Part shown: in pieces, positions 1-64,000 of the stretch
How positions within the stretch are numbered: the stretch's first letter is position 1
How the letters are laid out: every line of letters begins with the position of its first letter
Assembly (NCBI GenBank): GCA_018333865.1
Contig: JAGXSE010000049.1
Coordinates: 1 to 64,000 of the forward strand
Origin: Syntrophomonadaceae bacterium
GTDB lineage: Bacteria > Bacillota > PH28-bin88
Length of the DNA stretch: 64,000 nucleotides
Reading direction: 5' to 3'
The notes under the pieces: model-generated
What the model was told of the DNA's origin: nothing
What the model saw: the letters and a program-made list of their open reading frames with translations, nothing else
Databases searched by the model: none
Translations under genes and position numbers: made by a program

Positions 1-390
1 AGCACCGCACTGAATGACTATGTGACATTTCCTTATGTTGAACAAGTCTGCCGGATAGAACGTATTACCTGCAAATTAAACGGAGAACTGCTCCGTCAAG
101 AAGTGGCCTACGGCATTACCAGTCTACCGCCAGAAAAGGCAGATGCGAAAAGGTTGCTTGCTTTAAACCGCGGGCATTGGACTATCGAAAACCGGTTGCA
201 TTGGGTGCGGGACGTTACTTTCGATGAAGACAGATCTCAAATTCGCACAGGGCAAGGACCGCAGACAATGGCAACGCTTCGTAATTTGGCAATTAGCTTG
301 TTTCGATTACAAAAAGTGAATAATATTGCTCAGGCGCTCCGTACGTTTGGTCGAAATCCGGAAAGGGCGCTCCAATATCTAGGGCTGTAA
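1..390 (+). mobile_element. ISAs1-family transposase, C-terminal part (cut by window edge)
   Basis: The reading frame is open from base 1, so the transposase continues beyond the left edge; only about 129 C-terminal residues are here. The block GHWTIENRLHWVRDVTFDED at about residues 60-80 is the signature around the last catalytic acid of DDE transposases of the ISAs1 group, followed by the usual LRNLAISLFR stretch. It is the only supported plus-strand gene, and it sits next to a truncated acyl-CoA ligase on the opposite strand. I cannot define the inverted repeats, because only one end of the element is visible. Confidence 0.85.
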
Positions 391-561
391 GTTCATCACG
401 TTAAAATAAATTGTGTAAACCGACCAACCAGCGGGCGTTTGGTTGAGTTTGCTCAAAATCGGTTACTCTGTCTTGTGCTGCATCCGCTGTGGCCAATAAT
501 CATGCCGACCTGATTGCCTGTTGCTTGGCTGCTGCGGTCAGACAGGCGAACTTAACTTTTC
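391..561. other. non-coding stretch between IS fragment and broken ligase
   Basis: No open frame with a start and ribosome binding site is visible here. It probably holds the right end of the insertion sequence and junction sequence with the interrupted acyl-CoA ligase. Base composition is more GC-rich than most intergenic DNA in the window. No clear inverted repeat or target duplication could be assigned. Confidence 0.4.
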
Positions 562-1314
562 TTATATACGACTTTGACGAAGTCCTGTCGGCAACCAGGC
601 TCTAACTTGAAGAGCATTACTGACAATGTTCTTATTAGTTAACATGGCTCCTTTGGAAATACCTGTTGTTCCTCCGGTATACATCAAGCAGGCCAAATCA
701 TTAAGACCTTTTTCAACCGCAGGAGGTTTTTGTCCTCTATTATTATGTATTAATCCAATAAAAGTATGGGTATCCGGCTCCCCTCCAATAACGGGACGAT
801 GACCATCTTTTTTTTCTTTGATTAAGGTAAATAAACACTTCAGGACCGGGGGAAAGAAATCTTTTATATTTGTTATTATAACATGCCTTAATCGTGTATT
901 GTTTCTTATCCTGGCAATAACTGGATAAAACTTTGTTAATGTAATAATTACCGACGCACCGGAGTCGTTTAACTGTTTTTCTATTTCACGATCAACATAT
1001 AAAGGATTGGTAGGAACTAATACACCCCCAATCTTCAGAATGCCATAATACGCAATCACAAACTGTGGGCAATTAGGCAAGTGAATAGCAACTCTATCCC
1101 CTTTATTAACTCCCATTTTCGATAATGCAACAGCAAAAGCATCTACCAAAGAATTGAGCTGTTGATAGGTTAGCTTGGCCCCCATGAAAATAGTTGATGT
1201 ACTGTCAGGGTATTTTTTTGCCATTGTTTCTAAATAATCGGTTAATAGCAAATCTGAATTGTCAATTTCCTTACCAACTAAATCTTCATAGTGTTTTAAC
1301 CAAACTCTTTCCAC
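562..1314 (-). pseudogene. AMP-dependent acyl-CoA synthetase, N-terminal fragment
   Basis: This is the N-terminal half of a long-chain-fatty-acid-CoA ligase of the adenylate-forming superfamily. The P-loop-like A3 motif YTGGTTGISKG is present near residue 225. Homology runs to ALQVRAWLP and then changes to a foreign eight-residue tail and a stop, so about 250 residues of intact copy are kept out of the usual 500 to 560. The ATP-binding and C-terminal lid domains are missing, so it should be inactive. The GTG at 1314 is preferred over the upstream ATG at 1350, because GGGAGGGG lies just before it and family members begin with a short residue-VWLKHY stretch. The break is near the IS fragment. 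Confidence 0.75.
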
Positions 1315-1451
1315 GTTCTTCCCCTCCCTAATCTTCATTAAAGCTTCCATAAAATAATTCGGAATCCAAAATTAAATTCCTCTAGTTTATTTAAATATAT
1401 TAAAATCTTCTGATTACTGGATTCGCCCCTTTTGGGGAGGGGAGGGAGGCG

Positions 1452-1919
1452 CTAATTGGCAACCTTAACTGAAAAAAGGAGGCCAGGCAAGTCTTTATAG
1501 AGGGAAAACCCATAATCTTTGTAGACTTGTTCAAAACTAAAAACCTGCTCTATTCCTAACCGCTGCATTACTGCAATGTTAACAGCAATTGTATAACAAA
1601 TTGAACCTTCAATTGGTTTTCCTTGCAGGATTTCGGCAGCCAGAACCTCATCTTCTAAGGTTATCCTTTCAACATTCAGTTGATGGGCAACCTTTAACCA
1701 TGTGCGAGCCAATTCCAACCCCATTTCAGCAATTATCCAATTATAGGTATCAGCTATTACAAAATTTGTGGTAATCAATCTCCACCTTTGTTTTGCCAAC
1801 TCCCAGAAAATCTCTTTGGAAAACTTGTGCTCAGGGCCAGAGGGATCAATCAGTGTTACAAAAGCAGATGTATCGACAAAAACAACTTGATGGGCCAATG
1901 ATTTGGGGATTTTAAGCAT
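1452..1919 (-). CDS. PIN-domain protein (VapC-like toxin candidate)
   Basis: A 155-residue PIN-fold protein. The first strand carries FVDTSAFVTLID with the leading catalytic Asp, and TTNFVIADTYNWI gives the second acidic position. In the region where PIN proteins usually keep a third Asp, in a D-x-x-S context, this protein reads SICYTIAVNI, and the last acid appears as SFEQVY. The metal site may therefore be weakened. It starts nine bases after an AbrB-like gene, the classic antitoxin-toxin arrangement, so toxin activity by RNA cleavage is inferred from family and context. It could also be a decayed module. Confidence 0.7.
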   Translation of the reverse strand: MLKIPKSLAHQVVFVDTSAFVTLIDPSGPEHKFSKEIFWELAKQRWRLITTNFVIADTYNWIIAEMGLELARTWLKVAHQLNVERITLEDEVLAAEILQGKPIEGSICYTIAVNIAVMQRLGIEQVFSFEQVYKDYGFSLYKDLPGLLFSVKVAN

Positions 1920-1928
1920 TTTAAATCA

Positions 1929-2183
1929 TCACCCTTCAGAATTAACAGTCTTTGTTTGTGGGAATCCAGGTTCTATAGCCGTCTCTGCTTTACCTGCAAG
2001 TTGAAGTAAAGGATGGGCAAGAGTAAAGGGTTTTAATGACTTCACTTTATGAAATTCTATCCATCCTTCGCCCATAAAAAATTCAACTTCGTCATCTTTT
2101 TTTATTTTTGATTTTTGCAGGACTTCATCCGGCAATACAATGATCCCTTCACCCAGCATTCTAATTTTAAAAGTCTGTGCCAT
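1929..2183 (-). CDS. AbrB/MazE-family DNA-binding protein (antitoxin candidate)
   Basis: An 84-residue protein whose first 50 residues match the swapped-hairpin AbrB fold: KIRMLGEGIIVLPDEVLQKSKIKKDDEVEFF. A strong ribosome binding site (AAAGGGGAGG) precedes the ATG. It lies immediately upstream of a PIN-domain gene in the same direction, which supports an antitoxin and autorepressor role. The tail after residue 55 is not conserved in AbrB proteins and could be the toxin-binding part. The role is inferred from context. Confidence 0.75.
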   Translation of the reverse strand: MAQTFKIRMLGEGIIVLPDEVLQKSKIKKDDEVEFFMGEGWIEFHKVKSLKPFTLAHPLLQLAGKAETAIEPGFPQTKTVNSEG

Positions 2184-2369
2184 GTTGCGCCTCCCCTTTA
2201 TTATTGCTGTAGTTTAGTGATTTTTTGGGGAGTATCTTCGACCCAGATTAGGTTTTCTCCTGCATTCACAGGGCTTTTCGACAAACGGTCTTATAATAGC
2301 TGTTATCTTCTTATTTTTCTCTATATTTCTCGTGTTTCGGAGCTGCAGCATGTTCATTGAGGCTGCCCG

Positions 2370-3101
2370 TCACTTCTTGCCAATATGAACAGTAATTATT
2401 CCAAGGGAAAGTGTGTAGACATAAACATTGCTAAAGCCTGCGTTGAGCAACTTTTCTTTAATCTGCAATGGAGAAGGATAGTCTTTTAGAGAAGCTGGAA
2501 GCCAATCATATAGGCCGGAATAACCAACCCCTATGCGGCCAATAACAGGGACAATATAATTAAAATAGAGGTAAAAGACATCCTTAAATAAAGGAGTTGT
2601 TGGTTTTGCTAAATCAAGGATAGCAGCTGTTCCCCCAGGTTTTACAACCCTGCACATTTCAGACAGCACTTTATCAATGCTGGCCACATTTCTTAAAGCA
2701 AACCCTATAGCCGCCCCGTCAAACTGGTTATCTTCAAAAGGCAAGTTCATTGCATTGCCTTTAATCAAACTAATTGAGGAGTGTTTTCCTCTGTCAATCT
2801 TATTTTGTGCTACTTTCAGCATATTCTCGCAAAAGTCGAGACCAACAATCTGCCCATTGGCGCCAACTTCTTTTGCCATTTCCATGGCAAAGACTCCCGT
2901 TCCGCAACAAACGTCTAAGGCTTTTTGGCCAAACTTAAGATCCATCTGGGAAACCGCAAAATGAAACCATTTGCGGTGCTGGTTAAAACTGATTAAGGAA
3001 TTAATTATATCGTATTGACCAGCAATTTTTGTAAATATATTGCTTATATTTTCTTCTTTTATCTTTGTATCCGACTCCACCGCTTTCCACCACTTTCTCA
3101 A
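2370..3101 (-). CDS. menG: Demethylmenaquinone methyltransferase
   Basis: A class I SAM-dependent methyltransferase of the UbiE/MenG family, about 243 residues. It shows the SAM motif ALDVCCGTGVFA, then LDFCENML, the family block GFALRNV, and a C-terminal YDWLPASLKDYPSP. It performs the last methylation in menaquinone synthesis at the membrane. The start codon is TTG and overlaps the stop of the upstream HepS-like gene, so the two are translationally coupled as in the Bacillus gerCA-gerCB pair. The expected third gene, hepT, is not found downstream. Confidence 0.9.
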   Translation of the reverse strand: MRKWWKAVESDTKIKEENISNIFTKIAGQYDIINSLISFNQHRKWFHFAVSQMDLKFGQKALDVCCGTGVFAMEMAKEVGANGQIVGLDFCENMLKVAQNKIDRGKHSSISLIKGNAMNLPFEDNQFDGAAIGFALRNVASIDKVLSEMCRVVKPGGTAAILDLAKPTTPLFKDVFYLYFNYIVPVIGRIGVGYSGLYDWLPASLKDYPSPLQIKEKLLNAGFSNVYVYTLSLGIITVHIGKK

Positions 3102-3856
3102 ACAACTACCCGTCGGGCTGCTGGGACAGAAATGTAGGGAAATAAAATATCAATAAACTCTGAAAAAAAGCGGGTTTCAATACCTTTAGGCAGGTGAATT
3201 AAATCCTGGCAAGCTTTCTTGATATAACCGATGTGAGAATCATCACATCCTTTCACTGTTGCAAGGATTAAAGCAATTCCCAAGTTTACCCCTATATTCT
3301 TTACAATAGGCAAACCTTCAGGCCAATCTGCGGAAATTGCAGCGCCCAATGCACAGCACTCCCCCAACAGCAATCCGGTATTTTTCTTAGCGAAATCTAA
3401 TGTGTACTCGTTACACTTTGAACTATCTGCTGGATTGATCAGCAAATGGATTCGATTCTCATGGATGCGGCAGATTATCTGGGAAATAGTTTTTAACAAA
3501 TCGATTGAATTTGCCTCATTAATAGCAGCATAATATTGCGCAAAAAAATAGTCGCCACATAGAATTTTGTTCGCTGTCGGTTCTCGCTCATAAAGCTGAT
3601 GAATATAAGAAGCCATATAAACGTAAAAGGCAATTTTTGCTCGATCGAGAATTTCTTTGGTGTCGGAAACACGAAACGCTTTAGCAGAATAAATAACGGC
3701 AGCAGGGAAAAGAAACTTTTCAACAGGAGATGGCAGGTAACGGGAGAAAAAATCCTCTCCTTCAGTCTTCAATATAATTTTTACCTCTTTGTGAATCTGG
3801 TAAAATAAAGCATTTAGCTCATTATCAATAGAAGAATACATCTGGGTAAAGGCCAT
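3098..3856 (-). CDS. HepS-like (heptaprenyl diphosphate synthase component I) protein
   Basis: A mostly helical protein of about 252 residues with weak similarity to trans-prenyl synthases. The segment YIHQLYEREPTANKILCGDYF aligns with the region that normally carries the first aspartate-rich motif followed by GDYLF, but both DDxxD motifs are absent. Such proteins are the non-catalytic component I (HepS/GerCA), which sets product length in complex with HepT. The position directly upstream of menG with a 4-base overlap supports this. I chose the ATG at 3856 because AAAGGAGG lies ten bases upstream; the longer frame to 3922 lacks such a site. Its catalytic partner is not in the window. Confidence 0.6.
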   Translation of the reverse strand: MAFTQMYSSIDNELNALFYQIHKEVKIILKTEGEDFFSRYLPSPVEKFLFPAAVIYSAKAFRVSDTKEILDRAKIAFYVYMASYIHQLYEREPTANKILCGDYFFAQYYAAINEANSIDLLKTISQIICRIHENRIHLLINPADSSKCNEYTLDFAKKNTGLLLGECCALGAAISADWPEGLPIVKNIGVNLGIALILATVKGCDDSHIGYIKKACQDLIHLPKGIETRFFSEFIDILFPYISVPAARRVVV

Positions 3857-3972
3857 AGTTGCGGCCTCCTTTATAAAGATAGAAAAATGAAACAAATCGC
3901 TTAATTTAGATACGCTATTCATATTATGTATTATTAATTCCTGCTCAATAAAAATCTCCGTTATATATAATA

Positions 3973-4008
3973 CAAAGACCTTACAACTCCTTCATTGTAA
4001 GGCCTTTG
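3973..4008 (-). terminator. terminator after speH
   Basis: A near-perfect 14-bp inverted repeat (CAAAGGCCTTACAA on the minus strand and its partner) around an 8-base loop, followed by a weakly T-rich stretch. It lies about 55 bases after the speH stop and separates that gene from the HepS-menG pair. Confidence 0.7.
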
Positions 4009-4061
4009 CTAACAAATGAAGCTACTTCTCCGCTTTATTTCGGATAAAATAAATATCCCTC

Positions 4062-4439
4062 CTATAAATTTACCACTCTCTGGTGAGGAGGCTGTTCAAA
4101 TCCGCGCTGGACTTCAGTAGCAGTAACCCGATGAGCCCCAAACTTTTCTGTCATGTAATCACATGCATCCCAAGGATTTACTGCATCACCACAGGTAAAT
4201 ACATCGACAGCAGCATATCCTAACTCTGGCCAAGTATGAATTGCCAAGTGGGACTCAGAGATTACAACTACTCCGCTAACTCCCTGCGGGCTAAACTTAT
4301 GAAACACATACTCCCTTACTTCAGCTCCAGCCTCCAAAGCTGCCCTAACCATTATTTCCTCAACCTTTTTAACATCATTCAACACATCAAAGCTACACCC
4401 ATAAATTTCTGCCAAAACATGGCGTCCCATTGCCTGCAA
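4062..4439 (-). CDS. speH: S-adenosylmethionine decarboxylase proenzyme
   Basis: A 125-residue prokaryotic type 1B AdoMet decarboxylase proenzyme. The self-cleavage site is visible as [12 protein letters not shown]: the chain breaks between Glu62 and Ser63 to give the pyruvoyl group. HTWPE and FTCGD are further conserved active-site blocks. It supplies decarboxylated AdoMet for spermidine synthesis, but no speE is nearby. A TTG at 4439 is used because AAAGGAGG lies eight bases upstream; the ATG three codons later is possible but spaced too far. It appears monocistronic with its own terminator. Confidence 0.93.
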
Positions 4440-4538
4440 TTATCATTCCTCCTTTATCCAAAAGATTCAAGCTGTGTATTCAATCAAATCCAATTTTAAA
4501 ACTTGGGAGATCGTTTGTCAATAAATTAATTAATTCTG

Positions 4539-6731
4539 CTAATTTGTCTGTCCCTGCTTTTTTTCCATTAAAACCAGAAAAATCATGGGAGCAGCCCCAT
4601 ATATCATCATTGTTGCGGCGGCTACAATTCCAGAATCGTTAAATATCAAGGCGGCAAGTGCTGCTGCTAATATTGCGTAATAACCTGAAGAAAAAAATGG
4701 TAGTTTCTTTCGAATAATCGCAAAGACTCCTGCTGGCCTAAAGAATAACAATGTTACTGCCGTAACGCTGATTAGGAATACGCGACTCCAGATAGTATAA
4801 CGAATTAGCCTGATATTCATAGTTAATTTTCTGGATATTATCCGGCTAATTTCTAGAAACTTACCATCAAACATCAGATTTAGTGCGCGGCCTATATGGG
4901 ACTGATGCTCAGGAGGTTGTTTTGCATCAAAATAATATATAAAAAAAATATACAGCAAACTCACGCCGGCTAAACTCGCCAAAGTGGTTATTTTATTTTT
5001 TAAATTGCTTATAAAAACAAACCAAACACTAAAGCCAACTATTGCTGCAATAGTTCCGCCAAAATTTGCCCCATATTCAGGTGAAGATATCAGGAAAGTA
5101 ATAGTTATAGCGCAGAAAAAAGCAATTGGCTTTATTAATAAGCTCTGGGTACCTATTATTTGTATTATACCAGCCCCGGCCATGATGGCCGAGCCAATTA
5201 ATACCCCCATATATTCATTACCTATTCCATAAAAGCGAGCTCCTGCCATTGGATCATATCCTAAAACAGAACTTTGCATCAGCTTAGATCCGGCAAGCAA
5301 GTCGAAAACTATCGCAATTGCAGTAGCAGAACTGATCAGCACAAAGGGCGCTAAACTAATTTTGCTTACTCTTCCGGCAAATCCGGCAAGCAATCCAGCC
5401 AAGGCTATCAGAAGAAAAAAATAAGCGATCTCCATATTAATTAATTGATCAATATAGGCTCCAATTATTAACATGCAAAAAGGTATGCTCATAAGAAATA
5501 GCAATATATATTTAAAGTACTCCACCATAGACTTCCTTAAAAATACAGCCAGCAGGGCCGCTCCCATAATTATTATTTGTGCAATGACATAAGGCCTAAC
5601 TACAAGTGGTCGCAAATTGCTTATAAAAACAAGTCTGTTATTTAGGTTTTCAATAAAAATTACTCTATCTACGGTTTCCATTATTTCCGCATCAGAAGAA
5701 AAAATTCTCTTCCCTACGATCTCCGACGGGGTTTCTATGTGTAGATAATTAAGAATAGTTGGGGCAATATCCTGATTGCTCACAATTCCTAACCTACGAG
5801 TAGTCCCGCTGGTCAAAAGGCTTGGTTCGCTGTTTTTATCGTACAAGAGGATTGGTACAAGAAAATTTTTTTGGGCTTGAGCTCGGTTAGAGGGCTGGAC
5901 ACCACAGAGCAATAGTATTGTGTCAGGAGCAGATGTTTTATTAATAACCTCTTTCAGAAAAGCATCAATTTCTTTCCAAATTTTTTGTGCCTCTAATTGC
6001 ATTACTTCAGGTTCAGCATAGCCCTCAAAACTATCTAGCCTTGTTGTATCTCCAAGATGGATAACTATTAAGTTGGCAATCGGATAATATTGATCAAGCT
6101 TTTTCTTCAAGTGGGCATAATCACTGCTCCATCTTAACAGCCTGCCCGCGTTCTGCTTATTTGTATCTGTGCTTACATCTCCATAGGGTATTATCCCGTT
6201 CATATCCATTGGAATTAAGACTGACTGCCTTTGCATCCCAATGTTATCAGCATTACCTAGCAATACCGCTATTTTACCCCTTTTATTCATTTCGCTACCT
6301 ATAATTCCAGGATATGCTAAAGTGCCAGCTGCTTTATTTGCTTGTTTTAAGTTAGATAACCCAACAAATACTATCGCCTCCGGATTAGCGGTTAACCCGG
6401 TCCGTCGTTGATGGGTTTTATAAGCCTCCTCGTCTGAAACAATTTCCCGCCCATTTGCCCCAAAAGTGGCCTCTGATCCAGCCACTGCAGCTCTGCCAGC
6501 GCTTATGGTTGCAAACCCGTTGTCAATATTCCGGCCACCAAAACTATTTGTAGTCATTAATCCAATAGAACTTTGCCTGATTATTTCAGTCAAGTTAGGC
6601 ATTTTTGCGAGAGGAATATCATGCCAGGATACTCTATCAATCAGGATCAAAATTACTTTTGGATTCAGGTCATCATCACTTATCTGCTGGGCAAAAGAAA
6701 TACCGTTAAAAAACAGAAAAGGCATTATCAT
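4539..6731 (-). CDS. Large membrane protein with alkaline-phosphatase-like extracellular domain
   Basis: A 730-residue protein. A signal peptide ending near FAQQ leads into an alkaline-phosphatase-superfamily domain (about residues 22-365), recognised by KVILILIDRVSWHD and SNQDIAPTILNYL. The rest (about 375-730) holds some ten membrane spans with a striking RFYGIGNEYMG block between spans. The usual metal-binding GDHG-type motif is not seen; CGVQPSN stands in that place, so phosphatase chemistry is doubtful. It follows a glycosyltransferase by 19 bases with no terminator between, suggesting a shared role at the cell surface. No good ribosome binding site precedes the ATG. The substrate is unknown. 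Confidence 0.65.
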   Translation of the reverse strand: MIMPFLFFNGISFAQQISDDDLNPKVILILIDRVSWHDIPLAKMPNLTEIIRQSSIGLMTTNSFGGRNIDNGFATISAGRAAVAGSEATFGANGREIVSDEEAYKTHQRRTGLTANPEAIVFVGLSNLKQANKAAGTLAYPGIIGSEMNKRGKIAVLLGNADNIGMQRQSVLIPMDMNGIIPYGDVSTDTNKQNAGRLLRWSSDYAHLKKKLDQYYPIANLIVIHLGDTTRLDSFEGYAEPEVMQLEAQKIWKEIDAFLKEVINKTSAPDTILLLCGVQPSNRAQAQKNFLVPILLYDKNSEPSLLTSGTTRRLGIVSNQDIAPTILNYLHIETPSEIVGKRIFSSDAEIMETVDRVIFIENLNNRLVFISNLRPLVVRPYVIAQIIIMGAALLAVFLRKSMVEYFKYILLFLMSIPFCMLIIGAYIDQLINMEIAYFFLLIALAGLLAGFAGRVSKISLAPFVLISSATAIAIVFDLLAGSKLMQSSVLGYDPMAGARFYGIGNEYMGVLIGSAIMAGAGIIQIIGTQSLLIKPIAFFCAITITFLISSPEYGANFGGTIAAIVGFSVWFVFISNLKNKITTLASLAGVSLLYIFFIYYFDAKQPPEHQSHIGRALNLMFDGKFLEISRIISRKLTMNIRLIRYTIWSRVFLISVTAVTLLFFRPAGVFAIIRKKLPFFSSGYYAILAAALAALIFNDSGIVAAATMMIYGAAPMIFLVLMEKKQGQTN

Positions 6732-6750
6732 CGCTAGCAGCCGCAGAGTA

Positions 6751-7944
6751 TTACAGAAGATATTTTTGAGCTTTTTTCCCTCCAGTCTCCTTCAACCCTT
6801 TCTCTATACTTAATCTATGATAAATTTGCTGTAATTGATCTATTGATTTTTGAATACAAAAATTTTCTTCAACCAATCTTCTTGCTTTTCGCCCCATCTC
6901 CTCATTTTTTCGGTTATTGAGCAGCAATTCGATCACACTGTTAGCTAGACTTTCAGTATTCCTGGGCTGGACCAAATAACCTGTCTCACCATGTTTGATC
7001 AGCTCATTAAGACCGCCCACCGCAAATGCTACAACAGACCGCCTGGCTGCCATCGCCTCTAGTGTAGTCAAGGACAATCCTTCCGTCAGACTAGGCACCA
7101 CCACAACATTTACCAAAGGAAGGATCGAAGGCACATCTTCATGCCAACCAATAAACTTCACCTGTTTTTGCAGGCCAAGAGCGATAGATTTCTTTTCCAG
7201 CCTATTCCTTTCGGAACCGTCACCAACCACCAGAAATTGGACTTTTGGCATTCTTCGATTAATAATCGCAGCAGCCTCAATAAAAAGGCCTGCTCCTTTC
7301 TCGGGAATCAACCTGGAAATAGTAGCCACAACTGGTTCTGACGGATGCAAGCCGATTTTCATGCGCATTTTACCGCAGTCAAAAACCCTGTTAAAGCATC
7401 CCAAGTCTACACCGCTTGTTAAAGTAGAAACCTTGTTTGACTGCAGTCTTTGCTTCTCCACCAGATGCTCAGCTAAAGTCCGAGAAACAGCAAAAACATG
7501 ATCTGCGTTCTTAACCAAGACAGAGCTAAACTTAAAATAAGCAGCCTTCTGCCACCAGGGAACATTTGAATCACAAACAAAATTATGGATAGTAGCTACT
7601 ATCACCGGCACTTGAGCCCACCGGGCAGCCAAGCAGCCAATTAAAAAAGCTCTGGCTCCATGGCTATGCAGGATATGTATTTTATTCTCTGATAAAACAC
7701 TAACAAGTTCTTTTACCGTGTAATAATCTGCCAGAAGATTGAATCTGTCTTTTAAATTAACAGTAAGCTTGTTGCTTTCAGGAATTGGTAAGTCCAGGCT
7801 TTTACATGCGGGGTGCCCGAGATAAATATTGTACAGATTCCGATCATGGTATTTTATTAAATAGTTTACATGCTTTTTAATCCCACCTTCTGAAGGCCGT
7901 AAAAGATGCAACACATTTAATCGATCCAAAACAATTTTCACCAT
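6751..7944 (-). CDS. GT4-family glycosyltransferase
   Basis: A 397-residue glycosyltransferase of the GT-B fold, CAZy family GT4. The N-terminal acceptor half shows HLLRPSEGGIKKHV and HSHGARA; the C-terminal donor half shows SRLIPEKGAGLFIEA, VGDGSE, and the nucleotide-sugar block PSLTEGLSLTTLEAMA with the EX7E signature. It probably adds a sugar to a cell-envelope lipid or polymer in the cytoplasm. It is transcribed together with the phosphatase-like membrane protein downstream. Donor and acceptor cannot be read from the sequence. Confidence 0.85.
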   Translation of the reverse strand: MVKIVLDRLNVLHLLRPSEGGIKKHVNYLIKYHDRNLYNIYLGHPACKSLDLPIPESNKLTVNLKDRFNLLADYYTVKELVSVLSENKIHILHSHGARAFLIGCLAARWAQVPVIVATIHNFVCDSNVPWWQKAAYFKFSSVLVKNADHVFAVSRTLAEHLVEKQRLQSNKVSTLTSGVDLGCFNRVFDCGKMRMKIGLHPSEPVVATISRLIPEKGAGLFIEAAAIINRRMPKVQFLVVGDGSERNRLEKKSIALGLQKQVKFIGWHEDVPSILPLVNVVVVPSLTEGLSLTTLEAMAARRSVVAFAVGGLNELIKHGETGYLVQPRNTESLANSVIELLLNNRKNEEMGRKARRLVEENFCIQKSIDQLQQIYHRLSIEKGLKETGGKKAQKYLL

Positions 7945-8010
7945 CCGAAAACTTCAAAATATCAGGTTTTCTGCTGCTAGTATGTTCATTTTATTCCTTG
8001 AAAAACCTAT

Positions 8011-8037
8011 AAAAAACAAAAAACTGCCTAAGCAGTT
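8011..8037 (-). terminator. terminator of tRNA-Pro gene
   Basis: On the minus strand AACTGC, a TTAG loop and GCAGTT are followed by TTTTTTG, starting about 12 bases after the encoded CCA end of the tRNA. Confidence 0.8.
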
Positions 8038-8049
8038 ATGTTCTTTAAA

Positions 8050-8127
8050 TGGTCGGAGCGACACGACTTGAACGTGCGGCCTCTACCACCCCAAGGTAGC
8101 GCTCTAGCCAAACTGAGCTACGCCCCG
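8050..8127 (-). tRNA. tRNA-Pro (anticodon GGG)
   Basis: The minus strand folds into a full cloverleaf: acceptor arms CGGGGCG and CGCTCCG (one G-U pair), D arm GCTC/GAGC, anticodon stem CTACC/GGTAG around the loop TTGGGGT, and T arm GCACG/CGTGT with the loop TTCAAGT. The anticodon read from the seven-base loop is GGG, which decodes CCC. The 3' CCA is encoded. It has its own promoter and terminator and stands alone. Confidence 0.95.
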
Positions 8128-8172
8128 ATAGTTATGAATTATTGCGATATAACGTGTCATCTGACAAAGGTT

Positions 8173-8201
8173 ATTCTATCTGATTCATCCTTTAATGTCA
8201 A
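8173..8201 (-). promoter_or_regulatory. SigA-type promoter of tRNA-Pro
   Basis: The minus strand reads TTGACA, a 17-base spacer, then TAGAAT, about 45 bases before the tRNA 5' end. This is close to the housekeeping consensus. Confidence 0.75.
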
Positions 8202-8236
8202 GCATCCAAAAGTTACAATTTTTTATGATCGGAGTT

Positions 8237-8791
8237 TCATGATATATACTGCAAATTGAATTTTTCATGGAGCACTTTAACCGCCTTCTCGGTATCCCAG
8301 GCGCCAATAATACATGATATTTTTATTTCTGACGTGCTGATCATTTGAATATTGATACCTGCATCTGCTAAAGCCTCGAACATTTCAGCAGCTACCCCTG
8401 CATTTGAAATCATCCCACCCCCAACAATGCTGATTTTGGAAACATTTGCATCAAAGGAAATGCTGGTAGCATTAACCTGGTGTTTTATTCTTTCCATTAT
8501 TGTTACAGCCTTTACAAGGTCATCCTCTGCGACGGTAAATGAAATATCATTAAGCTCGTCTCGCATTGTGCTTTGAATAATCATATCCACATTAATCTTT
8601 TCCTGGGCAAGGGCTTTGAATACCGTCTTAGCGATTCCAGGCCGATCTGGGACATCAAATAACGATATTTTGGCAGTATTATAATCATAAGTAATACCTG
8701 ACACTATCAATGACTGCTCCAACTTCTCCACCTCTTTCATAATAGACCCTTCATAAATTTGCCTTACATGCCCTATACCCGTCTCTCTCAA
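8237..8791 (-). CDS. Free-standing aspartokinase regulatory (tandem ACT) module
   Basis: A 184-residue protein made only of the C-terminal allosteric part of aspartate kinase. Two ACT domains are visible: SLFDVPDRPGIAKTVF with NVDMIIQST, and KISIVGGGMISNAGVAAEMF with INIQMISTSEIKIS. Even the linker before them (IMKEVEKLEQSLIVSG) matches aspartokinase, yet the kinase domain is missing. The TTG start overlaps the thrB stop; an ATG at 8740 with GAAGGG upstream is the more likely start. It may bind lysine or threonine and act on a separate kinase, or it may be the remnant of a deleted lysC. It is last in the threonine gene set. Confidence 0.75.
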   Translation of the reverse strand: MRETGIGHVRQIYEGSIMKEVEKLEQSLIVSGITYDYNTAKISLFDVPDRPGIAKTVFKALAQEKINVDMIIQSTMRDELNDISFTVAEDDLVKAVTIMERIKHQVNATSISFDANVSKISIVGGGMISNAGVAAEMFEALADAGINIQMISTSEIKISCIIGAWDTEKAVKVLHEKFNLQYIS

Positions 8792-9684
8792 GCAACCAAT
8801 TCTGCCCCCAAGGAACTAGGCGCTAATTCCCTTACACTACAATCCACTCCATGCTTGATAAAAGTATCGGACATGGCATTGGCAATCTGCCGGCAACGCT
8901 CTTCCGCAAATGCTATCAGAGTTGGTCCGGCGCCACTTAATACACAACCCAATGCACCGGCTGCCTTAGCAGCAATCACTACTTCATCCATACCAGGTAT
9001 TAAACAACTGCGGTAAGGTTGGTGAAGCCGATCATCCATGACTTTTCCAAATAAATCTAAATCTCTTTCCATCAGTGCGATTACCATTAAACCAGCCCGG
9101 CTCAGGTTGAATACGGCATCTTTTACAGTTACAAATTGGGGTAATATCTCTCTAGCCTCCCGAGTTGTCAAGGAAAACTTTGGTACAGCTACTACAATTT
9201 TTAAATTTGAGGGCGGCTCAATCTTTCTATATATCACTTCATCGCTTATCTCAGCTGAAACAGCAATGCCTCCCAGTAAAGCTGGCACAACATTGTCAGG
9301 ATGGCCCTCGATTTTTGTCGCTATTTGAACAAGTTCTTTAACCGGAACCTGGTTTCCAACGATTGAATTGGCCCCCACCAATCCACCAACAACTGCAGCG
9401 GCACTACTGCCTAACCCACGCGCAAAAGGGATTTGATTAATTAGTCGAATATATAGGCCTTGGGGTTTATACCCACATAAGTCAAAAATTCTTTGCGCAG
9501 CCTGGTAGACAAGATTTGTTTCAGTGCGGGAAACGATTTTACCACCCTCTCCGTCAGCCTTAATATCCAAACCATGTGCACGCTCTTCCATTAAGATATA
9601 ATTGAACAAATCTAAGGCCATGCCTAGTGTGTCAAAACCTGGCCCCAAATTAGCTGTGGTCGCAGGAACACGGACAGTAACCAT
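8788..9684 (-). CDS. thrB: Homoserine kinase
   Basis: A GHMP-family kinase of 298 residues that phosphorylates homoserine with ATP on the way to threonine. The ATP-binding motif PFARGLGSSAAAVVGG sits near residue 90, the N-terminal VTVRVPATTANLGPGFD is typical, and VLSGAGPTLIAF is the C-terminal glycine-rich motif. GGGGGACTGAGATA precedes the ATG. It follows thrC by about 50 bases and overlaps the downstream ACT-module gene by four bases, so all three are likely one transcript. No homoserine dehydrogenase is present to make its substrate. Confidence 0.95.
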   Translation of the reverse strand: MVTVRVPATTANLGPGFDTLGMALDLFNYILMEERAHGLDIKADGEGGKIVSRTETNLVYQAAQRIFDLCGYKPQGLYIRLINQIPFARGLGSSAAAVVGGLVGANSIVGNQVPVKELVQIATKIEGHPDNVVPALLGGIAVSAEISDEVIYRKIEPPSNLKIVVAVPKFSLTTREAREILPQFVTVKDAVFNLSRAGLMVIALMERDLDLFGKVMDDRLHQPYRSCLIPGMDEVVIAAKAAGALGCVLSGAGPTLIAFAEERCRQIANAMSDTFIKHGVDCSVRELAPSSLGAELVA

Positions 9685-9733
9685 TATCTCAGTCCCCCTA
9701 TCAAAGCCATTAAAAGTGCGCTATATTTAAAAT

Positions 9734-10780
9734 TTAAAGGACTTCCTTTAATACCGCTTCCCTGGTGGCAGGAATCGAGATTGGCTCCGAAATCTGCTTG
9801 ATCGCCGTTTGGGAATCCTTCAAACCATTTCCAGTTAAAACACAAACTATCAGATCATCTTCGCGAAAACTCTTGTTTTTAGCGTGTCTCAATATTCCAG
9901 CAATCGAAGCAGCAGAAGCAGGTTCCGCAAAAATACCCTCACTGGAAGCCAGCAGTCGCTGGGCCGACAATATTTCTTGATCAGAAACGCTGCCAATATA
10001 CCCACCGGACTCCTTTGCAGCATTAATAGCTCCGTCCCATGTAGCTGGGTTTCCAATCCTGATTGCTGAGGCAACAGTTTCAGGTTTTTCGACTATCTTG
10101 CCTAAAACCAAAGGAGCAGCTCCTTCTGCCTGGAAACCGATCATTTTAGGTAGACTGGCTATTCTGCCAGCATAAAAATACTGATTAAACCCGCGCCAAT
10201 ATGCTGTAATGTTGCCAGCATTACCCACCGGAATAGAAAGATAGGTCGGGGCAGCAACCAATGCATCGCAAACCTCAAAGGCGGCTGTTTTCTGGCCTTC
10301 TAACCTGTAGGGATTGATTGAATTTACTAACGTAATTGGATAATCTTGTGTTATAGTTCGGACCAATTCTAACGCTTCATCGAAATTACCCTGAATTGAA
10401 ATTACTTTTGCACCATATATCAGGGCTTGTGCCAGTTTCCCAAGAGCTATGTTGCCTTCCGGAATTAATACAGTACATTTTAGCCCGCATTTAGCAGCAT
10501 AAGCGGCTGCAGAGGCTGAAGTATTTCCAGTTGAGGCGCACATCAGGGCTTGTGACCCTTCTTCCACTGCTTTTGCAACAGCCATTACCATTCCTCGGTC
10601 TTTAAAAGAGCCAGTAGGATTAAGCCCCTCAAATTTAAGAAAAACCCTTGCCCCAATTATTTTAGAGATGGATTCGGCAGGTATCAAGGGAGTATTTCCT
10701 TCTAAAAGGGTTATATCAGGCGTACTTAAAGAAACGGGCAGGTATTCCCTGTACTCGGTCAATATTCCTTTCCATGCCAT
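9734..10780 (-). CDS. thrC: Threonine synthase
   Basis: A 348-residue PLP enzyme of fold type II that converts O-phosphohomoserine to threonine. The PLP lysine is in NPTGSFKDRGM, and ASTGNTSASAAAYAA plus PVGNAGNITAYW form the cofactor and phosphate-binding loops. Its length fits the short threonine synthase class of Firmicutes. GGAGG lies upstream of the ATG. It is transcribed with thrB and the ACT-module gene, and follows a PheB-like ACT protein. Confidence 0.95.
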   Translation of the reverse strand: MAWKGILTEYREYLPVSLSTPDITLLEGNTPLIPAESISKIIGARVFLKFEGLNPTGSFKDRGMVMAVAKAVEEGSQALMCASTGNTSASAAAYAAKCGLKCTVLIPEGNIALGKLAQALIYGAKVISIQGNFDEALELVRTITQDYPITLVNSINPYRLEGQKTAAFEVCDALVAAPTYLSIPVGNAGNITAYWRGFNQYFYAGRIASLPKMIGFQAEGAAPLVLGKIVEKPETVASAIRIGNPATWDGAINAAKESGGYIGSVSDQEILSAQRLLASSEGIFAEPASAASIAGILRHAKNKSFREDDLIVCVLTGNGLKDSQTAIKQISEPISIPATREAVLKEVL

Positions 10781-10893
10781 TATCTAATTTGCCTCCTCAA
10801 TTCTAATTATGCTTGAAATTTAAACAACTGATGATACCTTCAATTGATACCTTCAATAATGCATAAAGCAAATTGAATTCTGAAAATAAAAGC

Positions 10894-11340
10894 CTAACTT
10901 TGCCCGACTATTTCAATATTCTTTACTCCTTCTATCCTCGACACTAGCATCAAAACATCTTCCAAGGATGCACACATTTCAGCCGTTTCCATTGCGATTG
11001 TAACAAGTGCTAAACCCTGCAGAGGCAAACCTTGATTAATAGTAAGAATATTTCCATGAGCCTTGGCTACGGTGTTAAGAACTTGAGACAGAATACCGAA
11101 TCTATGCTCCAGGTGCATCGATAAAGTTACAATTTTTCCGCTGGTCGCGTCATGTAAGGGGAATATACCTTCCTTATATTTATAAAAGGCACTGCGACTT
11201 AACCCGATCTTTTCAACTGCCTCATGAATAGTTGCAGCTTCGCCTTTTGCCAGGAGCTTTTTTGCCAGTGCAGTTTTTAGAATTGTCTCCGGTAATATCT
11301 CAGAACTAACGATATAAAAGCGGTCTAGACCGCTACTCAC
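10894..11340 (-). CDS. PheB-like ACT-domain protein
   Basis: A protein of about 148 residues from the PheB/UPF0735 family. The first part holds a short helix-turn-helix-like segment (ATIHEAVEKIGLSRSAFYKYK), and the second an ACT domain (LSMHLEHRFGILSQVLNTVA). The family is commonly found before hom or thr genes and is thought to sense an amino acid; its exact role is not established. I place the start at the GTG at 11340, since GGGGGTGG sits five bases upstream; the longer TTG frame begins at 11358. Confidence 0.8.
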   Translation of the reverse strand: MSSGLDRFYIVSSEILPETILKTALAKKLLAKGEAATIHEAVEKIGLSRSAFYKYKEGIFPLHDATSGKIVTLSMHLEHRFGILSQVLNTVAKAHGNILTINQGLPLQGLALVTIAMETAEMCASLEDVLMLVSRIEGVKNIEIVGQS

Positions 11341-11446
11341 AATGTCCACCCCCGGCAAGCATATTTCCCCGCACGATAGACATTATAGCACCTGTCCTGT
11401 GAAAGCACAAACAAATTCGAGTCAGTACTTAATCGGAGGTTGAAAC

Positions 11447-11474
11447 AAAAAAAAAGCCGGTTAAAAACCGACTT
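11447..11474 (-). terminator. terminator of spoIVA
   Basis: Directly after the spoIVA stop the minus strand reads AAGTCGGTT, a TTT loop and AACCGGCTT, followed by a run of nine T. Confidence 0.85.
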
Positions 11475-12956
11475 TTAAATTATTATGCAAATCAAGCCTC
11501 CGCTACCTTCGTTTACAATCCGCTGAATAGTATCTTGCAATTTAACTTGTGCGTTTTCAGGCATTCTGTACAATTTTCCCTGAATACCCTCGCGAACCAA
11601 ATCATATAAGGACTTACCAAAAATATTGGTCTCCCAAATTTTTGCTGGGTTTTCCTCAAATTCATCAACCATATATTTAACCATGTCCTCACATTGTTTT
11701 TCTGTTCCAATAAGAGGTGTTATTTCTGTGGTAATATTTGCTTTTACCAGGTGGATAGACGGAGCACTGGCCTTTAGTTTTACACCAAACCTACCGCCTT
11801 GCTTAATAAGCTCTGGTTCCTCTAGTACGATTTCCTCCATTACTGGTGTTATTACCCCATAACCGGTATTTCTAACCTCTTGCAGACCAAAGACAACCTT
11901 GTCGTACTCTTTTTTGGCAACACTTAACTCTTTCATTAATGATAGGATGTGATGTTCGCCTTCAATACTATAGCCAGTTGCTTCCCGTAAAACTTGATAA
12001 AACAAACCTTCCTTGGCCTCAATTTGGATTGAAGCGGTTCCGGTACCCAAGTCCATTTTTGCCAGAGTTATTTTTTGAACCAAGTCTATTTTCGCTAACT
12101 CATCAACTGCTCCGTCTACGTCCCTCAATCTTTTTATCCGAGCAGTTGCACCCAATATGCATCTTTCAAGGCTTTGCCTTAACCAGTGATTATTATCAAG
12201 TTCATTAATCCATTCAGGCAGGGAAAAATTAACTTCAACCACTGGAAATTCGAATAATGCTTCTTCCAATATGTTAATAGTATTATCTTCGGTCATTTCC
12301 TCGCAGTTCATCGGAATAACCGGGATTCCATATTGCTCCTCAAGTGAACGAGCAATGGCAATAGTGCTTTCATAATAGGGGTATGCTGAGTTCAATACAA
12401 CTACAAAAGGTTTCCCAAGTTCTTTAAGTTCCCAGATCACCCTTTCCTCAGCATCCAGATAGTTCTCTCTTGGGAGATCGGAAATAGAGCCATCTGTTAT
12501 TACAACTATTCCAATTGTAGAATGGTCTGCAATAACTTTTTTAGTTCCAATTTCTGCCGCTTCCTGGTAAGGGACATCCTCTGTAAACCATGGGGTTCCA
12601 ACTAAGCGAGGCTGCCCAGTTTCATCCTGGTAACCAACAGCACCAGGCACAGTATAACCCGGGCAATCAACAAGTCGAACCTTCATTTTCAGGCCCTCTC
12701 GAATAATAACTTCCACGGCTTCATTAGGAATAAATTTGGGTTCAGTTGTGGTGATAGTCCTTCCCGCACCGCTCTGAGGGAGTTCATCCCGTGCCCGATC
12801 CCTATCGTTGGGGTTCTTAATGTTGGGAATTACCAATAAATCCATAAATCTCTTAATAAAGGTAGACTTGCCGGTTCGTGCTGGACCGACGACACCAAGA
12901 TAAATGTCGCCTCCTGTACGTTCCGCAATATCCTTGATGATATCCAGTTTCTCCAA
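11475..12956 (-). CDS. spoIVA: Stage IV sporulation protein A, spore coat morphogenetic ATPase
   Basis: A 493-residue SpoIVA, the same length as the Bacillus protein. The Walker A loop GPARTGKSTF is near residue 24, and DCPGYTVPGAVGY follows as the switch region. The C-terminal end, GGLICIII, is the hydrophobic tail needed for attachment to SpoVM. It polymerises on the forespore outer surface in the mother cell as the platform for coat and cortex assembly. AAGGAGGG precedes a TTG start. It is monocistronic with its own terminator; a SigE-type promoter is expected upstream. Confidence 0.97.
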   Translation of the reverse strand: MEKLDIIKDIAERTGGDIYLGVVGPARTGKSTFIKRFMDLLVIPNIKNPNDRDRARDELPQSGAGRTITTTEPKFIPNEAVEVIIREGLKMKVRLVDCPGYTVPGAVGYQDETGQPRLVGTPWFTEDVPYQEAAEIGTKKVIADHSTIGIVVITDGSISDLPRENYLDAEERVIWELKELGKPFVVVLNSAYPYYESTIAIARSLEEQYGIPVIPMNCEEMTEDNTINILEEALFEFPVVEVNFSLPEWINELDNNHWLRQSLERCILGATARIKRLRDVDGAVDELAKIDLVQKITLAKMDLGTGTASIQIEAKEGLFYQVLREATGYSIEGEHHILSLMKELSVAKKEYDKVVFGLQEVRNTGYGVITPVMEEIVLEEPELIKQGGRFGVKLKASAPSIHLVKANITTEITPLIGTEKQCEDMVKYMVDEFEENPAKIWETNIFGKSLYDLVREGIQGKLYRMPENAQVKLQDTIQRIVNEGSGGLICIII

Positions 12957-13080
12957 ATTTTCTCCCTCCTTAATTATAAACTATAAAATAACAGCCCTCG
13001 GCCAGAGCAATAAACCCCTCCTTCATAGACTTTTTCCAACAAAAACTGAAATAAACATTTTTAAAAATGTATTCCTGTAA

Positions 13081-13110
13081 TTGGTATATATTAACGCTAT
13101 ATATATATGA
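13081..13110 (-). promoter_or_regulatory. possible SigE-like promoter of spoIVA
   Basis: On the minus strand TCATATA, a 15-base spacer and TATACCAA loosely resemble the SigE elements. It lies 125 bases before spoIVA, inside an AT-rich inverted repeat (GGTAT...ATACC). The match is imperfect and the region is very AT-rich, so this is weak. Confidence 0.25.
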
Positions 13111-13169
13111 ATACCAAAATAGAATATAACCTAAAAGGGTTAAATTACGGTAAACTAAGCCAGGCAAAC

Positions 13170-13191
13170 AAAAAAGGAGCCTCTTGCTCCT
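13170..13191 (-). terminator. terminator of the der-plsY-gpsA operon
   Basis: The minus strand reads AGGAGC, a five-base loop, GCTCCT and then TTTTT, about 22 bases after the gpsA stop. Confidence 0.8.
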
Positions 13192-13213
13192 ATAATCTCA
13201 CTATCCTCACAAA

Positions 13214-14245
13214 TCATAGTTGATTTAAATGTGTTGCGACCTCCTCCAATTCGTGGGGTTTCTTCTGTCTTTGCATAAGTTCGGCAACACCTAGCGCTGG
13301 ATCCTTACCTTCAAATAATAGATTATATACCTGATTGGTGATCGGCATTTCAATTCCATATTTTCTAGCCAGTTGCCACGCAGATCTGGTGGTCTTAACC
13401 CCCTCAACAACCATACCCACTTTTTTCAGCACTTCCTCAAGCTGTCTGCCTTTACCAATCTCAATTCCGGCACGCCTATTCCGGCTGTGCATACTGTTAC
13501 AAGTCACAATCAAATCGCCTAATCCGGTTAATCCTGAGAAAGTCAATGGATTGGCACCCATTACTGTGCCCAAGCGGGTTATCTCCGCCAGCCCTCTGGT
13601 TATTAGCGCAGCTCGGGCATTATCTCCCAGACCCAGTCCATCGGCGATACCTGTCGCCAAGGCGATAACATTTTTCAAGGCCCCTCCCAATTCCACTCCA
13701 ATCAGGTCTGGATTAATGTAAACTCTAAATGTAGAAAAAATAAAAACGTCTTGAACCAATTCTGCACAATTCTTGTTTTCGGATGAAACAACAACGGCAG
13801 TTGGATAAAATCTGCATACTTCTTCGGCATGGCTAGGGCCGGAAAGCACAGCGATATTGGCGCATCCTCCTAGCTCATGCTTAATAATTTCTGACATTCG
13901 CTGATGAGAATTATCTTCTAAACCTTTAGCTGTATTAACGATCACTGTATTAGAAGCTAAAAACGGCCGAACCGTTGAGGCAACCTTTCGGACTGCATGA
14001 GACGGAACTGCTAGCACCCAAAGTTGAGATTTTTGCACTGCCTCTTCTAAATAATGGGTTGCCCAAATTTCTTTGGGAATGGATATTCCAGGCAAATAAC
14101 GGGAGTTACTCCTTTGTTCTTTGATCTCTTCCGCAATGTTTGCATCCCTTGACCAAAGATTTACCTGGAATCCTTTTTGATGGAGCAGCATTGCCAAGGC
14201 GGTTCCCCAGCTACCAGCTCCTAGAACAGAAATCTGATCGTTCAA
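13214..14245 (-). CDS. gpsA: Glycerol-3-phosphate dehydrogenase [NAD(P)+]
   Basis: A 343-residue enzyme that reduces dihydroxyacetone phosphate to sn-glycerol 3-phosphate for phospholipid synthesis. The Rossmann loop GAGSWGTALA is at the N-terminus, VLSGPSHAEEV and GGALKNVIALATGIADGLG are the conserved substrate and helical domain blocks. A TTG start follows AGGGGGCC. It is 15 bases downstream of plsY, which uses its product, and ends the der-plsY-gpsA transcript. Confidence 0.96.
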   Translation of the reverse strand: MNDQISVLGAGSWGTALAMLLHQKGFQVNLWSRDANIAEEIKEQRSNSRYLPGISIPKEIWATHYLEEAVQKSQLWVLAVPSHAVRKVASTVRPFLASNTVIVNTAKGLEDNSHQRMSEIIKHELGGCANIAVLSGPSHAEEVCRFYPTAVVVSSENKNCAELVQDVFIFSTFRVYINPDLIGVELGGALKNVIALATGIADGLGLGDNARAALITRGLAEITRLGTVMGANPLTFSGLTGLGDLIVTCNSMHSRNRRAGIEIGKGRQLEEVLKKVGMVVEGVKTTRSAWQLARKYGIEMPITNQVYNLLFEGKDPALGVAELMQRQKKPHELEEVATHLNQL

Positions 14246-14260
14246 AGTTCAGGCCCCCTG

Positions 14261-14848
14261 CTATCGGGTATTGTCACCAATTTTCAGCTCTTTTCCAGCC
14301 AATAACCTTTTGATATTTGGTTTATGGCGATAAATAACAAGGACAGCTGCCAGTACACCGAAACCGAACAAGGACCAAGGCTTTCCAAATAAAGCCATCA
14401 AGAAAGGAACAGTAATTGCCGCGATAATAGAGGCTAGCGAAACATACCGAAATAATACCACTATAGTCACCCATACTGCCAAGGCTACTGCTACAACACC
14501 AGGCGCTAAAGCTAGCAAAACCCCGCCGGCCGTTGCAACTCCTTTCCCTCCGGAAAAATTGAGAAAAATAGACCAAGAATGGCCGGCGATGGCTGTCAAT
14601 CCTGCAATTAGAGCCAGGTTTGGCCCTTCTATCGCCCCACCTACCCACACGGCAATAATACCCTTAATCATATCCCCAATCAAAACAATAAGGCCTGGGC
14701 CGGTACCTAGGATTCTAAACACATTTGTAGCTCCAATATTTCCGCTGCCATAACGGCGAATATCGATCCCTTTAAATTTGGCTACCAGGAGGCCGATAGG
14801 AATAGAACCAAGCAAATAGGAAAATAACAACACAAATAATAATTTCAT
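14261..14848 (-). CDS. plsY: Glycerol-3-phosphate acyltransferase PlsY
   Basis: A polytopic membrane enzyme of about 195 residues that transfers acyl from acyl phosphate to glycerol 3-phosphate, the first step of phosphatidic acid synthesis. The three family motifs are seen: YLLGSIPIG with GSGNIGATNVFR, then NFSGGKGVATAGG, and a final YRHKPNIKRLL. The ATG at 14848 follows GGAGGGGG; the longer frame starts with a TTG inside that site. It sits between der and gpsA. Confidence 0.95.
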   Translation of the reverse strand: MKLLFVLLFSYLLGSIPIGLLVAKFKGIDIRRYGSGNIGATNVFRILGTGPGLIVLIGDMIKGIIAVWVGGAIEGPNLALIAGLTAIAGHSWSIFLNFSGGKGVATAGGVLLALAPGVVAVALAVWVTIVVLFRYVSLASIIAAITVPFLMALFGKPWSLFGFGVLAAVLVIYRHKPNIKRLLAGKELKIGDNTR

Positions 14849-14881
14849 TTTTGCCCCCTCCAAATAATTTATGTCAGTCCT

Positions 14882-16216
14882 TTAAGTTTGACCAGTCTGA
14901 TCCCGTTTGCGGACTATGATCTTGATCGGCGTCCCAGAAAAATCCCATGATTGCCGGATTTTATTTTCTAAATACCTGAGGTAAGAAAAGTGCATCAATT
15001 CTGGATCGTTAACAAATAGAACAAAGGTCGGCGGCTTAGTACCAGACTGGGTAGAATAGAATATTTTTAACATCCTACCCTTATTGGTTGGCGGCGGATT
15101 AAGCTGGACGGCTTCCTCAATCGCTTTATTAAGGTTGGCCGTCGATACTCTTAAATTGGCATGCTCAGCAACTACCCTGCAAAGTTCGAGTATTTTATGT
15201 ATTCGCTGTTTCGTCACTGCGGATACAAAAATTACTGGAGCATATTGCAAAAACCCCAACTCATTACGCAGGCCTTCTTCAAATTTTCGTAGCGTCTTAT
15301 CATCTTTTACGATTAAGTCCCACTTGTTTATAACTACAATGGCAGCCTTTCCGCTTTCATGCATGTACCCAGCAATTTTTTTGTCTTGCTCAGTTAAACC
15401 CTCACTTGCATCAATAATCAACAAGGCAACTTCAGCCCTGTCAATAGCCCTTAAGGACCTAATAACGCTATATCGTTCAGTAGGGACCTCAATTTTTCCC
15501 TTTCGTCTCATGCCTGCTGTATCAACCAAAATAAATCTCTGTCCCTCTACAGAAATATAGGTATCAATAGCATCCCGGGTTGTCCCCGGCGTATCGCTGA
15601 CAATAACCCGTTGTTCCCCCAAAAGCGCATTAACCAAGGACGACTTGCCTACATTTGGACGGCCGACGAAGGCAACATTAATTGCATCTTCATTGTTGTC
15701 TGGATCAGTGCCTTGAATAGGCAAATGTTGTACTATTCGGTCTAATAAATCACCAGTATTCATCCCATGAGCGGCCGAAACAGGTAGGGGATCGCCCATC
15801 CCAAGCGTATAGAAATCTGTTATTAAGGCTTTGTTCTTAAAGTCCTCGATCTTATTCACAACTAGAATTAACGGCTTAGATGACCGGCGTAAAATATCCG
15901 CGATCTCAAAGTCATCGGATAAAAGGCCAGCTCTTCCATCTACTACGAATAGTACTAAATCAGATTCTTGGATTGCTAGTTCGGCCTGTGCTTTCATTTG
16001 CAAAACTATACTGTCCTCAAAACCGGTTAAACTAATCCCGCCAGTGTCCACTAAAGTAAAGTCCACATTAACCCAATTAACATCTCTATACAAACGATCT
16101 CGTGTTACACCAGGAACATCTTCAACGATAGCTGTCATTCCACCAACCAACCGGTTAAACAGCGTAGATTTACCGACATTTGGGCGCCCAACAATCGCCA
16201 CTATTGGCTTGGCCAT
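14882..16216 (-). CDS. der: Ribosome-associated GTPase Der (EngA)
   Basis: A tandem-GTPase protein of 444 residues needed for 50S subunit maturation. Two complete G domains are present: [13 protein letters not shown] and NKIED in the first, then [18 protein letters not shown] and NKWDL in the second, followed by the KH-like C-terminal domain. The ATG at 16216 is preferred, with GGGGGT upstream; the frame extends eight codons further. It heads the der-plsY-gpsA set and follows the DUF512 gene by only one base. Confidence 0.96.
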
Positions 16217-16217
16217 T

Positions 16218-17561
16218 TTATATAACCCCCATATTGTCAACAGGATTTAACAACCCTTTGATAAGAGATTTTGCATCAGCAGGGATTACTCTAATTTCCC
16301 GTTTTATTGCATTAGCCAATTGCAAAACGGTAATATTATCTAAAAATAGTTGATCCTCTGCCCTTAACATAACCTGAGGTATAAAAATCAATGTATCTTG
16401 CTGCACTTTTCCCGGCAATTCCCGCAACAGATCAGAACCGGTAAGCAAACCAGCAACTGTTACAGTAGGACCAAAACAAAAATTTGTAACCGGGATAACT
16501 TCGGCTTCTAACTGGATTACCCTCTCCTTCAGCACGGAAACTAATTGTTGAATTACAGGAGCTGCTGAAACTCCTGTAATTATTGCAATTTTTCTCATCA
16601 TGCATTGATCAGGTGGAAGCTTCCTGACAACCTTTTTAAATTCATCTACAAATATTCTTGCCATTCCAATGCCATTCTCCAGTTGAGGAAAGCCCTCATA
16701 AAAGGCAGAACCAGGTAAACCAGTGTTGGTTTTCAAATAAAACTCATCGGCGAGAAATACAATCCTGCTGCCGTATAATTTTAGAAACTTTTTCTGCAGC
16801 CCATTTACCTGTTCTAACAATTCGACAGCCTTTTCTTTAGTCAAACTATTTAATTCGTACAAGTCTTTTCTAAATGTGGTCAACCCAACTGGAACTATGC
16901 CGATAGATTTCAAATGCGGCCGCAAGGAAACCAGATCTTTAATCGTTTTATCTAATTCGCTACCGTCGTTAATACCTGGACACAATACAACTTGAGCATG
17001 AAAGCCAATATCTCCACGGCATAGTTGTATTAGCTGCTCCATTATTTTCGCTGCGGCCCTGTTCCCCATCATAAAGCTGCGCAGTTCCGGATTTGTTGTA
17101 TGAACAGAAATATAGAGGGGGCTAAGCCGCATCATAATAATTTTTTGGATTGTCTTTTCAGATAGGTTTGTCAGGGTAATAAAGTTACCATTAAGAAATG
17201 AGTGCCTGTAATCGTCATCTTTGACATAGAGGCTATTTCTGAAGCCAGGCGGCATTTGGTCTATAAAACAGAAGATACATTTATTGGCGCATTGCCTCGG
17301 ATTATTGAGATGCTCCGAAGAGAATCTCAGCCCCAAATCTTGATGAGGGTTTAATTTTTGAATAGTAAATACCGTTTTTTCCCCGGTGCATTTCTGCAAG
17401 ACCTCAAGTATCATGTTTTCTTCAGCAGCAAAAAACTGATAATCCAACGGATCGGCAATATAATTATTATTTATCTTTAAAAGAAGATCACCCTGTTTTA
17501 ATCCGAAAGTGGCAGCAATACTATTGTCGATAACGTTCGAAATAACAACACCTGCTGACAA
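16218..17561 (-). CDS. DUF512 radical-SAM protein with N-terminal PDZ domain
   Basis: A protein of about 447 residues. An N-terminal PDZ-like segment ([22 protein letters not shown]) is followed by a radical-SAM cluster motif C-x3-C-x2-C in [13 protein letters not shown], and then the DUF512 region ending in [21 protein letters not shown]. Members are widespread in spore-forming Clostridia, next to der, but the reaction is unknown. I place the start at a TTG at 17561, where GTGGAGG lies seven bases upstream; the frame is open to 17636. Confidence 0.85.
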
Positions 17562-17649
17562 TATCATTCCTCCACTACTAAGGTTCGCCATTATTATCCA
17601 ATAATCCCGAGCAGAAGTCAAGGAGCAAGTGCACAAGCTGTGCTCAGTT

Positions 17650-18087
17650 CTAGTTTACTTGATCCAAGACTTCCTTTACGATCTGAGCTATGTGGAAGTA
17701 ATTATTTATTATTATTTTTGTCTTCCATCGATTGTCGAAGCGCAAATTTAGAAATAAATAATCCGTGACAATATTAACCTTTGGCACATTAATTTCAACT
17801 ACCTTTGCCTGGGCGGGACATAATTTATTTGCTTCAAAGAAAGAGGGAACTATATTAGAAACCAGCCCTTTTTCACGCCCAATTCCTAAAATAAAAACCT
17901 CGTTCCCCAAGGTGTCAATCCCATACTTTTTAGGCCTACCCGACAGTTGGTGACGAACCCCGAATTCAGGCAGGCTTAATAGCTCATCCTCCAAAGGCAA
18001 GCGGTTCAGAGATAAGATCCCAGTATGAATGCTTGCAGCGACAACTGATTCAAACCCACCGGTCGGGCAGCAATAAAAAATCCACAT
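17650..18087 (-). CDS. DUF3189 family protein (first paralogue)
   Basis: A protein of about 145 residues of the DUF3189 family. It begins with FYCCPTGGFESVVAASIHTG, which matches the start of the neighbouring paralogue, and contains GVRHQLSGRPKKYGIDTLG and a hydrophobic end. It shares the order with the next gene, spaced by about 24 bases. No function is established; the two are a tandem duplication. The ATG at 18087 is favoured by its distance from AGGAG. Confidence 0.7.
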   Translation of the reverse strand: MWIFYCCPTGGFESVVAASIHTGILSLNRLPLEDELLSLPEFGVRHQLSGRPKKYGIDTLGNEVFILGIGREKGLVSNIVPSFFEANKLCPAQAKVVEINVPKVNIVTDYLFLNLRFDNRWKTKIIINNYFHIAQIVKEVLDQVN

Positions 18088-18110
18088 CTTAAAATACATC
18101 TCCTAATGAT

Positions 18111-18569
18111 TCATTTTTTTAACATCATAACTTTTACCTGATCGACTAAGGTGTGGAAATTTGAATATGCCCGCTTTGTACCGTGAATAACAATTGGACG
18201 GCCCAATCTAATCCAACCTAGTTTTCTCGAAATAAACCCGCCTAGCATCATTGTCCATGTTACATATGGCATAGTGTTGATCAACACAATTTCTTCCTGT
18301 TTAATTCCCATCAAATCTATCAGGCCTCTGATTAAAGGTTCAAAGTTTTTGAAATTCCGCCGTCCAATGATATAAACTTCATTTCTTCCCTCATCTAAAC
18401 CCATGAATCTAAAAATACCATGATCTTCAGATGTTTGCCTGTCAAAGAACGGAATTCTCATGAGATTTTCCCCAGCAGGAATCCTGTTTTTTTCTAGGAA
18501 CCCCAAATGGATGGCTGCCGATGTAACCGAAGAGTGACTACCTCCAAAGCAGTGATATATAATCTTCAT
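18111..18569 (-). CDS. DUF3189 family protein (second paralogue)
   Basis: A 152-residue DUF3189 protein with YHCFGGSHSSVTSAAIHLGF at the N-terminus and FDRQTSEDHGIFRFMGLDEG in the middle. It is related to its downstream neighbour, pointing to an old duplication. It lies between spoIIP and the DUF512 gene, after the spoIIP terminator, so it probably has its own promoter. Function is unknown; the context suggests a role in sporulating Clostridia. Confidence 0.75.
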   Translation of the reverse strand: MKIIYHCFGGSHSSVTSAAIHLGFLEKNRIPAGENLMRIPFFDRQTSEDHGIFRFMGLDEGRNEVYIIGRRNFKNFEPLIRGLIDLMGIKQEEIVLINTMPYVTWTMMLGGFISRKLGWIRLGRPIVIHGTKRAYSNFHTLVDQVKVMMLKK

Positions 18570-18621
18570 TTTTGCACCTGCCTAGTATCTGACAATTAAA
18601 TTAATCAGGATTTTCCGTAAT

Positions 18622-18646
18622 AAAAAGTGGCGCACTTCCCGCCACT
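18622..18646 (-). terminator. terminator of the DUF1614-spoIIP operon
   Basis: About 30 bases after the spoIIP stop the minus strand reads AGTGGCG, a seven-base loop, CGCCACT and TTTTT. Confidence 0.85.
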
Positions 18647-18675
18647 ATTTTCACTCTATTTTGTTTTAATTACAT

Positions 18676-19869
18676 CTAGCTATCGCCATCCTTTTTGTTT
18701 TTTTCTGAAATCCTTGAACGACGCTTCCCCAAAAAGTTTGTCCACTCGATAGTTGTAAATGTTTTAAGCTTGTTTAACGCTCCTTGAAAGCTACCAGTAC
18801 TGATAACCAGGAAAGCGCCTGCTCCAATCAGTAGTACTGCTAAAACCCACATTATCCCAGACCAGTCGCCTCTGTTTTCAGCAATTGGCCCGACCACGCC
18901 TTCGGGTTGTCTTCCTATCCCCAGCACCTGTGGTAATGATTTAGCGAAAAGAACAGCTCCTTGTTCCGCCTTCCATCGTTCATTGGTATGGGTACCGACT
19001 TCGATCAGAATAGACCTGGGAGAGAGATCTTGATTATAGTTTCCCCGGGCAATAAAAATCCCCCTGATCAGACCCGGATTAATTCGATCATTTACTGCTT
19101 TTATTTGTTTGGCAAAATCAAGGTTCGACTGCATATTCTGGTTTTGCCTTCCTACCACGAGCCTGAGCCTTGTAACATCCATGCCGTGAATATGCCCGCG
19201 GTAGAAATCAGGATCAGGAACTCCGTCCCGATGAATATCAATAATTGCGGCAGGTTGATATTGGCTCAATAATTTTGCCGCTGTACGGCGGGAACGGCGA
19301 TAAGCATTAGCATCATGAGGCTCGTGGATTGTTTTATAATAAGCAACTCGAACCCCCAGTTCCTTCAGCTTTTGGGCCAAGGCGTCACTAACTTTAAAAA
19401 TCCCGCCTGCACCTGGAATGCTATCTGTTCCGTCTGTAGGAACATATGATTCGGCAGTATGAGTATTATACATCGCAATCACATTCCTGGCTCCCGCTTG
19501 AACCTCTACTGTACCATCCTCCCGAACTGAAGCTCCATAATTCATCCCGTGAAAAACAGGCAGTTCCACGTCTTTTTTAAAGTCAGCATAAGCAGAATTA
19601 CCATCAATCTTTGTTACCCTGTAAAGCCTATTATCTTCTGAAATAAACTCATCTCCGGGAAAAACCCTTCTAATTGTCTTATCCAGGATTTTCCCTTGAC
19701 TGTCTAATATGGTATAATAACCGCCATCAGTTCTTTCAAGTTCATAAACCCCAAGCTCTAAAGGAACCCCTGTCAGGGATACAGCAGGTTTTAAATCAGT
19801 TACATAGGCCAGACATAATATCCCCGCTACAACAAACAAAATGCCGAGTATTTTTTTTGCGGAATTCAA
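18676..19869 (-). CDS. spoIIP: Stage II sporulation protein P
   Basis: A 397-residue SpoIIP, the amidase/endopeptidase that cuts septal peptidoglycan during engulfment together with SpoIID and SpoIIM. An N-terminal membrane anchor is present. The catalytic region shows AMYNTHTAESYVPTDG, IDIHRDGVPD and LIEVGTHTNER. A second hydrophobic span lies near the C-terminus (VLAVLLIGAGAFLVIS). The TTG start overlaps the stop of the upstream DUF1614 gene by four bases. Confidence 0.95.
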   Translation of the reverse strand: MNSAKKILGILFVVAGILCLAYVTDLKPAVSLTGVPLELGVYELERTDGGYYTILDSQGKILDKTIRRVFPGDEFISEDNRLYRVTKIDGNSAYADFKKDVELPVFHGMNYGASVREDGTVEVQAGARNVIAMYNTHTAESYVPTDGTDSIPGAGGIFKVSDALAQKLKELGVRVAYYKTIHEPHDANAYRRSRRTAAKLLSQYQPAAIIDIHRDGVPDPDFYRGHIHGMDVTRLRLVVGRQNQNMQSNLDFAKQIKAVNDRINPGLIRGIFIARGNYNQDLSPRSILIEVGTHTNERWKAEQGAVLFAKSLPQVLGIGRQPEGVVGPIAENRGDWSGIMWVLAVLLIGAGAFLVISTGSFQGALNKLKTFTTIEWTNFLGKRRSRISEKNKKDGDS

Positions 19870-20648
19870 TTGTCTTCTCCCTGCCTTTCCAGTTTGGAAA
19901 TACCCTTTGCACCTGGAGTACCATGAAGCTCATCTTTTCTAGCCGGCTGATTAATAGGTTTATGACCCTGCAATGTTTTTAAATTATGCAGCAGTTCTCG
20001 TGAGTGTCCTTCATCCCGTGGTCCTCCTTGAAGTCGCTCCCGGGTTTCTCCTACTAATTCGGCTAGCAATACAGCAAAAACTCCAGAGAAAATAATTGTG
20101 TCTAATACCCCTGCACCACCAACAGCAATGTTTCCGGGACTACCTGCCGCAAATAGTATCGCGGCGTCGTAGAAATCTAATAAAACTACACCTAATGTAG
20201 CAGCCACAAAAGCACCACGCCTTGAGCGACTGATTAAATATGCTATCCCTCCTGCAATGAGTGGATAGACATATAGGGGGTCTATAAAATCTGTCCCGTG
20301 CTGCCATGGATCGTGCGCAAACAATCTGGTATTGATTAAAAAAATGCTTGCGGCGGCGGCCACCGCTGCTACTAATGCCCTGGTTTTCTCCCATAATGTA
20401 CCGGCTCTGGAAAGAACATAGATTGCCAAACCAACAGGAATCAATGCCCCACCAACATTCACCGACAAATCTACTCTGGCAGTAGTTATGGGAATATTGA
20501 TAAAACTTCCAATAATAATCGCTGCAATAAACCCCAGAGCAACTTTATCGGTTAAACCCATTCGATCCAACACCCTTTGTGCTAAACCGAAATAAATAAG
20601 GATAGAAATAATCAGTAGTAAAATCATGCCAATTGGAAACCCTGCCAT
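19866..20648 (-). CDS. DUF1614 membrane protein
   Basis: A 260-residue protein with about seven membrane spans, starting MILLLIISILIYFGLAQR, and a soluble C-terminal tail of about 60 residues rich in charged residues. It matches the DUF1614 family, usually next to spoIIP in Clostridia. The 4-base overlap with spoIIP suggests the two act together. Function unknown. AAAGGAGAG precedes the ATG. Confidence 0.75.
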   Translation of the reverse strand: MAGFPIGMILLLIISILIYFGLAQRVLDRMGLTDKVALGFIAAIIIGSFINIPITTARVDLSVNVGGALIPVGLAIYVLSRAGTLWEKTRALVAAVAAAASIFLINTRLFAHDPWQHGTDFIDPLYVYPLIAGGIAYLISRSRRGAFVAATLGVVLLDFYDAAILFAAGSPGNIAVGGAGVLDTIIFSGVFAVLLAELVGETRERLQGGPRDEGHSRELLHNLKTLQGHKPINQPARKDELHGTPGAKGISKLERQGEDN

Positions 20649-20727
20649 TATATGCTCTCCTTTGGAATCTTATTTCTCAGGCTAGATTTCCCTGTAAACA
20701 CTATTTCTATACCTCATTTCAAAATGG

Positions 20728-20752
20728 CAAAAAAAAAGCGCCCAGGGCGCTT
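20728..20752 (-). terminator. terminator after fni
   Basis: The minus strand reads AAGCGC, a short loop, GCGCTT and a run of T immediately after the fni stop. Confidence 0.85.
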
Positions 20753-21821
20753 ATTTTAGACCGAATGCCAGTAGAGAAACACCTCTTTGGTCTAACCAAA
20801 TCTTAGTCTTTCCTGTTATTATTATAGGCATGCTCCGAAGCTGATAAATATTTGCAGCTCCTACCAACAGCATTATTTTTTGCAGTTCCGATTGCCAGGA
20901 CAATATCTCATTTTCTAATATTTTTTGCGAGTGCTTTATTAATGTTCGTAAAAAAGGCCCCGCAACCCCAACCACCTGAGCACCTGCAGCTAATGATTTT
21001 GCAACATCTAGTGCACTCCTGATACCGCCGCTGGCAACTATGGAAAGCGGAAGTTTGGTTGAAATAGTTTCAAGTAGACTTATGGAAGTTGGGATTCCCC
21101 AGTCAGACAGGGGTGAAATAGCATCTTGATTTCTCCGCATTTGCTCGATGGCAATAAAGTTAGTGCCGCCTTGGCCTCCAAGATCTATAACTCTGATCCC
21201 GCAACCAAACAAAGAAAAGACTGTTTCTCTAGAAAAACCAAAACCTACTTCTTTCGCAATAACAGGTACTGGCATCCTTGCTACAATTTCACTAATATTA
21301 TCTAAAAGGCGTCCGAAAAACCGGTCACCTTCCTTCATTATGAGTTCCTGTGGAATATTAAAGTGGAGCTGCAGACCATCAGCAGATATCATTTCAACCG
21401 CCTGCAAGGCTGCCTTCCACGGCATTAATGCACTTACGTTGGCTAAAATAAGCCCCTCTGGATTTACCCTTCTTACAATAACAAAGCTTTCAGCAACTTT
21501 GGTGTTTTCTAGGGCAGCCGACTGAGAACCAACTGCCATAGCAATCCCAGTTTCTTTAGCTACTTCAGCCAATGCCTTGTTAATTTTAACGGTTTCATCA
21601 ACTCCACCAGTTAAAGCATTAATAATTAAAGGTTGTCTTAAGAACTTCCCCAGAAAACTTGTGGTGGTGTTGATCTGTTCCAGATCGCAAACGGGAATCG
21701 ACTGGTGCAGCAAAAACACATCATCAAAACCGCTTGGAACTGGACCGTCTTCGAGTTCAACCGAATACTTTATATGATCCAGTTTTCTTTGTGATCGCAA
21801 CCGGGAGGTGTTAATCTTCAT
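20751..21821 (-). CDS. fni: Type 2 isopentenyl-diphosphate delta-isomerase
   Basis: A 356-residue FMN- and NADPH-dependent isomerase that interconverts IPP and DMAPP. RKLDHIKYSVE is the N-terminal family block, NALTGG and AVGSQSAAL are FMN-binding segments, and KEVGFGFS, GGQGGTNF and VASGGIRSALD complete the TIM barrel. It overlaps the 3' end of ispH-rpsA, whose IspH part makes the same two products, so co-transcription fits function. The exact start (21821 or 21830) is uncertain. Confidence 0.92.
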   Translation of the reverse strand: MKINTSRLRSQRKLDHIKYSVELEDGPVPSGFDDVFLLHQSIPVCDLEQINTTTSFLGKFLRQPLIINALTGGVDETVKINKALAEVAKETGIAMAVGSQSAALENTKVAESFVIVRRVNPEGLILANVSALMPWKAALQAVEMISADGLQLHFNIPQELIMKEGDRFFGRLLDNISEIVARMPVPVIAKEVGFGFSRETVFSLFGCGIRVIDLGGQGGTNFIAIEQMRRNQDAISPLSDWGIPTSISLLETISTKLPLSIVASGGIRSALDVAKSLAAGAQVVGVAGPFLRTLIKHSQKILENEILSWQSELQKIMLLVGAANIYQLRSMPIIITGKTKIWLDQRGVSLLAFGLK

Positions 21822-23904
21822 CCTTCCCATCCATCAGTTCACCCAACTCTTTGGCAAAAATATCTCCTAACTTAACTTGTTTCGTTTCAATTGCTTCATC
21901 AGGTTCGTCCTTTGTCTCCTGATTTTGCGAGCCAATGGCCTCGCGGAGACTTAAGCTTATTCTTTGGTTTTCCAAGTCCACACTCAAAACCTTTACAGGA
22001 ATAATCTGTCCCACAGAAACGACGTCTTCAGTTTTCGCAACATGGCGATCTGCAAGTTGGGATATATGAACAAGACCCTCAATGCCAGATTCCAATTCAA
22101 CAAATGCACCAAAAGGGGCAATTCTCAATACCTTCCCTTGGAAAATAGAGCCAACTATATATTTCTCATCCGCTGTACTCCATGGATTGGCAAGCAGCTG
22201 CTTTCTTCCCAGGGATACTTTTCCAGCCCCCCGATCGACGCCAAGAACAATAACATCGATTTCTTGTCCCTCGGTCATCACTGATCTTGGATGGTCAATT
22301 CTTCCCCAGGACATTTCCGACACGTGTAAAAGACCATCAACGCCACCTATATCAATAAATGCGCCGAAATTAGTCAGTCGCCTGACCTGTCCCCGGTAAA
22401 CCTGTCCTTTTTCCAAGGCATTCCAGGTGTCAGCCTTTCTTCGCTCATACTCTTCATCTAAAATAGCTTTTTGTGACAAGATAACTTTATTTTTGCTCCG
22501 GTCAAGCTCAATTACCTTTAATCGCAAAACTTTTCCAAGATAGTTCTCCAGATTCTCGACATAACCCCGTTCAATTAAGGACGCAGGGACAAAGCCATTA
22601 ATACCCACATCAACAAGCAGGCCACCTTTAACAACTTCAACAACGGGAGCATTTATTTCCATGTTTTTATGCCTGGCATCTTCTATTTTTTCCCATGCAT
22701 TCTTGCGATCAGCTCTTTTTTTTGAAAGAACAGGGTGTCCTTCTTCATTTTCCAATCTTAACACATATACTTCAATAGTGTCACCAATTCTTACCAATTG
22801 ATGCGGTTCGGCTGCCGGTCTATTGGAGAGTTCGCCTAAAGGAATAACTCCTTCCGATTTACCCCCTATATCCACCAACACCTCGTCAGTGTTGATTTGG
22901 ATAACTGTTCCTTTCAATATATCTCCCTTCCTGATGCTTTTCATGCTTTCTCCTAGATTGAATTCATGAACATCTTTATCTTCCGCAGGGGTTTTGTTTT
23001 CATGAACATCGGCGTTTTCAGGAGCAAATTCTCCAGCAGCCACTGTCATCCCAGAATCCTCAAGCTGTTTCTCCCCAGAAAATTCATTCATCTTTCTTAC
23101 TACCTCCTCAATAATCCAGTCAGGAGTTGAAGCGCCTGCCGCAACTCCGGCCCTTTTTTTATTAGAAAACCACGCCAGAACTAAATCCTCAGCTTGCTCC
23201 ACTTGGTAGACATCAATACCCGCCTCTTTGCCAATAGCGTATAGTTTCTGAGTATTTGAGCTTTGAAATCCGCCTACAACAATAAGTATATCCACCTGAA
23301 CGGCCAGTTCTCTTACAGCGGCCTGGCGCAACTGAGTAGCGTCACAAATGGTTTTGGAAACTCTCAGGTCTGTAGTTTTTTCTTTAAGAATAGATAAGAG
23401 ATGGTTATATTTAAGTTGATCAAAAGTAGTCTGTGCGACTACACCAATTTTATCAGCATGTTTAATGCCCGACGCCTCAATTAGCGTACCTACAATTATC
23501 GCCTGATTATGGGCCCAACCATTCAAACCGACGACTTCTGGATGATTTCTGTCGCCGATGATAACCACCTGATAACCTTGTTCCTGGAATTCTTTTGCAG
23601 CTCTTTGAGCTTTAGCTACATGTGGACAGGTAGCATCAACAACGCAATAATCTTTCAACTTCTCTAAAATATCCGGAGATACACCATGAGAACGAATCAC
23701 AACTGTTCCCTTTTGAAGACCACTAACACATTCAACCGGAATCAAACCCTTTTCGAATAGCTTCTGAACTAATTGCGGGTTATGAACCAATGGCCCGATA
23801 GTATAAACCGGTAACGGGTTCTTTAGCAAGGCTTTTTCCGCCATACTAATGGCACGTTTTACACCAAAGCAACAGCCGGCATATTTTGCAACTATGATTC
23901 TCAA
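21811..23904 (-). CDS. ispH: IspH-ribosomal protein S1 fusion (4-hydroxy-3-methylbut-2-enyl diphosphate reductase/S1)
   Basis: A 697-residue two-part protein. Residues 1 to about 280 are IspH, with the three cluster cysteines in YAGCCFGVKR, VDATCPHVAKA and TICDATQLRQ; this [4Fe-4S] enzyme makes IPP and DMAPP. An acidic linker with a repeated DVHE follows, and from about residue 322 there are four S1 RNA-binding domains, seen by VLVDIGGKSEGVIP, LLVDVGINGFVP, AFIDIGGVDGLLHVSE and AFVELESGIEGLVHIS. This fusion is known in Clostridia. The start is a TTG. The 200 bases upstream are AT-rich with a TATAAT-like site. Confidence 0.93.
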   Translation of the reverse strand: MRIIVAKYAGCCFGVKRAISMAEKALLKNPLPVYTIGPLVHNPQLVQKLFEKGLIPVECVSGLQKGTVVIRSHGVSPDILEKLKDYCVVDATCPHVAKAQRAAKEFQEQGYQVVIIGDRNHPEVVGLNGWAHNQAIIVGTLIEASGIKHADKIGVVAQTTFDQLKYNHLLSILKEKTTDLRVSKTICDATQLRQAAVRELAVQVDILIVVGGFQSSNTQKLYAIGKEAGIDVYQVEQAEDLVLAWFSNKKRAGVAAGASTPDWIIEEVVRKMNEFSGEKQLEDSGMTVAAGEFAPENADVHENKTPAEDKDVHEFNLGESMKSIRKGDILKGTVIQINTDEVLVDIGGKSEGVIPLGELSNRPAAEPHQLVRIGDTIEVYVLRLENEEGHPVLSKKRADRKNAWEKIEDARHKNMEINAPVVEVVKGGLLVDVGINGFVPASLIERGYVENLENYLGKVLRLKVIELDRSKNKVILSQKAILDEEYERRKADTWNALEKGQVYRGQVRRLTNFGAFIDIGGVDGLLHVSEMSWGRIDHPRSVMTEGQEIDVIVLGVDRGAGKVSLGRKQLLANPWSTADEKYIVGSIFQGKVLRIAPFGAFVELESGIEGLVHISQLADRHVAKTEDVVSVGQIIPVKVLSVDLENQRISLSLREAIGSQNQETKDEPDEAIETKQVKLGDIFAKELGELMDGKDED

Positions 23905-24105
23905 AGATGCATCACTTCACCTTTTTCACTGGGGACAATTCAACGTATAATAATGGAGGCTTGAAAAGGATAAAATTATTATAATACAATAAACCTTTAT
24001 GGCTAGTTTGTAGTTTTTGTTGAAACAATATTTATCTTTCGTTAAAAATCTGTTAATTCCTGCAAATTACTAAAATATCCTGTTTTAAGCCAGGGCAATA
24101 TGTTG

Positions 24106-24699
24106 TTATACCTCTGTCAACTGGCGCACTTTTATTTCCAGGATTTTTGTTAAGGCTTGTACTTGCTCGGTTTCAATGATGTCTCTTTTTTCCACAAATA
24201 TTGGTGGTCCGATGTTTACTGTAAATGATCGAAACCACCCTTTCCTTAATACATTCTTTGTATTAATTAGGCCTACAGGTACAATCGGGCTCCCGGTCCT
24301 CAGTGCCAGTACTGCGGCACCAGCTTTAAATGGTTGAAGGTGCCCTGTTCTGCTGCGGGTACCCTCAGGAAAGATGCCAATTACCTTTCCTTCCAGCAAA
24401 ATTTGCTGGGCTGCCTTTAATGCGTTCCGGTCTCCGCCTCCTCTTTTAACTGGAAAAGCCTTTAAACTTTTTATGATTAAACCGAACAATGGAATGTCAA
24501 ATAATTCCTGCTTAGCCATGTAACAGACTTCTCTATTCATAGCGATGCCAAGAGCTAAAGGATCCCAATTTCCAATATGGTTACTGATAATAATTACCGG
24601 GCCTGATTGTGGCAAATTTTCCCTCCCCATAACTTGCCAGTGGCAGATATACTTAAAAAACAATTCTACTACTTTATGTACAGTCCAGTACAAACTCAA
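24106..24699 (-). CDS. plsC: 1-acyl-sn-glycerol-3-phosphate acyltransferase
   Basis: A PlsC-family acyltransferase of about 197 residues making phosphatidic acid. The catalytic NHIGNWDP (NHx4D variant), then GVIGIFPEGTRSR with the family FPEGTRS motif, and IVPVGLINT are present. The start is set at a TTG at 24699, which overlaps the cmk stop as TTGA and has AAGGAG nine bases upstream. The frame is open back into cmk. Cmk-plsC-ispH order is common in Clostridia. Confidence 0.92.
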   Translation of the reverse strand: MSLYWTVHKVVELFFKYICHWQVMGRENLPQSGPVIIISNHIGNWDPLALGIAMNREVCYMAKQELFDIPLFGLIIKSLKAFPVKRGGGDRNALKAAQQILLEGKVIGIFPEGTRSRTGHLQPFKAGAAVLALRTGSPIVPVGLINTKNVLRKGWFRSFTVNIGPPIFVEKRDIIETEQVQALTKILEIKVRQLTEV

Positions 24700-25388
24700 T
24701 CGGGTGCTCTCCTTCCGCAATAGCCAATTATTATTTCGGCAACCTCCTCCGGACAAAGCCCTGTCGTATCAATGCAAATAGCATCAGCAGCTTTCCTCAA
24801 AGGACCAACCTCCCGTTCAGAATCTATTTTGTCGCGCAACTCAATTTCTCGCTGGACTTCAGATAATGTGGTTACATGCCCTTTTAATCGCAGTTCTAAA
24901 AATCTTCTCCTAGCCCTTTCAAGAACATCGGCGGTTAAATAGAACTTGTTGGAGGTTTCCGGCATCACAACAGTACCTATATCACGGCCATCCATAACTA
25001 CTCTGCCTCTTTGGGCCATCTCCCGCTGCAGCCAAACCATCCGGGAACGGACCGGCTTTTTGGCAGCTACTTCTGATACATTTCTAGACACTTCAGGTTT
25101 ACGTATTTCTTCAGTCACATCTTCACCATTGCAAAAAACCCTGCTTTCCCCGGCATTGTCTAACCTGAACTCAACATTAATATTTTCAAGCTCTGAAGTA
25201 AGTTTGGCTTCATCCTCGAAACATATGCTATCCTTTAACAGCCTCCATGTTAAAGCCCTGTACATTGCTCCTGAATCAATGTAGAGGTAGTTGAGCTTAT
25301 TGGCAACGATTCGCGCTACCGTACTTTTTCCGGCACCAGCAGGACCATCAATTGCGATATTATAGTTCAACATAGAATTCTTCAGCAT
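24696..25388 (-). CDS. cmk: Cytidylate kinase
   Basis: A 230-residue (d)CMP kinase. The P-loop GPAGAGKSTVA is near residue 15, YIDSGAMYRALTWR binds CMP, and VVMDGRDIGTVVMP is the conserved NMP-binding block. It recycles CMP and dCMP and feeds dCTP supply. It overlaps plsC by four bases. Upstream, aroH is 102 bases away; tyrA and aroA, often found in between, are missing. Confidence 0.95.
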   Translation of the reverse strand: MLKNSMLNYNIAIDGPAGAGKSTVARIVANKLNYLYIDSGAMYRALTWRLLKDSICFEDEAKLTSELENINVEFRLDNAGESRVFCNGEDVTEEIRKPEVSRNVSEVAAKKPVRSRMVWLQREMAQRGRVVMDGRDIGTVVMPETSNKFYLTADVLERARRRFLELRLKGHVTTLSEVQREIELRDKIDSEREVGPLRKAADAICIDTTGLCPEEVAEIIIGYCGRRAPD

Positions 25389-25490
25389 CTACCCACTCCA
25401 ATGCCTCTTCCAAAGATTGAGCACCGCTAAGATTAATTTTAGCAAAAAATTGCCCCCGCTAAAACAAACTGCCTGTTACCAGCATCGTTG

Positions 25491-25850
25491 TTATTCTAAA
25501 TCTGGTCTTAATCTTTTTGTTTCACCCAAATAGATATGTTTTATTTCTTCCTGCTTCTTTTCCGTATTTACCAGGAGCATTACGCGTATCACTCTCGACA
25601 TGGATTCGGGAACGTTTATTTCAGAGGAACACAACATGGGAACAAATTGAAAACCTATACTTCGAGCAGCCTGAGCAGGAAAAGCAGCGTTAAGGTCATC
25701 AGTAGTGGTAAAAAAAGCGCCCGCTATATCCTCGGTCGATATCTCATTGTCAGTCATAATTTTTATTACCAGTTCATGGGTAGCATTCAGTATTTCTTCT
25801 GCGTTGTTTTGGGAAACCCTGACTGCTCCCCTTACCCCTCTTACCTTCAC
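25491..25850 (-). CDS. aroH: Chorismate mutase, AroH class
   Basis: A mono-functional AroH-class chorismate mutase of about 119 residues that turns chorismate into prephenate. The core VRGVRGAVRV and the active-site stretches LNAAFPA and RVIRVMLLVNT are present with the expected family length. I chose a GTG at 25850, six bases after AGGAGG; longer frames start inside that site. It follows the HutP-like gene by 19 bases. No other aromatic amino acid gene is close. Confidence 0.92.
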   Translation of the reverse strand: MKVRGVRGAVRVSQNNAEEILNATHELVIKIMTDNEISTEDIAGAFFTTTDDLNAAFPAQAARSIGFQFVPMLCSSEINVPESMSRVIRVMLLVNTEKKQEEIKHIYLGETKRLRPDLE

Positions 25851-25869
25851 AGTCACCCTCCTCAAAATT

Positions 25870-26289
25870 TCAAGGTACTGCCCGGTGCCCTAACCCGATA
25901 CCTACTTCATCCAGGTGAAGCAGGCCAATGCCGAAAAAGACCGCTACGCTAATATGGTCACCATACCGGGCAATACCTATTTTTCCTCCAACATTTAAAC
26001 CAACTGCTTTAGGCATTATTTGTGACAAGGCCTCCCTTGCAGCGCCAGCCACTGCCCCTTCATCGGCATGAGTATCTTTAATGACACCTTCCCGCTTAGC
26101 AGCAACTACTGCTCGCTCAACTATTTTTTTAACCGAACTGATGTATTCACCACCATAATCAACACCAACAGACTTGATACCCATTTCTAAAAAACGACGT
26201 TTCATGTCCAGCTCCTCTTCCCTGGTTTCGGATAATGCTATTTGAACCGCCACTGCCGCAATTTTTTTGCTTCCAAAATGACTACTCAT
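25870..26289 (-). CDS. HutP-family protein
   Basis: A 139-residue protein that matches the HutP fold: QIALSETREEEL at the start, and HADEGAVAGAAREALSQIM in the middle, then a glycine-rich IGIARYGDHISVAVFFGIGLLHLDEVGIGLGHRAV end with several histidines. Bacillus HutP is a histidine- and Mg2+-dependent RNA antiterminator of the hut operon. No hut gene is near here, so the ligand and target may differ. It overlaps the YhiN-like gene by eight bases and precedes aroH. Confidence 0.8.
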   Translation of the reverse strand: MSSHFGSKKIAAVAVQIALSETREEELDMKRRFLEMGIKSVGVDYGGEYISSVKKIVERAVVAAKREGVIKDTHADEGAVAGAAREALSQIMPKAVGLNVGGKIGIARYGDHISVAVFFGIGLLHLDEVGIGLGHRAVP

Positions 26290-27568
26290 AATTCTCCCCC
26301 ATTTTAATTGGTTTTCCTAAAGACTCATTTGCAACGGCTTTCCCTGCAACCCATCCGGTAGAAAAAGCTGCCTGCAGGTTAAAGCCCCCAGTATAACCGT
26401 CGATGTCAAGCACCTCGCCAGCGAAGTATAGCCCTTTGCAAATCCGTGAGGCCATTGTTCTTGGATTTACTTCCCTGACTGAAACACCCCCAGCAGTTAC
26501 AATTGCCTCTTCTATAGGTCTAACCCCTGTTACATTCAATTTCAAATGCTGTAATTCATAAACCAATCGCTGACGTTCTTCCCTGGTTATCTGATGAACC
26601 AATGTTTCTCCGTCAAAGCCAGCCTGATTGAGCCATGGCTCAATTAAATTGACGGGAAGCAACTCTAATAAAGCGTTTTTTAAATGTTTGCGGCTGTGTT
26701 TTCTAAAGTCTCTTTGCAGCCTGGCATCCAGTTGCTCAGGCTTTAAGGCTGGCTTAAGATTAATTTCAATGCATCCCATATTATGGGGGTATTTCCCCTC
26801 CAAATTTAGTGAGATTTCCCTGCTTAAGGTTAAGATAGTTGGACCCGAGAGGCCATAATGGGTAAAAATCAATTCCCCGAATTCCTGCATAAATGGTTTT
26901 CCGTTACAGCTGACAGCCGTTACCAAAACGTTTTTTAGGGTTAAACCTTGGACTTGCTTCACCCATTCTTCTTTAGTCTCTAAAGGGATCAGCGCAGGTT
27001 TTAATGGGGAAATGGTATGCCCAAGTTTACGTGCCCAACGATATCCATCCCCAGTCGAACCTGTCTTAGGGTAGGACAAGCCTCCTGTTGCAACAATAGT
27101 TTTTGCAGATAAAAATGTCTCTTTGCGAGTTGCGACACCCGCTATTTCGTTTCCATCAGCAACCAAATCCTGAACAGGGGAATTTAGCCTAACCTCCACG
27201 CCAAGTTTTTTCAGGTGTTTTTCCAATAAGCTAACTACCTCTTCTGAGCTATCGCTCAGAGGGAATACCCTGGCACCCCTCTCGACCTTAACTTGCAACC
27301 CGATTTTTTCAAAGAACTGCATTAACTCACGATTACCAAAAAAACTAAAAGCACTGTATAAAAAAGTTCCGTTTCCAGGAATATTCTCAATCAGCCCCTG
27401 CAAATCGGTATTATTAGTTAAATTACACCGACCTTTTCCGGTAATTAGCAGTTTTCGGCCAAGTCGCGGCCCCTTCTCCAACAATAACACATTTACGCCG
27501 GATTCTGCTGCGGCAATTGAAGCCATAATTCCAGCAGCACCACCCCCAACTACAATAACATGTTTCAC
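26282..27568 (-). CDS. YhiN/HI0933-family FAD-dependent oxidoreductase
   Basis: A 428-residue flavoprotein. The dinucleotide fold GGGAAGIMASIAAAESG is at the N-terminus, GKGRCNLTN is the family hallmark, ATGGLSYPKTGSTGDGY follows, and the last FAD block is YFAGEVLDIDGYTGGFNLQ. The family's substrate is not established. It is transcribed with the HutP-like gene and aroH. Confidence 0.9.
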   Translation of the reverse strand: MKHVIVVGGGAAGIMASIAAAESGVNVLLLEKGPRLGRKLLITGKGRCNLTNNTDLQGLIENIPGNGTFLYSAFSFFGNRELMQFFEKIGLQVKVERGARVFPLSDSSEEVVSLLEKHLKKLGVEVRLNSPVQDLVADGNEIAGVATRKETFLSAKTIVATGGLSYPKTGSTGDGYRWARKLGHTISPLKPALIPLETKEEWVKQVQGLTLKNVLVTAVSCNGKPFMQEFGELIFTHYGLSGPTILTLSREISLNLEGKYPHNMGCIEINLKPALKPEQLDARLQRDFRKHSRKHLKNALLELLPVNLIEPWLNQAGFDGETLVHQITREERQRLVYELQHLKLNVTGVRPIEEAIVTAGGVSVREVNPRTMASRICKGLYFAGEVLDIDGYTGGFNLQAAFSTGWVAGKAVANESLGKPIKMGENYE

Positions 27569-27620
27569 CTTAGCTTATTCCCCCTGCTAGAGTTGCCACA
27601 TCCAACTTAATTCATATCAT

Positions 27621-28382
27621 TTACTCTTTCGCTATCGGATTTTCTAATCTGCCGAGGTGCTCAATTTCAACTGCTACCCGATCCCCTGGTTCAACCTTTC
27701 CAACTCCGGAAGGAGTACCGGTTAATATAATATCGCCAGGAAACAGAGTCATTACTTTTGAAACATAGCTGACCAAAAAGCTAGGATCAAAAATCATTTG
27801 TGCGGTATTGGAGTTTTGTCTGAGATGTCCGTTAACATAACACTTGATTGCTAATTTAGAGGCATCTAAATCTGTTACAATCTTGGGCCCCAGTGGACAA
27901 AAAGTATCAAAGGATTTTGCTAAAGTCCATTGCCCGTCTTTCGGCTGCCTATCTCGAGCTGTTACGTCATTGCCACATGCATATCCAAAGATATATGCCT
28001 GGGCTTTTGAGGGATCCACATTCCTGGCTTTTCTCCCAATCACAATAGCTAATTCCGCTTCATAATCCAAGCGCTTGCATTGCAATGGCTTAATTATTTC
28101 ATCTCCGGGTCCGATCACAGCAGATGGGGGCTTCAAAAAAACAACTGGCTCCTCCGGCAGTATCAAATTGAACTCTTCAGCATGATCCTTATAATTTAAT
28201 CCAATACAAATAATTTTGCTTGGTTTGCATGGAGCCAACAGGTTGACATTAAAAAACGACAGACTTTCCCCGGTTTCTTCCCACCTGGTAAAAATATCTC
28301 CCGTAACCACATAAACTTTGTCGTCCCGTAAAATGCCGTATTTTTCGTTTTGACCAGATGCAAAAAATCTGATAAATTCCAT
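27621..28382 (-). CDS. Fumarylacetoacetate hydrolase family protein
   Basis: A 253-residue protein of the FAH family. CIGLNYKDHAEEF and EAELAIVIGRKARNV carry the metal-binding acids, with NDVTARDRQ and GTPSGVG completing the fold. Members are hydrolases, decarboxylases or oxaloacetate tautomerases acting on 2-oxo acids; the sequence does not tell which. GAGGGGG precedes the ATG. Confidence 0.9.
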   Translation of the reverse strand: MEFIRFFASGQNEKYGILRDDKVYVVTGDIFTRWEETGESLSFFNVNLLAPCKPSKIICIGLNYKDHAEEFNLILPEEPVVFLKPPSAVIGPGDEIIKPLQCKRLDYEAELAIVIGRKARNVDPSKAQAYIFGYACGNDVTARDRQPKDGQWTLAKSFDTFCPLGPKIVTDLDASKLAIKCYVNGHLRQNSNTAQMIFDPSFLVSYVSKVMTLFPGDIILTGTPSGVGKVEPGDRVAVEIEHLGRLENPIAKE

Positions 28383-28431
28383 GTCTTATTGCCCCCTCAA
28401 TTTATGCTGGATTTAGACAAACCATTCTACA

Positions 28432-28893
28432 CTAACGGTTAGTTGACTTTTTCTCCCACAATTGCTTATTACTATCCATCTCTTCATTTATTTTGACTAA
28501 AAATCGTTCCAAGTCTTGTCGAGAAAAAACTACATTATCAGGTTCGATAATCTCTATTTTCCGGAATTCCTCCCGCATTATAAATCTGATTACATCTTCA
28601 ATACTATCGGCCGATAAGGTTATTACTATTGGAGCAAATGCAACTTCTTCTCTTTCAAGTTCATCTGTGACATGGTATATTTCCATATTACAGTTTATAT
28701 CCTCAATATTAATACCCTGAACAGGAATATTCCGGATTAATGCAGCTTTTTGTTCCCGTAATTCCTGGGCGACCTTGTCAGTTGTTTTGCCGCCGAAGAA
28801 AAACCTTGGGGGTTTTGTCTCTCCTTTATAATCCAAACGAATTCTAATTTTAATTCGGTTTGAAATGATTTCATCGCCAACCTTGATTCTCAT
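28432..28893 (-). CDS. conserved-looking hypothetical protein
   Basis: A 153-residue protein that I do not recognise. It is rich in charged residues and beta-strand-like, without a signal peptide or membrane span. AAGGAGG precedes the ATG at ideal spacing, so it is probably translated. It lies between cobO and the FAH gene with short gaps. The central part reads EREEVAFAPIVITLSADSIE and the C-terminus is helical. Confidence 0.6.
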   Translation of the reverse strand: MRIKVGDEIISNRIKIRIRLDYKGETKPPRFFFGGKTTDKVAQELREQKAALIRNIPVQGINIEDINCNMEIYHVTDELEREEVAFAPIVITLSADSIEDVIRFIMREEFRKIEIIEPDNVVFSRQDLERFLVKINEEMDSNKQLWEKKSTNR

Positions 28894-28930
28894 CCAAAGT
28901 CCTCCTTGTTTTTGGTTTCAGGGCATTCGG

Positions 28931-29467
28931 TTAGTATTCTATCCCTTTTCTAACTCCTATCCCCTTATGATATGGATGCTTTATTTCCCGCATTTCCGTA
29001 ACTAAATCAGCTTTTTCCAGGAGCCATTCGGGAGCATTTCGCCCTGTGAAAACCATTTCCACATCCAATGGTTTATTATTTATCAGTGACATTACATCGT
29101 CTAAAGAAATTAACTGATAGTATAGGGCATTATTTATCTCATCCAAAATCAGCAAGTCCACCTCTCCTGAGTGCAACACCTCATTTGCATAGGATAGGGC
29201 TTTTGCCGCAAGGTCATAGTCTTCAGGGGTCGCCCCTCCCCGATGAATAAAACCTTTTCTCCCAAAGGATTTAACTTCTATATCCGGCAATAAGCGATGA
29301 AAAGTCTTGTTCTCTCCATATTCACCGGTTTTCATGAACTGGATGATTATAACCCGTAGCCCATGGCCGGCTGCCCGGATGGCCAGGCCAAAAGCTGCAG
29401 TGCTTTTGCCCTTCCCGTTGCCTGTATACACCTGAATCAAACCCTTGTCCAGCTTAAACACCTCCAT
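28931..29467 (-). CDS. cobO: Cob(I)yrinic acid a,c-diamide adenosyltransferase
   Basis: A CobA/CobO-type corrinoid adenosyltransferase of about 178 residues. The P-loop GNGKGKSTAAFGLA lies near residue 15, VIIQFMKTGEYGE and LLILDEINNAL (Walker B) follow, and the C-terminal TEMREIKHPYHKGI is typical. It transfers adenosyl from ATP to cob(I)alamin forms. No other cobalamin gene is nearby. The ATG at 29467 aligns best with family N-termini; the frame runs to 29500. Confidence 0.92.
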   Translation of the reverse strand: MEVFKLDKGLIQVYTGNGKGKSTAAFGLAIRAAGHGLRVIIIQFMKTGEYGENKTFHRLLPDIEVKSFGRKGFIHRGGATPEDYDLAAKALSYANEVLHSGEVDLLILDEINNALYYQLISLDDVMSLINNKPLDVEMVFTGRNAPEWLLEKADLVTEMREIKHPYHKGIGVRKGIEY

Positions 29468-29505
29468 GCAACTGCCGATTAACAGCACATTATTAAGCAA
29501 AATAT

Positions 29506-29553
29506 AACCCGGCCAATTATTTCGTTTACTGTTTGGAAATTACAGGCCGGGTT
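29506..29553 (-). other. long-loop inverted repeat upstream of cobO
   Basis: AACCCGGCC and GGCCGGGTT form a perfect nine-base-pair stem with a 30-base loop just upstream of cobO. There is no clear T run on either strand, so a leader RNA structure is as likely as a terminator of the preceding small gene. Confidence 0.4.
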
Positions 29554-29616
29554 AATTCGTGTTATGTTATTTTTTCTATTATTCTCAATAAAATCCTCCT
29601 TTAGCCGAAAACTACT

Positions 29617-29850
29617 TTATGGCCAAAGAATACTGGATGATCCGCACTGACCACACCGGTCAAAGTGAATTTCTGGCTGGTTCCATGCCGCATTTACCAA
29701 TTCCCATGGTGCGTTGCAGTACTCAACGTTAGCAATTGTCCCTCCATTGGAAAAAAGAGCCTGCAGGCCGGATCTGGCAAGAGGGCGAACTGGATTTACA
29801 CTTTTACTGTCAAATATACCTTCATTTCCACAAGAACCACACTTTGGCAC
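29617..29850 (-). CDS. small zinc-ribbon-like protein
   Basis: A 77-residue protein with CGSCGN at the start and CGQCGSS at the end, two C-x2-C pairs that could hold a zinc ion or a cluster. The part between is not recognisable. A GTG start follows GAGGAGG. It stands between rluB and cobO as a free-standing small gene. Function unknown. Confidence 0.6.
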   Translation of the reverse strand: MPKCGSCGNEGIFDSKSVNPVRPLARSGLQALFSNGGTIANVEYCNAPWELVNAAWNQPEIHFDRCGQCGSSSILWP

Positions 29851-29935
29851 AGATCAACCTCCTCAAAGTCATGCTTAAAAAATAGCATCCCACTAATAAG
29901 GTAGATTTAGTCACTCACTTATCACATCTAAAAAG

Positions 29936-30703
29936 CTAAATTCGCTTTATTACTCTTTTTTTCAAATCTATCTTTGCTTTTTTAGTCTGAACTGCTGGTG
30001 CCGATTTCAGTTGATTAATTTCCGCTGAGATTAAAATGCGATACTCACCTTTTTTCAGGCTTCCTAATTCCAGATTGCCAATTCTTGTCCGAACAAGATT
30101 TATTACGGGATGGCCAACTGCGTCCATCATTCGTCTAACCTGACGGTTCTTTCCCTCATGGATTGATATCTCAATTAATGCATTTCCCCCGATTACTTGT
30201 ACAATTCTTGCCTTTGCGGGTGCTGTAATTCCGTCATCCAGGGCTATTCCCTGCCTGATCAGCTTGAGTGTTTCCGCTCCCGGAACCCCCTTAACTAATG
30301 CCTGGTAGGTTTTTGCAATCTTATTGGCTGGGTGAGTTAACGATTGTGCAAACTCGCCGTCATTAGTAAACAGAAGCAAACCTTCCGTGGAATAATCCAG
30401 TCTTCCAACAGGATAAATTCGATAAGTTATGTTCTTGATTAAGTCTAATACTTTTTTCCGCCCTTCAGGATCCTTAACCGTAGTAACATACCCGGCTGGC
30501 TTATTTAAAATTAAGTAAACTTTAGGTTCTTTTTGCTGCACAAGCCGGCCATCTACTTCCAGTTTATCCTTAGCATTCACCTTTGACCCTAGCTTTGTAA
30601 TTACCTCTCCATTAACCTTTACTCTGCCAGCCAGAATTATTTTCTCGCATTCCCTCCTGGAAGCAATTCCGGCCGCTGCCAATACTTTTTGCAGCCTTTC
30701 CAA
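29936..30703 (-). CDS. rluB: Ribosomal large subunit pseudouridine synthase B
   Basis: A 255-residue RsuA/RluB-family enzyme. An N-terminal S4 domain (QKVLAAAGIASRRECEKII) precedes the catalytic GRLDYSTEGLLL motif, which holds the active Asp. NKPAGYVTT and EGKNRQVRRMMDAVGHPV are further hallmarks. It modifies 23S rRNA near position 2605 in the known cases. It is downstream of spmA-spmB, as in Bacillus. Confidence 0.94.
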   Translation of the reverse strand: MERLQKVLAAAGIASRRECEKIILAGRVKVNGEVITKLGSKVNAKDKLEVDGRLVQQKEPKVYLILNKPAGYVTTVKDPEGRKKVLDLIKNITYRIYPVGRLDYSTEGLLLFTNDGEFAQSLTHPANKIAKTYQALVKGVPGAETLKLIRQGIALDDGITAPAKARIVQVIGGNALIEISIHEGKNRQVRRMMDAVGHPVINLVRTRIGNLELGSLKKGEYRILISAEINQLKSAPAVQTKKAKIDLKKRVIKRI

Positions 30704-30751
30704 TTTGCGCCCCCCTAAAAAAACAAAAGTATTTAATATTTATTTTTACTG

Positions 30752-31288
30752 CTACCCAAATAACCAGTTTGCAATCAGAATCGACGCGATCAACCCTGAT
30801 ACATCAGCTGTCAGGCCAAGGGTCAAGGCATAGCGATAACGCTTAATTCCTACTGATCCGAAATAAACTGTCAGCACGTAAAAAGTTGTGTCAGTACTAC
30901 CTTGCATTATACTCGCCATTCTGCCGATTAGAGAATCAGGACCATGGGTGCTGATAAGTTCGGCAGCAAGACCTAACGACCCACCACCTGATAAGGGTCT
31001 CATGATAGCCAGAGGAAGGACTTCTGCAGGGGCTCCAATTAACCTTAGAAATGGATCCAGTGCGGATGCCATTAAATCCATTGCTCCGGAGGATCGAAAA
31101 ATGCTAATTGCAACCAACATTCCAACCAGAAACGGAATGATTTTTATTGCGGTTTGGAACCCCTCTTGGGCTCCCTCAACAAAAGTTTCATAAACCGGGA
31201 CTCCTCTTATGTAAGCAATTAATGGAATAAATAACAGCAACAACGGAATCGCCCAGCGGGATACTTCATTGATAAAACAGGATAACAT
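30752..31288 (-). CDS. spmB: Spore maturation protein B
   Basis: A 178-residue membrane protein of the nucleoside-recognition (Gate) fold. IPFLVGMLVAISIFRSSGAM and RPLSGGGSLGLAAELI are its family signatures, and GSTDTTFYVLTVYFGSVG the conserved half. SpmA and SpmB affect spore core dehydration. AGAAGGGGG precedes the ATG. The two genes are four bases apart. Confidence 0.94.
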   Translation of the reverse strand: MLSCFINEVSRWAIPLLLLFIPLIAYIRGVPVYETFVEGAQEGFQTAIKIIPFLVGMLVAISIFRSSGAMDLMASALDPFLRLIGAPAEVLPLAIMRPLSGGGSLGLAAELISTHGPDSLIGRMASIMQGSTDTTFYVLTVYFGSVGIKRYRYALTLGLTADVSGLIASILIANWLFG

Positions 31289-31292
31289 TATT

Positions 31293-31886
31293 TTACCCCC
31301 TTCTAGTACGATTGTAAAACGCGCGCAGATATCTATCTACGATTATTGCAATTACTGTGCTGAAGGCTGTGGTAATAATCACAGGCGCAACAATATCAAC
31401 AGGATTTTGAGAACCTGCAGAAGCCCTGATGCCTATGATTGTAGCTGGAATAAAGGTAATACAAGCTGTATTTAAGGCTAAAAAGGTGCACATTGCCTCA
31501 CTTGCTTCCTCTTTATTTTTGTTTAAACTTTGCAATTCTTTCATGGCCTTGAGTCCAAAGGGTGTTGCAGCGTTTCCTAGGCCCAACATGCTTGCGCTTA
31601 AGTTCATGAGAATTGAGCCCAGAGCAGGGTGATCTTTCGGAACGCTTGGGAAAAGCCATCCCATTAGTGGTTTTACCATTTTTGCTAACCCCTCAACTAA
31701 TCCAGCCTTTTCAGCAATTTTTAATAAACCAAGCCAAAGGGACATTAATCCTATTAATTCAATGGCAATACTAACTGATGTCTTTGTCGCACTTAATGCT
31801 GACGTAGTAACCGTCTCCACACGCCCATGAAACGCAGCCACAAGTATACCTGACACTAATAAAATTAACCAAATGGTATTAACCAT
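31293..31886 (-). CDS. spmA: Spore maturation protein A
   Basis: A protein of 197 residues with several membrane spans, the paired subunit to SpmB. IELIGLMSLWLGLLKIAEKAGL, NLSASMLGLGNAATPFGLKAM and NTACITFIPATIIGIRA are the recognisable blocks. The ATG at 31886 has GGGGGGAT upstream; the open frame extends 29 codons further, through the promoter region. It starts the spmA-spmB-rluB group. Confidence 0.94.
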   Translation of the reverse strand: MVNTIWLILLVSGILVAAFHGRVETVTTSALSATKTSVSIAIELIGLMSLWLGLLKIAEKAGLVEGLAKMVKPLMGWLFPSVPKDHPALGSILMNLSASMLGLGNAATPFGLKAMKELQSLNKNKEEASEAMCTFLALNTACITFIPATIIGIRASAGSQNPVDIVAPVIITTAFSTVIAIIVDRYLRAFYNRTRRG

Positions 31887-31929
31887 TGCTATCCCCCCAA
31901 TCCTATTAGTAAAATTATGATAATGTACC

Positions 31930-31957
31930 ATAATATAGAACTTCTTGGGGTAGACAA
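31930..31957 (-). promoter_or_regulatory. possible promoter of spmA
   Basis: The minus strand reads TTGTCT, a 16-base spacer and TATTAT, about 45 bases before the spmA start and directly after the ytfJ terminator. Confidence 0.4.
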
Positions 31958-31958
31958 G

Positions 31959-31989
31959 CAAAAAAGCACCCATAATGTTTTGGGCGCTT
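31959..31989 (-). terminator. terminator of ytfJ
   Basis: AAGCGCCCA and TGGGTGCTT form a nine-pair stem (one G-U) with an eight-base loop, followed by TTTTTTG on the minus strand. Confidence 0.85.
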
Positions 31990-32023
31990 GGACTAAAATT
32001 GCCTTATTAATTTTTTAAATCTA

Positions 32024-32476
32024 CTATGCTCCTCCCTGTAATGGAAAATCCCCCGTCTTGCTCTCGACTTGCATATTATCTTTAACCTCTTTACTTTTAA
32101 AAAGTCCCTGAAATTGTGACGCAATTTGTGGCGCAATGTCTATCAGTCTGTCAACAACAAAATTTCCTTCGACAGGCAATAATCTGATGTTGTTATTGCC
32201 CACAACAAGGAAGCCAACGGGTTGAACGGATACACCTGCTCCGCTTCCCCCGCCAAAAGGCAAAACCGGAACAGCTTCCTTGCCTCCGTTACTTGCCCCG
32301 ATGGTTTGATACTCTCCGCCCCCAGCTGCAAACCCTACGGCAACCCTCGAAACAGGGATAATAACAGTGCCATCAGGTGCCTGAACCGCATCTCCGACAA
32401 CTGTATTGACATCTACCATTTCCTTGATGCTTTCCATCGCCGTTTTCATTAATGCCTCAATTGGATGATTGCTCAT
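32024..32476 (-). CDS. ytfJ: GerW-family sporulation protein YtfJ
   Basis: A protein of about 150 residues. The block VVGDAVQAPDGTVIIPVSRVAVGFAAGG and the glycine-rich GGGSGAGVSVQPVGFLVV are the signature of the YtfJ/GerW family, which affects spore germination. The ATG at 32476 overlaps the upstream DUF2953 stop by four bases; the frame is open back to 32569. YtfI(DUF2953)-YtfJ pairing is known from Bacillus. Confidence 0.92.
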   Translation of the reverse strand: MSNHPIEALMKTAMESIKEMVDVNTVVGDAVQAPDGTVIIPVSRVAVGFAAGGGEYQTIGASNGGKEAVPVLPFGGGSGAGVSVQPVGFLVVGNNNIRLLPVEGNFVVDRLIDIAPQIASQFQGLFKSKEVKDNMQVESKTGDFPLQGGA

Positions 32477-33141
32477 GATTGTCCCCTCTCGAAGAAAGCT
32501 ACAAATAATTGCCAGGCTGTTAGAACCCCGGCAAGAATAATATGACCTGTTCTGAGCGTAAATATACAATTAAACTCCACATGGAACACCTCTTTTAAAT
32601 AGTTTATTGCAACCCGGTAATCTGGATAAGCAAATTTTACCTGGGAATTGCATCGAATATTAAACAGGATAAAATTCTTTGCTCCCCAAATAATTCCATA
32701 CAGAATACTAGCACGAGCGGCATCTTTAAGACCGATCTCTGTATGCCACTTGAATTCTTCCATGATAGTTGATTTAAGCAACATTTTTTGAATTGAAAGG
32801 AGTTTTCTTATCTTTTTTATTACCGGAAACAGTTTGTTTAAATACGGGATATAGTATGTTGGCAGCCGTTTAATTTTTACTTCTTCTTGATTTAGCTGGG
32901 AACCAGCACGGGATTCAACTTCACTTTTGATGTACAAAAAAGGAAACAGCTCACCCCAAAGCCATTCCCCTTGCGGAATTTCAAGTTTGTACCCCCACAA
33001 GCCTCTCAATGCCATCAATTTAACCACAAATTGGTCATCTGCACCTGATTTGTGAAAATAAATATTCACTTTAATTGGAATAACTGCCATCATAATTATG
33101 AAAAGAAGTCCGCCGACGGTAAGTAATCCAAGAACTTCCAA
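32473..33141 (-). CDS. DUF2953 protein (YtfI-like)
   Basis: A protein of about 222 residues with a single N-terminal membrane span (LGLLTVGGLLFIIMMAV) and a soluble domain, matching the DUF2953 family. It is coupled to ytfJ. I place the start at a TTG at 33141, eight bases after GGAGG; the frame is open further into the downstream end of the dehydrogenase gene. Its biochemical role is unknown, but it is found in sporulating bacteria. Confidence 0.75.
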   Translation of the reverse strand: MEVLGLLTVGGLLFIIMMAVIPIKVNIYFHKSGADDQFVVKLMALRGLWGYKLEIPQGEWLWGELFPFLYIKSEVESRAGSQLNQEEVKIKRLPTYYIPYLNKLFPVIKKIRKLLSIQKMLLKSTIMEEFKWHTEIGLKDAARASILYGIIWGAKNFILFNIRCNSQVKFAYPDYRVAINYLKEVFHVEFNCIFTLRTGHIILAGVLTAWQLFVAFFERGQS

Positions 33142-33235
33142 AGCAGTTCTCCTCCAGCCGTGATTAATGATAAATCCTAAAGAAATGCAAAATGCAAAAA
33201 CTCCAAAGATGTTTTTGCATTTAGTATATATTATT

Positions 33236-34615
33236 TTATTCTGTATTATTTGCTCCAATACCCAGGTAGATAAAACCGGCCGCCCGCACTGTACTGCTTT
33301 CAAGAAAGTTTCGCCCATCCAAAAAGATTCTTTGGTTCATCACCCTCGCCATATCCGCTAAAGGCATGGTTTTGAACTCATCCCATTCAGTAGCAAGCAC
33401 TAATGCATCACAGCGCGCCGCTAGAGCTATAAAATTGTCAGCATAACTAATATTTAGATCTGGATATTGGGAGGCACACGCACCCACAGCAACAGGGTCA
33501 TAGGCCTTTACTGACACTCCCTTGTTGATCAAACTATTAATAATATTCAAACTGGGCGCTTCTCGCAAGTCATCAGTATTCGGTTTAAAAGAAAGTCCAA
33601 GGATACCAACGGTTTTTTTACTCAAACCATTTAAATATTTCTCCAGCTTATTTATTACCAAGTCCTTCAAGCTTTCATTAACTTTCCTGGCGCCCTTTAC
33701 TAGCAATAGATCAATGCCCAAATTCCCGGCTTGCCAAACTAATGCAGAAGTATCTTTTCCCAGGCAGGACCCACCCCAACCGATCCCAGCTTGTAAAAAA
33801 TGGGGCCCAATCCGCTTATCCAAACCGATGCCTTTGCTAAGCAATTTAATATCTGCGCCTATTTTTTCACAGAACGCTGCCATCTCATTAATGAAACTGA
33901 TCTTAATTGCTAAAAAAGCATTGGCAGCAAATTTAATTAGTTCTGCAGTAGCAGGATCAGTTGCTAACAGGAAAGGCCGGCCAAAGGCCTTCGGCTTAAC
34001 CAACTCTTCCGGAGGGAAAAAATCTTGCCTTAAAATTGGCTCGTACACTTCTTTTAAAAGCATTTGAGCTCTTGGAGATGCACATCCGAAAACTACTCGA
34101 TCCGGATAAAGCATGTCGAAAATCGAAGTGCCTTCTCGCAAGAATTCGGGGTTATACGCTATCTCTAGCCAAGAATTTTCCCCGGCGATTTCTTTTAATT
34201 TGCAGTTGAGATACTGCGTGGTGCCAATTGGAACTGTGGACTTGATTACTATTAACGCTTCCGAATCTGGCATAATGATCTGCAATACTCTTTTAACTAC
34301 GTTTTCCACTTGACTGTCGTCGATAGACCCATCCTGTCCTGCAGGTGTCCCGACCGAAATAAAGATAATTTCCGCATTTTTAATGGCAAATTTCAGTTTT
34401 GAATAAAATTTTACATCTTTTTTTGTTAACTTGAGCATTCTTTCTATTTGGGGCTCAAAAAATGGCATCTGTCCTTTTCTTAATAAATCTAACCGCTTGT
34501 TGTCTTTTTCCACGAACTTAACTGTATTGCCAAAATAAGCCAGACATAGGCCTAAGGCCAACCCGACATATCCGCATCCTACAATGCAAATGTTTTTTTT
34601 ATTAAACATGACCAA
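33236..34615 (-). CDS. UDP-glucose/GDP-mannose dehydrogenase family protein
   Basis: A 459-residue NAD-dependent nucleotide-sugar dehydrogenase. The Rossmann loop GCGYVGLALGL is N-terminal, FISVGTPAGQDGSID and YNPEFLREGTSI bind substrate, the catalytic Cys lies in GIGWGGSCLGKD, and the C-terminal domain starts GLSFKPNTDDLREAPS. It makes a UDP-uronic acid or similar product for envelope polysaccharide. Substrate is uncertain. It lies between scpB and the ytfI-like gene, where Peptococcaceae usually keep other genes. TTG (34615) or ATG (34609) may be the start. Confidence 0.88.
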   Translation of the reverse strand: MVMFNKKNICIVGCGYVGLALGLCLAYFGNTVKFVEKDNKRLDLLRKGQMPFFEPQIERMLKLTKKDVKFYSKLKFAIKNAEIIFISVGTPAGQDGSIDDSQVENVVKRVLQIIMPDSEALIVIKSTVPIGTTQYLNCKLKEIAGENSWLEIAYNPEFLREGTSIFDMLYPDRVVFGCASPRAQMLLKEVYEPILRQDFFPPEELVKPKAFGRPFLLATDPATAELIKFAANAFLAIKISFINEMAAFCEKIGADIKLLSKGIGLDKRIGPHFLQAGIGWGGSCLGKDTSALVWQAGNLGIDLLLVKGARKVNESLKDLVINKLEKYLNGLSKKTVGILGLSFKPNTDDLREAPSLNIINSLINKGVSVKAYDPVAVGACASQYPDLNISYADNFIALAARCDALVLATEWDEFKTMPLADMARVMNQRIFLDGRNFLESSTVRAAGFIYLGIGANNTE

Positions 34616-34698
34616 GTTATCCCCCCAGTGGCTATCGAACCAATTGGTTGCTCATATGTAAGGTATGCCGCTGGATGGATAAAAGTTAAAATGTTCTT

Positions 34699-34733
34699 AA
34701 ATAAAAAGTCTCCAACTGACCCTTAGGACTTTT
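34699..34733 (-). terminator. terminator of the cca-scpB operon
   Basis: The minus strand reads AAAAGTCC, a 12-base loop, GG and GACTTTTTATTT. It is about 150 bases after scpB, beyond a palindromic element. Confidence 0.6.
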
Positions 34734-34743
34734 ATCATAGATA

Positions 34744-34864
34744 GCTACCCGCTCTAATACCCCCGCTTCTTAAAGCGGCGGGATAAGAGCGGCTACGCTA
34801 CTATATTAACTGGCTCTAAGCTTCAGTGGGGGTTGCAATCCCCCTCTGAAGCCAAGACCCAGTT
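34744..34864. repeat. palindromic element (two nested hairpins)
   Basis: A 121-base segment with two strong structures. In the first, CCGCTCT (34749-34755) pairs with AGAGCGG (34786-34792) around an inner CCGCTT/AAGCGG hairpin. In the second, AACTGG and CCAGTT enclose GCTTCAG-T-GGGGG pairing with CCCCC-T-CTGAAGC (34820-34852). This looks like the structured end of an IS200/IS605-type element or a small palindrome-associated insert without its own gene; a structured RNA is the alternative. It carries no T run. Confidence 0.55.
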
Positions 34865-34885
34865 GAATCAGTAAAAACGACCATG

Positions 34886-35434
34886 CTACTTTCCTTTAAT
34901 TCCCTCAATGACTGGCAAGTCATCTAACGAGTTTAAACCAAAATACCTTAAAAACTCTTTTGTTGTTCCGTAAAGAATCGGTCGGCCGGGACCCTCTTTC
35001 CTCCCAACTTCTCTGAGCAGTTTTTTGTCCAGCAGACTTGTCAAGACACCTTCAACCTTTACCCCACGAATCTGTTCAATCTCCGCTCTGGTCACTGGCT
35101 GGCGATAAGCGATAATTGACAGGGTTTCGAGCGCAGCCTGAGAAAGCAGGCTGATATGGGGTTTATATAACTTCTCGATATACGGGGCCATTTCTGGTTT
35201 GGTCATAAATTGATAACCTCCCGCCAGTTTAACCAACTGAATCCCCCTGGCGGTTGATTGGCATTCGTTATCTAATTCTGCTAAAATGACCTCCAGATCC
35301 TCTTTGTTAAGACCGGCGACTTCCATCATTGTCTCAGGATTAAGTGGCTCAGGAGAAATGAATAATAAGCATTCCAAAACAGCCTTGTGGTGGTCACTAA
35401 AAAATAACCTGCCGGAGACGATTTGCTTTGCCAT
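34886..35434 (-). CDS. scpB: Segregation and condensation protein B
   Basis: A 182-residue ScpB, a winged-helix kleisin-associated protein of the SMC-ScpAB condensin. ALLECLLFIS-like HHKAVLECLLFIS, SQAALETLSIIAYRQPVTRAEIEQIRGV and the end GRPILYGTTKEFL are diagnostic. The ATG at 35434 is used; the frame extends into scpA. It is coupled to scpA by a four-base gap. Confidence 0.95.
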   Translation of the reverse strand: MAKQIVSGRLFFSDHHKAVLECLLFISPEPLNPETMMEVAGLNKEDLEVILAELDNECQSTARGIQLVKLAGGYQFMTKPEMAPYIEKLYKPHISLLSQAALETLSIIAYRQPVTRAEIEQIRGVKVEGVLTSLLDKKLLREVGRKEGPGRPILYGTTKEFLRYFGLNSLDDLPVIEGIKGK

Positions 35435-35438
35435 TAGA

Positions 35439-36221
35439 TTAAAATTCCTCCGCGCTTTTCCGGAAACCGATTTCATCATTTGATAGCGTACAAGAAGTAT
35501 ATACTATTATTTCTCCAAACAGTGTTTTTTGGCATGCGTATATTTTTTGTTGTCTAATCAGTTCTAAAATTGCTAAAAAAGTAACAATAACAACTTGTCT
35601 GCTGCTGGATCCATGGAATAGCTCTAAAAAACTAACTCCCTGGGGTTTAGCATTTAAATAAGAGAAAATATAATCTATCTGCTGGCTGATTGTTACTTCC
35701 TGTCTGTAAATCTCATGGATTTTCTCTTTCTCATTCGCTTTACGTACCAATTCACTTAAAGTCCTGCTTAAATCATCCAGAGATACGCCTTCTAAAGGGT
35801 TGAATTCGAACAGTGTTTTTACTGTTTCGTGGACCTCAATCGGGCGCGTTAAAAGCCTGCTTTGAATAAGCTCCTTTTCCTGCAGCCTGCTTGCTGCGCT
35901 CTTGAAGACTTTATACTCCAGCAGGCGAAAAGCCAATTCCTCTTTCAGTTCTACTAAGTCTTCAGCTATTTCATTATCTTTTTCCTTGGTAATTGAAGGC
36001 AACAACATCCTGGCTTTGATCGACATCAAGGTTGCTGCCATGATTAAAAATTCGCTGGCAATATCCAAATCAAGCTGCTGCATATTTATTAAATAATTAA
36101 GATACTGTTCGGTGACTACTGCAAGCGGGATGTCATAAATATCTAATTCGGCTTTATTAATCAGGTGAAGCAGCAAATCCAAAGGACCCTCAAAAACCGG
36201 CAGTTTAATGTGGTAAATCAA
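35439..36221 (-). CDS. scpA: Segregation and condensation protein A
   Basis: A 260-residue kleisin. FEGPLDLLLHLINKAELDIYDI at the N-terminus binds SMC, and the C-terminal winged helix (FLELFHGSSSRQVVIVTFLAILELIRQQKI) binds the other SMC head. A TTG start follows GGGGGATTTT. It lies downstream of trpS and upstream of scpB. Confidence 0.95.
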   Translation of the reverse strand: MIYHIKLPVFEGPLDLLLHLINKAELDIYDIPLAVVTEQYLNYLINMQQLDLDIASEFLIMAATLMSIKARMLLPSITKEKDNEIAEDLVELKEELAFRLLEYKVFKSAASRLQEKELIQSRLLTRPIEVHETVKTLFEFNPLEGVSLDDLSRTLSELVRKANEKEKIHEIYRQEVTISQQIDYIFSYLNAKPQGVSFLELFHGSSSRQVVIVTFLAILELIRQQKIYACQKTLFGEIIVYTSCTLSNDEIGFRKSAEEF

Positions 36222-36244
36222 AAAAATCCCCCATCAAGGCTTGA

Positions 36245-37228
36245 TCAGATACCGATTGCGTCCCTTACTTCAGCCAGAGTCTGCCAGGCTACCTCTCTTG
36301 CCCTTCCAGCGCCATCATCAAGAATATCCCAAAGCAGGTTGGGATTGGCTTCAAATTGCATCCTACGCTGACGAATGGGCTCAAGCAATCTGTCCATCTT
36401 TAAGGCCAGTTCTTTCTTGCAAGCTACACAGCCGATGGCAGCGGTACGACAAAACTCTGCATGATGATCTGCATTTTCAAGATTGTAAATCTTCTGGTAG
36501 GCATATACAACACACACATTTGGATTTCCCTTGTCCGTCTTGCGAACACGAGCCGGGTCTGTAATCATCATATTAATCTTTTCCTGCAGTTCCTCAGTAC
36601 TTGCGGAAATAGGAATATCATTATGATAACTTTTACTCATTTTTCGGCCGTCGATACCTGGCAGCAAAGAAACTTTAGCTAGAATCGGCTGGGGTTCAGG
36701 AAACAATTGTTTATTGTACAAGAAATTGAATCTTCTGGCTATCTCACGGCAAAGCTCTAAATGAGGCAATTGATCTTCTCCTACCGGGACGGCATTTGCT
36801 TTATAGACCAGGATATCAGCTGTTTGCAGGACTGGGTAACCAAGGAAACCATAAGTTGAAATATCTTTTCCTTCCAGACCAAGCTGTTTTACCTGGTCTT
36901 TATAAGTAGGCACTCGTTCCAGCCAGGACAACGGCGTAATCATGGATAAAAGCAAATGCAGCTCCGCATGCTCTTTTATATGAGATTGCACCAAAATAAC
37001 GCTTTTTTTCGGATCTATACCAACACTTAGCCAGTCCAGCATCATTTCCTTAATATTGGCTTTAATTAGCCCAGTATCCTCAAAGGCAGTTGTTAAGGCA
37101 TGCCAATCAACAACACCATAGAAGCAATGAAATTCTTCCTGCAGCCTCACCCAGTTTTCCAATACGCTTAAATGGCCAATATGCAGTTTTCCGGTAGGAC
37201 GCATACCGCTAAAAATTCTGGATTGCAT
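36245..37228 (-). CDS. trpS: Tryptophan-tRNA ligase
   Basis: A 327-residue class I synthetase. The HIGH-like motif is in PTGKLHIGHL and the KMSKS motif in GRKMSKSYHND; VDWHALTT and GYPVLQTADIL form the Trp pocket. GGAGAG precedes the ATG. Part of the cca-M50-trpS-scpAB operon; no T-box is seen in the short upstream gap. Confidence 0.96.
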   Translation of the reverse strand: MQSRIFSGMRPTGKLHIGHLSVLENWVRLQEEFHCFYGVVDWHALTTAFEDTGLIKANIKEMMLDWLSVGIDPKKSVILVQSHIKEHAELHLLLSMITPLSWLERVPTYKDQVKQLGLEGKDISTYGFLGYPVLQTADILVYKANAVPVGEDQLPHLELCREIARRFNFLYNKQLFPEPQPILAKVSLLPGIDGRKMSKSYHNDIPISASTEELQEKINMMITDPARVRKTDKGNPNVCVVYAYQKIYNLENADHHAEFCRTAAIGCVACKKELALKMDRLLEPIRQRRMQFEANPNLLWDILDDGAGRAREVAWQTLAEVRDAIGI

Positions 37229-37261
37229 TATCTGATCAGCTCTCCTTTTTGTACAGTTACA

Positions 37262-37876
37262 TTAGAAGTATCCCCAATTAGCAACAGTAACTATTATCTG
37301 CATAAGTCCTTCAACTGCCGGTCTTAGCACACGGCCAAGGACACCAGTTGCTAACAGCACTAAAAGAATTAATGGTCCATAAGCTTCCAAAGAGTAAAGA
37401 GAGGAAGCCATTTGCCTGGGTAAAATACCTGCTAATACTTTTGAACCATCCAGGGGAGGGAAAGGAATTAGATTGAATACTGCCAGCATTGCGTTGAACC
37501 AGAGGAGATAACTAAGGAAAATAGCAAAAAAACCATAATCTACCCGGCTCAGGATTACTGCTGCCAAGTAAGCTAAAACTATGTTCATTAAAGGACCGGC
37601 CAGGCCTACCAGCATCATTCCCCTCCGCCGGTCACCACTAAAGTAATACGGATTGACCTCTACTGGTTTAGCCCAGCCAAAGCCAGCCACTACTAACATA
37701 AGAGATCCCAGGATATCTAAATGTTTGATTGGATTAAGAGAAAGCCTGCCCTGTTGTTTCGGTGTGGGATCACCCAAAATTGAGGCCATTTTTCCGTGAG
37801 CATACTCATGGAATGTAATCGCAATAAGTATCGCCGGGATACCAGCTAACAGTCCCTGGATACTTGTAAACATCAT
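37262..37876 (-). CDS. Site-2 protease family membrane protease (M50)
   Basis: A 204-residue polytopic metalloprotease with the zinc motif HEYAHG near residue 24 and the second ligand region NLIPFPPLDGSKVLAGILP. Short members of this family (YwhC-like) cut within membranes; the substrate is unknown. Operon partner of cca and trpS, as in related Firmicutes. Confidence 0.9.
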   Translation of the reverse strand: MMFTSIQGLLAGIPAILIAITFHEYAHGKMASILGDPTPKQQGRLSLNPIKHLDILGSLMLVVAGFGWAKPVEVNPYYFSGDRRRGMMLVGLAGPLMNIVLAYLAAVILSRVDYGFFAIFLSYLLWFNAMLAVFNLIPFPPLDGSKVLAGILPRQMASSLYSLEAYGPLILLVLLATGVLGRVLRPAVEGLMQIIVTVANWGYF

Positions 37877-37877
37877 G

Positions 37878-39224
37878 TTAATTTCCTCCCGTCTGTATTA
37901 TTAGTGACCTGGAAAAGGACACTGCTTCCTCCCGATTGGTGATCAGGCCGTCCAAACATGCTCCTTCCAGCAGTTTAAGGATTTCTTTTATCCTTGGTCC
38001 AGGAGAAATGCCTAAACCAACGAGATCCTGGCCGCTAATAAAAGAAGTTGCCGATTTTCGTTGTTGCACATACTTGATTGCTAGCCCGGTATTTATTTCT
38101 CTTTGAGCTGCAATTAAAAAAACTACGGCCTCATCAGGCCAGCCTTGAAAGACTTCGTGCAGGTTAATCATATTGCATTGTGAGACAGGAAGATTAATAC
38201 TCTTAATCTGAGAAATTTTTATTAGCTTTCGGATATTCTGTTTAGATAGGCCAAATTTTTTCCCGAGGGAAATAACCTGTACCTTTGACCAGCGATGAAC
38301 CAGACATCCGAGATATATTATTGGATGATCAATCTGCTCTTTCACCCCTGGATAGTCTTCCAGCAGCCCTTCTAATTGTATCAATAGGCTCCTCAAGTCC
38401 TGGTCAAAATAAAGACCCGGAAGGATAACTTCCAGCACCCCCAGTTCGAAAAGCCTGTTTAAGCTTTGGCTTGGTTTAGTTTGAGCAAAAAGAGCTGATA
38501 ATTCTGCCCAAATCCTAACCCCGGAAAGCTTGGCAACAGCCACTAATGCCTGATGATCCATAGCCAGTCTCTCTGTAGTTGGCTCCATCTGATAACCATA
38601 GCGGCCCTCAAACCTTACTGCTCTTAATATTCTGGTAGGGTCTTCGATGAAGCTAAAATTGTGCATAACCCTAATCTTTTTATTGATAATGTCGCTGTAA
38701 CCGCCCAAAAAATCAATCAAAGAGCCCCATTTTTTACCATTCAGCTGAATAGCCATTGCATTAATTGTAAAGTCCCGCCGGCAAAGATCTTCTTTAAGCT
38801 CTGCTGCTTCAACTTGCGGCAGTGCCGCCGGGTATTCATAATACTCCCTCCTGGCAGAAGCTACATCAACCTTCACCTTTGAGGGGAAGAGCAGGGTTAC
38901 AGTGCCAAATCTTTCGTGATCTACTACTTCTGCATCTAAAAAGCGCTTAATATTATGGGCAAAATCAATTCCATCCCCCTCGACAACAATATCCACGTCT
39001 AAGCTTGGGATATTCAGCAACAGATCTCGAACAGCTCCACCTACAAGGTATGCTTTAATGCCCAACTGGTCTGCCAACCGGCTAAAAATAAGCAATACAT
39101 CCAGCAATTGGGGAGCAAGATTTCGCATGGTGACTCTTGTGTTTTTAGAAGGTATTTTTATGTTCTTATTCATTGATGCAAGACCATCGAAATCAAGATT
39201 CACATGAGATGCAATGATAATCAT
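37878..39224 (-). CDS. cca: tRNA nucleotidyltransferase (CCA- or A-adding)
   Basis: A 448-residue class II nucleotidyltransferase with the catalytic head AYLVGGAVRDLLL and DVDIVVEGDG, then RRDFTINAMAI and FIEDPTRILRAVRFEGRYG. The N-terminal 18 residues (IIIASHVNLDFDGLASM) are the first motif of a DHH phosphoesterase, which is found at the start of the much longer DHH-CBS-nucleotidyltransferase proteins of this group; the DHH and CBS body is missing. Whether it adds A, CC or CCA cannot be decided here. ATG at 39224; a TTG lies just before it. Confidence 0.85.
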   Translation of the reverse strand: MIIIASHVNLDFDGLASMNKNIKIPSKNTRVTMRNLAPQLLDVLLIFSRLADQLGIKAYLVGGAVRDLLLNIPSLDVDIVVEGDGIDFAHNIKRFLDAEVVDHERFGTVTLLFPSKVKVDVASARREYYEYPAALPQVEAAELKEDLCRRDFTINAMAIQLNGKKWGSLIDFLGGYSDIINKKIRVMHNFSFIEDPTRILRAVRFEGRYGYQMEPTTERLAMDHQALVAVAKLSGVRIWAELSALFAQTKPSQSLNRLFELGVLEVILPGLYFDQDLRSLLIQLEGLLEDYPGVKEQIDHPIIYLGCLVHRWSKVQVISLGKKFGLSKQNIRKLIKISQIKSINLPVSQCNMINLHEVFQGWPDEAVVFLIAAQREINTGLAIKYVQQRKSATSFISGQDLVGLGISPGPRIKEILKLLEGACLDGLITNREEAVSFSRSLIIQTGGN

Positions 39225-39254
39225 CAAACGGCACCCTTTTTAAAAACTTATTTG

Positions 39255-39284
39255 ATTATATCACGGTTTTATTTAGCAATTCAA
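39255..39284 (-). promoter_or_regulatory. SigA-type promoter of the cca operon
   Basis: TTGAAT, an 18-base spacer and TATAAT on the minus strand, about 31 bases before the cca start and after the lysA terminator. Confidence 0.65.
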
Positions 39285-39328
39285 GTTTCCGCTTTAACAG
39301 GATTTAACAGGCGTTAACGGCCAATTAT

Positions 39329-39365
39329 TAAAAAAAATCAGCCTCAGGCATCCCCTAAGGCTGAC
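39329..39365 (-). terminator. terminator of lysA
   Basis: An 11-pair stem (TCAGCCTTAGG with CCTGAGGCTGA) and a short loop are followed by eight T on the minus strand, about 27 bases after the lysA stop. Confidence 0.9.
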
Positions 39366-39391
39366 TAAATAACTGCCTTTATCATTTAAAA

Positions 39392-40711
39392 TCATTCTCT
39401 TATTAACCGATCAGGAATAACATCATTTCTAATCAGGTCGTCAAGGGTTTCCCTGCGCAATATCAAACTTGCATCCCCATTATTAACCAACACAATTGCC
39501 GGCCTGCGCAAACGATTGTAGTTGCTTGACATTGTATATCCATAGGCCCCTGTTGAGGAGACAGCCAGGATGTCTCCAGGAGTAATTTGGGGCAATTTAA
39601 TATCCCAGATGAGCATATCTCCGGATTCGCAACACTTGCCCGTGATAGATACTGTTTCATAAAGAGGCCATTCTGCTTTATTTGCTATCATGGCTTGATA
39701 ACGAGCGCCATATAGAGCTGGCCGGATATTGTCTGTCATGCCGCCGTTTACCGCAACATATTTCCTAACCTGTGGGATGTCTTTGATACTGCCCACAGAA
39801 TACAATGTAGTTCCAGCATTACCTACTATGGAACGCCCAGGTTCAATAATAATCTTAGGGGTTTGGATTTCCCTTGCGTTCGAAGCTTCGATTACCGCAG
39901 CCATGACTGTTTCAGCATAACCAGAGATTGAAGCAGGCGCATCCTTGTCAGTGTAATAAATACCAAAGCCACCACCTATGTTAAGCTCCTCAACCGTAAG
40001 TCCTGTTTTTTCTTTAATTTCCTTAATAAAATCAATCATTGTGGAAACAGTATGGGCATAGGAATCCATTTCAAATATCTGAGAGCCTATATGGCAATGC
40101 AGGCCTTTAAACACTAAATTGCGGGCTCTAGCAAGGCTAGTGATAGCTTCAAAAGCCTGTCCGTTAGGTACTGTAAAGCCAAATTTAGAATCAATTTGAC
40201 CTGTCTTGATATATTCATGGGTATGAGCTTCAATTCCCGGTGACACCCGCAAAAGTATGCCCGGGGTCTTGCCTCTTTCTTTAGCGAGTATTTCTAAATT
40301 ATCCATTTCAAAAAAGTTATCAACCACTATTCGGCCAATATTGTATTCCAAGGCCATACTTAGCTCCTGGATTGACTTATTGTTACCATGAAAATAGATC
40401 CGTTCAGGCGGGAAGCCAGACATAATAGCAGTGTGCAGCTCACCATCGGATACTACATCTAAACCAAGGTCTTCTTCCTCGATAATTCTGCACATGGCAG
40501 TCGTCAAGAAAGCCTTGCTGGCATATATCACTTCTGCATTACCATATTTCTCCGTAAAATTTCTTCTATACTCGCGACAGACACCACGAATCAGAGCTTC
40601 ATCCATCACATAAAGCGGCGTTCCAAATTCCTGCACCAATTCAACAGTGTCACACCCACCAATTTCCAAATGACCTTTTTGATTGATCTTCATTGTGCCG
40701 TGGAATTTCAT
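39392..40711 (-). CDS. lysA: Diaminopimelate decarboxylase
   Basis: A 439-residue PLP enzyme (fold type III) that makes lysine from meso-diaminopimelate. VIYASKAFLT holds the PLP lysine; GLHCHIGSQIF, LNIGGGFGI and EPGRSIV bind the phosphate; and CCESGD is the cross-subunit active-site motif. The ATG at 40711 follows AGGAGGAAG; a TTG at 40747 falls in the terminator loop region and is rejected. Expression is controlled by a lysine riboswitch upstream. Confidence 0.96.
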   Translation of the reverse strand: MKFHGTMKINQKGHLEIGGCDTVELVQEFGTPLYVMDEALIRGVCREYRRNFTEKYGNAEVIYASKAFLTTAMCRIIEEEDLGLDVVSDGELHTAIMSGFPPERIYFHGNNKSIQELSMALEYNIGRIVVDNFFEMDNLEILAKERGKTPGILLRVSPGIEAHTHEYIKTGQIDSKFGFTVPNGQAFEAITSLARARNLVFKGLHCHIGSQIFEMDSYAHTVSTMIDFIKEIKEKTGLTVEELNIGGGFGIYYTDKDAPASISGYAETVMAAVIEASNAREIQTPKIIIEPGRSIVGNAGTTLYSVGSIKDIPQVRKYVAVNGGMTDNIRPALYGARYQAMIANKAEWPLYETVSITGKCCESGDMLIWDIKLPQITPGDILAVSSTGAYGYTMSSNYNRLRRPAIVLVNNGDASLILRRETLDDLIRNDVIPDRLIRE

Positions 40712-40742
40712 TTTTCTTCCTCCTAATGTTAAAATAATGGTG

Positions 40743-40779
40743 GGCAAAAATAATGGCCATGAGCATTTTATTCATGGCC
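40743..40779 (-). terminator. riboswitch-controlled terminator of lysA
   Basis: The minus strand reads GGCCATGA, a nine-base loop, TCATGGCC and ATTATTTTT. It lies between the lysine aptamer and lysA, so it is the likely expression platform. A wider GGTGGGC/GCCCACC pairing encloses it. Confidence 0.8.
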
Positions 40780-40816
40780 GCAAATAGCTGTGAATTGCGC
40801 CCACCTCTTCCTGATA

Positions 40817-41001
40817 GTGAGATAGTGCTCCATTTGAGAACCAGGGAATTCTCAAATGACAGTACTACACCTGTTTGGTGCAGTCCCAGCCCGCATTTAC
40901 CGGGGAAGTCAAAACGGGCTTCGGCGAGTGTCCCTTTCCCATAAAGCACTTGTACCCCATGTGCTTTATGATACTCTTGACAACCCGCGCCTCTACCTCA
41001 C
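40817..41001 (-). promoter_or_regulatory. Lysine riboswitch (L box)
   Basis: About 185 bases with the landmarks of the lysine aptamer on the minus strand: GTGAGGTAGAGGCGCG at the 5' side, AGTATC, GGGAAAGGGA with CGCCGAAG, then GCTGGGACT and TAGTACTGTC, ending in GGAGCACTATCTCAC. P1 pairs 40993-41001 with 40817-40825 over nine base pairs (one G-U). Lysine binding should stabilise P1 and allow the downstream terminator to form, turning off lysA. Confidence 0.93.
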
Positions 41002-41042
41002 CTCTCCCGAGATGAGGCATTACCTATTCGGTTGTTGGGACA

Positions 41043-41072
41043 ATTTTAGCATATGGCTTGGAAAAGTGTCAA
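41043..41072 (-). promoter_or_regulatory. SigA promoter of lysA
   Basis: TTGACA, an 18-base spacer and TAAAAT preceded by TGC (extended -10) on the minus strand. The -35 box starts nine bases after the spoVAF stop. Transcription should begin near 41036, just before the riboswitch. Confidence 0.8.
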
Positions 41073-41080
41073 TGATGAGT

Positions 41081-42574
41081 TTATTCCGCCTCTAACGGCT
41101 GCCTGTCCGGATCAAGGGGTTTTAAAATGCTGGGCCTTGTTTTCTGAATTGGCACAGGGGGTCTGACAATTATTGTTATAAGAGCTGGTAAATTTAATGG
41201 AATCAAAGGCCATAAGTAAGGGACGCCGAAGGATTTGGTTTTCCCCAAATAAACCATCAACAGGAAAATACCAATCAGGAAACCTGGTAATTGTGCCGCC
41301 GCAACCGAAAGCAAGAGAAAAATCCGCACCATGTTATTAGCCATCCCAAGCTCATAGCTTGGGGTGGCAAAAGTGCCAACTGTTGCTATAGCCACATATA
41401 ACACAACTTCCGGAGCAAATAAACCAATGTTTACTGCCATATCTCCAATTAAAACCGCCGCAATCAGGCCAAGAGCAGTGGTTAGCGCACTTGGAGTATG
41501 TATTGCAGCCATCCGCATTAAAGTAATGCCACCCTCAGCAATGAGAAACTGCCACAGCAGAGGCACATTACCTATTCGTTCGGGACCAATGTACTTTAAT
41601 TGAGAAGGGAGCAAAGCCGGCTCAATAGAGAATAAAAACCACAATGGTAAAATCAGGACTGAAACTAGAATCCCGGCAAACCTAACCATCCGAAGAAATG
41701 CACCTACAGCAGGATTCTGCCTGAATTCTTCTGCATGCTGCACATGGTGGAAAAAGGTGGCAGGAAGAATCATTACACTCGGAGATGTATCAACCAGGAG
41801 CAAGATATGGCCTTCAAACAGGTGTACTGCTGCTACATCCGGACGCTCTGTATAGCGAACACGCGGAAATGGATTCCATATGCTTCCAGGTTGAATAAGC
41901 TCTTCAACTGATTTTTCCGCCATTGGCAGACCATCCATTGTGATTGCTTTGATTCTTTCCTTCACCATTTTAACCATTTCAGGGTTAGCTATATCATTGA
42001 TATACGAAATACAGATGTCTGTTTTTGACCTTTGACCGGCTTGCAGCATCTCCATTCTAAGTTTTGGATCCCTGACACGTCTCCGAATTAAGGCAGTATT
42101 GAACACGATGGTTTCCACAAAACCATCACGGGACCCCCTGACCACCCGCTCCAAATCCGGCTCTTCCGGATTGCGGGCAGGATATTCCCTGGCATCAATT
42201 ATGATTGCCATTGCTTCATCTTCAACCATTAAGGCTAAAGGTCCAGCTAAAACGGCGTCAACCACCTGATGCAAATCTGATAAAATATCTACTTCTATGT
42301 AGGGAATATCTTTAGCAAAGAGACGTTTTATTACTTCTGGATCATCTCCAGCCAAGTTATGGCGGTCTATCCCAGCAAGGGTTCTCATGATGAGTAGCAT
42401 GATGTCATCTTTGGCAAATCCGTCGATAAAAACAATGGCAGCTCTTTTGCCGGCAAAAACAAATTCTCGGCTAATCACATCAAAACTCTCGCCAATCCCC
42501 AACTCACGCTTAAGCCACGATAGATTTTCCTCGAATTCTTTCTTCATTGGGACTTTGGCCCCATTAATTGCCAT
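41081..42574 (-). CDS. spoVAF: Stage V sporulation protein AF (GerA family)
   Basis: A 497-residue protein of the GerA germinant-receptor A-subunit fold. The cytoplasmic N-terminal part holds EARNPEEPDLERVVRGSRDGFVE-like DLERVVRGSRDGFVETIVFN, and the membrane part has about five spans beginning MVRFAGILVSVLILPLWF. SpoVAF is thought to form the channel FigP with SpoVAEa in spores and to act in germination. It overlaps spoVAEA by 11 bases. The last gene of the spoVA group here. Confidence 0.93.
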   Translation of the reverse strand: MAINGAKVPMKKEFEENLSWLKRELGIGESFDVISREFVFAGKRAAIVFIDGFAKDDIMLLIMRTLAGIDRHNLAGDDPEVIKRLFAKDIPYIEVDILSDLHQVVDAVLAGPLALMVEDEAMAIIIDAREYPARNPEEPDLERVVRGSRDGFVETIVFNTALIRRRVRDPKLRMEMLQAGQRSKTDICISYINDIANPEMVKMVKERIKAITMDGLPMAEKSVEELIQPGSIWNPFPRVRYTERPDVAAVHLFEGHILLLVDTSPSVMILPATFFHHVQHAEEFRQNPAVGAFLRMVRFAGILVSVLILPLWFLFSIEPALLPSQLKYIGPERIGNVPLLWQFLIAEGGITLMRMAAIHTPSALTTALGLIAAVLIGDMAVNIGLFAPEVVLYVAIATVGTFATPSYELGMANNMVRIFLLLSVAAAQLPGFLIGIFLLMVYLGKTKSFGVPYLWPLIPLNLPALITIIVRPPVPIQKTRPSILKPLDPDRQPLEAE

Positions 42575-43136
42575 TCAAAGCATCACCTTTGCAAAGAATT
42601 TTGTTTATTGCCTTAGTTGTAATAGGCGCACCCTTTTCCAAGCTATCAAGCCCATCCATTTTACCAATATCGCCTATTCCTACAATAACCGGCACCGACA
42701 AACGAGATAATATATCGACAGTATCCCCTGAAAGTATTGCAGCACCCGTAGGATAACCGTTCTTATCAACAGCTCCTGTTGTTTCTTGGCCATCCCGGGT
42801 GATCGAGCAATCTACTTTCACCCCGTTAACAGCTTCAGTATTTGATGCGACAGCAATTACGCCAATGACGTCTATATCTGAGTTTTTAACAATGTACTCA
42901 AGCGCACTTTCACCTGGACCCTTTAAACGTTTTCCTTTATCATCCAGCATTACAAATACAGGGTCATAGGGTGCAGCTTTAATCAACCTGACTATTTCGG
43001 CACCCGAAATAAAGGTCGGATTTCCGGCGGATAGAGATATGCACCTGCCACCAAACTTTCTGGCAACATACTCAATTACATGTTGGGCCACTCTATCACC
43101 GTCTGTAACCAAAATAACCTTGCGTTTATCGCTCAT
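42564..43136 (-). CDS. spoVAEA: Stage V sporulation protein AEa
   Basis: A 190-residue soluble protein that matches SpoVAEa: KVILVTDGDRVAQHVIEYVA, FVMLDDKGKRLKGPGESAL and the C-terminal VGIGDIGKMDGLDSLEKGAPITTKA. It pairs with SpoVAF. The core channel genes spoVAC, spoVAD and spoVAEb, which usually lie immediately upstream after sigF, are absent. RBS AAGGATCA before the ATG is moderate. Confidence 0.9.
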   Translation of the reverse strand: MSDKRKVILVTDGDRVAQHVIEYVARKFGGRCISLSAGNPTFISGAEIVRLIKAAPYDPVFVMLDDKGKRLKGPGESALEYIVKNSDIDVIGVIAVASNTEAVNGVKVDCSITRDGQETTGAVDKNGYPTGAAILSGDTVDILSRLSVPVIVGIGDIGKMDGLDSLEKGAPITTKAINKILCKGDALNGN

Positions 43137-43271
43137 TGTTGGTGATCCTTGTTTGTTAAATATAAATTGTATCTTGCTTTTGTCCTCAATAAGTTACACC
43201 TGATTTGCATGGAAAAGCTCCTAATATTTTCGACTTCAACGCCTTGATTTATTCAATCTGCCAAAGACAAG

Positions 43272-43293
43272 AAAGGCACCCTGCGGTGCCTTT
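43272..43293 (-). terminator. terminator of the dodecin gene
   Basis: A perfect nine-pair hairpin, AAAGGCACC with GGTGCCTTT, lies 18 bases after the dodecin stop. The following minus-strand bases are only moderately T-rich. Confidence 0.65.
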
Positions 43294-43310
43294 ATAAAAA
43301 AAGATTTTGT

Positions 43311-43523
43311 TTATAGTTTTTGATGATGTGGGCTTGCATAAGCAACTTTTACATTTGCCTTATATTCTGTTATTTTTCCGTTTTCTACATTGGCAGTCAA
43401 GTTATAAATCTCTACACCTGTAATGTTAGAGACATCTTTGGCGGCTTCACTAATAGCCGAACTAACGGCATCTTTCCAGCCAATTTTTGATTCCCCAACC
43501 AGCTCAACAACCTTTGCGGGCAT
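43311..43523 (-). CDS. Dodecin family protein
   Basis: A 70-residue dodecin: KVVELVGESKIGWKDAVSSAI contains the flavin-stacking Trp, and ITGVEIYNLTANVENGKITEYKANVKVAY forms the beta-sheet. Dodecins assemble as hollow dodecamers that store flavin or coenzyme A. The gene sits between sigF and spoVAEA but is set apart by terminators on both sides, so it is likely monocistronic; a sporulation role is only suggested by place. AAAGGAGG precedes the ATG. Confidence 0.9.
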   Translation of the reverse strand: MPAKVVELVGESKIGWKDAVSSAISEAAKDVSNITGVEIYNLTANVENGKITEYKANVKVAYASPHHQKL

Positions 43524-43581
43524 GGAATTCCTCCTTTACGTTTTTTCAAAAAAGTCTACAGCTATTATTTTGGCTTTTGAG

Positions 43582-43621
43582 AAAAAAAATATGTAGGCTA
43601 ATTAGTTAAAACTTCCTACAT
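43582..43621 (-). terminator. terminator of the spoIIA operon
   Basis: ATGTAGG and CCTACAT form a seven-pair stem with a 17-base loop, followed by TTTTTTTT on the minus strand, directly after the sigF stop. Confidence 0.7.
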
Positions 43622-43622
43622 T

Positions 43623-44429
43623 TTATCCGCTTCTATATTTTTCCTTTGACAGGTTATCTGCCGGGTTTAATGTTTCCCGAATAAATTTTAATGCCTGGCG
43701 TTCAATGCGCGATATTTGCACCTGGGATAGTCCAATTATTTCAGCTACTTCTGTCTGGGTCTTATCCTGAAAAAACCGCAAAAGGATCACTTGGCGATGT
43801 TTTTCGGGTAATTTTTTTAAACTTTCCTTGATTACAATTCTGTCAAACCACCCTCCTTCCTCGCTTTTAAAATCACTTAACTGATCAAGTACAAAAATTG
43901 GGTCTCCCTCATCCTGGTATATGGTATCATGGATTGAGCTAGGTGATTGTACTGCCTCCAAAGCCGCAACGATTTCTTCCCTGGTAATATTAAGGCTTTG
44001 TGCAATTTCACCGATATTTGGTTCTCTACCCAGGCTCCTGGTTAGATCTTCCTTCACCCTGTGGACTTTATAAGCTGTCTCCTTAAGAGAACGGCTTATT
44101 TTAACTGGGCTGTCATCTCGTAAAAACCGCCTTATTTCCCCAATTATCATTGGAACAGCATAAGTTGAAAACTTAACATTATAAGACAAATCAAATTTGT
44201 CGATAGCCTTCATCAATCCTATCGTCCCTATTTGAAAAAGATCTTCCAACTCAAATCCTCGCCCCTCAAACCGCTGAACTAAATTGAACACAAGCTTTAG
44301 ATTGCAATTAATCAGGTATTCCCTGGCATTTTTATCTCCCGCCTTGGCCTTAATCAGTAAACTGGTCATTTCTTCTTCGTTTAGCAGAGGAAAGCGCGGC
44401 AAATTCATATCTGACAACCTGGTATTCAT
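43623..44429 (-). CDS. sigF: RNA polymerase forespore sigma factor SigF
   Basis: A 268-residue sporulation sigma factor of the SigF/SigG group. Region 2 shows DLFQIGTIGLMKAIDKFDLSY, region 3 the SPVKISRSLKE block, and region 4 TQTEVAEIIGLSQVQISRIE. It directs early forespore transcription and is held inactive by SpoIIAB. Part of the spoIIA operon with a SigH promoter. Confidence 0.96.
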   Translation of the reverse strand: MNTRLSDMNLPRFPLLNEEEMTSLLIKAKAGDKNAREYLINCNLKLVFNLVQRFEGRGFELEDLFQIGTIGLMKAIDKFDLSYNVKFSTYAVPMIIGEIRRFLRDDSPVKISRSLKETAYKVHRVKEDLTRSLGREPNIGEIAQSLNITREEIVAALEAVQSPSSIHDTIYQDEGDPIFVLDQLSDFKSEEGGWFDRIVIKESLKKLPEKHRQVILLRFFQDKTQTEVAEIIGLSQVQISRIERQALKFIRETLNPADNLSKEKYRSG

Positions 44430-44444
44430 TTCAAGCGCCGCCTT

Positions 44445-44903
44445 CTAATTATTTTCACCAGCAGCCGCAGGCAAACCAGGGATTATATTTTTAATTAAAA
44501 TTACCTTGGTTCCTCTCCCGCGCTCCGAGACAACCTTAACATGGTCCATAAAAGACTTCATAAAAACGAAACCTAGACCCATTCTTTCAGGATCACTGCC
44601 AGCTGAATAGTCAAGGCTGCCTTCAAAATCGGTTATTCCTTGACCGTAGTCTTCAACACATATTTCCAGGCAATCATCGAATCTTGTTGCCCTGATCGAA
44701 ATAATTCCTTCTGGGGAATGCAGATAGCCATGAATTATACAATTAGACACAGCTTCAGACACTGCAACTTTTAATTCTTCAATATCGTTAAGGTTTAAAT
44801 CATCCTGGGCAGCAAAGCTGGCAACTGCAACCCGTGCAAGAGCAATATTTTGAGGTAAGCTTGGAAACTCTATTGAAAGATGATTCAACACTCTCTTCCC
44901 CAT
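44445..44903 (-). CDS. spoIIAB: Anti-sigma F factor SpoIIAB
   Basis: A 152-residue GHKL kinase. EELKVAVSEAVSNCIIHGY forms the N box and GLGFVFMKSFMD the later part of the ATP lid. It binds SigF and phosphorylates SpoIIAA. Downstream of spoIIAA by 17 bases and upstream of sigF by 15. Confidence 0.96.
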   Translation of the reverse strand: MGKRVLNHLSIEFPSLPQNIALARVAVASFAAQDDLNLNDIEELKVAVSEAVSNCIIHGYLHSPEGIISIRATRFDDCLEICVEDYGQGITDFEGSLDYSAGSDPERMGLGFVFMKSFMDHVKVVSERGRGTKVILIKNIIPGLPAAAGENN

Positions 44904-44920
44904 TTTTTCGGACCACCTTT

Positions 44921-45256
44921 CTATAAATCATTTAAAGCGCCTAATTCATCGCGATAAATTCCCATTACTCTCATCAATCCTGACAATTCCAGAATTCGTC
45001 GCACGGTAGGCTGAGCTTTAGTTATTGCCATCCTGCCGCCCCGCTGGGCAACTCTCTTATATCTACCAAGGATTACCCCTAGTCCGGAACTGTCGATAAA
45101 GGTTACACCACCCAAATCAATTAATAAGTTTAATGGACGCAGTTCATCTAATTTTTTATCTATCTCATGCCGGAACGCACCAGCAGAATTCAAATCCATT
45201 TCCCCGTCGACCCTAACTATTAGGGTTTCTCGTGATACTTCGAATCTTAGCGGCAA
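44921..45256 (-). CDS. spoIIAA: Anti-sigma F factor antagonist SpoIIAA
   Basis: A 111-residue STAS protein. FIDSSGLGVILGRYK at about residues 53-67 carries the Ser that SpoIIAB phosphorylates and SpoIIE dephosphorylates. A TTG start follows GGAGGGG. It is first in the operon after a consensus SigH promoter. Confidence 0.96.
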   Translation of the reverse strand: MPLRFEVSRETLIVRVDGEMDLNSAGAFRHEIDKKLDELRPLNLLIDLGGVTFIDSSGLGVILGRYKRVAQRGGRMAITKAQPTVRRILELSGLMRVMGIYRDELGALNDL

Positions 45257-45298
45257 AATAGCCCCTCCTCGTCAGCAAAATATTCCAGTGCTTCAGGT

Positions 45299-45325
45299 AT
45301 TCTACACTAACCATTTTATTCCTGC
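45299..45325 (-). promoter_or_regulatory. SigH promoter of the spoIIA operon
   Basis: On the minus strand GCAGGAATA, an 11-base spacer and GTAGAAT match every defined position of the Bacillus SigH consensus (RnAGGAwWW, 11-12 bases, RnnGAAT). It lies about 43 bases before spoIIAA and after the dacF terminator. Confidence 0.8.
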
Positions 45326-45346
45326 TATAACTTGGGAATTATTGGA

Positions 45347-45376
45347 TTAAAAAAACCGGCCTAGGCCGGTTTTTTA
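45347..45376 (-). terminator. terminator of dacF (may work both ways)
   Basis: The perfect palindrome AACCGGCCTAGGCCGGTT, flanked by A and T runs on both sides, overlaps the last codons and stop of dacF. Confidence 0.85.
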
Positions 45377-46525
45377 AAAACTGCATATATCTTCGATAAC
45401 TTTAATTATTTGTCGCCACAATGAACCTCTAACTACATTTTCCGAAGCCACCAAATCCACTCTGGAAATTTCCTGTCCGTTAGCCCTTACGATAATATAA
45501 CCGATTTTTTGTTCTTTTACAATCGGTGCAGTTACGTACGTTGGAACCTTAACGGCAAAGTCAATATGCTTGCTTCCCTTTGCCTTTTCAATAGTTGCTC
45601 CAACTCGTTTCGACGGTACAACAGCAATAAAGTCAGTTTTACCCTTAGCAACTTCGATCTGGGCAACTATATCACCTGGAGCAAAGAACTGTCTGTAACC
45701 ATATTTTGAGAAGCCATAGTTATATAACTTTATGCTTTCGCTAAAATGCCCCCTAGGCTTATCAATTCCCATAACTACTCCGATTAATCTCAAGCCGTCT
45801 CGTTCAACAGTTGAGGATAAAGACCGGCCTCCCTCATTAGTGGTCCCTGTCTTCACTCCATCAGTACCTGGATACCACCATAAGAGCTTATTAGTATTCC
45901 AAAGAACCAGTTTTGGTTGTTCCCTGAAAGTGTATTCTTTTATTTTCGTTAATTCCAATAGCTCAGGGTACCTGAGAGCATACCTGGTAATAATGGCCAT
46001 ATCCCGGGCTGTGGTATAGTGGTTTGGGTCATGTAGCCCATGAGCATTTGTAAATCTTGTATTATGTGCCCCTAGTTCCGCAGCCTTTTTATTCATTAAT
46101 TCAACGAAAGCAGTATGAGAGCCGCCAATGTGCTCTGCTAAAGCAACACTTGCGTCGTTGGCGGACCCCACCGCAACTGCTAGCAGAATTTCTTTAAGGC
46201 TGAACTTCTCACCAGGCTCCAGCCATACTTGAGAACCGCCAAAGCCAGAGGCATACTCGCTAGCAATTACTTTTTCATCCAGTGTTGCGGTGCCGTTATG
46301 AATGGCCTCAATTGCTATCAGCAAAGTCATGACTTTCGTAACACTGGCAGGATAGCATTTTACATCTGCATCCTGTTCGTAAAAGACCTGTCCCGTTTCT
46401 GCATCAATAAGGATGGATCCTTTTGCCTCCAATCTAAATCCATCTGCCCAAGCAACCGGAAAAGGATAATAGAACAAAACCAAAGCAAGAATCAGCATCA
46501 TAGCAACGGATTTCCGCAATCTCAT
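45374..46525 (-). CDS. dacF: D-alanyl-D-alanine carboxypeptidase DacF
   Basis: A 383-residue secreted penicillin-binding protein (S11). A signal peptide ends near AWADG; the catalytic S61-x-x-K64 is in PASVTKVMT, SxN in GSANDA, and KTG in GVKTGTTNEGG. The last part is a beta-rich C-terminal domain. It removes the terminal D-Ala of peptidoglycan side chains. Position before spoIIA, as in Bacillus, supports DacF. Confidence 0.93.
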   Translation of the reverse strand: MRLRKSVAMMLILALVLFYYPFPVAWADGFRLEAKGSILIDAETGQVFYEQDADVKCYPASVTKVMTLLIAIEAIHNGTATLDEKVIASEYASGFGGSQVWLEPGEKFSLKEILLAVAVGSANDASVALAEHIGGSHTAFVELMNKKAAELGAHNTRFTNAHGLHDPNHYTTARDMAIITRYALRYPELLELTKIKEYTFREQPKLVLWNTNKLLWWYPGTDGVKTGTTNEGGRSLSSTVERDGLRLIGVVMGIDKPRGHFSESIKLYNYGFSKYGYRQFFAPGDIVAQIEVAKGKTDFIAVVPSKRVGATIEKAKGSKHIDFAVKVPTYVTAPIVKEQKIGYIIVRANGQEISRVDLVASENVVRGSLWRQIIKVIEDICSF

Positions 46526-46600
46526 GTCATTTCCCCCTAAAAACTGATAAGGTTATTATGTCTCAATTTCAGGTGGAAATACCATGTTGGAAAAAACTGA

Positions 46601-47929
46601 TTATATGTGCTGAATCCCCTCCTTAGTTACTACCGCTTTTACCAGAGGTATCTTGGGAGGTTTACTGTCACAGAACTTAAAGGCTGAAAGGACTTTATTA
46701 ACCGTCAACTCATTAATTTTTTTTGGATGGTTAGAAAAAAGAACTGCTAAAACTTCCCTCGCGCTGGCATAATCCCCTATTTTTTTTCTCAGCAATATTC
46801 CTGCTTGATAATCAATCACATCCTCTTTTTTTTCCCTGCCTGCGCCAAGCATCATTGCGGCCAAACCTATTTCTTTTGCATCGATTCTTTCAATAAAACC
46901 GGCCTCATCAGCACAAACCTCAAACAATTCTTTTGCGTTATTTAATAAAGCAATATCATCGACCACGGCTTCAAGCCCGCCTTGATTTTTAACCATTTGC
47001 CTGAACTTTTCCAGAGCTGTGCCGCTTGATATTGTTTCCCGCAATAAGTCAATAGCCTCACTTAGCCGATCCGTTTTTCCGGCCAGTACCAACATATGAG
47101 CCCCAAGGATCAAGCATATTTCCTCTAAATCCTTAGGTCCTCTTCCGGCTAAGGTCTCAATAGCTTCAATAACTTCAAGACTATTGCCGATAGCCATTCC
47201 AAGAGGCTGTTCCATAGAAGTTATTACCGCAACCGTTTGGCGGCCTAATTCTTCTCCAATAGCAACCATTGTTTGGGCTAATTCTATTGCCTCCTCAAGT
47301 GAACCTATTAAAGCGCCTGATCCGGTTTTTACATCCAAAACAATGGCATCGGCACCTGCGGCCAATTTTTTACTCATAATACTGCTGGCTATTAAGGGCA
47401 TACTTTCAACCGCAGCAATCACATCGCGCAGGACATAAATCTTTTTGTCGGCAGGTGCCAGGTTGCCCGTCTGCCCCGCAAGAGCAATGCCAGTTTGATT
47501 AACTGACTCAATAAATTCCTCTCGGGTCATTTCAACTTTCATGCCGGGAATAGATTTTAGCTTATCTAAAGTTCCTCCTGTATGTCCTAAACCTGGTCCC
47601 GACATTTTTGCAACTGGTACTCCCAAAGCAGCAACCATAGGTCCCACGATCAGGGTTGTTTTATCACCCACACCGCCTGTGCTGTGTTTATCTACTTTTT
47701 TTCCTTTTATCCTGCCAAGATCAATCATCTCGCCGGATTTAGCCATGGCAAGGGTTAGATTGGTAGTCTCAGTTTTAGACATCCCGCGAAAAAAAATTGA
47801 CATTATTAAAGCTGCTGCTTGATAATCTGGTATATGTCCATAAGTGTAGCCTTGAATAAAATAATTGATTTCATCTTCATTCAATTCTTTCCCATTGCGT
47901 TTTTTATAAATGATATCGTAAGTCTTCAT
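46601..47929 (-). CDS. pdp: Pyrimidine-nucleoside phosphorylase
   Basis: A 442-residue thymidine/uridine phosphorylase-family enzyme. DKHSTGGVGDKTTL binds phosphate and MSGPGLGHTGGTLDKLKSIPG is the conserved hinge block. It splits pyrimidine nucleosides to base and (deoxy)ribose 1-phosphate. The ATG at 47929 follows GAGGTGG. Last in the deoB-punA-pdp salvage operon. Confidence 0.94.
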   Translation of the reverse strand: MKTYDIIYKKRNGKELNEDEINYFIQGYTYGHIPDYQAAALIMSIFFRGMSKTETTNLTLAMAKSGEMIDLGRIKGKKVDKHSTGGVGDKTTLIVGPMVAALGVPVAKMSGPGLGHTGGTLDKLKSIPGMKVEMTREEFIESVNQTGIALAGQTGNLAPADKKIYVLRDVIAAVESMPLIASSIMSKKLAAGADAIVLDVKTGSGALIGSLEEAIELAQTMVAIGEELGRQTVAVITSMEQPLGMAIGNSLEVIEAIETLAGRGPKDLEEICLILGAHMLVLAGKTDRLSEAIDLLRETISSGTALEKFRQMVKNQGGLEAVVDDIALLNNAKELFEVCADEAGFIERIDAKEIGLAAMMLGAGREKKEDVIDYQAGILLRKKIGDYASAREVLAVLFSNHPKKINELTVNKVLSAFKFCDSKPPKIPLVKAVVTKEGIQHI

Positions 47930-47943
47930 AATCCACCTCAAGA

Positions 47944-48777
47944 TCAAATGTTTTCTGAGTATAAAAACCCTTTAATAACGGTAATCAGACGATCCTGTGC
48001 ATTCCGGGCCGCGTTAATCACTTCCTGGTGTTCTAGTTTAAAATGAGATAAGCCTGCAGCCATATTTGTGATGCAAGAGATGCCCAATACTTTGAGACCA
48101 GAATGAACAGCCACAATTACCTCGGGAACCGTTGACATTCCAACGGCATCCGCCCCAATTGTTTTCAGGAACCTGATCTCGGCAGGTGTCTCATAACTTG
48201 GTCCCATCACTCCGGCATAAACACCTTCTCTCAGGTGAATACCTTTTTCTATCGCAGCTTTATTAGCCTGGCACCGCAAAGCATGGCAATATGCCTGCGA
48301 CATATCCGGGAACCTGGAGCCAAATTCGGATAAATTTGGTCCACGCAGCGGGTTGTCTCCAAGCAAATTAATGTGATCGGAAATCAACATTAAATCACCT
48401 GTTTCAAAATGGGGATTAATCCCGCCGGCTGCATTGGTAACTACCAGGATCTTAACCCCTAAGCTGGCCATCAATCTAATAGGAAATGTAATATCCGCTA
48501 AGCTGTATCCTTCATAATAATGAAATCTGCCCTGCATGATCATCACTTTTTTCCCTGCAAGGGTACCAAAAACCAGTTGTCCAGCATGGCCTTCTACCGT
48601 TGGTCTTGGAAAGTTAGGCAATTCTTTATAAGAAAAGGAAACCTTTTCACTAACTTCATCTGCTAAATAACCCAAGCCAGAACCTAGCACCAGCCCAAAA
48701 TCAGGCTTATAAGCTACCTTTTCTCTGATGGTTTTTGTTGCTTCTGAGATAGCTACCTTAATCTTAATAGGATCCAC
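47944..48777 (-). CDS. punA: Purine-nucleoside phosphorylase
   Basis: A 277-residue trimeric-type PNP. GLVLGSGLGYLADEV, PTVEGHAGQLVFG and MSTVPEVIVAVHSGLKVLGIS are typical. It phosphorolyses guanosine, inosine and the deoxy forms. A GTG start follows AGAGGAG. Between deoB and pdp; the three together feed pentose 1-phosphate to DeoB. Confidence 0.95.
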   Translation of the reverse strand: MDPIKIKVAISEATKTIREKVAYKPDFGLVLGSGLGYLADEVSEKVSFSYKELPNFPRPTVEGHAGQLVFGTLAGKKVMIMQGRFHYYEGYSLADITFPIRLMASLGVKILVVTNAAGGINPHFETGDLMLISDHINLLGDNPLRGPNLSEFGSRFPDMSQAYCHALRCQANKAAIEKGIHLREGVYAGVMGPSYETPAEIRFLKTIGADAVGMSTVPEVIVAVHSGLKVLGISCITNMAAGLSHFKLEHQEVINAARNAQDRLITVIKGFLYSENI

Positions 48778-48794
48778 TTTTTCATCTCCTCTTT

Positions 48795-49979
48795 CTATTC
48801 TAACTTGTTAAAGATTTGCGGCCAAAAACTAGTACCAGTTACTAATGGATTTATATTAAATATTTCGCAAACCGTTGCCCCCAGATCGGCAAAGGTATCT
48901 CTGACACCCAAATCTACATTCCCTTTCACTTTATCGCCATAAACGATAATAGGCACATACTCCCGCGTATGATCTGTTCCTGTAAAAGTAGGATCACAAC
49001 CATGATCCGCAGTGATTATTAAAACACTTGAAGAATCCAACAGAGATAAGATCTCCGGCAAGCGGTGATCAAATTCCATCAAGGCCCGGGCATAGCCATC
49101 AGGGTCATTGCGGTGGCCATAATTCGAATCATACTCGACCAAATTACAGAATATAAGCCCCTTGGGAAATTGCTTCATTGCCTTTAAAAGCTGATCTATC
49201 CCATGGGAGTTGGTTTTAGCTGAGAAACTATGGGAGATGCCACGGCCTACAAAAATATCCTTGATTTTCCCCACTGATATTACATCAAACCTGTTGTCAG
49301 CAAGGTGATCTAATAATGTAGGTTTGGGTGGCAGAATGGCAAAGTCTTTCCGGTTAGCAGTGCGGGTAAAATTCCCGGCAGACCCGGTAAAGGGGCGAGC
49401 AATTACTCGTGCTACTTCGTGTTCACCAGTAAGTATTGACCTTGCCACAGCACAAATTTCATACAATTGTTCAGGAGGTATAATTTCCTCATGGGCAGCT
49501 ATTTGAAAGACGCTATCAGCCGAGGTATATACTATCGGATAACCGGTTTTCAGATGCTCCAAACCTAATTTTTCAATTATTTCTGTCCCGGAAGCAGCAT
49601 AATTGCCTAATACCGGCCTGCCTATTTGCCGTTGCAATTCTTCTATTATAAAGGCAGGGAATCCGTCAGGGTAAACTGGAAAGGGTTTTTCTAAGATTAT
49701 TCCTGCTATTTCCCAGTGGCCTGTAATGGTATCTTTGCCTGGAGATCTTTCCGCCATCCGACCATAAGAACCGGCTGCCTGAACCTGAGGTGTTATTCCC
49801 TTTATTGCGGTAATGTTGCCTAAACCAAGGTGCTCCATGTTGGGCATGTTGAGCCCCCCCACTGCATTGGCTACATTAACCAGTGTATTGCTACCCTCAT
49901 CCCCGTAAAGATAGGCATCCGGTAATGCCCCAATGCCTACGCTATCCAAAACAATAATAATTACTCTATCTAAACCCAT
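48795..49979 (-). CDS. deoB: Phosphopentomutase
   Basis: A 394-residue metalloenzyme of the alkaline-phosphatase superfamily that converts (deoxy)ribose 1- to 5-phosphate. VLDSVGIGALPDA holds metal ligands, GKDTITGHWEIAG the catalytic Thr, and ITADHGCDPTFTGTDHTREY the second metal site. ATG at 49979 with GGAGAG upstream; the frame continues to overlap xerD. Confidence 0.95.
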   Translation of the reverse strand: MGLDRVIIIVLDSVGIGALPDAYLYGDEGSNTLVNVANAVGGLNMPNMEHLGLGNITAIKGITPQVQAAGSYGRMAERSPGKDTITGHWEIAGIILEKPFPVYPDGFPAFIIEELQRQIGRPVLGNYAASGTEIIEKLGLEHLKTGYPIVYTSADSVFQIAAHEEIIPPEQLYEICAVARSILTGEHEVARVIARPFTGSAGNFTRTANRKDFAILPPKPTLLDHLADNRFDVISVGKIKDIFVGRGISHSFSAKTNSHGIDQLLKAMKQFPKGLIFCNLVEYDSNYGHRNDPDGYARALMEFDHRLPEILSLLDSSSVLIITADHGCDPTFTGTDHTREYVPIIVYGDKVKGNVDLGVRDTFADLGATVCEIFNINPLVTGTSFWPQIFNKLE

Positions 49980-50005
49980 AAGCAACTCTCCATATTTTTT
50001 ATAAT

Positions 50006-50890
50006 TCAAGCTCGCGGATGTGTTTGATCATATACTTCTTTAATCTTCTTCCTTGTCAGGTGAGTATAAATTTGTGTCGTGGAAATATCGGCATGACCAA
50101 GCATTTCTTGCACGGATCTTAAATCAGCCCCATGCTCCAATAAGTGGGTCGCAAAGGAATGCCTGAAGGTATGTGGAGTAATTTCTGTTTTTATTTTAGC
50201 TTGCCGAGCATATTTTTTTATAATTTTCCAACAGCCCTGTCTGGTTAGCCTTTTACCTGACTGGTTAATAAAAATAGCTTTTTCTAAGGGATGTTTTCCT
50301 AATTTCCCCCTTGCACTGCGCAAATATGTGCTTATGTAATGGGAGGCTATCGAACCGAAAGGCACGATTCTTTCCTTCGCCCCTTTACCCCAACAGCGAA
50401 CATAACCCATTTCTAAAGAAATATTATCTAAATCCAGGTTAACTAGCTCACTCACCCTTAAACCAGTTGCATACAAAAGCTCCAGCATTGCTTTGTCGCG
50501 GATGCCGGGGATTTTCGATATGTCAGGCACTTTTAGCAAACTGTCCATTTCCTCCACAGTTAAAACTCTGGGCAGCTTTTTCAAGAGTTTCGGGGGCTCC
50601 AAATCCTCAGTCGGATCAGTAAGAATATATTTTTCATGCGCAAGAAAGCGGAAAAAAGACTTTATAGCTGCTAAACGGCGTGAAATAGTGGCTGGGGAAC
50701 GCCCCTCCCTTTTTAAGTTTATTAAATAGGCCATAGTACCTGTTTTCAAAGATTCCTCCGCATCCAAGGATTTATCGTGAAGAAAATCTAAAAATTGTTG
50801 CAAATCCCCGAAATAAGATATGAGGGTGTTCTCCGCCAGACCTCTTTCCACAGCTAAATAATGGATAAATTGCTCAACCCATATTTTCAT
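50006..50890 (-). CDS. xerD: Site-specific tyrosine recombinase XerD
   Basis: A 294-residue tyrosine recombinase. The N-terminal core-binding domain has YLAVERGLAENTLISY; the catalytic residues are Arg in ATGLRVSEL, His/Arg in HTFRHSFATH, His in MLGHADISTTQ and Tyr in IYTHLTRKK. Place next to spoIIM and the length favour chromosomal XerD rather than a phage integrase. ATG at 50890. Confidence 0.92.
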   Translation of the reverse strand: MKIWVEQFIHYLAVERGLAENTLISYFGDLQQFLDFLHDKSLDAEESLKTGTMAYLINLKREGRSPATISRRLAAIKSFFRFLAHEKYILTDPTEDLEPPKLLKKLPRVLTVEEMDSLLKVPDISKIPGIRDKAMLELLYATGLRVSELVNLDLDNISLEMGYVRCWGKGAKERIVPFGSIASHYISTYLRSARGKLGKHPLEKAIFINQSGKRLTRQGCWKIIKKYARQAKIKTEITPHTFRHSFATHLLEHGADLRSVQEMLGHADISTTQIYTHLTRKKIKEVYDQTHPRA

Positions 50891-50978
50891 CCGGTTATCC
50901 CTTCCCCTCCAGGATCCACTCCTTGGAAAGGATTTCAACGAGTATCCAATTTTTCCTCTTTAAAACTTATAGATAAGA

Positions 50979-51608
50979 TTATAAATGAGTGGCAATCAGC
51001 TTAACAAACAGGGGAGATATATATGCCTCAACCAGAGCGCCTGCCAGTACTAACGCGGCCATTAATCCTATCCACATGGTATAGGCAATCAGCTGCTGCA
51101 GCATACCCGGTGCCCTATGTGACAGCCTGCCTTTCACTAGCCATAAGGAAAAAGATATTGAAGCTGCTCCAGATACCACTAAACTTGGGATATTAAATAT
51201 GTTCTGAGGAAGAATTGATAAAAAAGACAGCAATACCCCTTGTACTGCTCTTTCCTGAATCAAAAATCCCACAGTAAAACCTAAAATAAATCCGCGAAAA
51301 AAAATGATCCCCAAAACAAGCGGTATTCCGATCACTGTTAACCCTAAAAGCCAGATTAAGCCTATAATTTTCAAGTTGTTTACAACAGCGTATTTTAACA
51401 TTTCTGTACTGTTAATTTCCCAGTTGGAGATATTTAGTAAGCCTTGGCTGATATAACCGGATAATTCACCTTCCTGCAGTGGGCTTAAAGCCCCAACCGA
51501 CATAGCTCCAACTATAATTCCCCCGACAAAAATGAGAGAAATGAGAAGATAAAGCCAAAAATTTTCTAAAATATGGTAACCAATTCTGTGCAAAATCCTG
51601 TTCAACAT
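50979..51608 (-). CDS. spoIIM: Stage II sporulation protein M
   Basis: A 209-residue protein with about five membrane spans (SpoIIM/DUF95). It anchors SpoIIP and SpoIID in the engulfing membrane. FRGFILGFTVGFLIQ and NIFNIPSLVVSGAASISFS are conserved. The G-rich ribosome binding site can pair with an upstream C-rich arm. Confidence 0.92.
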   Translation of the reverse strand: MLNRILHRIGYHILENFWLYLLISLIFVGGIIVGAMSVGALSPLQEGELSGYISQGLLNISNWEINSTEMLKYAVVNNLKIIGLIWLLGLTVIGIPLVLGIIFFRGFILGFTVGFLIQERAVQGVLLSFLSILPQNIFNIPSLVVSGAASISFSLWLVKGRLSHRAPGMLQQLIAYTMWIGLMAALVLAGALVEAYISPLFVKLIATHL

Positions 51609-51611
51609 TGC

Positions 51612-51656
51612 AAGGCCCCCCCTGTCCCATTCTTTACATGTTTATTGAGGGGCCTT
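51612..51656 (-). other. inverted repeat covering the spoIIM ribosome binding site
   Basis: AAGGCCCC (minus-strand side at 51649-51656) can pair with GGGGCCTT at 51612-51619, which includes the G-rich Shine-Dalgarno of spoIIM. The loop is 29 bases. The effect on translation is a guess. Confidence 0.35.
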
Positions 51657-51718
51657 TAGCTTTATTCTAACTCCTTTTTTAAATCAGCTTCAGTTAAATT
51701 ACGATACTGTAGAGGAAA

Positions 51719-52813
51719 TTATTCTGAAAAACCATACCCTGCAACAAAGTTTGCCGCAGCGTTACCTGCGGCACTAGCAGCCAGAAAGAAGGCCTCATCA
51801 TCCTTGACCGACCGGCCCATAGTAATTGATCCTAAACCATGCGCATCACAGTGATGCAAGCCTGGCCCTCCATCAACCTGATGCAATAAATGTTTTTCTT
51901 TTAAGCCAGTACTGATTAACTGGTCTTTAATGTAATTCATTTGTGCTTCGTTTTTCAAAAAGGGAATGATCAGGTTTACTGGTATTAAGGCAACATGCTT
52001 CAATACAGTTATTGTATGATGGCTGATTCCAAAATGCCTTTTTCGCGGATCCTTGAAAGTAACTCTAGGAACACAAACCGGGATTCCTCCCAATGAATGA
52101 ACTGCATTTAATATCTGCCCTTGTTCCAAGGCCGTGGTTCCCCAAGGAGTTCCGGTTCCAACAACTCCTGGTCCCATACATACAACAATCACATCTGCCT
52201 TCTGGATATGACGGGCAGCAAGCAAACCGCTAAAGATATTTACGGCCTCCAAATCCCCCCCGAAAGCTTGGCCAATCGTAATTGTACCGCATAATAAACC
52301 ACTTTGTTTTAATAAATATACTATTTCGCTAAAATATAGGGGCAGCGCAGCTCCATCTGTCATAATGTAAGAAATTCTTAAGTTGGGCTTGTTTTGTTTT
52401 ATGCCAGACACAATATAAGGCAGCATGCTGTGTAGAGTCCCTACCGCGACAGGAACTGCTCTGATATCTTCTGCTTTTTCTATTAACGAACGGTCGGGGC
52501 TGTCTTCTTCCTCTACACTTAACACTCTGATTTGCAAAGGAGTATACCTTAGCTTCATAATGTGCCCTGGACCCTTTAATCCCTGTTCCGGACGGGTCAT
52601 GTTAGCCAGAATAAAGTGCCATCCACCGGTTCCCAGTCCCAGATCTACTGCAGTTGTATTTAACTGCACAGTATCCCCAACCCTGACAACCCCAGTTAAA
52701 AGGTCATAATTAATGGCTTTCCCCTGTCCCTGACTAAAACTTACAAGCACTTTAGTCAGAGCATTCCTATGTCCGATTACCTCCGTAACTATTCCAACTG
52801 TACAACTAATCAT
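51719..52813 (-). CDS. DUF3866 family protein
   Basis: A protein of about 364 residues of the DUF3866 family. The N-terminus VGIVTEVIGHRNALTKVLV is beta-rich, and the rest includes glycine-rich CMGPGVVGTGTPWGTTALEQG and GGPGLHHCDAHGLGSITMGR. Function is unknown. It lies in the spo0A-xerD interval of spore formers, after an MraY-like gene. The start at 52813 is chosen because upstream codons lack a good site; the frame reaches 52846. Confidence 0.75.
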   Translation of the reverse strand: MISCTVGIVTEVIGHRNALTKVLVSFSQGQGKAINYDLLTGVVRVGDTVQLNTTAVDLGLGTGGWHFILANMTRPEQGLKGPGHIMKLRYTPLQIRVLSVEEEDSPDRSLIEKAEDIRAVPVAVGTLHSMLPYIVSGIKQNKPNLRISYIMTDGAALPLYFSEIVYLLKQSGLLCGTITIGQAFGGDLEAVNIFSGLLAARHIQKADVIVVCMGPGVVGTGTPWGTTALEQGQILNAVHSLGGIPVCVPRVTFKDPRKRHFGISHHTITVLKHVALIPVNLIIPFLKNEAQMNYIKDQLISTGLKEKHLLHQVDGGPGLHHCDAHGLGSITMGRSVKDDEAFFLAASAAGNAAANFVAGYGFSE

Positions 52814-52842
52814 GATTTCCCAACATATTTCCCCTTCTTTAA

Positions 52843-53664
52843 TCAACTTGGCTGCATCCTGCCGATGCTATCTAAAAACCTTAATAATTTATTTCTCTCA
52901 ATCACCTTTGTCAAAGATTTTTTCTCTAAGAACCAATGGAGGCTAAGCAAAAAAAATACTATCCCAGCTTTTAATTCTAGCGGGAATACCCATGCAAACC
53001 CTAAACCTAAAATAGCTCCCAGTACATTTGAACCTGTGTCGCCAAGCATGGCCTTTTCTTTCAAGTCGTATGGCAAGTAGGCAATAGAGGCAGCAACAGG
53101 GCCTGCTAAAAACAAAACTGATTGAGAAAGGCCTGCAACAGCAAGAAGCATTGCCCCGATAGTTAAAAAGGATTTAATTGCCCGGCCTGGACGCAAGTCC
53201 AACATATTCAACGCATTGGCAAAAAAAGCAATAATTAAAGTATCAATCAGTATTTCTATTATCCCGGCAGGCCGGGCAGATGCAACTCCAAATGCTACTG
53301 CTCCGATAGTTATGACCTTCAAACCACCAGTCGTTAGATTCCCGTGCAAAAAACTGTGCAGATGCCCTCCAAAACCCTTGATGTCTTTATCTCCGCACAA
53401 ATCATCAATAAACCCAATTAACGCAATTGACCATGCCAAAAAGAGGATCTGAAAAAAAGGAATCAAGGCGTCGATTGGCAAATAAAAAACTGCTATTAAA
53501 TAAGGAAGGGAAAATCCAAATACGATTGCAATTCCTGTGGCAACGGGAACAGGCCTGCCCCGGTAATTATTCTTCTGTAAGCCAGAGCGAATAAATAAAT
53601 CTATTATCCATGGTGTAATTACCTTCGTAATAATCCAGGAACCCAACGCATACCAGATAATCAA
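52843..53664 (-). CDS. MraY/WecA-like phospho-glycosyltransferase (GT4 membrane type)
   Basis: A 273-residue polytopic protein of the polyprenyl-phosphate N-acetylhexosamine-1-phosphate transferase group. GRPVPVATGIAI, the acidic IGFIDDLCGDKD, NALNMLDLRPGRA and AMLGDTGSNVLGA match the motifs. It is shorter than MraY (about 320 residues) and lacks some loops. It probably starts a lipid-linked glycan or modifies a carrier. TTG start overlaps the GT2 stop. Confidence 0.82.
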   Translation of the reverse strand: MIIWYALGSWIITKVITPWIIDLFIRSGLQKNNYRGRPVPVATGIAIVFGFSLPYLIAVFYLPIDALIPFFQILFLAWSIALIGFIDDLCGDKDIKGFGGHLHSFLHGNLTTGGLKVITIGAVAFGVASARPAGIIEILIDTLIIAFFANALNMLDLRPGRAIKSFLTIGAMLLAVAGLSQSVLFLAGPVAASIAYLPYDLKEKAMLGDTGSNVLGAILGLGFAWVFPLELKAGIVFFLLSLHWFLEKKSLTKVIERNKLLRFLDSIGRMQPS

Positions 53665-54338
53665 TTATGGCCCTCCCTTAAGAAGCAAAAACAAAAAAAA
53701 GCTCTTAAGACATGCCAAAGCTGTTTTCCTCGATGGAGAAAACCTGAAATATCATTTGAAGTAAATCTATGGCTTAACGGAAGCTCAATTTCCATGATCC
53801 GATAACCTTTTCGTGCCGCCTTCAGGGTCTGGCCTACCTCAACACCAAAACCTTTGTTTAATGGCAGACTATCTCTCCAAACCTGGTGTTTCATAATCCT
53901 TTGGCCCGATAATGGAGCCGATGAATCAATGCCTGCCAGCAGTTTTAACCCTAATGAGGCCACATTTTTGACAATTCCAAACCCTGCTTTTGGTTTTGCA
54001 GAGAGAAATTTAGCTATTACCAAGTCCGCTTCTCCATTTAAAACAGGCAAAATTAATGGTCTCAATAATTCAGCACTGTTGCCTAAATCAGCATCGATCA
54101 GGCCAACCACTTCACTGGTAACAAATGGCCCGGCAGCAGTTAATGCCTCGCCTTTACCTGAATTCTTTTCTAGCCTGATAACACTGGCGCCGGTTTCTTC
54201 TGCCAACTCGGCGGTGCGATCGGTTGAACCGTCATCAACTACCAATACTTTGTTTATTTCTGGTATTTTAAAAAGACTCCTGATTGTACATGCTATAGTA
54301 TCCTCTTCGTTGAATGCTGGTATAATTATAGTAACCAA
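53661..54338 (-). CDS. GT2-family glycosyltransferase
   Basis: A 225-residue GT-A glycosyltransferase: TIIIPAFNEEDTI, VLVVDDGSTDRT and LIDADLGNSAELL (the DxD region) are visible, with KGFGVEVGQ as the acceptor-side motif. DPM/DGS-type members use a polyprenyl phosphate acceptor; here the acceptor is unknown. Coupled to the MraY-like gene by a four-base overlap. Confidence 0.85.
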   Translation of the reverse strand: MVTIIIPAFNEEDTIACTIRSLFKIPEINKVLVVDDGSTDRTAELAEETGASVIRLEKNSGKGEALTAAGPFVTSEVVGLIDADLGNSAELLRPLILPVLNGEADLVIAKFLSAKPKAGFGIVKNVASLGLKLLAGIDSSAPLSGQRIMKHQVWRDSLPLNKGFGVEVGQTLKAARKGYRIMEIELPLSHRFTSNDISGFLHRGKQLWHVLRAFFCFCFLREGHN

Positions 54339-54357
54339 TGAGAGAGGTCCCCTTTGG

Positions 54358-55479
54358 CTATAAATTTAATAACATCTGCATCCGGATCAGAGCTAATCTG
54401 AAAAACTGAAATGTGGCTGGAGAGACAGTAAAAACAATTAAAAACAACAGCAATGCCGCTAGAAATATTTCGCCCAGATGCCGGTAAGAGACTGTTGTGC
54501 GATACAATTTACTGACACCTTTAGCGTCAACAAGAATAGAACCTACCTTTAACCGGACTAAAAAAGTACTGGACATGCCTGCCCTGCCCTTTTCAAGAAA
54601 ATCCAGAACATTTGAATGTGCACCCACTAACACAATTAATTCAGCCCCTTTTTCATAAGCCAGAAGCATTGCAATGTCTTCGCTTGTACCTGAAGCAGGG
54701 AAGACCAGGCTGTTAAGTTTAAGCGCTTCTAACCTTTGCAATCCTGGGGCATAGCCGCTGGGGTATGCATGAACAATTAACCTTGCCCCGCATTTTAATG
54801 CTTTATCAGACACACTATCCATATCACCAATTATGATGTCTGGTTTGAAGCCATTTTCTAGCAAAGCATCTGAACCGCCGTCTACACCAATAATAATTGG
54901 ACGAATTTCTTTTATATACCCTCTAATTGTCCATAAATCTTGTTTGTAGTTTTGTCCCCGGGCAACTATTAACACATGTCTGCCATTAAATACCATGTCA
55001 AGCGGTGGAACAGCGCTGCTCCCCAGGAAAAGATCCATTTCTTTTTTAGCGAAATCCATGGTGTTTTCTATAAACCGGGCAAACTCACCGATAAAATTTT
55101 GTTTCGCCGATTCCATTTCCGATATTATATCTGATTGTCGCAATACCTTTCCTTTAAATTGTTTTATTGGGCTAAGGATAATATAGCCATCATCAATAAT
55201 AATATTCTGTCCGTCTACTACCGAATCTATTATTTTTTCGTCAATGTTATCTATTAAAGGAATGCCTGCCTTGATTAATAACAATGGTCCTTTGTTTGGA
55301 AATCTTCCACTGATCGAAGTATCAGCATTAATAACAGCGATAACCTTGGCCTCAACTAGGGATTGGGCAGCAGTTTCATCCAAATCCTTATGTTTTATCA
55401 GGGCAATTTCATAGGGTTCTAACCTTTTTACTAAATCTTTAGTTTTTCTTCCAACCCTTACCTTCCCTTTAATTACCAT
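54358..55479 (-). CDS. steA: Putative cytokinetic ring protein SteA
   Basis: A 373-residue protein with an N-terminal region (IALIKHKDLDETAAQSLVEAKV), a thiamine-pyrophosphokinase-like catalytic fold (GVDGGSDALLENGFKPDIIIGDMDS) and a C-terminal membrane span. This matches SteA of Actinobacteria and Clostridia, where it takes part in cell separation; the activity is not established. It follows spo0A after a terminator. Confidence 0.85.
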   Translation of the reverse strand: MVIKGKVRVGRKTKDLVKRLEPYEIALIKHKDLDETAAQSLVEAKVIAVINADTSISGRFPNKGPLLLIKAGIPLIDNIDEKIIDSVVDGQNIIIDDGYIILSPIKQFKGKVLRQSDIISEMESAKQNFIGEFARFIENTMDFAKKEMDLFLGSSAVPPLDMVFNGRHVLIVARGQNYKQDLWTIRGYIKEIRPIIIGVDGGSDALLENGFKPDIIIGDMDSVSDKALKCGARLIVHAYPSGYAPGLQRLEALKLNSLVFPASGTSEDIAMLLAYEKGAELIVLVGAHSNVLDFLEKGRAGMSSTFLVRLKVGSILVDAKGVSKLYRTTVSYRHLGEIFLAALLLFLIVFTVSPATFQFFRLALIRMQMLLNL

Positions 55480-55541
55480 GCCTCAAGTCCTCACGGCAGT
55501 TTGCTATGGTTAGTATGCAGAACATTTATAAAATAATACCC

Positions 55542-55570
55542 GAAAAAAATCGAGCCCAGGTAAGGGCTCG
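55542..55570 (-). terminator. terminator of spo0A
   Basis: CGAGCCC and GGGCTCG form a seven-pair stem with a six-base loop, followed by ATTTTTTT on the minus strand, about 54 bases after the spo0A stop. Confidence 0.85.
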
Positions 55571-55623
55571 ATTAAAGAAAATAAGATGATAACAATTACA
55601 CTATTATTACCTTATTTTGATAA

Positions 55624-56394
55624 TTAACTTACTTTGGCTCCAATCCGCAATTTATCGGCAACCATAGCAATAAACTCCGAATTGGTTGGCTTTCCCCTTT
55701 CAACATTTATTGTATATCCAAAGAATTTATTCATCATATCAACATTTCCCCGGTCCCAAGCCAGTTCAATTGCATGTCTGATTGCCCGCTCAACCCTGCT
55801 AGGGGTTGTAAAATATTTCTTGGCAATCATTGGATACAGCTCCTTTGTTACCGCCCCAAGCAAATTGACTTCATCAATAACAAACAAAATCGCGTCCCGT
55901 AAATATTGATAACCTTTTATATGTGCAGGAACCCCCATTTGATGGATTATTTTTGTTACTTCAATGTCAAAGTTTCGGGGTCTTACCGCAGGAGCCGAGG
56001 CTACCGTAGAACTAATCCCATTAGCTAACTGTTTTATTCTGTTTGCCAAAACAGCTAGATCAAAGGGTTTTAGTATATAATAATCTGCCCCTAATTCCAC
56101 AGAGCGATATGTCATTGTCTCTTGCCCTAGGGTAGTCAGGATAATAATCTTTGGCCGATGGGACAATTCCAAGCTATCTATTTTTTCTAATACCCCAATC
56201 CCATCCAAGTGCGGCATGATAATGTCAAGAATAACAACATCCGGTTCTTTTTCTTGAATTAGTTTTAGCGCGTCTAAGCCGTTATAGGCAGTACCAGTTA
56301 AAAAGAAATCATCTTGTCTTCCAATATACTCCTGTAGAATTTCACAGAACTCCCTGTTGTCATCTGCTAATAAAACACTGATTTTTTCTCCCAT
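55624..56394 (-). CDS. spo0A: Sporulation master regulator Spo0A
   Basis: A 256-residue response regulator. The receiver domain has LLADDNREF and the phospho-acceptor Asp57 in [13 protein letters not shown], with Lys in YYILKPFDL. The C-terminal effector domain has [19 protein letters not shown] and the recognition helix region [24 protein letters not shown] precedes the ATG. A SigH promoter and a 0A box lie just upstream. Confidence 0.97.
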
Positions 56395-56437
56395 TAAAGT
56401 TCGCCCCCGCTACTGTTAATTTTTAGATAATATACCA

Positions 56438-56465
56438 ATTCGACACTAATAATTGATAATCCTGC
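56438..56465 (-). promoter_or_regulatory. SigH promoter of spo0A with overlapping 0A box
   Basis: On the minus strand GCAGGATTA, a 12-base spacer and GTCGAAT match the SigH consensus at all defined positions. TGTCGAA (56439-56445), the core of a Spo0A box, overlaps the -10 element. The promoter lies within and just after the 3' end of spoIVB, 45 bases before spo0A. Confidence 0.75.
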
Positions 56466-57798
56466 CTTTCATTTTTAGCAATGAAACTTTTCCAAAAAAA
56501 AAAGGAGCGCGAGCTCCTTTTTGTGAGACAAGATAGTCTGCTTCTAAAAGCATCCATTCCGCCATTACTCCATATCCTCTAGTTGGATCGTTTACAAAAA
56601 CATGGGTTATTGCACCAACCAAACGACCATTTTGAATTATAGGACTACCACTCATTCCTTGGATTATTCCTCCGGTTATTGCTAACAATCTCGGATCATT
56701 GACTCTAATAATCATGCCTTTATTATCTGGTTTTCGTTGCGAAAAAACTCTTTCAATTGTAATAGAAAAACTTTCAATTTCATTATTCTTAACAACAGTA
56801 AGGATTTCTGCCTTGCCTGGCTTAACCTGGTGAGCAAAAGCAACTGGTAACGGCTTCATTTTATTTGCTATCGGTTGATCCAGAAAACCAAAAATCCCGA
56901 ATTGAGTATTATTTACAATAGTGCCAGTAGATTCTTCCTCACTCATAAAAAAACCTATTTTCTCGCCAGGCTTACCTTTTTCCCCTGGTTGTATTCCATG
57001 AATTCCTGCCATTACAATTCTGCCACCGTTTACTTCGAGCTGATTCATGCCATCGCCGGTTATTGCATGACCTAATGCACCATAAACTCGGGTCACGGGA
57101 TGAAAAAAAGTCAAAGTCCCAATACCGGCTGCAGCGTTTCTAATATACAATCCAATCCGGTGTTCATTATTCAAAGAGCACTGCTCTCCCTTTACAATAA
57201 TCGAAAATTTTTTGCCACCTCGTAGAATTCTCAATTCGGCACCTTTTGCAGAGTGAGCTGAAATCAACCTTGCGGCCTGTTTCTCATTTAATATTTTTTC
57301 ACCGTTTATCTCTAATATTATATCTCCTGGACGGATATCAACATCTTTTGCAGGACATACTCTTTGACCTTTTGCATTAAGGATTTGAGAGTAACCTGTA
57401 ACTACAACCCCACTTTCAGGCAAGACGACACCGATGGAATGACCACCTGGGAATACTTTTGTTTCAGGCATGACCTCTAAACTGATTTGTTTCAGTGGGA
57501 TAATGTTAAAAAGTCTTAAGTCTAATTTAATCTTTCCAGGCTCAGTGATTATAGTTTCGGGCACCGATAGCTTATATTTTTCTGTTTGTCCACTGGCATG
57601 CCTGACTCTAATATCAATTGCGTCACTTAAGTGTCCGATTTTTGAGAGATTTAGGTTTAAACTCTGTCCGACTGTTATTTTCTGCTCTTCAGGTAACATT
57701 ATTAAATTTCGTGCCTGGGGTGACAAACATAATCCTGCAATAATTAATACTAGCAGTAACTTCGTCAAATGGTTAAAACCATAACACCACCTTGTCAA
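56446..57798 (-). CDS. spoIVB: Stage IV sporulation protein B (SpoIVB peptidase)
   Basis: A 450-residue secreted serine peptidase (S55) that signals from forespore to mother cell to activate SigK processing. An N-terminal membrane anchor is followed by a PDZ domain (DVDIRPGDIILEINGEKI) and the peptidase domain with His in YGALGHAITGDG and Ser in GMSGSPIIQNG. A TTG at 57798 is preferred because AGGAG is eight bases upstream; a GTG at 57807 is too close to it. Confidence 0.94.
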   Translation of the reverse strand: MTRWCYGFNHLTKLLLVLIIAGLCLSPQARNLIMLPEEQKITVGQSLNLNLSKIGHLSDAIDIRVRHASGQTEKYKLSVPETIITEPGKIKLDLRLFNIIPLKQISLEVMPETKVFPGGHSIGVVLPESGVVVTGYSQILNAKGQRVCPAKDVDIRPGDIILEINGEKILNEKQAARLISAHSAKGAELRILRGGKKFSIIVKGEQCSLNNEHRIGLYIRNAAAGIGTLTFFHPVTRVYGALGHAITGDGMNQLEVNGGRIVMAGIHGIQPGEKGKPGEKIGFFMSEEESTGTIVNNTQFGIFGFLDQPIANKMKPLPVAFAHQVKPGKAEILTVVKNNEIESFSITIERVFSQRKPDNKGMIIRVNDPRLLAITGGIIQGMSGSPIIQNGRLVGAITHVFVNDPTRGYGVMAEWMLLEADYLVSQKGARAPFFFGKVSLLKMKGRIINY

Positions 57799-58138
57799 AA
57801 AGATCACTCCTGTTCTGTCAAATAAAAAATACCCTCCTTTAGTTCAGTTAACAATAAGAAAAACTGACAAAGAATTAGCCTATTAAATTTTTAAAAATCG
57901 ATTCAATGCTTTTTATAAATTTTCTTTTTATAAATTGTCCTGCAAAGACAGTTTTGATACTTAGTATTTATTTGAATATAAAGAAGGTATTTTCTTCAGT
58001 AAAAAAGAGACCATAACAAGGTCTCTTCTGGTTCTTTAAAAAAAATTTGCAATTAGGATACAAAAGATGTTAATACGTACTTATTTAAGAATCTTAAAGT
58101 TGTTTTTTACAATTAATTCATAAGCTAATTAATCTAGT
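57799..58138. other. AT-rich intergenic region between recN and spoIVB
   Basis: This 340-base stretch holds the recN terminator (58001-58026) and the spoIVB leader with AGGAGGG near 57833. It is very AT-rich, with repeated TTTATAAA motifs at 57909-57935. A SigF or SigG promoter for spoIVB is expected here, but I could not point to a convincing match. Confidence 0.5.
58001..58026 (-). terminator. terminator of recN
   Basis: AGAGACC and GGTCTCT form a seven-pair stem with a seven-base loop, followed by TTTTTT on the minus strand. Confidence 0.8.
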
Positions 58139-59818
58139 CTAACTTCTCTTTTTGCGCATCTCCTTAGCAAGACTAACAGTGATGGAAGAATTGGTGTTGC
58201 CCCCCATCATTCTAACCAGCTCCTCGATGCATCCTTCTTCGGAAAGTTTGGAAACAACTGTTATTGTTCTTTCCGCGGATTCTACTTTCGCCAAAACAAA
58301 ATGAACATCAGCTTGACTTGCTATCTGAGGCAAATGAGTAACACATATCACCTGCCGCTTTTTTGCTAAAGACTTTAGTTTGCTCGCAACAGCCTGAGCA
58401 GTTCTTCCGCCTATTCCCGTATCAATTTCGTCAAAAATAAGTGTGGGCACATCGTCCAAATCGGAGAATACTGTTTTTATAGCAAGCATTACCCTGGATA
58501 ATTCGCCTCCGGATGCAATTTTCGCCAAAGCTTTAGGAGGTTCACCACGATTTGAAGAAAACAAAAACTCAACTTCCTCCTGTCCAGTCGCATGATACTC
58601 TGACCTTTGGGAAATATTCAAGATTAAATTAGCATAAGGCATCTCCAAGTCATGTAAATTCGAAGCAACTTCTAAAACAAACTTGTTTCCGGCATTACGC
58701 CTTAGCTCGCCAAGCTTGAGACAATGGGTATCATATTTACCAGTTATTCCTACAAGTTCTTCCTCCAAAAAATTTATCCGGTCCTCAGATGTAGAAAGCT
58801 CCTCAAGAGTAACAGCAGCCTGACTGCGGTATTTAAGAACGTCTTCAATCGTATCACCGTATTTTTTCAGCAACTGCTTTATTGAGGCTAATCTCTGCTC
58901 CACCAGGATCAGATCATCTTGGCTGAAGTCTATTGCATCCCTGTATTTTCTTAAATAACTCCCAATCTCTTCAATTACATAACTGATGTTTTCCAGTTCG
59001 TTAACATACTCTAGAAAAGAGGGGTCAATTTTTGCCAATTCCTTTAACGAAGAGATAGATGCACTTACCAAGTCGTACACATTTCCCTGCTCGTTATTGC
59101 CAATTAAACTATTATATGCTTGATCTGTTCCCGAAATAAGCTTTTCTCCGTTAGCCATCAGCCGTTTCCTGGTTTGTAGTTCCAGCTCTTCTCCAGGACA
59201 AAGGCAGGCCCTATCTATTTCTGCAATTTGAAATCTTAAGATTTCTTGCTGCTTTAACCGCTCGCGTTGATTGCCTTTTAATTTGGTTATTTGGGAGTTT
59301 AAAGATTTGATTTGGAAATAAAGATTTTTTACTTTTTCCCTTAAGTCCAATAATTCTTTACCACCGTAGGAGTCTAGTAAAAACAGTTGCTTGGCCGGGC
59401 TTAACAAGGACTGATGATCGTGCTGCCCATGCAGATCAATTAAAAGACGCCCTAAATCCTGGTATGTTGATAGAGGAACAGCTCTTCCGTTGATCCTGCA
59501 TGTGCTTTTGCCGCCTCTGGTAATATCCCTGGAAAGAACAAGATTCTCATCAGATTCATGAGTTATGCCAATAGAATCCAGCATTACGGCTACCTCAGGT
59601 GTTTTCCCACACCAAAACAAACCCTCGACATAAGCCCGGTCTTCCCCCACACGAATATAATCCTGAAAGGCTCTTCCACCGAGCAATACCGCCATAGCAT
59701 CAACGATTATTGATTTACCGGCTCCCGTTTCGCCTGTTAGTACGTTAAGGCCTTCTTCAAAGGTAAGCAGGGCTTTTTGCACAAGAGCAAAGTTCTCGAC
59801 ATGAAACTGCAACAGCAT
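58139..59818 (-). CDS. recN: DNA repair protein RecN
   Basis: A 559-residue SMC-like ATPase. Walker A GETGAGKSIIVDAM is near residue 30, a long coiled coil spans about residues 155-370, and the signature LSRVMLAIK, Walker B PTLIFDEIDTGIGG and VTHLPQIA close the head. It acts in double-strand break repair. It follows argR, the usual order in Firmicutes. Confidence 0.96.
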   Translation of the reverse strand: MLLQFHVENFALVQKALLTFEEGLNVLTGETGAGKSIIVDAMAVLLGGRAFQDYIRVGEDRAYVEGLFWCGKTPEVAVMLDSIGITHESDENLVLSRDITRGGKSTCRINGRAVPLSTYQDLGRLLIDLHGQHDHQSLLSPAKQLFLLDSYGGKELLDLREKVKNLYFQIKSLNSQITKLKGNQRERLKQQEILRFQIAEIDRACLCPGEELELQTRKRLMANGEKLISGTDQAYNSLIGNNEQGNVYDLVSASISSLKELAKIDPSFLEYVNELENISYVIEEIGSYLRKYRDAIDFSQDDLILVEQRLASIKQLLKKYGDTIEDVLKYRSQAAVTLEELSTSEDRINFLEEELVGITGKYDTHCLKLGELRRNAGNKFVLEVASNLHDLEMPYANLILNISQRSEYHATGQEEVEFLFSSNRGEPPKALAKIASGGELSRVMLAIKTVFSDLDDVPTLIFDEIDTGIGGRTAQAVASKLKSLAKKRQVICVTHLPQIASQADVHFVLAKVESAERTITVVSKLSEEGCIEELVRMMGGNTNSSITVSLAKEMRKKRS

Positions 59819-59834
59819 TTCACACTACCTTCCT

Positions 59835-60287
59835 TTATTGCAGTAAATTTAGCATTTCCCTCATTACCTTTTCTACAGCAGCCACAGGTTTAACTATGAT
59901 AAGTATTGTATCGTCTCCGGCAACAGTCCCAATAACATTTGGCCATTCAATCCTATCAAGGCTTGCCGCTACTGCATGAGCAGTTCCTGATAAAGTATGT
60001 ACAACTATCAGGTTTTCACTGAAGTCTAGTTTCACTACATTATCAATAAAAAGTCGCTTCAGACGGTCTCTCGAATTGCTTATCTTAATTTCTTGGGGCA
60101 GTGCATAGTGATAAGAACCAGCAGAATCCGGCACCTTAACCAAACCCAATTCCTTGATATCCCTGGATATGGTAGCCTGAGTTATGATGAAACCTGATTC
60201 CCGCAAAGAATTTGCTAATTCTTCTTGTGTTTCAACTTTGGCGGAAGAAATAATTTCTATTATTTTCCTCTGACGAAGCGACTTCAC
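59835..60287 (-). CDS. argR: Arginine repressor ArgR
   Basis: A 150-residue ArgR/AhrC. The N-terminal winged helix has RQRKIIEIISSAKVETQEEL and TQATISRDIKELGL; the C-terminal hexamer domain includes GTVAGDDTILIIVK, which binds arginine. A GTG start follows TGGAGGTG. Part of the mnmM-argR-recN string. Confidence 0.96.
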   Translation of the reverse strand: MKSLRQRKIIEIISSAKVETQEELANSLRESGFIITQATISRDIKELGLVKVPDSAGSYHYALPQEIKISNSRDRLKRLFIDNVVKLDFSENLIVVHTLSGTAHAVAASLDRIEWPNVIGTVAGDDTILIIVKPVAAVEKVMREMLNLLQ

Positions 60288-60308
60288 GTAACACCTCCAG
60301 AGAGCAAT

Positions 60309-60884
60309 TCATACCTCTGCTGTCTTGTAGACCGCAATCAAGTATGGCGCAGCATTACTTCTGTTAATATACCCCAGACTTACTGCCAAATAAGCTTTCG
60401 GAGACAGGCTTTGCAGATACTCCTCAATAGCCTGGGCTTCCTCTTTACCCCCGGGGTGCCCCGGATACACTACAATGGTTATTACACCGTTTACCAGCAA
60501 AAGCCTCAGTGCTTTTTCCAAAGCACAGAGAGTATTTTCAGCGGTAGTGATTACTTTTTTATCACTTCCAGGCAGATATCCAAGATTAAACATAACTGCT
60601 TTTACCGGCTCAAAAATAAACTCATCCATTTTTTGATGCCCGGCAGCAACTATTTGTACCCAGCTGGAAACACCGTGCTGTTCCAAAGAATGCAAGGTAG
60701 CTTTGATGGCTTCCACTTGACAGTCAAATGCTACCACTTTGCCTGAGCTGCCAACTATTCCAGCCAAAAACAGCGTATCCTTCCCGTTTCCCGCAGTAGC
60801 ATCCACGACAGTATCTCCCAATACAACTACAGCTTTTATTATTTCATGGGAGAGGAAAACTGGACTGCTGAAACTAAGTCTCAT
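60309..60884 (-). CDS. mnmM: tRNA 5-aminomethyl-2-thiouridine-34 methyltransferase MnmM (YtqB family)
   Basis: A 191-residue class I SAM methyltransferase. VVDATAGNGKDTLFLAG is the SAM motif, MFNLGYLPGSDK carries the NLGYLP family block, and VYPGHPGGKEEA is also typical. The Bacillus and Staphylococcus relatives methylate nm5s2U34 in tRNA. It overlaps the nadK stop by 11 bases. Confidence 0.88.
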   Translation of the reverse strand: MRLSFSSPVFLSHEIIKAVVVLGDTVVDATAGNGKDTLFLAGIVGSSGKVVAFDCQVEAIKATLHSLEQHGVSSWVQIVAAGHQKMDEFIFEPVKAVMFNLGYLPGSDKKVITTAENTLCALEKALRLLLVNGVITIVVYPGHPGGKEEAQAIEEYLQSLSPKAYLAVSLGYINRSNAAPYLIAVYKTAEV

Positions 60885-61727
60885 TTCTCCCTCCTTGACG
60901 CAGCTTTTCTCTTAAAACTTCAAAAAAGTTTCTTCCTCCTTTTAAGCGGACCAGATTCGCAGTAAAAGGAGCTCGTTTGACCCTGATCTCGTCGCCTTGA
61001 ATTAATGGAAATCCGTGTTGACCATCTACGGTTAACATGGCTTCTTCTATTTGACCGGTCAGGATTACTCTAACTTGGTGTTCAGGGGAAAATATAACAG
61101 GGCGAGAATATAAAGTATGAGGACATATCGGTGTTAACACTATTACTTCCAATTCCGGAAAAACAATAGGTCCTCCAGCTGACAGGGAATAGGCAGTAGA
61201 ACCAGTCGAGGAAGATAAAATGACACCATCTGCAGGAAAAGACGCTACCAGATGATCCTCTACAAACGTCTCCAGCATAATCATCCGGGAGAAACCGCCT
61301 TTAGTGGCAACAAAATCATTCAATGCGTGAAAATCGGCAACAGGTACCTGGTTACGAATTATCTGGGCCTGAAGCATCATCCTCTTTTCCACCAGAAATT
61401 CACCATTTAATATTTTGGTGAGTACTTGATACATTTCCGGCAGTTCTACTTCAGTTAAGAACCCCAGGCGTCCAAAATTTACGCCAAGTAACGGAGTACC
61501 ATAAGGAGCTGCCAGCCGGGCAGCTTGGAGCAAAGTTCCGTCACCACCTAATACTATTACCATGTCAACCATGCCAGGCAAATCTTCCAAACTAACAGAA
61601 AAACCAGGCGACCCGGCAATAAGTACTTCAAACCCTTTGTCATCCAGCCACAGGGCCAATTCCTTGGTTATTTCGCTGGCATTTTTTTTTTATTATTTAC
61701 AAACAAGCCAATCTTACGCATTTTCAT
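60874..61727 (-). CDS. nadK: NAD kinase, with a frameshift near the N-terminus
   Basis: An NAD kinase whose main frame (60874-61659) has VLGGDGTLLQAARLA (the GGDG motif) and SSSTGSTAYSLSAGGPIV. The true N-terminus, MRKIGLFVNNK, is in another frame starting at 61721 or 61727. The two are joined at a run of ten A on the minus strand (61682-61691): with 8 or 11 A the protein would be continuous through NASEITKEL. It may be a sequencing error in a homopolymer, a real mutation, or a site of polymerase slippage. Coordinates given cover the joined gene. Confidence 0.85.
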
Positions 61728-61956
61728 CCCACCCAAGCATTAATTTTCTGCTTGTGCAACCATCATCTTTAACATCCGCTAATATTATTTTCTAAACAGG
61801 CAGCCACCGCAACAAGTGTTTAGCAGGAAGAGCAAGTTATGCATGTTATTCTACATTAAAATCGTTATTTCCTACTGAAAAAACCCTTTCAATATTTTAA
61901 AGAGAAAAAATCTGGCATCAGTCTCTTTATATGTTTCATGGCACACAACATTTTGA

Positions 61957-62763
61957 TCATTCTAAGGTGGAGTGAGCTTTTTCTACTACCTGACGAATAT
62001 TTTGAACATCAATCAAAGTATTATTTTTGTCAGTTAAGAATTTAATAATATACTCAATATTTCCTTCTGGACCCCGGATTGGAGAATAGGTTAGCATTTC
62101 GGCTGCAAGCCCGATGGTTTTACCAAAGTTAACGGTTTTTAGCAGAACTTCAATATGGACCTCCTTATCCCGCACAACCCCTTTTTTACCAACTTTCGCG
62201 GGACCTGCTTCAAACTGCGGTTTAACCAAAGCCACGATAATGCCTTTTTCTTTCAAGAGCTTAAAAACTGCAGGCAGTACCTTCTCAAGGGAAATAAAAG
62301 AAACGTCAATAACAGCAATATCTGAAAGGCAATTCAACTTTTCGGGTGTAACATACCTGATATTTGTTCTTTCTAAAAGATGGACCCTTGGATCGGTTCG
62401 AAGTTCCCAGGCCAACTGGCCATAACCGACATCAATAGCTGTTACACGCAAAGCTCCATAAATAAGGGAACAGTGTGTAAATCCGCCTGTAGAAGCTCCC
62501 ACATCTAGAACTGCTTTCCCGGCAAAGTCAAGGTTGAATTCTTTAATTGCTTTTTCCAGTTTCAACCCGCCCCTGCTAACATAGGGGTGTTCCTTGCCAA
62601 GGAATTTGATCTCAACATCAATTGGTAACACTGTTCCTGGCTTATCAACGCGTTCTCCGTTAACAAAAACCCGTCCGGCCATTACAGCAGCCTTGGCCTG
62701 TTCCCTGCTATTAAAGTACCCTCTTTCCGTTAAAATAAGGTCAAGTCTTTTTTTTGGATTCAC
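61957..62763 (-). CDS. tlyA: TlyA family rRNA (cytidine-2'-O)-methyltransferase
   Basis: A 268-residue protein with an N-terminal S4 domain (KRLDLILTERGYFNSREQA) and a FtsJ-like methyltransferase domain with KAVLDVGASTGGFTHC. TlyA enzymes 2'-O-methylate 16S and 23S rRNA. It lies directly after dxs, as is usual in Firmicutes. GTG start. Confidence 0.93.
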   Translation of the reverse strand: MNPKKRLDLILTERGYFNSREQAKAAVMAGRVFVNGERVDKPGTVLPIDVEIKFLGKEHPYVSRGGLKLEKAIKEFNLDFAGKAVLDVGASTGGFTHCSLIYGALRVTAIDVGYGQLAWELRTDPRVHLLERTNIRYVTPEKLNCLSDIAVIDVSFISLEKVLPAVFKLLKEKGIIVALVKPQFEAGPAKVGKKGVVRDKEVHIEVLLKTVNFGKTIGLAAEMLTYSPIRGPEGNIEYIIKFLTDKNNTLIDVQNIRQVVEKAHSTLE

Positions 62764-62796
62764 AAGCCAATACTCCCTCCATCGGGGCCAATAGGT

Positions 62797-64000
62797 TTAA
62801 GCAGTAGGCAGTTTATATTTAATCATCATGTGAATTTGCTTGACAATGCTGTCAGCTAACAGGCCAAATTTTTGCTGCAGGGTTTGGCTGTTTCCATGCT
62901 CAACAAAGATATCATCAATTCCTAAATTCAAGACATCCGCCTTAATGCCGTTTCCTGCCAATATTTCAAGAATGCCACTGCCTGCTCCACCAGCTATTAC
63001 ATTGTCCTCCAGGGTAATTACCCGCTTGCATTTTGCACTGTACTTTAAAATTAATTGTTCGTCAAAAGGCTTTATAAACCTGAGGTTGATAACTGCAACA
63101 GATAAACCATTGGAGACAGATACTGCTGCGGCAGCTAATGCCTGGTACACTAACGGACCAACTGCAAAGATTACCAGATCCTTTCCATCTTGCACAACCT
63201 CAGATCTGCCCCAAGGCAATAAATCTAAGTCTTGTTTCATTTTAACCCCCTGGCCAATACCCCTGGGATAACGGACAGCAACAGGCCCGATGTGACATAA
63301 AGCTGTATAAAGCATATGCTGAAGCTCATCCTCATCCTTTGGCGCCATGATAGAAATATTTGGTATCATTCTTAAATAAGACAGGTCAAACAAGCCATGA
63401 TGAGTCTCGCCATCCTCACCAACAATACCCGCCCTGTCCAAAGCAAAAACAACAGGTAGCTTCTGCATGCAGACATCATGTAAAACCTGGTCAAATGCCC
63501 GCTGCAAAAATGTAGAATATATTGCGACAACAGGCCGGAGTCCAGCTAAGGACATACTGGCCGCCAAAGTTACCGCATGCTGTTCAGCAATTCCAACATC
63601 AATAACCCGATGGGGATATTCCTTGCTCAAACGGGACAGGCCTGTCCCACCAGGCATGGCGGCAGTAATCGCCACGATTTCTGGATATTTAGCTGCCAGT
63701 TTTGTTAGTGTTTCACCGAAAACGCTGGTATAAGTCGGCGGCTCATCATGTTTAATTGGTTTTCCGGTAGTAATATCAAAAGGGCCCACTCCATGAAACA
63801 AATCAGGATTCTCTTCTGCGGGGTGGTATCCCTTGCCCTTCTTGGTTATAACATGAATCAAAATAGGGCCTTTGGTCGCCTTTGCATTTGTTAATACTGT
63901 CTTAACTGCTGAAAGGTTATGTCCATCGATAGGCCCCAAATAGGTAAATCCAAGCTCTTCAAAAAGCATTCCAGGAACCACCAGGTGTTTTACGCTGTCT
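62797..64000 (-). CDS. dxs: 1-deoxy-D-xylulose-5-phosphate synthase (C-terminal part, cut by window edge)
   Basis: The frame is open to base 64000 and reads D-S-V-K-H-L-V at the edge, so about 400 C-terminal residues are present. FEELGFTYLGPIDGHN, VTKKGKGYHPAE, and the transketolase block DVGIAEQHAVTLAA followed by DRAGIVGEDGETHHG are characteristic. It makes DXP from pyruvate and glyceraldehyde 3-phosphate, the start of the MEP route that ends at IspH farther along this window. Confidence 0.97.
   Translation of the reverse strand, partial: DSVKHLVVPGMLFEELGFTYLGPIDGHNLSAVKTVLTNAKATKGPILIHVITKKGKGYHPAEENPDLFHGVGPFDITTGKPIKHDEPPTYTSVFGETLTKLAAKYPEIVAITAAMPGGTGLSRLSKEYPHRVIDVGIAEQHAVTLAASMSLAGLRPVVAIYSTFLQRAFDQVLHDVCMQKLPVVFALDRAGIVGEDGETHHGLFDLSYLRMIPNISIMAPKDEDELQHMLYTALCHIGPVAVRYPRGIGQGVKMKQDLDLLPWGRSEVVQDGKDLVIFAVGPLVYQALAAAAVSVSNGLSVAVINLRFIKPFDEQLILKYSAKCKRVITLEDNVIAGGAGSGILEILAGNGIKADVLNLGIDDIFVEHGNSQTLQQKFGLLADSIVKQIHMMIKYKLPTA

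Follow-up and report, generated by a model that had tools for sequence, protein, structure and literature searches.

The window, the whole 64,000-nucleotide stretch of DNA analysed here, carries on its minus strand a tRNA nucleotidyltransferase gene that encodes only the core enzyme and opens with a DHH-type motif. The gene, its parts and its surroundings are laid out as follows.

35439 to 36221, minus strand: scpA, a conserved downstream neighbour
36245 to 37228, minus strand: trpS, a conserved downstream neighbour
37262 to 37876, minus strand: site-2-protease-type membrane protein, a conserved downstream neighbour
37878 to 39224, minus strand: the core-only tRNA nucleotidyltransferase gene, 448 codons from the ATG at 39224 or 449 from an in-frame TTG at 39227
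37920 to 38039, minus strand: C-terminal tail domain PF13735, a weak match below the cut-off
38412 to 38597, minus strand: RNA-binding or neck domain PF12627, a Pfam match
38670 to 39053, minus strand: nucleotidyltransferase head PF01743, with GGxVRD, the DVD carboxylates (codons 76 and 78), the flexible loop and RRDFTINAMA
39114 to 39170, minus strand: linker, about codons 19-37, equivalent to the region that joins the second CBS domain to the nucleotidyltransferase head in full-length relatives
39168 to 39173, minus strand: putative deletion junction, codons 18/19 (Met-Asn), placed by comparison with two same-family genomes
39171 to 39224, minus strand: codons 1-18, MIIIASHVNLDFDGLASM, the putative scar, read as what is left of a lost DHH domain, its first strand and motif I
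39255 to 39284, minus strand: promoter-like site TTGAAT-18-TATAAT, a consensus match directly upstream of the nucleotidyltransferase gene
39336 to 39366, minus strand: terminator-like hairpin 3' of lysA, which sets lysA apart from the nucleotidyltransferase gene
39392 to 40747, minus strand: lysA (diaminopimelate decarboxylase), the conserved upstream neighbour

Further upstream of lysA, positions 41081-42574 of the minus strand encode a GerA/SpoVAF-like spore-germination membrane protein, as judged by eye from the translation, which suggests a spore-forming Bacillota host.

The likely start of the nucleotidyltransferase gene is the ATG at 39224, which is favoured over the TTG at 39227 by the promoter-like match together with a Shine-Dalgarno-like AAGGGTG (also a consensus match) preceding the ATG. 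Computed pairing with the 16S tail is -6.3 kcal/mol at this first codon, against -4.7 at the ATG of codon 18 and -2.4 at codon 33, and an internal start that skips the scar is thus less favoured. Promoter, Shine-Dalgarno sequence and start codon appear to be the ones that the full-length gene originally had, and the presence of the first two at the first ATG agrees with the proposal of an earlier note that the original start survived the deletion.

Apart from its first residues, the protein is a recognizable class-II tRNA nucleotidyltransferase, with a PolyA_pol head, two catalytic aspartates, RRDFTxNA and EDxxR, the last as an EDPTR nucleotide-selection motif from codon 194, just past the Pfam head match. 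It retains 58 of 64 near-invariant core positions, and DVD, RRDFTINAMA and EDPTR are intact. A Pfam search of the 448-residue protein found no DHH and no CBS domain. An AlphaFold model of it, made without an alignment, has a mean pLDDT of 34, too low to be informative.

The start of the gene tells a different story from the rest of it. The earlier note had matched the first residues to the first motif of DHH phosphoesterases, and MIIIASHVNLDFDGLASM at the gene start indeed matches the first DHH motif, with which full-length DHH-DHHA1-CBS-CBS-nucleotidyltransferase proteins open. Residues 2-18, IIIASHVNLDFDGLASM, share 13-14 of 17 residues with the opening of the best full-length homologues. 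On a start-motif profile built from 39 full-length homologues (35 distinct motifs), this 17-mer scores 48.2 bits, within the 41-59 bits of the family's own members. Of the 57,707 17-mers that the window's six frames contain, the runner-up reaches 2.4 bits, which bears out the match; the top score among 10 million random 17-mers is 16.0. On these scores, a chance origin of the scar motif is excluded. The motif-I residues are all unchanged, including both aspartates. Motif I is all that the window protein has of a DHH phosphoesterase, however, with no Pfam match to DHH or DHHA1, and the scar would have no function of its own. The possibility that the leader is functional, through metal or nucleotide binding or through regulation of translation or stability, and has been kept for that reason, draws on the intact motif-I residues, both aspartates among them. 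It strikes us as very improbable, given that the further DHH active-site motifs are gone, that the leader adds no domain, that carrying the start codon is the simplest reason for its persistence, and that 12 other core-only forms (described below) manage without one.

Immediately after the motif the sequences part. In G084 family-type sequences and others the motif continues as VAAxKLYP..., and in the window gene as NKNIKIPSKNTRVTMRNLAPQLLDVL..., which aligns, in full-length relatives, with the linker behind the second CBS domain and the beginning of the nucleotidyltransferase. Residues 19-448 as a whole align behind the second CBS domain of full-length homologues. The 880-position NCBIfam profile NF041569 matches the window protein only at positions 454-876, so the jump from motif straight to nucleotidyltransferase that the earlier note described is upheld, residue 19 onward being the nucleotidyltransferase half. 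The protein's score of 276 bits falls under the cut-off of 1440, as half a protein would be expected to do. NF041569 bears the family name A-adding tRNA nucleotidyltransferase, and the DHH, DHHA1 and two CBS domains at its N-terminal end are missing from the window protein. Measured as the motif-to-head span against 40 full-length homologues, the missing stretch has a median of about 422 residues (range 406-433), slightly larger than the roughly 400 residues originally proposed for an in-frame internal deletion; the deletion itself stands. The predicted mapping of the N-terminal motif and the remainder of the protein to the two ends of a long homologue was reproduced by the alignment.

Full-length genes occupy the corresponding slot in both same-family genomes, G002 and G001. 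The gene order lysA-nucleotidyltransferase-site-2 protease-trpS-scpA-scpB is common to the window, G002, G001 and two genomes with core-only genes, G047 and G029. In G002 and G001 the slot holds genes of 880-888 codons that encode DHH, DHHA1, two CBS domains and the nucleotidyltransferase, as had been anticipated for this place (a fusion of over 800 residues), and the absence of a long homologue with the same start from close relatives, which would have told against the proposal, is not what we find in either genome. These full-length orthologues share start motif and neighbourhood with the window gene and differ from it in that their DHH, DHHA1 and CBS domains are intact. Sampling at the order and class level comprises three genomes only, the window genome, G002 and G001. 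The lysA, site-2 protease and trpS proteins are 65-72% identical between these genomes, and the nucleotidyltransferase cores are 38-44% identical among the three. Core identity is 43.6% for the window protein and G002 and likewise for G002 and G001. The core thus gives no clear sign of having evolved much faster after the loss, though the branch of the window protein in the core tree is longer (1.08 against 0.57). Because full-length genes fill the same slot in both same-family genomes, we take the window gene to be an orthologue with a lost middle: judged by position and alignment, it is the positional orthologue missing about 422 residues, and neither a fusion gain nor a transferred short gene.

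It could be argued that the short form came first or arrived by transfer, its start motif being either a chance product or the recaptured start of a DHH gene. In bacteria the core-only enzyme is the usual form, and a published scheme takes a core CCA enzyme as the ancestor (PMC8208693). Yet the motif lies far beyond chance and stands where full-length proteins have it, right at the start of the gene. The slot holds a full-length gene in both same-family genomes, and in the tree the window protein falls into one group (support 96/85) with G047, which is core-only, and with the full-length G002 and G001. We regard this scenario as the least credible of those considered.

A deletion in the genome could instead be an error in the assembly, with a real full-length gene from which about 1.26 kb was dropped in building contig C49. 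The junction is seen in one genome only, represented by a single assembly in 71 contigs. Against such an error, the junction is in frame and within an interdomain linker, it lies far from the ends of a 131-kb contig, none of the other contigs of a genome rated 100% complete carries the missing body, and independent core-only forms at this locus imply that the loss is tolerated. We consider an assembly error unlikely.

The history that we regard as very probable is therefore that the window gene is an orthologue of the DHH-DHHA1-CBS-CBS-nucleotidyltransferase genes in which an in-frame deletion of about 420 codons left a core enzyme, likely for CCA-end repair. One internal deletion would have removed the rest of DHH, DHHA1 and both CBS domains, joining codon 18 to the linker ahead of the nucleotidyltransferase head, while promoter, ribosome-binding site and start codon of the original gene would have stayed in place. 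We infer a single event. In both same-family genomes an ATG stands at each corresponding end (LAS-ATG and T-ATG-YQ), 418-419 codons apart, and joining these ends would yield LASM followed by the linker, matching the window gene. The paired ATGs are a candidate microhomology for the deletion, one deduced from the sequences of the two relatives. The resulting product would be a core class-II tRNA nucleotidyltransferase of the Thermotoga maritima CCA-adding or Aquifex aeolicus A-adding type that begins with a functionless leader of 18 residues.

The lost body does not appear to persist elsewhere. A search of the window genome with the DHH-CBS half of G002 found no second copy; it matched NrnA, IMP dehydrogenase and two further CBS proteins, and gave a weak hit on the scar. 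This rules out a DHH-CBS body split off as a separate gene. The NrnA gene sits in an infB-nrnA-truB setting, and a DHH family search of the genome returned only this NrnA and one 1007-codon frame, probably RecJ. Replacement of the lost DHH domain by the free-standing NrnA is likewise unsupported, since genomes with full-length genes also have an NrnA-sized DHH gene, although none was seen in G001 (84% complete).

Core-only forms recur across the phylum. Among 398 sampled genomes, each at least 90% complete, an orthologue (E <= 1e-50) is present in 137: 122 full-length, 13 core-only including the window gene, one cut by a contig start (G011) and one intermediate (G012), with classes assigned by frame length and core-only genes spanning 357-488 codons. 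That 122 of the 137 orthologues, like the genes of both same-family genomes, are full-length with the shared start motif speaks for the deletion. The 12 other core-only genes adjoin the same neighbours, the site-2 protease or, in G283, scpA. None of the 12 has a DHH motif at its start, and the scar is found only in the window gene. In the maximum-likelihood core tree, whose bootstrap is not settled, the core-only label needs at least six changes, three of them forced by well-supported branches. Families f110 and f96 hold a core-only and a full-length gene side by side, a mixture that favours repeated loss. Long branches among the short forms and the lack of a root make the number of loss events a rough one. 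The core-only G047 and G029 genes, of 444-464 codons, share the locus and the missing DHH-CBS body with the window gene but belong to other families and have no recognisable DHH remnant; by the tree, forms of this type are probably losses separate from that of the window gene. A single loss shared by the window gene and G047 is disfavoured, as full-length G002 and G001 are placed closer to G047, though not by strict support.

Several of these loci show variations of their own. A 658-codon nucleotidyltransferase frame in G012 (contig C59, L108, positions 1599-3572) has a shortened DHH part and a decayed first motif, SAKNFDTLAG where SHxNxDFDGLA is expected, and gives the appearance of a gene midway through the same loss. 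In G283 (contig C139, L098) scpA directly follows the core-only nucleotidyltransferase, and the site-2 protease gene that lies between them elsewhere is missing there. The nucleotidyltransferases of G245 and G287 (L102 and L105), of 357-371 codons, align with the window protein in the head and neck alone (about residues 48-283), so that reduction or replacement may have affected their C-terminal body too.

As to what the core enzyme does, its nearest relative of solved structure is the T. maritima CCA-adding enzyme (PDB 3h37-3h3a; E 5e-71, window residues 31-435), which has the same order of head, neck, body and tail and the same flexible-loop length. The native T. maritima protein has Nrn (DHH-type) and CBS domains (PMC8208693), which the window gene itself lacks, and the enzyme is reported to add CCA without them (PMC8208693). 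The core is also homologous to the A. aeolicus A-adding enzyme (PDB 1vfg, 4wbz; E about 2e-50, window residues 48-310). In alignments the window protein's flexible loop is full length, equal to those of both enzymes; the loop is needed for A76 addition and is absent or short in CC-adding enzymes (PMC3925840). The A. aeolicus enzyme partners a separate CC-adding enzyme (PMC3925840), whereas a family search of the whole window genome found no second PolyA_pol head or tRNA nucleotidyltransferase, a situation like that of T. maritima, whose enzyme is the only one in its organism (PMC3925840). CCA is encoded in 46 of 46 tRNA genes of the window genome, and in all 35 distinct tRNA sequences read from G002. 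Because the enzyme is the sole nucleotidyltransferase found and all tRNA genes encode CCA, this enzyme, whose activity is predicted from its sequence, most likely repairs worn CCA ends by the addition of A76 and perhaps also of C75 and C74. The conversion of a multidomain tRNA-end enzyme to a minimal one, as first proposed, holds with respect to the loss of the phosphoesterase and CBS parts; it is not unusual, recurring in 12 other genomes.

The product of the window gene is thus a known kind of enzyme, and the gene a clean fossil of recurrent domain loss. We found no description of natural loss of the DHH-CBS half in the open literature. The scar, present in the window gene only, gives the direction of change as loss and not fusion gain without a rooted tree, because a DHH start motif is not expected unless a DHH domain was once present. 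With modest confidence, we suggest that the phylum has seen repeated, independent losses of the DHH-CBS half at a single conserved locus with the core retained, that the window gene is the one sampled case with readable breakpoints, possibly at an ATG microhomology, and that in vivo a lone nucleotidyltransferase can do without the accessory half if the tRNA genes encode CCA. The role of the DHH and CBS halves in tRNA-end enzymes is apparently unsettled in the papers searched. In the window gene a natural deletion would have spared the promoter, the start codon and the enzymatic core, in a genome in which no second nucleotidyltransferase was found, and the full-length G002 enzyme and the core-only window enzyme, with locus, neighbours and CCA-encoded tRNAs in common, form a ready-made comparison.
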